Below, in pieces: positions 1 to 28,043 of a DNA stretch of 28,043 nucleotides. How positions within the stretch are numbered: position 1 is the stretch's first letter; each line of letters begins with the position of its first letter. The stretch is from the NCBI GenBank assembly GCA_016777545.1, contig JADHRH010000001.1, positions 1 through 28,043 of the forward strand. The letters are read 5' to 3'. Source of the stretch: Candidatus Pelagibacter sp. (lineage in GTDB: Bacteria > Pseudomonadota > Alphaproteobacteria > Pelagibacterales > Pelagibacteraceae). Made by a program: the position numbers and the translations under genes. Below the pieces are notes generated by a model that saw nothing but the letters and a program-made list of their open reading frames with translations, searched no databases and was not told the origin of the DNA.

Positions 1-314
1 CTGAATTTGAAAATACATATTTTAAAGAAGTCTATGACACCTTAAGCAAAAGATTTAAACTGGGTAGAGTGAGATTGCTATTAAAAGAGCCAAGATCAAC
101 ATTAAGCTGGCATAAAGATCCTGAGCCAAGACTTCATGTGCCGATTATCACAAACTTAGGATGTTCAATGGTTATCGAAAATGTAGCTAAACATCTGCCT
201 GCAGATGGAAATGTTACTATTACAAATAATACAAAATATCATAATTTTTTTAATGGGGGTGAACAAGCTAGAATTCACATAGTTGCTTGTTTATTAGAGG
301 ATCCGTTTAATTAA
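1..314 (+). CDS. Aspartyl/asparaginyl beta-hydroxylase-like 2-oxoglutarate oxygenase (3' part)
   Basis: The reading frame is open from the left edge (frame starting at base 3) to the TAA at 312-314, so the 5' part of the gene lies outside the window; an internal GTG at 69 is not needed as a start. The visible ~103 residues contain W-H-K-D-P-E-P-R-L-H-V-P-I, i.e. an H-x-D iron-binding pair followed by R-x-H-x-P, then N-x3-YHNFFN and R-I-H-I near the end, where the second iron His and the 2-oxoglutarate-binding Arg are expected. This is the pattern of the aspartyl/asparaginyl beta-hydroxylase family of non-haem Fe(II) enzymes. The substrate cannot be told. It converges on the SH3-protein gene and overlaps it by 8 bases, leaving no room for a terminator. 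Confidence 0.6.
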   Translation, partial: EFENTYFKEVYDTLSKRFKLGRVRLLLKEPRSTLSWHKDPEPRLHVPIITNLGCSMVIENVAKHLPADGNVTITNNTKYHNFFNGGEQARIHIVACLLEDPFN

Positions 315-756
315 TAGATCCCCATACATTCTGGTTATTAACCCATCCTGAATAATCCCCAGTTTTTATATTACACCAAGTATTTTCACATTTTTTGATA
401 ATAAGTAATCTTCCTTTTTCTAAACGAGCGATAGGTTTAGAAAAATATGATGCTTTTTTAAATAAAATTTTGTCTTCCAAGATAATGATTGAATTAGATT
501 TTTTAATTTGAGAAACATGAATCCATCCACTATTATTTTTTAGATCAACTATTCTTCTAAAGTTTTCTTTTTGGTCAATCTGTTTTACGGGTAGATTTAT
601 TTTCTCATAAATGTATTTAATCTCAGACTCAAAGCTTGGTCCATATCTGACATTTACTTTATTCTTCTTTAAAGAGAGGAATTTTTCTTCAGCATTTAAA
701 GATTGAATATTTGTAATTAATAAACATAAAAATAAAATAATTATTTTTTTTTTCAT
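307..756 (-). CDS. Exported bacterial SH3-domain protein
   Basis: A 149-residue protein with a clear signal peptide: Lys-rich start, hydrophobic stretch IIILFLCLLI, probable cleavage after S-L-N-A near residue 22. The mature part reads as two SH3-like halves, one around residues 28-85 (K-V-N-V-R-Y-G-P-S, then G-W-I-H-V) and one around 95-145 (ending G-D-Y-S-G-W-V), like the periplasmic SH3_4/DUF1058 proteins of alphaproteobacteria. Such proteins are thought to bind cell-wall or surface ligands; the exact role is unknown. It is the last gene of the ubiE operon and its ATG overlaps the stop of the moeB-like gene by 4 bases (ATGA), suggesting translational coupling. Confidence 0.75.
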   Translation of the reverse strand: MKKKIIILFLCLLITNIQSLNAEEKFLSLKKNKVNVRYGPSFESEIKYIYEKINLPVKQIDQKENFRRIVDLKNNSGWIHVSQIKKSNSIIILEDKILFKKASYFSKPIARLEKGRLLIIKKCENTWCNIKTGDYSGWVNNQNVWGSIN

Positions 757-1508
757 TTACAAAAACAAAATTTTCTTTTTTTTAATTTAACTTTTCTAAA
801 GTTTAGATTAAGTAAGTCCATGATTAAAATATGACCATCAAGGTTTTGCCCAATATTTAAAACTTTTTTTAAAACTTCGTTAGCTTGGATAGTTCCAACT
901 ATACCAGCAACAGTACCAAGTACACCTTCTGCCTCACAGTTTAATAAGTCATCTGAAATTTGGTCTTCTTGAAAAAAACATCTTAAACAAGGAATTTTTT
1001 TATTTTTAAAATCAAAAGTAAATACATGTCCATCAAATTTGCTAATTGCACCAGTGATAAGAGTTTTTTTAAATCTTAAGCAAAAATCATTTAATAAAAA
1101 TTTTGTTGAAAAATTATCAGAACCATCAACAATATAATTGTAATCTTTAATAATTTTTATGAAATTTTTTTTATTTAATCTCATTTTATAAGTTTTTATT
1201 TTTGTATTTGGATTTATTTTCTTTATTTTATCTTTTGCTATTTGAACTTTAAATTTACCAATATCATTTGTGTTATAAAGGCTTTGTCTGTGTAAATTAG
1301 AGAGTGAAATTTTATCATGATCTATAATTCCAATTGTCCCAACACCAGCTCTAGATAAAAATTCAGCAACAGGACATCCAAGCCCTCCAGCTCCAACGAT
1401 TAATACCTTTGCGTTTAAAATTTTTTTTTGTCCTAGAGCACCAATATCTTTAAGAACAATTTGTCTAGAATATCGTTCAATAGAATGTTTATTTAATGGG
1501 TTGCTCAT
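753..1508 (-). CDS. moeB: MoeB/ThiF/HesA-family adenylyltransferase
   Basis: A 251-residue E1-like enzyme that adenylates the C-terminal Gly-Gly of a ubiquitin-like sulfur carrier (MoaD, ThiS or similar), feeding molybdopterin or thiamine-type sulfur transfer in the cytoplasm. Visible: S-R-Q-I-V-L at 14-19, nucleotide loop GAGGLG at 39-44, D-H-D at 63-65, N-L-x-R-Q at 71-75, D-G-S-D-N-F at 128-133, and a zinc-type C-L-R-C at 174-177. The second zinc pair at the extreme C-terminus reads C-F-C-K rather than C-x2-C and the protein stops one residue later. Length is normal for MoeB. Start overlaps the dut stop by 4 bases (ATGA). Which carrier it serves (MoaD or ThiS) cannot be decided from this window. 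Confidence 0.8.
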   Translation of the reverse strand: MSNPLNKHSIERYSRQIVLKDIGALGQKKILNAKVLIVGAGGLGCPVAEFLSRAGVGTIGIIDHDKISLSNLHRQSLYNTNDIGKFKVQIAKDKIKKINPNTKIKTYKMRLNKKNFIKIIKDYNYIVDGSDNFSTKFLLNDFCLRFKKTLITGAISKFDGHVFTFDFKNKKIPCLRCFFQEDQISDDLLNCEAEGVLGTVAGIVGTIQANEVLKKVLNIGQNLDGHILIMDLLNLNFRKVKLKKRKFCFCK

Positions 1509-1942
1509 TTTCCTGTTGAGCCAAACCCACCTTCGCCACGAATTGAATCGGGTAAATTATCTGCTTCTTCTAATTCCATTTTAACAACAGGTGTTAAGAT
1601 CATTTGTGCAATCCTATCTTTATTATTAATCAAAAAATCTTCTTTACCGTGATTAAAAAGAATAACCTTAATTTCCCCTCTATAATCGCTATCGATAGTT
1701 CCAGGTGTGTTTAAAACAGTTATGTGGTTCTTTGCGGCGAGACCTGAACGTGGACGTATCTGCACCTCATAATCCTTTGAAAATGCCATAGAAAGTCCTG
1801 TTGGGACCAAATAAGAGGTATTAGGAGGAATTTTAATTGGCTCCTTTATAAATGCCATGAGGTCCATACCCGATGCACCAGAGGTTTTATATGATGGTAA
1901 TTCTACTTCAGGATTTAGTTTTTTAATTAATACTTTTGCCAC
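1505..1942 (-). CDS. dut: dUTP diphosphatase (dUTPase)
   Basis: A 145-residue trimeric dUTPase converting dUTP to dUMP and diphosphate, which keeps uracil out of DNA and supplies dUMP for thymidylate. All five family motifs are visible in order: (1) S-G-A-S-G-M-D-L near residues 21-28, (2) P-R-S-G-L-A near 63-68, (3) N-T-P-G-T-I-D-S-D-Y-R-G-E near 78-90 with the catalytic Asp, (4) R-I-A-Q-M near 110, and (5) R-G-E-G-G-F-G-S-T-G at the C-terminus. Length is typical. It sits 6 bases downstream of coaBC in the ubiE operon, an arrangement common in alphaproteobacteria. Confidence 0.96.
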   Translation of the reverse strand: MAKVLIKKLNPEVELPSYKTSGASGMDLMAFIKEPIKIPPNTSYLVPTGLSMAFSKDYEVQIRPRSGLAAKNHITVLNTPGTIDSDYRGEIKVILFNHGKEDFLINNKDRIAQMILTPVVKMELEEADNLPDSIRGEGGFGSTGK

Positions 1943-1948
1943 TGAGTT

Positions 1949-3154
1949 TTAATTTAATTGCTGAATAACTCTATTAACTATTTCTTCAGAAATAGCAGAC
2001 TTTTGTTTTAAGCTAAGTTTTTCGTCTTTGATTTCATCATCTTTGTAAAAAATCGAAACTTCATTAAAATCAGAGTCAAATCCAATAGATTTATTCGACA
2101 CATCATTTGCAACTACCCAATCACAATTTTTTTCAACTAATTTTTTTTTTGCATTTGTTTCAATTTCATTTGTTTCTGCTGCAAAACCAATAACTAGTTT
2201 TGGTCTTAAAGAATTGTGTTTTGAAACATAGTTTAGAATATCAATGTTTTTTTCAAGTTCTAAATTTAAATTTTCATTCTTTTTTATTTTTTCACTTTTT
2301 ATTTCCTTCACTTTAAAATCAGCAACTGCTGCTGAAAAGATAGCAACATCAGCAGGTAAGTTTTTTTTTGTAGCTTGCAACATTTCTTGTGCTGTTTCTA
2401 CTTTTATCAAATTTATATTTTCTCCAATAGGAAGGTTGGTTGGTCCAGAAATAAGCGTTGTCTGAAAACCTTTTTTTGCAAATGCATTAGCTAAAGCATA
2501 GCCCTGTTTGCCCGAAGATTTATTAGTAATAAATCTAACAGGATCGATATATTCATTTGTTGGTCCAGCAGTTATCAAGGCCTTAAATTTATTATTATTT
2601 GTTACGGAGTTAAAATAAATATTAATTTCTTCAATAATACTTTTTGGCTCAGTCATTTTACCTTCTCCAAACTCACCACAAGCCATATCACCAATTTCAG
2701 GACCAATTACTCTATAACCAAATGACCTTAATTTATTTAAATTTTCTCTAGTAGATGGATGTTCCCACATTCTAACATTCATAGCAGGAACTAGAAAAAC
2801 ATCTTTATCAGATGCTAGAATTACAGTTGAAGCTAGATCATCTGAAGATCCTACACTTAATTTTGATATAGTATTTGCTGTTGCTGGAGCCACAAGAATT
2901 AAATCAGCCCATCTAGACAATGATATATGGTCCATTTCAGCTTCATTTTCAGCATTAAATAGGTCGTCATAAACCTTTTCTTGAGTAAGTGAGGCTACTG
3001 ATAAAGGAGTTACAAACTCTTTAGCACTTTTGGTAAGGATTGTTTTAATTTCTGAGCCTTGTTTTTTAAACAATCTAATCAGCTCCAAACTTTTATAGGC
3101 TGATATACCCCCACATATTATTAATAGTATTTTTTTACCTGTTAAATTTTTCAT
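1949..3154 (-). CDS. coaBC: Bifunctional phosphopantothenoylcysteine decarboxylase / phosphopantothenate-cysteine ligase
   Basis: A 401-residue fusion catalysing two consecutive steps of coenzyme A synthesis: CTP-dependent joining of cysteine to 4'-phosphopantothenate (CoaB, C-terminal half) and FMN-dependent decarboxylation to 4'-phosphopantetheine (CoaC, N-terminal ~185 residues). Visible CoaC features: G-G-I-S-A-Y-K at 15-21, M-D-H-I-S-L with the catalytic His, A-P-A-T-A-N-T, P-A-M-N-x-R-M-W, and the substrate clamp G-D-M-A-C-G-E-F-G-E-G. CoaB features: T-A-G-P-T-N-E, the dimerisation/substrate stretch I-T-N-K-S-S-G-K-Q-G, and G-F-A-A-E-T. Length and domain order are standard. It lies 7 bases after the UbiB gene and 6 before dut. 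Confidence 0.96.
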   Translation of the reverse strand: MKNLTGKKILLIICGGISAYKSLELIRLFKKQGSEIKTILTKSAKEFVTPLSVASLTQEKVYDDLFNAENEAEMDHISLSRWADLILVAPATANTISKLSVGSSDDLASTVILASDKDVFLVPAMNVRMWEHPSTRENLNKLRSFGYRVIGPEIGDMACGEFGEGKMTEPKSIIEEINIYFNSVTNNNKFKALITAGPTNEYIDPVRFITNKSSGKQGYALANAFAKKGFQTTLISGPTNLPIGENINLIKVETAQEMLQATKKNLPADVAIFSAAVADFKVKEIKSEKIKKNENLNLELEKNIDILNYVSKHNSLRPKLVIGFAAETNEIETNAKKKLVEKNCDWVVANDVSNKSIGFDSDFNEVSIFYKDDEIKDEKLSLKQKSAISEEIVNRVIQQLN

Positions 3155-3161
3155 TGAAGAA

Positions 3162-4730
3162 TTAAAATACTACTAGACCAAAAATTACAAGCAGTAATAA
3201 ACCAATAATAGATTGATTTCTAAACGCTATCATTTCTGATTTTTTTTCATTTAAAGCTGTAAAGGAGTTAGAATTTTGAGGTATTTGACCACTTGCTAAA
3301 AATGTTAAAGCTTGATTTGCTTTATCCATTATTTCTGGAAAATCAGGCAATCTTTTAATTACTTCAGTGGTGCTTTTTAAACCTTCATTCAATGTATTTA
3401 TTGGATCTTTTGTTTCTCTTAACCAACTTTCTAAAACTGGTTTTGATGTATCCCATATATTAGTATCTGGATTAAGTTTTCTTGCAACACCCTCAACAAC
3501 CACCATTGTTTTCTGCAGCATTAGTAATTGAGGTTGTGTTTGCATATTAAATTTTTCAGTAACATCAAAAAGTTGTTTTAATAATTTTCCCCCTGAAATA
3601 TCTTTGACAGATTGACCAAAAATGGGCTCACCAATTGATCTCAAAGCTTGAGCCAAATCATTAACTGGTACATCTTTTGGAACGAGGCCGGCAACTAAAT
3701 GCACTTCAGCTACTTTTTTATAATCTCGCTGAATAAAACCAAAGAGAATTTCTGCCAAAAATCTTTTACTTAGATTGTCTAATCTTCCCATAATACCAAA
3801 ATCAATAGGAACAATTTGACCATTATTATCAATGAATATATTGCCTTGATGCATATCTGCATGGAAGAAACCATCTCTAACAGCATGTCTTAAAAAATGC
3901 TGAATTATATCTGATGCGATTTGCTTGGTATCAATATTTCTTTTTTGTAAGTCTTCCGTTTCACGAATTGAAACACCATCGACCCAATCAAGTGTCATCA
4001 CATTTTCACTTGTGAAGTTCCAATAAATTATTGGTACTCTAAAACCTGCATCATTCTTTGTATTTTCAGCATATTCATTTGCTGCCGCTGCTTCAAACCT
4101 CAAATCCATTTCTAGATTTGTTATCTCTTTAAGTAAAAATACAACTTCCATCAACTTAAGTCTTTTTGTTTTTTTGATGAAGGACTCAATAAGGAAAGCA
4201 AAAAGCATTAATGCATCTATTTCTTCATTAAAAGTTTTTTTAATATCTGGTCTTAAAATTTTGATAGCTACATCTTTTATAGTTCCATTGTCATCAATTT
4301 TAGCTTTATGTACTTGTGCAATTGATGCAGCAGCAACAGGTTCACTCAAGTCAATTATTGAGTTAAATGTTTCATCTCCCAAGTCTTTTTTAATTATTGC
4401 TTTTGCTTCTGTTAAAGAAAATGGAGGCAATCTATCTTGCAAGCCTTCTAATTGCTTGGCTAGTTCTTCTCCGATAATATCAGGTCTAGTAACTAAAAAT
4501 TGTCCAAGTTTAATAAAAGTAGTTCCCATTGATTGAAGAGATTTAGATAATTTTTCTCCTTCATTTTCATTTAAGTTATTTTTTCCAGAACTAGAAAAAG
4601 AGAAAGACAATATTTGAAATAAAATTGTAATTGCTAATGGTGGTTTTTTGAATTTTGAAACTATATTCAAAACATCTGATTTAGCTAATTTTCTTCCTAA
4701 TTTGTAAAGAGTAAATAATTTTTTAATCAT
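3162..4730 (-). CDS. ubiB: UbiB-family atypical kinase (ubiquinone biosynthesis)
   Basis: About 522 residues. UbiB is an ABC1/ADCK-type kinase-like ATPase needed for ubiquinone synthesis and is membrane anchored. Visible: the family signature K-L-G-Q-F in G-T-T-F-I-K-L-G-Q, the Ala-rich loop V-A-A-A-S-I-A-Q-V-H, the lysine strand V-A-I-K-I-L-R-P, H-A-D-M-H-Q-G-N-I catalytic loop, D-F-G metal motif, and a C-terminal hydrophobic stretch (I-I-G-L-L-L-L-V-I-F-G-L-V-V-F) serving as a membrane anchor. Start choice: an ATG at 4742 is in frame, but GGAAGG lies between it and the ATG at 4730, and the 4730 start shares one base with the ubiE stop (TAATG). I therefore prefer 4730; the longer form would add only four residues. 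Confidence 0.93.
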   Translation of the reverse strand: MIKKLFTLYKLGRKLAKSDVLNIVSKFKKPPLAITILFQILSFSFSSSGKNNLNENEGEKLSKSLQSMGTTFIKLGQFLVTRPDIIGEELAKQLEGLQDRLPPFSLTEAKAIIKKDLGDETFNSIIDLSEPVAAASIAQVHKAKIDDNGTIKDVAIKILRPDIKKTFNEEIDALMLFAFLIESFIKKTKRLKLMEVVFLLKEITNLEMDLRFEAAAANEYAENTKNDAGFRVPIIYWNFTSENVMTLDWVDGVSIRETEDLQKRNIDTKQIASDIIQHFLRHAVRDGFFHADMHQGNIFIDNNGQIVPIDFGIMGRLDNLSKRFLAEILFGFIQRDYKKVAEVHLVAGLVPKDVPVNDLAQALRSIGEPIFGQSVKDISGGKLLKQLFDVTEKFNMQTQPQLLMLQKTMVVVEGVARKLNPDTNIWDTSKPVLESWLRETKDPINTLNEGLKSTTEVIKRLPDFPEIMDKANQALTFLASGQIPQNSNSFTALNEKKSEMIAFRNQSIIGLLLLVIFGLVVF

Positions 4731-5434
4731 TATACCTTCCAACCAGAATGAATTGCAACAATGCCACCTGATAAATTTCTGTAACTACAATTTATGAAAT
4801 TATTTCTTTTCATCAGATCAATTAGCTCTTCTTGATTAATAAATTCTTCAATACTTTTAACCAGGTATTCATAAGGTTCTTTTTTACCAATAACAGCCTT
4901 ACCGACTAAAGGAATTAGTTTTGAATAATTCTTATAAATAAAATCTAAATTAGAATTTTGAATTTTTGAAAATTCTAGACATAAGAAGCGCCCACCAGGT
5001 TTTAATACTCGATGTGCTTCTGCAAGTGTTTTATGTAGATTTTTTGTATTTCTAAGTCCAAAACTGATTGTATAATAATCACAGGAGCTATCTTTAATTG
5101 GAAGCTTTTCTGCGGGAGCAATCAACCAATCAATATTTTTATAAGTTTTTAATTTTTCCTTACCTTTGCTTATCATTCCAGAATTGGGATCCACACAATA
5201 AATTTTACAATTTTCATCAGTTAGATCTAAAAAAAGTTTACCTAAGTCTCCAGTCCCACAAGCAACATCAACTAGAATTTTATCTTTTGATGGGTTCATC
5301 CAGCTCATCAAATTTCTTTTCCATATCCGATGAATGCCCAATGACATAAAATCATTCATTAAATCATATTTGTCATAAACATTGTCAAATACATTTTGAA
5401 CCAATCCTTTTTTATTTTGGAGATATTGTTGCAT
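4730..5434 (-). CDS. ubiE: Ubiquinone/menaquinone C-methyltransferase UbiE
   Basis: A 234-residue SAM-dependent methyltransferase acting on the benzoquinone ring of the ubiquinone precursor. Visible: Y-D-x-M-N-D-x-M-S-L-G-x-H-R-x-W-K near residues 23-40, SAM motif I D-V-A-C-G-T-G-D, C-V-D-P-N-S-G-M acidic-loop region, I-S-F-G-L-R-N, and H-R-V-L-K-P-G-G-R-F with L-E-F-S. Length is slightly short of but close to E. coli UbiE. It is the first gene of the leftward operon and is divergent from mutM, with only 35 AT-rich bases between the two start codons, so both promoters must overlap each other or the coding ends. UbiB follows with a one-base stop/start overlap. A Coq7-type hydroxylase of the same pathway lies at 15053-15586. 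Confidence 0.96.
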   Translation of the reverse strand: MQQYLQNKKGLVQNVFDNVYDKYDLMNDFMSLGIHRIWKRNLMSWMNPSKDKILVDVACGTGDLGKLFLDLTDENCKIYCVDPNSGMISKGKEKLKTYKNIDWLIAPAEKLPIKDSSCDYYTISFGLRNTKNLHKTLAEAHRVLKPGGRFLCLEFSKIQNSNLDFIYKNYSKLIPLVGKAVIGKKEPYEYLVKSIEEFINQEELIDLMKRNNFINCSYRNLSGGIVAIHSGWKV

Positions 5435-5469
5435 ATAAAATTTATTATTTACTGCTAATATAGTATCAA

Positions 5470-6333
5470 ATGCCAGAATTACCAGAAGTAGAAATAGTCA
5501 AACAATCATTATCAAAAAAAATAGAACAAAAAAGAATAAAAAAAGTAATAATTAAAAACAGAAATTTAAGGTTTAAAATTCCATTAAAATTTGAAAAATT
5601 ATTAGAACAAAAAAAGATTAAAAAGGTTACTAGGTTTTCAAAATATCTAATTCTTAATTTTAATGATAATTCTTTTTGTTTAATTCACTTAGGTATGTCA
5701 GGAACCATTCATCTAATTAATAAACATATTATAAATAAATTTACCAATACTAGTTTCTATAATTCACCAGAATTGCCAAAGAAACACAATCATGTTGAAA
5801 TCCAGTTTAATGATATGAGTGTTATTTATAATGACCCAAGAAGATTTGGATTTTTTAGGTTTATTGATAATCCCAAAGAATTAAAAAAAAGATTTAATCA
5901 TTTGGGTCCAGAACCTTTTTTTTTAAGTTTTAATTTAAAATACCTTCTAAATTTTTTTATAAATAAAAAAAAAGATATAAAAAGTTTTCTATTGGATCAA
6001 AAATTTGTCTCTGGCATAGGTAACATTTATGCAAGCGAAATTTTATTTTTATGTAAAATAAATCCCAAGACATATGCGATGAAATTATCGAAAAATGATT
6101 GTAAAAAAATCATTTATTATTCAAAAAGTGTACTTAAAAAAGCTATTGAAAAAGGTGGATCAAGTATTCGAGATTTTAAAAATACAGAAGGAAAAAATGG
6201 CAGTTTTCAAAAAGAGTTTAAAGTATATCAAAGAGAGAACCAGGGCTGCTCAAGAAAAAATTGTCATGGTAAAATTAAGAAAATATTTATATCGAATAGA
6301 TCAACTTTCTTCTGCAATATTTGCCAAAAATAA
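5470..6333 (+). CDS. mutM: Formamidopyrimidine-DNA glycosylase (Fpg)
   Basis: A 287-residue base-excision repair enzyme that removes 8-oxoguanine and formamidopyrimidines and nicks the abasic site. The start is fixed because the N-terminal Pro after Met removal is the catalytic nucleophile: M-P-E-L-P-E-V-E. Other visible features: the beta-clamp Lys in R-F-S-K-Y-L, H-L-G-M-S-G, the void-filling R in Y-N-D-P-R-R-F-G, helix-two-turn-helix K-F-V-S-G-I-G-N-I-Y-A-S-E, and a C-terminal zinc finger with C-x4-C then C-x2-C (G-C-S-R-K-N-C-H and F-F-C-N-I-C-Q-K). The C-x4-C form is usual in alphaproteobacteria. Divergent from ubiE; rpsT follows 50 bases downstream. Confidence 0.96.
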   Translation: MPELPEVEIVKQSLSKKIEQKRIKKVIIKNRNLRFKIPLKFEKLLEQKKIKKVTRFSKYLILNFNDNSFCLIHLGMSGTIHLINKHIINKFTNTSFYNSPELPKKHNHVEIQFNDMSVIYNDPRRFGFFRFIDNPKELKKRFNHLGPEPFFLSFNLKYLLNFFINKKKDIKSFLLDQKFVSGIGNIYASEILFLCKINPKTYAMKLSKNDCKKIIYYSKSVLKKAIEKGGSSIRDFKNTEGKNGSFQKEFKVYQRENQGCSRKNCHGKIKKIFISNRSTFFCNICQK

Positions 6334-6383
6334 GCAATTATTCTATTGACCAGTATAAATTCTCAAGCTATACCACTGCGCTT

Positions 6384-6644
6384 ATGGCAAACACAAAATC
6401 AGCAATTAAAACAATTAGAAGAATTGCTAAACAAACATTGGTGAATAAGGCTCGTAAAAGCAAATACAGAAATGCTATAAAAAAAATGAGTTTACTTCTA
6501 GTAGAAAAGAAAAAAGATGAAGCTCTAAAATTCTTGCCAAAGTTGAACTCTGAATTAATGAAAGTTGCAAAAACTGGAATTATAAAGAAAGCAAATGCCT
6601 CAAGAAACATTTCAAGAATAACTAAGAAAATTTCAGCTTTATAA
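6384..6644 (+). CDS. rpsT: 30S ribosomal protein S20
   Basis: 86 residues, the normal length for S20, which binds 16S rRNA in the small subunit body. The frame is open further upstream to an ATG at 6321, but that would overlap mutM and add 21 residues that do not look like S20; the family N-terminus M-A-N-T-K-S-A-x-K is found exactly at 6384, so that start is used. Visible: K-R/K-rich helices, R-R-I-A-K-Q, N-K-A-R-K-S-K-Y-R, and the C-terminal K-A-N-A-S-R-x-I-S-R-I-T-K motif. There is no purine-rich Shine-Dalgarno ahead of the ATG. A weak promoter match (TTGACC at 6346-6351, 17 bases, TATACC at 6369-6374) would give an almost leaderless message. Confidence 0.95.
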   Translation: MANTKSAIKTIRRIAKQTLVNKARKSKYRNAIKKMSLLLVEKKKDEALKFLPKLNSELMKVAKTGIIKKANASRNISRITKKISAL

Positions 6645-7046
6645 TCAATTATATACGGCGATTTTAAATTTCAACTTATAATACTTACATCATATAAGAA
6701 ATTTTATTTTTAGATTAACCATATATAGATTAAGTAAAATAATACGAAACATAATTTAAAAATCACAAACTCATAGATTTTAAATTTGTAAAACTTAATC
6801 GTTCAATCAAACAGCACTGTGGCAAAATAATTTCTAAAATTGAAAACAGACCACTTCTTAGTTGTAATTACATCAGCATTAGAAAGAATATTCGCGCTAG
6901 AAATGAATCACCTGTAGATTTTATTTATTTTTATTTTTACTAAATTATTTATTGCAAATATAAATTTTATTTATTTTTGCTTTTACAAAATTATTTATTG
7001 CAAAAAAACGATTTTGCTTCTAACTAACTTTATTCCTACAAATTTT
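6645..7046. other. AT-rich spacer between rpsT and dnaA; candidate replication-origin/dnaA regulatory region
   Basis: This is the longest gene-free stretch in the window, in a genome that otherwise spaces genes by a few bases. I found no credible coding frame in it. It holds a 46-bp-period tandem duplication just upstream of dnaA (listed separately). I saw no exact TTATNCACA DnaA box; the nearest is TGTGGCAAA at 6818-6826, which on the minus strand matches 7 of 9 positions, a weak hit. Position next to dnaA-dnaN, high AT content and divergent gene orientation on the two sides (minus genes left of 5434, plus genes right of 5470) fit an origin or at least the dnaA control region, but this is inference. 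Confidence 0.4.
6919..7004. repeat. Imperfect direct repeat, two 40-bp copies at 46-bp spacing
   Basis: Copy 1 is 6919-6958 and copy 2 is 6965-7004. Aligned base by base they match at 37 of 40 positions (differences at repeat positions 15, 16 and 23). Each copy begins TTTTATTTATTTTT and ends AAATTATTTATTGCAAA. Each contains almost only A and T until the GCAAA end. The second copy ends about 43 bases before the dnaA ATG. Confidence 0.85.
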
Positions 7047-8459
7047 ATGACAAGCAACAAATCAACACAAAGTACAAAAGATGTATCTTCTGAAGCTTTA
7101 GACTGGGTTGTAATTCAAAAGGATATGAAAAATAAGCTAGGTAGCGATATATATGAAAGCTGGCTTAGAAAGATAGACTTTGTTGAAGAGATGAATAGCT
7201 ATGTCTTACTTTCGGTTTCTACCAGATTTATCCGAGACTGGATTACCTCAAGATATTTAGATCAAATTTTGCAAATAATAAAAACTTATAAGAAAGATTT
7301 AACAAGAATAGAGTTTAAGATTATTGAAAAAAATTCTGAAAATGAAATAGAAAATAATATTACTAAAAATCAAAATAATGAAAACATATCCTTCATTAAA
7401 GATACATACTTGCAATACAACAGAATAGACCCAAATAAAAGATTTGATAGTTTTATTACAGGAACAAGCAATAAACTTGCCTATGAGGCATCCATGAAAG
7501 TTTCAGAAAATATTTCTCATTATAATCCGCTTTATATTTATGGAGGAGTTGGAATGGGAAAAACACATTTATTAAATTCAATTGGTCTTTCATTAAAAGA
7601 AAAAAACAAAGTCATGTTTATTTCTGCTGAGAGATTTATGTATCAGTTTGTAAAATCAATTAAATCTAATGATATGGTAAAGTTTAAAGAGTACTTTAGA
7701 AATACTGACATATTATTGATAGATGATATTCAATTCATGAATGGTAAAGAAGCAATGCAAGAGGAGTTTTTTCATACGTTTAATGCACTATTAGATAAAG
7801 GCTCACAAGTAATAATCTCTGCCGACAGAGCTCCAAACAAATTATCAAGAATCCAAGATAGAATTAAATCAAGATTTGCTGGAGGTCTTGTTGTTGATAT
7901 ACAAAAACCAGATTATGAACTTAGAAGTAAAATTGTTAAGCAAAAAACAGAAGAATTAAACATTTTTTATTCAAATCAAGTAAATATTTCAGAAGAAATA
8001 CAAAAATTTATAAGCACAGAAATAACTACCAGTATTAGAGAGTTAGTAGGAGCAATTAATAGAGTTGTTTCCTTTTCAAGAATTTACAACAAAGTTCCAA
8101 ATTTATCAGAAGTTAAAGTAGTTTTAAAAGATCTATTAAATATTGGTGAAAATAAAGTAACAATAGATTTAATACAATCAACTGTATGTAAGTTCTTCAA
8201 AATTAGTAAAAATGAGATGTTGTCCTCAAGAAGATCAAGATATTTAGTTAGGCCGAGACAAACAGCGATCTATTTAACTAAAATATTAACCTCAAAATCC
8301 TTACCAGAAATAGGTAGAGAGTTTTCAAATAGAGATCATACAACAATTATTCATTCTGTTAAAACCATTGAAAAATTAAAAGAAAAAGATCCAGAAATGA
8401 CTAACAATATTAATAACTTAAAAAATCAGATATTGTATAATAAAGAAAATGAAATTTAA
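7047..8459 (+). CDS. dnaA: Chromosomal replication initiator protein DnaA
   Basis: A 470-residue AAA+ ATPase that binds DnaA boxes and melts the origin. A TTG at 7014 is in frame, but the ATG at 7047 (M-T-S-N-K-S-T) gives a conventional N-terminus and is preferred. Domain I is visible at about residues 20-75 (W-x-x-I-Q-K-D-M...Y-E-S-W-L-R), followed by a short Asn/Glu-rich linker. Domain III has Walker A G-G-V-G-M-G-K-T-H-L, Walker B I-L-L-I-D-D-I-Q-F, and S-A-D-R-A-P sensor region with R-I-x-D-R-I-K-S-R-F. Domain IV has the DNA-binding signature R-D-H-T-T-I-I-H-S. It overlaps dnaN by 11 bases, so the two are coupled. Confidence 0.97.
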   Translation: MTSNKSTQSTKDVSSEALDWVVIQKDMKNKLGSDIYESWLRKIDFVEEMNSYVLLSVSTRFIRDWITSRYLDQILQIIKTYKKDLTRIEFKIIEKNSENEIENNITKNQNNENISFIKDTYLQYNRIDPNKRFDSFITGTSNKLAYEASMKVSENISHYNPLYIYGGVGMGKTHLLNSIGLSLKEKNKVMFISAERFMYQFVKSIKSNDMVKFKEYFRNTDILLIDDIQFMNGKEAMQEEFFHTFNALLDKGSQVIISADRAPNKLSRIQDRIKSRFAGGLVVDIQKPDYELRSKIVKQKTEELNIFYSNQVNISEEIQKFISTEITTSIRELVGAINRVVSFSRIYNKVPNLSEVKVVLKDLLNIGENKVTIDLIQSTVCKFFKISKNEMLSSRRSRYLVRPRQTAIYLTKILTSKSLPEIGREFSNRDHTTIIHSVKTIEKLKEKDPEMTNNINNLKNQILYNKENEI

Positions 8460-9561
8460 CGTTAATCAACAAGATCTGCAACAAGCCCTTAATTATTGTC
8501 AGGGTGTGATAGAAAAAAGAAGTACACTTCCAATTTTATCTAATGTTTTGTTAAATGCCAGTAACTCAAACTTAACTATTACAGCGACAGATTTAGATTT
8601 AATTTTTATTCATCAAATTAATAATGTTGAAGTGTTAGAAGAGGGAAATACGACCACCACTTCATCTATTATGTATGATATTATAAGAAAATTTTCCTCT
8701 GGAAAAAAAATCAATTTATCTTTAACCGATGTTAGTAAGCTTCAAGTAGAGTCTGAAAAATCAATTTTTAATTTAAATTGTATTAGTGCATCCGAGTTTC
8801 CTTTGACTGATGAAAACTTCAATCAAAATGAGTTTATAATAAAATCAAAACAGTTATTAAAACTATTAAATAAATGTAAATTTTCAGTCTCTAATGATGA
8901 AACAAGACATTATTTAAGTGGAATTTTTTTTCATCAAACCCAAATAGAAGATAAAAACTTTCTAACAGCAGCTGCCACTGATAGTCACAGAATGTCTATA
9001 TCTAAAATAAGATTAGATCAAAAGATTGATTTTGAGCCAATAATTCTTCCAAAGAAAACAATCTTTCAATTATGCTCATTGTTAGAGAGCTATGATGGGG
9101 ATGTTAAGATTTCAAATGTTAAATCTAAAATTAAGTTTGAACTAAATAATAGTATTTTGATTTCCAAGTTAATTGATGGAAAATTTCCAAATTATATTCA
9201 AGTAATACCAAAAAATAATCAGAAAAAATTGGATATAAATTTAAAACTTTTTCTAGATTCAGTTGATAGAGTTGCATCGGTGTCATTAGATAAAAAAGAT
9301 GGCGTGAAATTTAATTTATCAAAAGATGTTTTAAATTTATCTGTAAACAATACAAATAGCGGAGATGGAAAAGAAAGCTTAACTGTAAAATTCGATCATG
9401 ATTTAGAGATAAGCTTTAACTCAAGATATTTAATTGACGTTGCTTCACAGCTTGATGGAGATAAAATAGAGATTTTCTTTAATGACACTGGCTCACCAGC
9501 ATTAATTAAAGATCCGGGTGACTTTGATAGTATATTTGTAATAATGCCTATGAAAGGCTAA
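8449..9561 (+). CDS. dnaN: DNA polymerase III beta subunit (sliding clamp)
   Basis: 370 residues, the usual length for the bacterial clamp that tethers polymerase III and other enzymes to DNA as a dimeric ring. Visible: N-terminal R-S-T-L-P-I-L-S-N-V-L (family signature K/R-x-T-L-P-I-L), T-A-T-D-L-D-L, A-A-T-D-S-H-R-M-S in domain 2, G-K-F-P-N-Y, and the C-terminal F-V-I-M-P-M-K (family V-x-M-P-M-R). The ATG lies inside the dnaA 3' end (11-base overlap). The downstream recF and gyrB partners seen in many genomes are not here: a convergent acyltransferase gene overlaps its stop by 4 bases. Confidence 0.96.
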   Translation: MKFNVNQQDLQQALNYCQGVIEKRSTLPILSNVLLNASNSNLTITATDLDLIFIHQINNVEVLEEGNTTTTSSIMYDIIRKFSSGKKINLSLTDVSKLQVESEKSIFNLNCISASEFPLTDENFNQNEFIIKSKQLLKLLNKCKFSVSNDETRHYLSGIFFHQTQIEDKNFLTAAATDSHRMSISKIRLDQKIDFEPIILPKKTIFQLCSLLESYDGDVKISNVKSKIKFELNNSILISKLIDGKFPNYIQVIPKNNQKKLDINLKLFLDSVDRVASVSLDKKDGVKFNLSKDVLNLSVNNTNSGDGKESLTVKFDHDLEISFNSRYLIDVASQLDGDKIEIFFNDTGSPALIKDPGDFDSIFVIMPMKG

Positions 9562-10268
9562 TTAATAGCATCGAGCTCGCTATAAATTACATTTTCAAGC
9601 TTGTGTAAAAAAACATTTTTTTCTAATCCAGGTTCAATTGGTTCTAAAATTGAAATAGTTATAATTTTATCAATTTTTTTAGGTCCTTTTTTTGGCCAAG
9701 TATTTCCAGAATTAATAGCTATAGGTTGGCAAGATATTTTAAGTTCCTCATAAATTCTGCCTGAACCTTTTTTAAAAGGTGTGCGTTCCTCCGGAGACAA
9801 CCGTGTACCTTGTGGAAAAATTATTAATGGTCTATCAGATGCATTTATTTGTTTTGATATATCATTAAAGAAGCCAAGATTATCTTTAGTTACTTTATTT
9901 CTTTTTATTGATATTGAACCAATTTTTTTTAAATACCAGCCAAATATGGGTATCATTAATAATTCCTTCTTAAGAATAAAAACTGGAGATTTAAAAATTG
10001 TTTGTAAATAAAAAGTTTCAAACATTGATTGATGAGAGGCAGCAATAAAAAACTTTCTATTATTGATAATATTTTCTTCTCCTTTAATTATAATTTTTGT
10101 TGATAAAAAAGTTTTTAAGCAAAAAGAGGTCCAGTATCCCATGATCTTACCACCAAATAAAACAATCTTTTTGGGAAGAAAAAGTGATGGTAGAAACAAT
10201 AAAGAAATAAAAATAATTCCAATATAAAAAAATAGAGAGAATAAAAAATTTCTTATCATTTTAATCAA
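9558..10268 (-). CDS. plsC: 1-acyl-sn-glycerol-3-phosphate acyltransferase (PlsC family)
   Basis: A 236-residue membrane-bound acyltransferase; members transfer a fatty acyl group to lysophosphatidic acid in phospholipid synthesis. An N-terminal hydrophobic segment of about 25 residues (F-F-Y-I-G-I-I-F-I-S-L-L-F) anchors it. The catalytic block is S-H-Q-S-M-F-E, i.e. H-x4-E where the family consensus is H-x4-D; the substrate block F-P-Q-G-T-R is intact. The conservative D-to-E change appears tolerated in related alphaproteobacterial proteins as far as I recall, so I do not read the gene as dead. The exact acyl acceptor is not certain. Last gene of the argH-lptM-lysA run, 3 bases after lysA, and convergent with dnaN. 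Confidence 0.85.
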   Translation of the reverse strand: MIKMIRNFLFSLFFYIGIIFISLLFLPSLFLPKKIVLFGGKIMGYWTSFCLKTFLSTKIIIKGEENIINNRKFFIAASHQSMFETFYLQTIFKSPVFILKKELLMIPIFGWYLKKIGSISIKRNKVTKDNLGFFNDISKQINASDRPLIIFPQGTRLSPEERTPFKKGSGRIYEELKISCQPIAINSGNTWPKKGPKKIDKIITISILEPIEPGLEKNVFLHKLENVIYSELDAIN

Positions 10269-10271
10269 AAA

Positions 10272-11486
10272 CTAGATTAATTGATCAAGTTTTTGTCTTT
10301 TTTTAATAACATTAATTTTAGTTCCTTTGATCAGTATTTCTGCTGCTTTTGGTCTGAGGTTATAGTTTGAACTTAAAGACATTCCATACGCCCCAGTATC
10401 ACACATTACAACAAGGTCTTTCTCTTTTAATTTTTGAAACTTTTTTAAAGTTGTAAATTTATCTGTACTTTCACAAATTGGACCAACAAATTCATAAGTT
10501 TTCTTTGAAAGCCTGCTGTGTTTTGTTGCAGGTAAAGTTTTATGGTTTGCACCATATAAAGCTGGTCTCATTAGATCATTCATTGCAGCATCAAGTATTA
10601 TAAAATCTTTTTTATCATTTTGTTTTATATAAATTACTTGAGAAATTAGTGATCCTATATCACCAACTATAGATCTACCTGGTTCAAATATAATTTTAGA
10701 TTTATGTTTTTTTAAAAATTTATTTATAGCCAAATTGTATTTTTTATAATTTAGTTTTTTGGTATTTTCTTCGTAAGATATTCCCATTCCCCCACCAAGA
10801 TCAATAAACTCAAAATTATGATTACTTTTTTTAATAATTTTATCGATAACATTAAGCATTTTTTCATATGGCTGATGATCTAAAATCTGACTACCAATAT
10901 GAACACTTAGACATTTTAATTTTATATTTTTGGATAGTTTTGTGTAATTAATTAGTTCAAAAAATATTTTTTCATCTACTCCAAATTTATTTTCTTTTTT
11001 ACCTGTGGAAATTTGTTTTAAAGTTTTGGCATCTGTATTTGGATTTAGTCTAATTCCTATATCAACTACTTTCCTTTTATTTTTTGCAATTCTTTCTATT
11101 TCAATAATTTCACTTTTTGACTCTGCATTTATTAATAAAATTTTTTTATCAATAGCATAGTTTATTTCCTTAGCCGTTTTACCAACCCCAGAAAAAACAA
11201 TTTTTTTTGGGTTTACCCCAGCTTTAAGGGCCATCATCAACTCTCCCATTGAAACAACATCTGCGCCCAAGCCTAATTTTCTAATTTCTTTAATTAAATT
11301 TACATTAGTATTTGATTTTATTGCAAAACAGACCAGCGGAGAAAATGATTTAAAATTATTTTTAAAATTATTTATATTATCTTTTAGTCTTTTATAAGAA
11401 TAGCAGTATGTAGGTGTCCCAAATTTTTTGGCAATATCCTCAACTTTAATTTTTTCTATAGAAAGTTTTTTATTTATATATTTCAT
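10272..11486 (-). CDS. lysA: Diaminopimelate decarboxylase
   Basis: A 404-residue PLP enzyme (fold type III, alanine-racemase-like barrel) catalysing the last step of lysine synthesis, meso-diaminopimelate to L-lysine plus CO2. Visible: PLP lysine in C-F-A-I-K-S-N-T-N near residue 59, S-V-H-I-G-S-Q, the phosphate-binding Gly-rich D-L-G-G-G-M-G-I-S-Y, E-P-G-R-S-I-V, and the substrate motif C-x-x-x-D...G-P-I-C-E-S-T-D with C-D-T-G-A-Y-G and L-S-S-N-Y-N-L-R-P at the end. Length is typical. Its start codon shares one base with the stop of lptM (TAATG), placing it in an argH-lptM-lysA operon. Confidence 0.96.
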   Translation of the reverse strand: MKYINKKLSIEKIKVEDIAKKFGTPTYCYSYKRLKDNINNFKNNFKSFSPLVCFAIKSNTNVNLIKEIRKLGLGADVVSMGELMMALKAGVNPKKIVFSGVGKTAKEINYAIDKKILLINAESKSEIIEIERIAKNKRKVVDIGIRLNPNTDAKTLKQISTGKKENKFGVDEKIFFELINYTKLSKNIKLKCLSVHIGSQILDHQPYEKMLNVIDKIIKKSNHNFEFIDLGGGMGISYEENTKKLNYKKYNLAINKFLKKHKSKIIFEPGRSIVGDIGSLISQVIYIKQNDKKDFIILDAAMNDLMRPALYGANHKTLPATKHSRLSKKTYEFVGPICESTDKFTTLKKFQKLKEKDLVVMCDTGAYGMSLSSNYNLRPKAAEILIKGTKINVIKKRQKLDQLI

Positions 11487-11599
11487 TAATTAATAGACTT
11501 AGGAAAAACCATTTCGTTCCCAACATATTTAGGGTCTCCTTTTTTTCCACAGGCAAATAACAAAGAAGAAAATATACAGATTAAGATTAATTTTTTCAT
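11486..11599 (-). CDS. lptM: LptM (YifL-type) small lipoprotein
   Basis: A 37-residue lipoprotein precursor. It has a Lys-Lys start, a hydrophobic core L-I-L-I-C-I-F-S-S, and a lipobox L-F-A-C, with the lipidated Cys at residue 17 followed by the diagnostic G-K-K-G-D-P. LptM assists maturation of the LPS translocon LptDE in E. coli, and this motif at the same argH/lysA position is widespread in proteobacteria. There are two adjacent ATG codons (11602 and 11599); the first would give Met-Met. The start lies 4 bases after the argH stop, and its stop overlaps the lysA start by one base. Confidence 0.88.
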   Translation of the reverse strand: MKKLILICIFSSLLFACGKKGDPKYVGNEMVFPKSIN

Positions 11600-11603
11600 C
11601 ATT

Positions 11604-12992
11604 TTATAATTTCTTATATTTCATTATCATTTTTTTAATATTATCAAAAGATGTTCCACCATAGGATTTTTTTGAATTTACAGAGTATTTTACATTAAAT
11701 ACCTTTAAGACTTCAGTTGTAAGCTTTGGTTCTATTTTCTTTAATTCTTCAATGCTCAATTCATTTAATTTTTTATTTTTTTTCTCTGCAAAATTAACAA
11801 TCGATGCAGTTGTTTGATAAGCTTTTCTAAATGGCATTGAATGATTTTTAACAAGATAGTCAGCTAAATCGGTAGCCGTGATGTAGCCTGAATTTGCAAG
11901 GTCTAGCATTTTTTGCTTGTTCGGTTTTAAATTTTTCAAAACTTCATTTAAAATTGCTATGCAATTATTTAATATCTCATTAGATTTGAATAATATTTCC
12001 TTATCATCCTGAAGATCTTTAAAATAGGATATTGGAAGACCTTTTAATATTGTTAGCATCGAAAATAAGTTTCCATAAGTTGATCCTGTTTTTCCTCTTA
12101 AATATTCTAATAGATCAGGATTCTTCTTTTGTGGCATTATTGAAGAACCAGTAACAACTTTGTCCGATAGAACAATTAAATTGAAAGCATCAGAGTTCCA
12201 AATAATAAGTTCTTCAGCAATTCTTGAGATGTGCATTGAACAAACAGAAGCACTATACAAAAAATCTAAAACAAAATCTCTATCCGCCACTGTATCAATA
12301 GAGTTATTAGTTGGCTTTTTAAATCCTAATTTTTTTGACGTAAAATTTCTATCAATATTAAAAGAGGTTCCTGTTAATGCTGCTACACCTAATGGACATT
12401 CTGATAAACTTTCCAGGTTATATGAAAATCTTTTTTTATCTCTACTAAACATCTCTACATAAGCCATTAAATAATGAGCAAATGAAACTGCTTGAGCATT
12501 TTTCAAATGAGTAAATCCTGGCATTATAGTTTCAATATTTTTTTCAGAAATTTTAAGAATTGTTTTTATAAGACTATCTAAATTTTTATTAATTTCTTTA
12601 GTAGCAGATGTTGTCCACATTTTAAAATCAGTAATTACCTGATCATTTCTTGATCTAGCAGTATGAACATAGCCAGCTTCTTCTCCTATAATTTGAAATA
12701 ATCTTTTTTCAATATTCATGTGAATATCTTCATACTTTTTGTTAAATTCAAATTTATTTTTTAAAATTTCTTTTTCAATTTTGTTTAGTCCATAAATTAT
12801 TTTATTTTTAATTTTAAAACTAATAATTTTTTGTCTAAAAAGCATCTCAACGTGTGCAATAGAACCTAAAATATCCTCTCTAAAAAGTTTTTTATCAACA
12901 TCGATTGAGTTACCAACTTTTTGAAATAAGGTGGAAGCATCTTTTTTTATTCTTGCTCCCCATATTGCAGTATTGTTTTTATTTTTTAGCAT
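11604..12992 (-). CDS. argH: Argininosuccinate lyase
   Basis: A 462-residue homotetrameric lyase that cleaves argininosuccinate to arginine and fumarate, the last step of arginine synthesis. Visible: N-terminal I-W-G-A-R (family W-G-G-R-F), H-M-N-I-E-x-R-L, H-T-A-R-S-R-N-D-Q-V near residues 108-117, the catalytic T-G-S-S-I-M-P-Q-K-K-N-P-D loop near 275-288, and L-T-G-T-S-F-N-I-D-R. Length is normal. It is first in the argH-lptM-lysA-plsC operon and is divergent from the tlpA-like gene with 24 bases between start codons, so the two promoters must share that region. Confidence 0.96.
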   Translation of the reverse strand: MLKNKNNTAIWGARIKKDASTLFQKVGNSIDVDKKLFREDILGSIAHVEMLFRQKIISFKIKNKIIYGLNKIEKEILKNKFEFNKKYEDIHMNIEKRLFQIIGEEAGYVHTARSRNDQVITDFKMWTTSATKEINKNLDSLIKTILKISEKNIETIMPGFTHLKNAQAVSFAHYLMAYVEMFSRDKKRFSYNLESLSECPLGVAALTGTSFNIDRNFTSKKLGFKKPTNNSIDTVADRDFVLDFLYSASVCSMHISRIAEELIIWNSDAFNLIVLSDKVVTGSSIMPQKKNPDLLEYLRGKTGSTYGNLFSMLTILKGLPISYFKDLQDDKEILFKSNEILNNCIAILNEVLKNLKPNKQKMLDLANSGYITATDLADYLVKNHSMPFRKAYQTTASIVNFAEKKNKKLNELSIEELKKIEPKLTTEVLKVFNVKYSVNSKKSYGGTSFDNIKKMIMKYKKL

Positions 12993-13016
12993 GATAATTA
13001 ATTATACATATTTAGT

Positions 13017-13532
13017 ATGAAATTATTAATAATATTTATTTATTTAGTGGCTAGCACCTTTAGCCATGCAGAAGAAAAGCTAGATATAAAAAATTTGGTT
13101 TTAACTAAAAATCCTAAAACGTATGAAAATGTAATTTTCAACGATGCAAATCAGAATAGTGTTAATTTGAGTGATTTTAAGGGAAAATTACTAATACTAA
13201 ATTTTTGGGCTACCTGGTGTGCTCCTTGTCGAGAGGAAATGCCATCACTCGATAATCTTCAGGTAAATTTAGAGCTTAATAATCTAAAGATTTTTCCAAT
13301 TAATATCGGCCGAGAGGATATTTCAAAATCTGAGTCTTTTTTTAAAGAGTTAAATATTAAAAATTTAGATATTTATTTTGACTCGCCAATTACTTTGGCA
13401 AAAAAATTTTCCTTAAGAGGAGTTCCAACAACAATTTTTTTTAATAAAAAAGGTGAAGAATTTGCTCGTTTAATAGGATCAATCGATTTTAATGATGAAG
13501 GATTTATTAAATGGTTAAAAAATTATAATTAA
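13017..13532 (+). CDS. tlpA: TlpA/ResA-type exported thioredoxin
   Basis: A 171-residue thiol-disulfide oxidoreductase with an N-terminal signal/anchor (I-I-F-I-Y-L-V-A-S-T-F-S, probable cleavage after S-H-A at residue 18). The thioredoxin fold starts near residue 40 and carries the redox site W-A-T-W-C-A-P-C-R-E-E-M-P; the cis-Pro follows in R-G-V-P-T-T near residue 138. Such proteins act in the periplasm, typically reducing apocytochrome c or copper-site thiols. A TlpA gene divergent from argH is a known alphaproteobacterial arrangement. Its 3' end overlaps the convergent HIG1-type gene by 4 bases. Confidence 0.9.
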   Translation: MKLLIIFIYLVASTFSHAEEKLDIKNLVLTKNPKTYENVIFNDANQNSVNLSDFKGKLLILNFWATWCAPCREEMPSLDNLQVNLELNNLKIFPINIGREDISKSESFFKELNIKNLDIYFDSPITLAKKFSLRGVPTTIFFNKKGEEFARLIGSIDFNDEGFIKWLKNYN

Positions 13533-13732
13533 TTTTTAAAGAAGTAGGCAAAACAAACTAATGCTACTATAGCTAAAAATTGCAACAATACTCTAAGTTG
13601 CATTAGCTTATTGGAATATTTTTTACTTGTTTCGCCACCTTTAAATAGAGTGCCAATTCCTAGAATCAAAACAACGGCCACCACTATCAAGAGAACTATA
13701 CCAAGTATTTTAACTAATGTTCCTGAAATCAT
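13529..13732 (-). CDS. HIG1-domain / twin-transmembrane protein
   Basis: A 67-residue membrane protein with two hydrophobic helices (about residues 6-30 and 48-65) joined by a polar loop containing G-G-E-T-S-K-K-Y-S-N-K-L-M-Q-L-R-V-L-L-Q. That loop matches the HIG1_N (hypoxia-induced gene 1) pattern S-N-x-L-M-x-x-R-V-x-x-Q. In mitochondria HIG1 proteins (Rcf1/Rcf2, HIGD) associate with cytochrome c oxidase and respiratory supercomplexes; the bacterial members are thought to be related but their role is not established. It is transcribed divergently from the esterase gene, with 49 bases between starts. Confidence 0.8.
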   Translation of the reverse strand: MISGTLVKILGIVLLIVVAVVLILGIGTLFKGGETSKKYSNKLMQLRVLLQFLAIVALVCFAYFFKN

Positions 13733-13781
13733 AATTATATTGTAGAGTGTTTTTTTTATATTAAAACATAATAAAATATCT

Positions 13782-14438
13782 ATGACATTTTGCCTATCAA
13801 CAACAATTGTAAACCCTGAAAAAGATATTCCAATTAAATATGCGGTTATTTTGCTTCATGGATATGGTGGTGATGGAAAAGATATAAGCATGCTAACACT
13901 AAACTGGAAGAGGTTTTTACCTAATGCTATTTTTTTATGTCCAAATGGACATGAAAAATGTGAAATTAATCCAGGTGGCTACCAATGGTTTGATTTAACA
14001 AAAGATGATCCAGAATATATTTTAGAACAATCCAAAAAAGCAGAAACTAAACTGCATGAATTTATTGAAGAAATTAAAGAAAAATACAATTTAGAAAATT
14101 CACAAATTTGTTTATCTGGCTTTAGCCAAGGCTGCATGATGTCCATAAACTTAGGTTTAACAAGTAATGAGAATTATAATTGTGTAGTTGGATTTTCAGG
14201 TAAAATAATCAATCAAGATGATTTAAAAAAAAGAAAAAAATCTTTAACAAAAATGTTTTTAATACATGGAGACAAAGATGCTGTTGTATCCCCTACTCAT
14301 TTATTAGAGGCAAAAGATTTTTTAATTAGAAATAATGTAGAGGTAGAAACAAAAATGATTGAGAATTGTGAACATCATATTCCAATCGAAGCCTCAAGTG
14401 CTGCATTAAACTATATAAAAAATAGTTTTAATATTTAA
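13782..14438 (+). CDS. Alpha/beta-hydrolase, phospholipase/carboxylesterase family
   Basis: A 218-residue serine hydrolase of the dienelactone hydrolase / phospholipase-carboxylesterase group (E. coli YpfH-like). Visible: oxyanion region L-L-H-G-Y-G-G-D-G near residue 24, nucleophile elbow G-F-S-Q-G near residue 115, catalytic Asp in H-G-D-K-D-A-V-V near 167 and catalytic His in N-C-E-H-H-I-P near 200. There is no signal peptide, so it is cytoplasmic. The natural ester substrate is unknown. It is followed after 47 bases by the HNH gene on the same strand. Confidence 0.88.
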   Translation: MTFCLSTTIVNPEKDIPIKYAVILLHGYGGDGKDISMLTLNWKRFLPNAIFLCPNGHEKCEINPGGYQWFDLTKDDPEYILEQSKKAETKLHEFIEEIKEKYNLENSQICLSGFSQGCMMSINLGLTSNENYNCVVGFSGKIINQDDLKKRKKSLTKMFLIHGDKDAVVSPTHLLEAKDFLIRNNVEVETKMIENCEHHIPIEASSAALNYIKNSFNI

Positions 14439-14485
14439 AATTCTATTCATTGATAAAGTAATAATTTTCAGTTAAAGTTTTATTT

Positions 14486-15052
14486 ATGATTTTTGGTGAT
14501 CAAAATTTATCTTTAGAAAAGTGTCCAGCTTTAGTTTTAAATGCTGATTATAGACCTCTAAGTTATTATCCGTTGTCACTATGGAGTTGGCAAGATTCTA
14601 TTAAGTCAGTTTTTTTAGATAGAGTTTCTATCGTTAGCAATTATGATAAAATAGTTAGAAGTCCATCTTTTAACATGCGATTACCAAGTGTAATTGCTTT
14701 AAAGAGTTTTATAAAACCTCAGGCAAATCCAAGCTTTACCAGATTTAATGTATTCTTGAGAGATAGATTCTCTTGTCAATATTGTGGAAGTGGTGAAGAG
14801 CTAACTTTTGATCATTTACTTCCAAGGTCTAAAGGAGGTCAAACTAATTGGGACAATGTTGTAACTGCATGCTCGTCATGTAATGTAAAAAAAGGTGGTA
14901 GGTTGTTAAAAAATTCTGACATGACTCTTAATCAAGCTCCATATCAGCCAACAACTGAAGATTTGCATAAAAATGGTAAACATTTTCCTCCAAACTTTCT
15001 TCATAAAAGTTGGATGGATTATTTATACTGGGATGTTGAGCTTGAAGCTTAA
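14486..15052 (+). CDS. HNH-domain nuclease-like protein
   Basis: A 188-residue protein with a C-terminal HNH module: C-Q-Y-C-G (first zinc pair), L-T-F-D-H-L-L-P-R-S-K-G-G (the H of the motif), W-D-N-V-V-T-A-C-S-S-C-N (N and second zinc pair). The N-terminal ~80 residues (L-N-A-D-Y-R-P-L-S, W-x-W-Q-D-x-I) match the widespread chromosomal HNH proteins often annotated 'HNH endonuclease'. These are conserved single-copy housekeeping genes in many bacteria rather than parts of a mobile intron, and their role is unclear. Its stop abuts the convergent Coq7 gene with no spacer. Confidence 0.88.
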   Translation: MIFGDQNLSLEKCPALVLNADYRPLSYYPLSLWSWQDSIKSVFLDRVSIVSNYDKIVRSPSFNMRLPSVIALKSFIKPQANPSFTRFNVFLRDRFSCQYCGSGEELTFDHLLPRSKGGQTNWDNVVTACSSCNVKKGGRLLKNSDMTLNQAPYQPTTEDLHKNGKHFPPNFLHKSWMDYLYWDVELEA

Positions 15053-15586
15053 TTATACTTTTTCAGATATAGAAATTGCAATCTTCGAGCCTGTTTTTAT
15101 TATTTTATCTAAAATAGAATAAGCGCCTTGTTTTGTAGCACCTTCCTCGTATGCAATATCTTTATGATGTAATTCATCTTCTCTAAATTTGATTATTTTT
15201 TTCTTAAGTTCTTTTTCATCGCTCTCTAGTTCATAAATTTGACTCGAGTAATGTTCATCAATAACTTCTTCAACAGATGCTGTACATAACATAGCTGCTT
15301 TTTTTCCTAAAATAGCCGTGCCAAAGCCAAGTCCAACACCAAGAATATCCCATAAAGGTAGAAACTTAGTAGGCTGAATATTTCTTTTTCTTATTTCATT
15401 TTCAAAATAATCACAGTGTTCTTTTTCATGGACTTTCATTTGTTCAATTTTTTTTTTTAAATCATCGTCTTTTATAAATGTATTAAGCGCTAGTAATTGA
15501 CCTTCATAAATTTTTATTGCACCTCGCTCACCAGCATGATCTACTCTAATAAATTCTTTAACTCTATTTTTATTTGTTTTTTTCAT
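15053..15586 (-). CDS. coq7: Demethoxyubiquinone hydroxylase, Coq7 type
   Basis: A 177-residue ferritin-like di-iron monooxygenase of the ubiquinone pathway (5-demethoxyubiquinol to 5-hydroxy form). The ligands are visible in order: E20 in D-H-A-G-E-R-G-A, then E-x2-H in E-K-E-H-C-D-Y, E in S-V-E-E-V-I-D-E-H, and E-x2-H in R-E-D-E-L-H-H-K-D. Length matches short bacterial Coq7 proteins. The oxygenase replaces UbiF in many alphaproteobacteria. Its start lies inside the dsbB 3' end (17-base overlap), so the two are co-transcribed. UbiE and UbiB of the same pathway are at 3162-5434. Confidence 0.95.
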   Translation of the reverse strand: MKKTNKNRVKEFIRVDHAGERGAIKIYEGQLLALNTFIKDDDLKKKIEQMKVHEKEHCDYFENEIRKRNIQPTKFLPLWDILGVGLGFGTAILGKKAAMLCTASVEEVIDEHYSSQIYELESDEKELKKKIIKFREDELHHKDIAYEEGATKQGAYSILDKIIKTGSKIAISISEKV

Positions 15587-16055
15587 AATTTAAAAAAAGT
15601 TTTATAATTATAACACTAATTATTAACGAGATAAAAATATTAAAAGTCGCAAGAGATAAGCCAAAAATTTTAAAAGTTACATCTTTACAGCTTATTGTTT
15701 TTTGCTTTAATTCATTTAGGATAGTCTCTTTTGTTAAATTTGTATTTGTTGAGCTTAAATCACAAACTAAAGACTCTTTAATAAATCCCTGTTCTATTCC
15801 AAAATGATAGAGGGACATGATAAATGCACTCATAAATATTATTATCAAAACTATCAAAAGTATTTTTTCAATTTTTTTAAAAATTAAGATAGCAGAAATA
15901 ATTATTATAGAAGAGATATATGGAATTCGTTCAATTAAACAAAGGTTACATGGTTGGTGTCCCAGCACATATTGAATAAAATAAGCAGATAAAATTGCAA
16001 TAATACTAAATATTAATACTAGTTTAAGAATTGTTTCTCGTTTTATATTATTCAT
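15570..16055 (-). CDS. dsbB: Disulfide bond formation protein DsbB
   Basis: A 161-residue inner-membrane protein with four predicted helices (about residues 8-28, 41-58, 63-80 and 135-155). The first periplasmic loop has the redox pair C-N-L-C in G-H-Q-P-C-N-L-C-L-I-E-R, and the second loop carries two further cysteines (V-C-D-L and I-S-C-K), as in E. coli DsbB. It reoxidises DsbA and passes electrons to ubiquinone, linking it to the quinone genes nearby. It starts one base after the yqaA stop and overlaps coq7. Confidence 0.9.
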   Translation of the reverse strand: MNNIKRETILKLVLIFSIIAILSAYFIQYVLGHQPCNLCLIERIPYISSIIIISAILIFKKIEKILLIVLIIIFMSAFIMSLYHFGIEQGFIKESLVCDLSSTNTNLTKETILNELKQKTISCKDVTFKIFGLSLATFNIFISLIISVIIIKLFLNYEKNK

Positions 16056-16652
16056 TTATTTAATAAAAAAATATATTACAGCAAAAATTATTACAATTAG
16101 AATACCTAAAAACATAAACCATTTAGCCGCATCAGTTTTCATAAAATTACTAAAAGCATCACCTAATTTATAAGAAAAATAAGCAACAATAAAAAATCTT
16201 AATCCTCTAGAAATTAAACAAATAAAAATAAATATAAATAAGTTAAAACTAATCATGCCACTTGTTATGGTAAAAACTTTAAATGGCAGAGGTGTAAAAC
16301 CAGCAAGAAATAGGGTGGCAAGCCATATATAAAGACCACTACCCTTTGTTAAGTTTTCTTTCAAATTAAAGAGTTTTTCTTCATAGCCATAGAACTCTAC
16401 AACACTCATTGCAATTTCTAAGAAATAAAAACCTATAAAATATCCCAGTATTCCACCAAGTGTGGAAAATATTGTTGCTATCAAAAAAATTTTTAAATAA
16501 TCATTTTTTTTTGCAATGACCATTGGCACAATCATAACATCTGGAGGAATAGGAAAAAAAGAACTTTCAATAAACGATACAAATGCAAGAAATGTTTTAG
16601 AACTCTTATGAGCAGCAAGTTTTAAAGATTTCTGATACAATTCATTAAACAT
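16056..16652 (-). CDS. YqaA/DedA-family membrane protein (VTT domain)
   Basis: A 198-residue integral membrane protein. Visible family features: E-S-S-F-F-P-I-P-P-D-V-M near residues 29-40 (the DedA/YqaA re-entrant-loop motif), a Gly-rich L-G-G-I-L-G-Y-F-I-G-F helix, and F-L-A-G-F-T-P-L-P-F-K-V near residues 115-126, with at least four hydrophobic segments. DedA/VTT proteins are linked to lipid carrier flipping and membrane homeostasis; the YqaA subgroup has no settled function. First gene of the yqaA-dsbB-coq7 run and divergent from tRNA-Leu. Confidence 0.88.
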   Translation of the reverse strand: MFNELYQKSLKLAAHKSSKTFLAFVSFIESSFFPIPPDVMIVPMVIAKKNDYLKIFLIATIFSTLGGILGYFIGFYFLEIAMSVVEFYGYEEKLFNLKENLTKGSGLYIWLATLFLAGFTPLPFKVFTITSGMISFNLFIFIFICLISRGLRFFIVAYFSYKLGDAFSNFMKTDAAKWFMFLGILIVIIFAVIYFFIK

Positions 16653-16701
16653 TTTTTCGTTTTAGTATAAATTAAGTTCTTATACTATTTAATTTTATAG
16701 T

Positions 16702-16707
16702 TATAAT
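16702..16707 (+). promoter_or_regulatory. -10 element (TATAAT) for tRNA-Leu and the acyl-CoA synthetase
   Basis: A perfect TATAAT lies 13 bases before the first base of the mature tRNA-Leu. A good -35 box is not visible at the right distance (TTCTTA-like bases around 16677-16684). Position fits a start of transcription around 16713-16715. Confidence 0.5.
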
Positions 16708-16719
16708 AATGATAATTAA

Positions 16720-16804
16720 GGGCGAATGGCGGAACTGGTAGACGCGCACGACTCAAAATCGTGTTTCGCAAGAAGTGAGAGTTCGATTCTCTCTTCGCCC
16801 ACCA
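16720..16804 (+). tRNA. tRNA-Leu (anticodon CAA)
   Basis: The acceptor stem GGGCGAA pairs with TTCGCCC at 16794-16800; the D arm follows with GGTAGACGC; the anticodon stem CACGA/TCGTG encloses the loop CTCAAAA, giving anticodon CAA, which reads UUG. A long (class II) variable arm, as expected for tRNA-Leu, precedes the T arm GAGAG-TTCGATT-CTCTC. The discriminator base is A and CCA is encoded (16802-16804). Confidence 0.96.
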
Positions 16805-16811
16805 TTTTTTT

Positions 16812-18515
16812 ATGAAGATAGACAACATTAAAAATTTATTAGAATTATTTCAACACCAATACCAAAAAAAAAATAAAGAAGATATTTTTTTAAAATCATT
16901 AAAACGACCCCAAAAAGAATATTCTTGGGAAAGTGTTTACTTGAATATTATAAAATTATCTGAAGAAATAAATAAATACATCAATAAGGGCGATAGATGT
17001 TTGTTAGTATCAGAAAATAGACCTGAGTGGTTGATATCCGACCTTTCAATTATGCTTTCAGGTGGAATAACTGTACCAGCATACACTACTTATACTGAAA
17101 GAGATTATGAGTATATTATTAATGATTGCACTCCAAGTATTCTAATTATTTCTGATAAAACTTTATATTCAAAGATTAAAACGATAATTCCTAAAAAAAA
17201 ATTTATAAAAAAAATTATTTTTTTTGAAAGTATAGATGATTTTGATAGTACATTTCATTTAAACATAGATGAAATTTTTGAAAAAAAAATTAGTAGTAGT
17301 AAAGATTTCTTCAATTTAGATATTCAAAGAAAAGATATAGCGTGCATAATTTATACTTCTGGAACACAAGGAAACCCAAAAGGTGTAATGTTAAGTCATG
17401 GAGGTATTCTTAATAATTGTGAGGGTGCGAATCTATTATTAAAAGAATTTATTTCTAAAATTCCAAAGTTTTTAACTTGGCTGCCACTTTCACATTCATA
17501 TGAGCATACAGTTCAATTTGTACAGATAGTGGTTGGTGCACAAGTTTTTTATGCAGAAAGCATAGATAAACTTATAAAAAATATGGGTGATTGTTCTCCA
17601 GAAATAATGACAGCTGTTCCAAGATTTTATCAAAATTTATATCAGAAAATTAATTCAACATTTGCAAAATCAAAGGGTTTAAAAAAACTGTTAGTAAACC
17701 AGACTGTCATATTGGGTAGGAAAAAATTAAATAAAGAAAAATTATTATTAAGTGAAAGTATTGTTAATTTTATTTGTGAGGCTTTAGTAAGAAAAAAAAT
17801 TAAGAGACAATTTGGTGGAAATTTAAAAGCTTTTATTTCAGGAGGTGGAGCTTTAGACTATGAAGTTGGTTCGTTCTTAAACGCAATTGGTTTACCAACT
17901 TTACAAGGTTATGGTTTAACAGAAACATCACCAGTAGTTAGCTGTAATTCTATAAAAGATATTCGAGTTGATACAGTTGGAAAACCATTTATAGGAAATT
18001 CAGTAAAATTAGCAAACGATGGAGAAATATTGATTAAGGGTGAAAATGTGATGCTAGGTTATTGGAAAAATGAAGAAGAGACCAATAAAGTTTTAAAAAA
18101 TGGATGGTTATCTACTGGAGATATTGGAGAATTTGATGGAGAGTTTTTAAAAATAACAGATCGAAAAAAAGATATAATTATTACACCTGGTGGAGATAAT
18201 ATTTCACCAATAAAAATTGAAAATGATTTAAATAAATCTAAATATATTGAACAAAGTTTAGTATGCGGTGATAACAAACCTTTTCTAGTTGCTTTATTAG
18301 TACTAAGCCCAGAATATAACGACATTAGTGTAGAAGAAGTTCAAATTGAATTAGAAAAAATAAATATTAATTTATCAAGAATAGAAAAAATAAAAAAATT
18401 TTTAATAATAAAAAAGCAATTTACAATTGAAAACAACATGATGACTCCAACATTAAAATTAAAAAGATATAAAATTTTAGAAACTTATAAAAATGAAATT
18501 GAAAAACTTTTTTAA
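16812..18515 (+). CDS. fadD: AMP-forming long-chain acyl-CoA synthetase
   Basis: A 567-residue ANL-superfamily enzyme activating a fatty acid with ATP to acyl-AMP and then acyl-CoA. Visible: the P-loop I-I-Y-T-S-G-T-Q-G-N-P-K-G near residue 180, W-L-P-L-S-H-S-Y-E near 220, A-motif G-Y-G-L-T-E-T-S-P near 370, S-T-G-D-I-G near 435 and the hinge T-D-R-K-K-D near 450 followed by the C-terminal lid. The T-D-R-K-K-D-I-I plus G-G-x-N-I-S-P-x-x-I-E pattern is typical of the long-chain FadD15/ACSL-like branch, but chain length preference is not readable. The ATG lies only 7 bases after the tRNA-Leu CCA, with no Shine-Dalgarno between. Confidence 0.93.
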   Translation: MKIDNIKNLLELFQHQYQKKNKEDIFLKSLKRPQKEYSWESVYLNIIKLSEEINKYINKGDRCLLVSENRPEWLISDLSIMLSGGITVPAYTTYTERDYEYIINDCTPSILIISDKTLYSKIKTIIPKKKFIKKIIFFESIDDFDSTFHLNIDEIFEKKISSSKDFFNLDIQRKDIACIIYTSGTQGNPKGVMLSHGGILNNCEGANLLLKEFISKIPKFLTWLPLSHSYEHTVQFVQIVVGAQVFYAESIDKLIKNMGDCSPEIMTAVPRFYQNLYQKINSTFAKSKGLKKLLVNQTVILGRKKLNKEKLLLSESIVNFICEALVRKKIKRQFGGNLKAFISGGGALDYEVGSFLNAIGLPTLQGYGLTETSPVVSCNSIKDIRVDTVGKPFIGNSVKLANDGEILIKGENVMLGYWKNEEETNKVLKNGWLSTGDIGEFDGEFLKITDRKKDIIITPGGDNISPIKIENDLNKSKYIEQSLVCGDNKPFLVALLVLSPEYNDISVEEVQIELEKININLSRIEKIKKFLIIKKQFTIENNMMTPTLKLKRYKILETYKNEIEKLF

Positions 18516-18629
18516 TTTTTTTATAAATGGATTATTAATCGCATAAACTATAACTTTTTTTACTTAAAAAAATTTAAAGAAATAAAAATTTTTTTAGAAA
18601 AAATTTAAAATTGTTATTGAATTAAAGAA

Positions 18630-18658
18630 TTGACATCACTTGCATAAAAAAATAAAAA
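18630..18658 (+). promoter_or_regulatory. Near-consensus sigma-70 promoter for the 29-residue basic peptide
   Basis: TTGACA at 18630-18635 is a perfect -35 box; 17 bases later TAAAAT at 18653-18658 matches the -10 consensus in five of six positions. Predicted transcription start is about 18665, giving a leader of about 46 bases. This is the best promoter match I noticed in the window. The rest of the gap from 18516 to 18629 is AT-rich and I see nothing else in it. Confidence 0.75.
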
Positions 18659-18668
18659 TAAGCTATCA

Positions 18669-18687
18669 ACGAATCAATTTGATTCGT
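18669..18687. promoter_or_regulatory. Perfect palindrome at the predicted transcript start
   Basis: ACGAATCAA-T-TTGATTCGT: two perfectly complementary 9-base arms around one T. It begins a few bases after the predicted start of transcription and ends 23 bases before the ATG. It could be a repressor operator or, as RNA, a short 5' hairpin (arms of about 7 bp around a 5-base loop) affecting message stability or translation. Confidence 0.6.
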
Positions 18688-18710
18688 TTAACTTAAACAG
18701 GGAGCTAAAG

Positions 18711-18800
18711 ATGGCTACAAGAAGAAAAGCTAAAAAAGCTAAAAAGAAAACTAAGAAAAAAGCTAAAAAAGCTAAAAAAGCTAAGAGAAGAAAAAGATAG
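18711..18800 (+). CDS. 29-residue Lys/Arg/Ala-rich basic peptide (histone H1 tail-like)
   Basis: A short frame encoding 29 residues: M-A-T-R-R-K, then repeats of A-K-K, ending A-K-R-R-K-R. Twenty of 29 residues are Lys or Arg and none is acidic, so it must bind nucleic acid or another polyanion if made. Evidence that it is a real gene: AGGGAG at 18699-18704 is placed as a Shine-Dalgarno (rare in this window), a near-consensus promoter stands upstream, and a strong terminator starts about 16 bases after the stop, so the unit is a complete monocistron. I do not recognise a named family; it resembles the C-terminal tails of histone H1 and bacterial Hc1/AlgR3-type proteins. Chromatin or ribosome association is inference only. 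Confidence 0.75.
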   Translation: MATRRKAKKAKKKTKKKAKKAKKAKRRKR

Positions 18801-18815
18801 TATCTTAATCTTTTC

Positions 18816-18860
18816 AAAAAACGCTTCTCATAACGTTATGTGTGAGAGGCGTTTTTTTTT
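18816..18860 (+). terminator. Rho-independent terminator, probably bidirectional
   Basis: Stem arms ACGCTTCTCA (18821-18830) and TGAGAGGCGT (18843-18852) pair over 10 bp with one G-U, around a 12-base loop, followed by nine T (18852-18860). On the other strand the A run before the stem (18816-18820) gives a U tract, so it can also end transcription of the convergent carD gene that stops at 18871. Confidence 0.9.
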
Positions 18861-18870
18861 GCTCTAATTT

Positions 18871-19779
18871 TTAATCCTCAGTATCGGTAATTGGATCAGC
18901 CTCAGGCTCATCAGGTTCTACAGCTTTAGTAGGAGCTGCTACAGCAGCCTTGGCTTGTCCTTCAAGATTTCTCTTAAGTGCCTTATCTAGTTTTTTCTGT
19001 GTATCCTCTAGTGATACACCCATTACTATTTGAAATTCAGATAAAATTCTTTCGTATGCTTTTTCAAAAAGTTGTCTTTCGCTATAAGATTGATCAACCA
19101 TCAAATCATCACCTTTATTTAAATCTCTTACAACCTCAGCAAGTTCATAGATTTTACCAGAAGATATTTTTGCTTCATACTCTTGGGCTCTTCTACTCCA
19201 CATTGATCTTTTGACTTTTGGTTTACTTTTTAAAATGGATATACATTTGTTAACTTGGTTGATGGTTGCAAGTGGTCTAAGGTGAGACTGTTTATTTACT
19301 GGCACCATTCCATTAGCTTTATCTTTTTCAAATTTAAGGACATAAGTTTCAACATCTATTCCACCAATGTTGATTTTTTTAAATTCAGTAATTTGACCAA
19401 CGCCATGTTTTGGATACACAACATAGTCTTTTACTTTGTATTCTTTTTTTTCAGTTTCTTGTTTTTTTACCTTTATAATTTCAGGTTTAATTTCATTACT
19501 TTTTGAAATTCTTAAATTATCAGTCTTAATTTCAATATTTTGAGGTGCAGTTTTTACTGAAATTGTTTTTAAATTTTTTTTTATTTTTACTGTAGTCTTT
19601 TTAATAACTTTAGTTTTTTTTGAAGTAACTACTTTTTTAACTTTTTTTATTTTTGGCTTTGAGACTTTTTTTACCACCTTCGCAGCAGTTTTCTTTTTAG
19701 TTTTTTTCTTAGTAGATTTTTTAAAGATTTTCGCCAAAATATTTGTCGTACTTGTTTTCTTCATTTTTATATTTTTCAT
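18871..19779 (-). CDS. carD: CarD/CdnL-family RNA polymerase-binding regulator with long lysine-rich N-terminal tail
   Basis: Up to 302 residues. The C-terminal two thirds, from about residue 113 ([15 protein letters not shown]), is a complete CarD/CdnL protein: RNA polymerase-interaction domain, then the helical DNA-binding part with M-W-S-R-R-A-Q-E-Y and A-E-V-V-R-D-L. Such proteins stabilise the open promoter complex, notably at rRNA promoters. The first ~70 residues hold 30 lysines and no acidic residue, a histone-tail-like extension absent from the ~165-residue relatives; the C-terminus is acidic (D-E-P-E-A-D...T-D-T-E-D). The start is uncertain: ATG at 19779 or 19764, or TTG at 19737, all inside the fdxA 3' end. 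The convergent terminator at 18816-18860 follows its stop. Confidence 0.88.
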
Positions 19780-20047
19780 TATCCTCAGGAGGATTTTTTT
19801 TAACTGTTATATTCGGCCAGATTTCTGAATACTTAGTATTTACTTCAAGCCATTTTTCGCTACCAGACTCAGTGTCAGCTACTATAGCGTCAACAGGGCA
19901 TTCTGGCTCGCAAACGCCACAATCTATACACTCCTCCGGTTTAATTACAAGCATATTTTTTCCTTCGTAAAAACAATCGACAGGGCAAACCTCAACACAG
20001 TCCATTAATTTACATTTAATACATTTTTCATTTACTAGGTATGTCAT
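19721..20047 (-). CDS. fdxA: 7Fe (3Fe-4S/4Fe-4S) ferredoxin FdxA
   Basis: A 108-residue ferredoxin. The N-terminal cluster region is C-I-K-C-x4[10 protein letters not shown] and the second is C-I-D-C-G-V-C-x3-C-P-V-D-A-I, the cysteine spacing of the FdxA-type 7Fe ferredoxins found across alphaproteobacteria. It carries low-potential electrons in the cytoplasm; the partner is unknown. The C-terminal ~25 residues are highly charged (many Lys, Glu, Asn). It overlaps the TerB-like gene by 4 bases upstream (ATGA), and the carD start codons lie inside its 3' end. The fdxA-carD pair is a common alphaproteobacterial neighbourhood. Confidence 0.93.
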
Positions 20048-20472
20048 TTTTTTAATTCTTGTTTTATTTTTTCTTTTAAATCACCCATTATTTTAGGATT
20101 TATATATAACAAACCAGCAAGTCTTCGCATTAAGTTTGCTTCATACATATCCGCATTATTATTTGAATAAATAATTTTCCACAATGATTCAATAATTTTA
20201 ATTTTATCAGACTCTGGTGAATTTTTTATTTCTCTAGTAAAATCAAGTATTTGATTGGAATTTTCTTCAATAGTAGTTGCTTTTGAAATAATGTCATCTA
20301 TGCTTGATTTTTCTGCTCCTAGTTCAATTAAAGTTTTTTTAATTATATCTTTTTCAGTCTCTTCGTAATTTTCATCAATTTTTGCAGCATGTATAAGTAG
20401 AGCTGTAATCTTACATAATGAGTCATTATCTCCTGAAATGGTTTTTTCTTTATTTTTAAAAAAATTAATCAT
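20044..20472 (-). CDS. TerB-like (tellurite resistance TerB family) helical protein
   Basis: A 142-residue, all-helical, cytoplasmic protein. [17 protein letters not shown] near residues 21-37 followed by E-E-T-E-K-D-I-I and later [23 protein letters not shown] is the pattern of the TerB/DjlA N-terminal fold, with acidic residues suited to metal binding. Most chromosomal members have no proven link to tellurite; the function here is unknown. It shares one base with the helicase stop and 4 with the fdxA start, so it is translated in one operon with them. Confidence 0.78.
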
Positions 20473-22952
20473 TAATTAAAATTAAAATTTTTTAGAACTT
20501 TAAAAGGACTATTTGAAGTTTCTTTCTTTTTAAAAGCTTTTTTAATTTGTCTTTTTGGATTATATCTAAAATATATCTCCTTATCTTTTTCTATTATTTT
20601 ATAATTCATTTTCTTAATTAAGTTTTTAAAGTTATCCTTGCTGCATCCCAATAAATTTAGCATTTCAGGAACTAGTTTTATATCTTTATCTTTATCATTA
20701 TTTGAGTTTATTATCTGAACAAATAACCTTTCTAAAATATCGATCCTAACATAATAATTATCAAAATTTTCAAATCCACAAAGAAGCATAAAATTTTTAT
20801 TCTTAATATCTTTATCTTCTAAAAAATTTAAGCCAAATGTTGGAGGTGTTAGATCAAAGTATTTTTGATTAAAGTTTTTCCACAATAAAGTTCTTAAGGA
20901 GACAGCTTCTGGTTTTAGTAATCTAAATAAGAAAACATGATATCTCCCAAATTTAACACCCATATCTCTTAAAATCTTTCTTTCATCCTGGCCAAGTTTT
21001 TTTAAATAGTCAGAAACAATCTCTCTTTTTATAACGCCATTATTTTCATATAGCTGATAAGCCAAAGCTTTTATTGATGAATTACTTTCTTTTAGATTTC
21101 TTAAATCAATCAGACTTTTTAGTATGTAATTAATTTTTTCTTTAATCCATTTTTCAAGAAAATCAGATAGTTTTTGCTTATCATTATTTTCTAAAATATC
21201 ATCTACAATTAAAAGTAAATCTGGATTGAGATAATCCTTACCAGTAGTTAATTTTGCAATAGGAAAATCTTTCCAATAAATTTTAAAATCATCTTTTATT
21301 TCTATTAATCCAGTTTCTATGATCGATCCAATCCGTTTTTGTAATTCTGGACCTACTGTTTGTCTGGCTGCTTTTTTTAGTGACTTAATATCAGTTTCCA
21401 AGGCTCCAACTTTTAAATCCATTTCAAATTTCAAGCCTTTTAAGCTCCCAATAAATTGATCATCAATTATTACTTTATTATCTTCCATTATCTCAGTTTT
21501 AAATTCTATATCTTGTTTTAATCCTCTTGCTAGCACACTGGCTCTTTTGTCGATAAAAGTTTTGGTAAGCTCCTCATGTAATCTATCAGACAATCTATCT
21601 TCTAATAATTTTGTTTTTTCAATCCAATACCCCTGATTTTCAACCCAGTTAATTTTATTAGAAACATATGACCAAGTTCTAACATTTGCAATTCTATTTG
21701 ATAAAGAATCTACATTTCCTTCTAATTTATCTAATTTCATCAGTTGTAGACGCATAAAATCATTAGTAATTCTGCCTTCTTTACTATTTAAAAAACCAAA
21801 AACTTTACTCACAACCTCTATATGATTGCCATACGTCTTTTTTACAAAGTCAGGTATTTGACAGCATTCCCACAGCAATTCTAGGGTCTCTTTATTGTTT
21901 TCAATATTAAATCTTTTTAAATCTTTTAAAAAATATCTTAAAACCTTTTCATCTCCACACTCATGTATTTTTCTTAACCAATGTGTATTTGGTTTTTCTT
22001 CTAGTGATTTAATTAAACTTAAAGCATTATTAAAATTTAAATTTGAATTTCTCCAAAACAACATTCTAATCTCTTCAAATTTATGACCTTCAAGTAATTC
22101 AACTTCTTCCGCAGCAATTTCTTTGCAATCTCCAGTAATACCAAAATTTCCATCATTTAAATATCTGCCTGCTCTTCCAGCTATTTGACCAATCTCAGAC
22201 ATATTGAGGCGTCTTTGTTTTTTTCCATCAAATTTTTTTAAATTTGAGAAATAGACATTTTCTAAATCCATATTAATACCCATTCCTATCGCATCAGTAG
22301 CAACTAAAAAATCAACATCACCTGATTGATAAAGTTCTACTTGTGCGTTTCTAGTTTTTGGACTTAAAGAACCCATAACTATTGCTGCTCCACCCTTTTG
22401 TCTCCTTACAAGTTCTGCGATTGCATAAACTTCTTCAGTAGAAAAAGCTATTATAGCTGTTTTTCTATTTATTCTTGAAATCTTTTTATGGCCCACATAT
22501 GAAAGTTTAGAAAGTCTTTCTCTATTAATGAATTCGGTATCTTCATCTAATTTGTTTATGATATTTTTAATAGTGCTAGACCCCATAAACATAGTTAGCT
22601 TTTCTCCACGAAGGTTTAATAGTCTGTCAGTAAAAATATGACCTCTTTCATGATCTGCACACATTTGTATTTCGTCAATTCCAACGAAATCTAAATGTTT
22701 GTTAACTGGCATTGACTCTACCGTACAAAGAAAATATTTTGCATTTGCTGGAATAATTTTTTCTTCACCAGTAATTAGTGCAACTTTATCTAGGCTAATT
22801 TTTTTTATTATCTTGTCATATACCTCTCGTGCAAGCAGTCTTAATGGAAAACCAATCATTCCCGAATCAAATGATAGCATTGTTTCAATCGCTAAATAGG
22901 TTTTGCCAGTGTTAGTTGGACCGAGAACAGCAGTAATTTTATTTTTACTCAT
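20472..22952 (-). CDS. SUV3-like superfamily 2 RNA helicase
   Basis: An 826-residue helicase of the mitochondrial Suv3/alphaproteobacterial group. Visible motifs: Walker A G-P-T-N-T-G-K-T at residues 11-18, P-L-R-L-L-A-R-E (Ia), C-T-V-E-S-M-P, the Suv3-type Walker B D-E-I-Q-M near 95, M-G-S-S-T-I (motif III), G-S-L-S-P-K-x-R, A-T-D-A-I-G-M-G-I-N-M (V) and Q-I-A-G-R-A-G-R (VI). The ~450-residue C-terminal part is Lys-rich and probably RNA binding. In mitochondria Suv3 works with PNPase in RNA decay; a similar role here is inference. It heads the helicase-TerB-fdxA-carD operon. The 134-bp gap upstream (22953-23086) shows no convincing gene. Confidence 0.9.
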   Translation of the reverse strand: MSKNKITAVLGPTNTGKTYLAIETMLSFDSGMIGFPLRLLAREVYDKIIKKISLDKVALITGEEKIIPANAKYFLCTVESMPVNKHLDFVGIDEIQMCADHERGHIFTDRLLNLRGEKLTMFMGSSTIKNIINKLDEDTEFINRERLSKLSYVGHKKISRINRKTAIIAFSTEEVYAIAELVRRQKGGAAIVMGSLSPKTRNAQVELYQSGDVDFLVATDAIGMGINMDLENVYFSNLKKFDGKKQRRLNMSEIGQIAGRAGRYLNDGNFGITGDCKEIAAEEVELLEGHKFEEIRMLFWRNSNLNFNNALSLIKSLEEKPNTHWLRKIHECGDEKVLRYFLKDLKRFNIENNKETLELLWECCQIPDFVKKTYGNHIEVVSKVFGFLNSKEGRITNDFMRLQLMKLDKLEGNVDSLSNRIANVRTWSYVSNKINWVENQGYWIEKTKLLEDRLSDRLHEELTKTFIDKRASVLARGLKQDIEFKTEIMEDNKVIIDDQFIGSLKGLKFEMDLKVGALETDIKSLKKAARQTVGPELQKRIGSIIETGLIEIKDDFKIYWKDFPIAKLTTGKDYLNPDLLLIVDDILENNDKQKLSDFLEKWIKEKINYILKSLIDLRNLKESNSSIKALAYQLYENNGVIKREIVSDYLKKLGQDERKILRDMGVKFGRYHVFLFRLLKPEAVSLRTLLWKNFNQKYFDLTPPTFGLNFLEDKDIKNKNFMLLCGFENFDNYYVRIDILERLFVQIINSNNDKDKDIKLVPEMLNLLGCSKDNFKNLIKKMNYKIIEKDKEIYFRYNPKRQIKKAFKKKETSNSPFKVLKNFNFN

Positions 22953-23086
22953 TTCTATTTATGGTATCTTTAATTTATACCCCACCATATGTTGTTAGTG
23001 ATAAAGAACAAAAATAGGTTAAAACATGACCGAATCGTTAGGGAAAAAGTTCTCATTTTTTTGTTTAATATTAGATTTGTTAAAAC

Positions 23087-23512
23087 TTAACCACCAGGAC
23101 CTAAATTAGATGGTTTTATTTTTAGAATTTTCCACAAACCTGATGCCGAAGTTATAATTTTATCGTTACACTTTAGCTCACAAAATAAAAATACTAGTGT
23201 ATTTGTTTTTTTTAATATTTTTGTAAAACCAATTATTTCATCACCTACTTTTGAAGAACCAATAAATTTTAAATCTAAAGAAATAGTTACACACGGTGCA
23301 TTTCCAGCAGCCCTGTGTGCTGCTGTGCCTGCTCCTGCATCGATTAAAGCTGAAAGAAAACCTCCATGGGTAATTCCAGCAGCATTTAAATGATTTTTAT
23401 TAATTGTAGTTTTAAATTCATATTCAGTATCAGAAATAGTTCGGAATAAAACACCACCGTTGTGCTTCATAAAGCCAGGTTTAATACTTATCTCTTCAAA
23501 TTTGTTGCTCAT
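23087..23512 (-). CDS. Hotdog-fold thioesterase (PaaI-like)
   Basis: A 141-residue acyl-CoA thioesterase-like protein. Visible: N-A-A-G-I-T-H-G-G-F-L-S-A-L-I-D-A-G-A-G-T near residues 43-64 (family H-G-G-x2-x3-L-x-D), and S-L-D-L-K-F-I near residues 78-84, with a final strand containing S-G-L-W-K-I. The family hydrolyses acyl- or aryl-CoA thioesters; the substrate cannot be told. The start lies 6 bases after the stop of a likely 32-residue membrane protein and has no Shine-Dalgarno of its own, suggesting coupled translation. Confidence 0.85.
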   Translation of the reverse strand: MSNKFEEISIKPGFMKHNGGVLFRTISDTEYEFKTTINKNHLNAAGITHGGFLSALIDAGAGTAAHRAAGNAPCVTISLDLKFIGSSKVGDEIIGFTKILKKTNTLVFLFCELKCNDKIITSASGLWKILKIKPSNLGPGG

Positions 23513-23518
23513 GGTTAT

Positions 23519-23617
23519 TTATAATGTGAAAGTTAAAATTAATAAAATTATAAAAACTATAATAAAAAAATATATTACTGATTTTTGTAGTGATGATTTT
23601 AATAACCAATCTAACAT
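23519..23617 (-). CDS. Small single-pass membrane protein, 32 residues
   Basis: M-L-D-W-L-L-K-S-S-L-Q-K-S followed by an unbroken hydrophobic helix of about 19 residues (V-I-Y-F-F-I-I-V-F-I-I-L-L-I-L) to the C-terminus. AAGGA (minus strand, 9 bases before the ATG) is a proper Shine-Dalgarno, and the stop is 6 bases before the thioesterase start. This would be a single-pass protein with a short charged N-terminus. No family recognised. AT-rich DNA can give such hydrophobic frames by chance, so the call is moderate. Confidence 0.5.
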   Translation of the reverse strand: MLDWLLKSSLQKSVIYFFIIVFIILLILTFTL

Positions 23618-23633
23618 TTTATTTTATCCTTTT

Positions 23634-23710
23634 TGGTGGACCGCCCAGAACTCGAATCTGGAATCTCCCGGTTCGTAGCCGAGCGCCTTATCCAATTTGG
23701 CCAGCGGTCC
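23634..23710 (-). tRNA. tRNA-Arg (anticodon ACG)
   Basis: On the minus strand, acceptor stem GGACCGC pairs with GCGGTCC; the anticodon stem CTCGG/CCGGG (one T-G) encloses the loop CTACGAA, giving anticodon ACG, expected to be edited to ICG by TadA to read CGU/CGC/CGA. The T arm is CCAGA-TTCGAGT-TCTGG; discriminator A and an encoded CCA (23634-23636) follow. It lies divergent to the thiolase gene and upstream of the small membrane protein, 16 bases away, so these may share a transcript. Confidence 0.96.
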
Positions 23711-23784
23711 TTATTAAATAATTTACCCAACATATCAAAGTTTTTAATGTAAATTAACTTATAAAATATTATGATGTATTAGCA

Positions 23785-24972
23785 ATGACCAAAAAATCAA
23801 ACGATGTGGTGATTACAGCTGCATTGAGGACACCAATAGGCTCATATAAGGGATCGCTAAAAGATATTAGTGCTGAAAAATTAGGTGCATCAACTATTAA
23901 AGAGGCAATCATTAGATCAGATTTAAAACCTAACGAAATTGATGAGATAATCATGGGTCACGTTCTTACTGCTGGACTTGGACAAAATCCGGCAAGACAG
24001 GCATCAATTTATGCTGGAGTTCCAATTTCAAAACCTGCCCATATTATTAATCAAGTATGTGGATCTGGATTAAGAGCAATAGTTTCAGGATATCAATCAA
24101 TCAAATTAGGAGAAAATAATATTATTATTGCAGGTGGTCAGGAAAACATGTCTAGGGCACCTCACTCTATATTCTTTAGAGAAGATAAAAGATTAGATGA
24201 AAAAAAACTATTAGATACAATGCTAAAAGATGGATTAATAGACTCATTTAACAATTATCACATGGGAGTTACTGCTGAAAATATTGCTGAAAAATATAAA
24301 ATTTCTAGGGATGAACAAGATATTTTTGCTTTAAATTCTCAAGAAAAAACTCAGAAAGCAATAAGTAAAAATAAATTTGATAATGAAATAATCAAATTAG
24401 AATTTGATATTGATAATCATAAATTAATTCTGGGGAAAGATGAACATCCAAGAGCTAATTTAAATATAGAAGATTTAAAAAAATTAAAAACTGTATTTAA
24501 AGATAATGGAACAGTTACAGCAGGAAATTCATCAGGAATAAATGATGGTGCAGCAGCAACTGTATTGATGTCAAGAGAAGAAGCAGAACTACGAGGCATT
24601 GAACCATTAGCGAAGATAACATCTTGGGCAACTTGTGGGGTCGATCCAGCATTAATGGGACTGGGTCCAATTCAGGCTATTAATATGGCATTAAAAAAGG
24701 CTGGCTGGAATATTGAAGATATTGATCTATTTGAAATTAATGAGGCTTTTGCAGCACAATGTATTGCAGTTATAAGGGAACTTAAAATACCAAAAAAAAT
24801 TGTTAACGTTAATGGTGGTGCAATCGCATTAGGTCATCCAATTGGCGCATCTGGAGCTAGAATAATGGTAACCTTAATTCATGAAATGATTAGAGAGAAC
24901 AAAAGTAAGGGCTGTGCCTCTCTTTGTATTGGTGGTGGAATGGGCATAGCTATGTGCATTGAAAGAACTTAA
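23785..24972 (+). CDS. phaA: Acetyl-CoA C-acetyltransferase (thiolase)
   Basis: A 395-residue biosynthetic-type thiolase condensing two acetyl-CoA to acetoacetyl-CoA (or the reverse). Visible: the acyl-enzyme cysteine in I-N-Q-V-C-G-S-G-L-R near residue 90, G-G-Q-E-N-M-S-R-A-P-H near 118-128, N-E-A-F-A-A-Q near 318, the catalytic His in N-V-N-G-G-A-I-A-L-G-H-P-I-G-A-S-G-A-R near 350 and the proton-donor Cys in C-I-G-G-G-M-G near 380. Length is typical. A likely -10 (TATAAA at 23760-23765) precedes it. Symbols phaA and atoB are both used for this family; no polyhydroxybutyrate genes are visible here. Confidence 0.93.
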   Translation: MTKKSNDVVITAALRTPIGSYKGSLKDISAEKLGASTIKEAIIRSDLKPNEIDEIIMGHVLTAGLGQNPARQASIYAGVPISKPAHIINQVCGSGLRAIVSGYQSIKLGENNIIIAGGQENMSRAPHSIFFREDKRLDEKKLLDTMLKDGLIDSFNNYHMGVTAENIAEKYKISRDEQDIFALNSQEKTQKAISKNKFDNEIIKLEFDIDNHKLILGKDEHPRANLNIEDLKKLKTVFKDNGTVTAGNSSGINDGAAATVLMSREEAELRGIEPLAKITSWATCGVDPALMGLGPIQAINMALKKAGWNIEDIDLFEINEAFAAQCIAVIRELKIPKKIVNVNGGAIALGHPIGASGARIMVTLIHEMIRENKSKGCASLCIGGGMGIAMCIERT

Positions 24973-25024
24973 AACTTTATTTTTATATAAATTGATAAGA
25001 TTTATTAATTTTTTAAATAAAGTT
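24973..25024 (+). other. Inverted repeat just after the thiolase stop
   Basis: AACTTTATTT at 24973-24982 and AAATAAAGTT at 25015-25024 are perfect 10-base inverted arms separated by 32 AT-rich bases. The first arm starts at the base after the thiolase stop. No T run follows the second arm, so this is not a standard terminator; it may be a weak 3'-end stem-loop or a chance AT-rich pairing. The remaining bases to 25101 are the leader of the lipoyl-AceE gene, with no clear promoter. Confidence 0.35.
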
Positions 25025-25101
25025 GTTACAAAAAAGCCTATTTATTTCCATAAAATAATACCAATGTTAGGTTATATTCAGTGTATAAGTCATTTTAATA
25101 T

Positions 25102-28043
25102 ATGAGTGAAAAGCTGCTTGTCCCAGATATTGGAGATTTTGAAAAAGTTGAAATTATAGAACTTTTAGTAAAAGTTGGAGATGAAATTAAAGTTAATGAT
25201 CCAATAATTACTATAGAGAGTGATAAATCTAGTGTTGAAATTCCAGCAACAGTTTCTGGAAAAGTAGAATTTTTAAATGTTAAAGTTGGTGACAAAGTAT
25301 CCAAGGGAGATTTAATACTTAATATTAAATCTACAAATGATGCACCAGTTGAAAAGATTATACCTAAAGACACTGAAAGTATTATTAAAGAAGCGGAGTC
25401 TACTTTAGTTACTGAAAAAGAAAAAACGTTATCACCAGAGCCAATTAAAGAAAAAAAACAATCTTCAATTCAAGTTATTAGTGAAAATGATATCGATCCT
25501 TTAGAAACTCAAGATTGGATAGAATCTTTATCTGCCGTTGTTGAAAAAGATGGAAATCAAAGAGCTCATTTTTTAATTAAAGAATTAATCAATAAAGCAT
25601 ATCAAAAAGGGGCCAATATTCCTTACACTCAAAATACACCTTATATTAATACAATCCCACCTGAAGCTGAAAGTAAATCAAATGGTGATCAAAATATAGA
25701 GAGAAGAATAAGATCATTAATTAGATGGAATGCAGCTGCAATGGTTGTTAGAGCAAATAAAAAATTTCCAGAATTGGGAGGACATATAGGTACCTTCGCA
25801 TCTGCAGCTACTTTATACGATGTTGGAATGAATCATTTTTGGAGAGCAAAAAATAATAAATTTGGTGGGGACTTAATATATTTTCAAGGCCATAGTGCAC
25901 CTGGCATGTATGCTAGAGCATTTTTGGAAGGTAGATTGAATGAAAAGCAGCTTGATCGCTTTAGGCAAGAAGTAAAGCCAGGTGGACTTTCATCATACCC
26001 ACATCCCTGGTTGATGCCAAAATTTTGGCAGTTTCCAACTGTCTCAATGGGTCTAGGACCAATGCTTGCGATTTACCAAGCAAGATATATGAAATATCTA
26101 ATTAATCGGGGTTTAATTAAAGATGAAGGTAGAAAAGTTTGGGCATTTCTTGGTGATGGAGAAATGGACGAGCCCGAATCTTTAGGTGCTATAGGATTGG
26201 CAGCAAGGGAAAAACTAGACAACTTAATCTTTGTAGTAAACTGTAATCTTCAAAGATTAGATGGGCCAGTAAGAGGTAATGGAAAAATTATTCAAGAATT
26301 AGAGGGAAGTTTTAGAGGCGCTGGATGGAATGTAATAAAAGTAATCTGGGGCTCATATTGGGATTCTTTAATTGCTAACGATAAAACTGGTCACCTAGTT
26401 AAACTTATGAATGAAACTGTTGATGGTGAGTATCAAGCAATGAAAGCTCGTGATGGTGCCTATGTTAGGAAAAAATTTTTTGGAAAATTTCCTGAAACTA
26501 AAGAAATGGTTTCTAGTTTATCCGATAAAGATATTTGGAGACTTAATAGAGGAGGTCATGATCCACATAAAGTTTATGCAGCTTATGACAAAGCATCAAA
26601 AAATGTAGGTAGCCCAACAGTTATAATAGCGAAAACGATTAAAGGCTATGGAATGGGTAAAACAGGGGAAAGTGTTAACACTACTCACCAAACAAAGAAA
26701 CTGGATGTAGATGATTTACTATATTACAGAGATCGTTTTGATGTTCCTTTAACAGACGAACAGGTAAAAAATATTGAATACTACAAACCAGATGAGAAGT
26801 CTCTGGAGATTAAATACATCAAAGAGAGAAGACTAAGTCTTGGTGGATACCTTCCAGAAAGAACCAGTTATGCAAAACCGATTAAAGCACCTCCAAAAGA
26901 TATTTTTGATTTTATGAAAGTGTCAACTGGTGAAAAAGAAATGTCGACAACCATGGCAATGGTAAGAATGTTCACAAATTTATTAAGAGACAAAAATGTT
27001 TCGCCAAGATTAGTTCCAATAATTCCTGATGAAGCACGTACATTTGGAATGGAAGGTTTTTTTCAAAAAATTGGGATATATGCTCATGAAGGTCAAAAAT
27101 ATGAACCAGAAGATTCAGCTCAATTGAGTTCTTACCGAGAAGATAAAAGTGGTCAGGTATTAGAAGAGGGAATTAATGAGGCGGGTGCAATGTCTTCATG
27201 GATTGCAGCTGCTACAGCATATACAAATCATGATATTGAAATGATACCAATCTATATTTTTTATTCGATGTTTGGTTTTCAAAGAATAGGCGATCTTGCT
27301 TGGGCTGCTGGAGATAGTCAGGCTAGAGGATTTTTAATTGGGGCAACAGCAGGAAGAACAACCTTAGCAGGTGAAGGATTACAGCATCAAGATGGTCATA
27401 GCCACTTAATAGCTTCAACAATACCGAATTGTGTAACATATGATCCAACATTTCATTATGAATTAGCAGTAATTTTTAGAGAAGGCCTAAGAAGAATGCA
27501 TGAAAAAAATGAGAATGTTTTTTATTATATTACAACTATGAATGAGAATTATTCACATCCAGAAATGCCAAAAGATAAAAATTGTGAAGAGGGAATTCTT
27601 AAAGGAATGTATAAAATTAAAGAATTTACAAAATATAAAAAAACAAAAATACAACTTTTAGGTTCTGGTACAATTTTAAGAGAGATGATGGTTGCTGCTG
27701 AAATTCTCCAAAATGAATACCAAATAGATAGTGAAATTTGGAGCGTTACTAGCTTTAATGAACTTAGAAAAGATGGAATGGATGTTGAAAGATATAATTT
27801 GTTAAATCCTGATAAAGAACAAAAAGTTTCATTTGTTGAAAAATGTTTAGGTAAAAGTGAGGGTCCTATTTTAGCTGCATCAGACTATATGCGAATGAAT
27901 TCGGATCAAATTAGACCATACACAAATAAAAGCTTTTACTCATTAGGAACTGATGGATATGGTAGAAGTGATACTAGAAAAAATTTAAGAAAATTTTTTG
28001 AAGTAGATAAAGAACATATAGTTGCTTATGGGTTAAGTGTCTT
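25102..28043 (+). CDS. aceE: Pyruvate dehydrogenase E1, homodimeric type, with fused N-terminal lipoyl domain (3' end outside window)
   Basis: One uninterrupted frame of 980 codons runs to the window edge. Residues 1-78 are a lipoyl domain: K-L-L-V-P-D-I-G-D-F, V-G-D-E-I-K-V-N-D, and E-S-D-K-S-S-V-E-I-P with the lipoyl lysine at K42, then V-G-D-K-V-S-K-G-D. A charged Lys/Glu linker (~79-125) leads to a full AceE from ~127: D-P-x-E-T-Q-D-W, R-W-N-A-A-A-M, Y-P-H-P-W-L-M-P-K-F-W-Q-F, the thiamine-diphosphate motif G-D-G-E-M-D-E-P-E-S...V-N-C-N-L-Q-R, R-G-G-H-D-P, P-D-E-A-R-T-F-G-M-E-G and L-G-T-D-G-Y-G-R-S-D. By comparison with E. coli AceE only about 30 residues are missing. It decarboxylates pyruvate and acetylates a lipoyl group; normally the lipoyl domain belongs to E2. 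aceF and lpd probably lie to the right. Confidence 0.95.
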   Translation, partial: MSEKLLVPDIGDFEKVEIIELLVKVGDEIKVNDPIITIESDKSSVEIPATVSGKVEFLNVKVGDKVSKGDLILNIKSTNDAPVEKIIPKDTESIIKEAESTLVTEKEKTLSPEPIKEKKQSSIQVISENDIDPLETQDWIESLSAVVEKDGNQRAHFLIKELINKAYQKGANIPYTQNTPYINTIPPEAESKSNGDQNIERRIRSLIRWNAAAMVVRANKKFPELGGHIGTFASAATLYDVGMNHFWRAKNNKFGGDLIYFQGHSAPGMYARAFLEGRLNEKQLDRFRQEVKPGGLSSYPHPWLMPKFWQFPTVSMGLGPMLAIYQARYMKYLINRGLIKDEGRKVWAFLGDGEMDEPESLGAIGLAAREKLDNLIFVVNCNLQRLDGPVRGNGKIIQELEGSFRGAGWNVIKVIWGSYWDSLIANDKTGHLVKLMNETVDGEYQAMKARDGAYVRKKFFGKFPETKEMVSSLSDKDIWRLNRGGHDPHKVYAAYDKASKNVGSPTVIIAKTIKGYGMGKTGESVNTTHQTKKLDVDDLLYYRDRFDVPLTDEQVKNIEYYKPDEKSLEIKYIKERRLSLGGYLPERTSYAKPIKAPPKDIFDFMKVSTGEKEMSTTMAMVRMFTNLLRDKNVSPRLVPIIPDEARTFGMEGFFQKIGIYAHEGQKYEPEDSAQLSSYREDKSGQVLEEGINEAGAMSSWIAAATAYTNHDIEMIPIYIFYSMFGFQRIGDLAWAAGDSQARGFLIGATAGRTTLAGEGLQHQDGHSHLIASTIPNCVTYDPTFHYELAVIFREGLRRMHEKNENVFYYITTMNENYSHPEMPKDKNCEEGILKGMYKIKEFTKYKKTKIQLLGSGTILREMMVAAEILQNEYQIDSEIWSVTSFNELRKDGMDVERYNLLNPDKEQKVSFVEKCLGKSEGPILAASDYMRMNSDQIRPYTNKSFYSLGTDGYGRSDTRKNLRKFFEVDKEHIVAYGLSV

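Follow-up and report, generated by a model that had tools for sequence, protein, structure and literature searches.

The pyruvate dehydrogenase (PDH) complex of E. coli consists of AceE (E1), AceF (E2) with three lipoyl domains (LDs) and Lpd (E3). The SAR11 proteins described here belong to the same AceE and AceF families, and they share the subunit-binding and catalytic domains and the LD-docking position of E2 (R407 in E. coli, R84 in SAR11). They differ in that the arm is on E1, while the SAR11 E2 carries zero, one or two LDs. SAR11 bacteria are very abundant, and the accessible text of PMC10030771 describes aceEF and extra aceE copies in them and makes no mention of lipoyl domains. A literature search, with most subscription journals outside its coverage, retrieved no paper on a lipoyl-AceE fusion or on an LD-less SAR11 E2.

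LDs are known from subunits other than E2. In Zymomonas, the LD-bearing E1 subunit is probably the beta subunit. The closest precedent for an arm on another subunit is the LD-bearing E3 (PdhD/Lpd) of Alcaligenes eutrophus, Neisseria meningitidis and Mycoplasma hyopneumoniae, where the LD has been moved or copied off E2; there, the carrier is E3, whereas in SAR11 it is E1. The available part of PMC7873978 places the PDH LD of M. hyopneumoniae on PdhD and cites LDs on E3 and on the E1 subunit alpha of Zymomonas. Among our loci, some unfused aceEF pairs (e.g. L085 and L095) also have beside them an LD-bearing frame of about 600 aa that contains an Lpd-like motif. In actinobacterial OdhA, a two-in-one E1-E2 protein, E1 and E2 domains have likewise been reshuffled, but according to the accessible portion of PMC10415282 it is the acyltransferase function that is joined to E1, and in SAR11 it is the lipoyl domain.

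The alphaproteobacterial PdhB-type E1-beta also bears an N-terminal LD on an E1-type chain, beyond the LDs of E2. One such protein in our dataset (L218) matched PF00364, Transket_pyr and Transketolase_C in Pfam; the Transket_pyr and Transketolase_C pair that marks an E1-beta chain is not found in the protein studied here. PdhB is the beta chain of a heteromeric E1, in contrast to the homodimeric AceE of SAR11, its LD is set apart in the LD tree (see below), and in L213, where two LD-bearing ORFs of 463 and 444 aa are adjacent, the neighbouring E2-like frame keeps its LD. That E1 only reads lipoyl domains, as the original prediction put it, does not hold as a general rule in view of L218 and of the LDs on Zymomonas E1 cited in the part of PMC7873978 available. 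What is new is the LD-less partner E2; an LD on E1 as such was already known from alphaproteobacterial E1-beta.

The window, meaning the whole stretch of 28,043 nucleotides analysed here, is a contig (G000:C6) of an assembly that is 59% complete. Its last ORF opens with an ATG at 25102 and continues without a stop up to the contig end (28043), and the fusion of an LD to AceE in this window is confirmed. The relevant features are as follows:

25102..28041, + strand: aceE with an N-terminal LD, 980 codons, 3' end cut by the contig end
25114..25326, + strand: lipoyl domain (PF00364), aa 5-75, 66.4 bits against a cut-off of 22.1
25225..25227, + strand: codon of K42, predicted from sequence as the lipoylation site (E39-S40-D41-K42-S43-S44)
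25327..25485, + strand: linker, aa 76-128, charged and, by dN/dS, variable
25372..25398, + strand: conserved linker island TESIIKEAE, aa 91-99, pattern TE.[IL]I..AE, from linker comparison
25486..28041, + strand: aa 129-980, homodimeric pyruvate dehydrogenase E1 that retains its N-terminal region and lacks the last ~30 residues (TIGR00759, 1l8a)
23785..24972, + strand: upstream gene for an acetyl-CoA C-acyltransferase (thiolase), TIGR01930 above cut-off, context only

The LD with K42 in a D-K-S motif (ESDKSS), proposed in the original prediction, was thus recovered with Pfam, and a whole-genome scan placed PF00364 in the same position. The NCBIfam AceE profile TIGR00759 covered aa 128-976 with 1402 bits (cut-off 859.9; profile positions 3-850 of 885), and the other Pfam domains were Transketolase_N, PDH_E1_M and Transketolase_C_1. 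The E1 part aligns with residues 6-852 of the 1l8a chain, so the LD and the linker precede the whole E1 N-terminus; the motifs GDGEMDEPES and LQHxDGHSH are kept. We take 1l8a to be E. coli E1p and these motifs to be cofactor and active-site regions. The AceE part, previously described as complete, is about 30 residues shorter than in most relatives, whose uncut stop-to-stop frames span 1004-1048 aa. Its C-terminus lies past the contig end, as does aceF, which had been expected as a readable downstream gene. The linker, put earlier at 45-50 residues, measures about 53 in the window gene and 46-70 (median 55) in 80 SAR11 loci, window included.

The search for relatives used short peptides taken from the window protein, including one from the linker, and kept the best 80 of 594, so this sample favours close kin. 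Sixty-eight related loci (L005-L071 and L101) were compared, giving 69 distinct E1 sequences with that of the window. The named relatives are recorded as Pelagibacteraceae, i.e. SAR11, and the family of the genome draw used below is taken by inference to be the same; most genomes are single-cell or metagenome assemblies. LD and AceE occupy a single frame in 66 of the 68 loci, the remaining two (L048 and L058) beginning at a contig edge, which rules out chance or an assembly artefact. In the draw of 397 genomes of the SAR11 family, AceE was matched in 335, and among the matches listed all run through the LD except those of G739 (contig edge) and G784. In the latter, a genome with an LD-less E2, LD and E1 lie in different frames owing to an indel within a run of A in the linker. 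The AceE of G032 is in three pieces with stops, and partial AceE matches were obtained in G018, G050, G030 and G040. The breaks in G784 and G032 count against the fusion. Besides g1 and g5, twelve more genera were surveyed through one or two genomes each. Of the 14 genera of the family encountered, 12 include at least one genome with the fused frame, and g288 and g291 (G493 and G496) were seen only cut by contig edges. E1 frames with the N-terminus present had one LD each, except for two in g5 and g289.

Outside SAR11, the fusion was absent from all 41 other loci of the peptide-based sample, in which other phyla are represented by only a few loci. It was also absent from the six AceE-bearing non-SAR11 genomes found among 385 alphaproteobacteria, where the match starts at residue 123 or later (five of the six frames were read individually, that of G284 twice, leaving out G170). 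AceE was matched in 161 of 398 Pseudomonadota genomes, and among the matches listed the alignment extends through the LD in G000 and G198 alone, although a far-off LD could form a separate match outside this list. None of the 22 non-SAR11 AceE frames read one by one carried an LD. As sampled, the fusion is widespread in the SAR11 family and was found nowhere outside it.

The LD and AceE could conceivably be produced as two chains, through an internal start or linker cleavage, which would yield a free lipoyl carrier beside an ordinary AceE. The separate frames of G784 fit such an arrangement, and some ATG, GTG or TTG codons occur between the end of the LD and the start of E1 in 43 of 80 loci. 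However, they are absent there from 37 of the 80 loci, and from codons 76-139 of the window gene no in-frame ATG, GTG or TTG was retrieved (other start codons are outside this count). With the frame also unbroken in 66 of 68 loci, we regard separate chains as extremely improbable compared with a single lipoyl-AceE chain.

The three parts of the fused protein evolve at different rates, with dN/dS values of 0.09 for the LD, about 0.37 for the linker and 0.029 for E1 over 315 pairs that are not independent. Residues E39, S40, D41, K42, S43 and S44 are invariant in 76 SAR11 proteins (uncut, with one LD). From their position before the lysine, E39 and D41 appear to occupy the places of the E. coli contact residues E242 and D244. 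The linker island TE.[IL]I..AE was found in 69 of 80 SAR11 E1 linkers, in none of 16000 shuffled linkers and in none of 58 SAR11 E2 linkers, the pattern having been fitted after the linkers were viewed. An N-terminal LD that is no longer lipoylated might instead serve as an anchor docking E1 on the E2 catalytic domain. This would agree with the greater divergence of the LD (dN/dS 0.09 vs 0.03 for E1) and with the docking of LDs on E2 catalytic domains described in the accessible part of PMC8421416. However, the six residues around K42 would hardly be invariant in an anchor, and lineages where no other PDH LD was found would have no arm at all, making this option very unlikely. Judged from these sequences, the E1 arm is very likely a working swinging arm.

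A home-made LD profile detected no LD in the adjacent AceF of 17 of the 68 loci, whose frames are 299-328 aa long, and one LD in 51 (the frame is broken in L017 and cut in L018 and L038). In the LD-less AceF of L049, Pfam retrieved only E3_binding (PF02817, 45.9 bits) and 2-oxoacid_dh (PF00198, 254.3 bits), with no match to PF00364; in the other LD-less AceFs these two domains were recognized by alignment. Of the features of a canonical E2p, these SAR11 proteins have the subunit-binding and catalytic domains and lack the one to three LDs. In 12 of 15 LD-less loci examined, the first ATG of the frame follows the aceE stop by 0-6 nt and precedes the subunit-binding domain by a few residues. It overlaps aceE in L029 and L057, and in L068 it is found 240 nt on, inside the gene, so another start codon must be used there. 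LD-less E2 genes are under purifying selection: their dN/dS is 0.071 over 38 pairs, and the matching region of LD-bearing AceF gives 0.072 over 193 pairs, with non-independent pairs in both sets. In E. coli, arginine R407 of E2 is reported in the available part of PMC8421416 to dock the LD. Counted by eye on 7b9k, this residue aligns with R84 of the LD-less L049 AceF, and R84 is invariant in the 18 AceFs compared, eight of them LD-less.

Across the draw of the SAR11 family, AceF was matched in 333 of 397 genomes. Among the 149 listed, the frame is shorter than 335 aa in at least 38 genomes and longer than 400 aa in at least 111, with none between, but this set is ranked by similarity to LD-less AceF and gives no estimate of prevalence. 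Larger numbers of LDs also occur: two on E1 and one on E2 in g5 and g289, and one on E1 and two on E2 in g283. Counting the LDs of aceF, as had been suggested for the downstream gene, was thus possible in relatives and gave none in 17 loci and one in 51. The idea that the E1 LD compensates for an E2 with fewer LDs is supported for other SAR11 lineages. The near relatives of the window (L005-L008) have one LD on each of E1 and E2, and the E2 of the window genome may share this arrangement.

The dN/dS of the E1 LD is 0.033 where E2 is LD-less (36 pairs) vs 0.09 (257 pairs), and the LD/E1 distance ratio over all pairs is 1.44 with LD-less vs 1.94 with LD-bearing E2. In hand-picked pairs, the medians of this ratio are 1.75 and 2.11, with wide overlap, over six and nine pairs respectively (L058 being cut, nine of the ten LD-bearing pairs chosen entered the comparison). 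The values over all pairs suggest that the E1 LD is more constrained beside an LD-less E2, but the hand-picked pairs do not clearly show it, and it is not claimed here.

A census of lipoyl arms was made with PF00364, a family distinct from that of the H-protein (PF01597). Seven genomes with an LD-less E2 (G004, 96% complete; G054, 90%; G025, 86%; G005, 79%; G031, 76%; G023, 75%; G048, 64%) gave three matches each, by frame length SucB, AccB and AceE. In these genomes, 64-96% complete, PF00364 detected no LD-bearing E3 or free lipoyl carrier. G004 and G054 each encode two PF00198 proteins, one of SucB size and one a 308-aa AceF. Six of the eight comparison genomes with an LD-bearing E2 had four PF00364 matches, while G012 had five and G022 three (SucB was not seen). 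The fifth match of G012 is weak and lies in a 407-aa frame. In the window's own genome, PF00364 retrieved three proteins (SucB, AccB and this AceE), and PF00198 found SucB and no second protein in its 59%-complete assembly. The E1 arm seems to be the only PDH arm found in LD-less lineages.

Alternatively, the E1 LD could be a mere extra arm beside those of E2, as on the LD-bearing E1-beta or E3 of other bacteria, and LD-less E2s could rely on the arm of SucB within a mixed PDH/OGDH complex. In line with this, 51 of 68 loci retain an LD on E2, the LD-less genomes encode an LD protein the size of SucB, and Corynebacterium glutamicum is reported in the accessible part of PMC7568260 to have a hybrid PDH/OGDH complex. 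However, a dispensable extra arm sits poorly with a lipoyl motif invariant in the 76 uncut single-LD proteins, and the LDs of SAR11 SucB belong to another type (ETDKVN/ETDKVS). We consider this alternative unlikely and favour a lipoyl arm on E1 that would work for PDH.

The distribution of LD-less E2s was mapped on an E1+E2 tree of 82 SAR11 and eight outgroup rows, with 22 rows lacking the E2 LD, 58 having it and two unknown. The E2-LD state changes at least five times on this tree, and five times also on a smaller one. The sisters L066, with an E2 LD, and L067, without, are joined with support 100/100. All eight outgroup rows have an LD-bearing E2, and by parsimony the changes are best read as losses. 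In 15 genomes with both LDs, the closest LD to each E2 LD is that of another E2. For 13 of the 15 E1 LDs the closest one is on an E1, and for those of L047 and L055 it is on an E2. This pattern favours losses over re-copying from E1. Present-day copying between E1 and E2 within genomes was not seen either, E1-E2 identity being 0.640 within and 0.644 between the 15 genomes (L166 and L167 are nearly alike).

The LD tree rests on 71 columns, is poorly resolved and carries a long-branch warning; a crude pattern labels a few E2-type PdhC frames as PdhB, and SAR11 L101 appears as an outgroup row. In it, SAR11 E1 and E2 LDs group together (support 89) among AceF-type LDs, away from those of alphaproteobacterial PdhB/PdhC and SucB. 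An origin from the alphaproteobacterial E1-beta LD is not supported, as those LDs form a separate group where two long branches meet.

We consider it quite probable that E1 received a copy of an AceF-type LD, which took over as swinging arm and allowed repeated loss of the E2 arm, leaving a working arm on the window E1. This reading draws on the fused frame, its spread through the family, the conserved lipoyl site, selection on LD-less E2 genes, the arm census in seven genomes and the distribution on the tree. The copy would have been placed on E1 in a SAR11 ancestor, with K42 lipoylated. E1 would reductively acetylate its own arm or that of a neighbouring E1, and the arm would hand its acetyl group over to the catalytic domains of E2 and be reoxidised by E3 bound to a neighbouring E2. 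The E2 arm would have become dispensable because E1 supplied arms, and its loss, about five times or more, would have left E2 with a subunit-binding and a catalytic domain and the only arm on E1. Three LD-less AceFs (L057, L068 and L070) have HxxxNG instead of HxxxDG, which counts against this explanation.

It is likely, with somewhat less confidence, that PDH runs on E1-only arms in about five or more SAR11 lineages, where E1 would acetylate an arm of its own dimer or of a neighbour and deliver it to an arm-less E2 core, with the linker island as a docking element. Together with the two-arm E1 or E2 found elsewhere, SAR11 would then offer a natural series of arm arrangements. If true, this layout is the reverse of the usual PDH: SAR11 equipped E1 with an LD and gave up the copy on E2 several times. 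The old question of whether the arm must be tethered to the core, or whether any subunit is good enough, becomes testable with natural proteins, and counting LDs on E2 alone would misjudge SAR11 pyruvate metabolism.

The original interpretation as a whole is partly supported. The streamlined cell to which it appeals agrees with SAR11, but LD numbers have not only gone down, since E1 or E2 has two LDs in other members of the group. The second E1 LD of L166 and L167 is nearer to their own E2 LD (0.77) than to their own first E1 LD (0.66 and 0.65), which hints at repeated LD copying.

The linker of aceE is variable apart from one conserved island between the lipoyl domain (LD) and E1:
25372-25398, linker island TE.[IL]I..AE
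This island was absent in 11 of the 80 SAR11 loci (L025, L061, L064, L066, L067, L069, L071, L265, L274, L188 and L189). At locus L291 (6300-6800), from genome G784, the LD and E1 lie in different frames owing to an indel within a run of A in the linker, which may reflect an assembly error or a recent mutation. G784 belongs to a lineage whose E2 lacks an LD.

In AceF, the E2 partner, the HxxxDG motif was found in 74 out of 80 proteins, while three of the 80 were not readable at this site. HxxxNG replaces HxxxDG in the LD-less AceFs of the clade formed by L057, L068 and L070. The AceF of L017 has a broken frame, with pieces of 270 and 179 aa. Judged by frame length and motif, no PDH-type lipoyl protein was found in G009 and G037, from the same genus, or in five genomes of another family within the same order (G061, G062, G063, G069 and G074). 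G009 and G037 (92% and 90% complete, respectively) contained only lipoyl frames of SucB and AccB size.

A second, unfused AceE-like protein of 887 aa (55% identical) is encoded in L316 (7008-9671). By eye, its gene neighbours resemble those for a TRAP transporter and an isocitrate-lyase relative, and no E2 gene was seen adjoining it. Among the matches listed, at least 16 genomes of the same genus had two AceE matches, and the AceF frame was long, of the size expected with an LD, in all 15 of these two-AceE genomes that also had a listed AceF match. In this comparison with AceF length, match lists were paired by eye and second matches counted as list rows. The two-AceE genomes probably stem from few independent lineages.

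Elsewhere in the window, dnaA is directly followed by dnaN:
7014-9561, dnaA then dnaN
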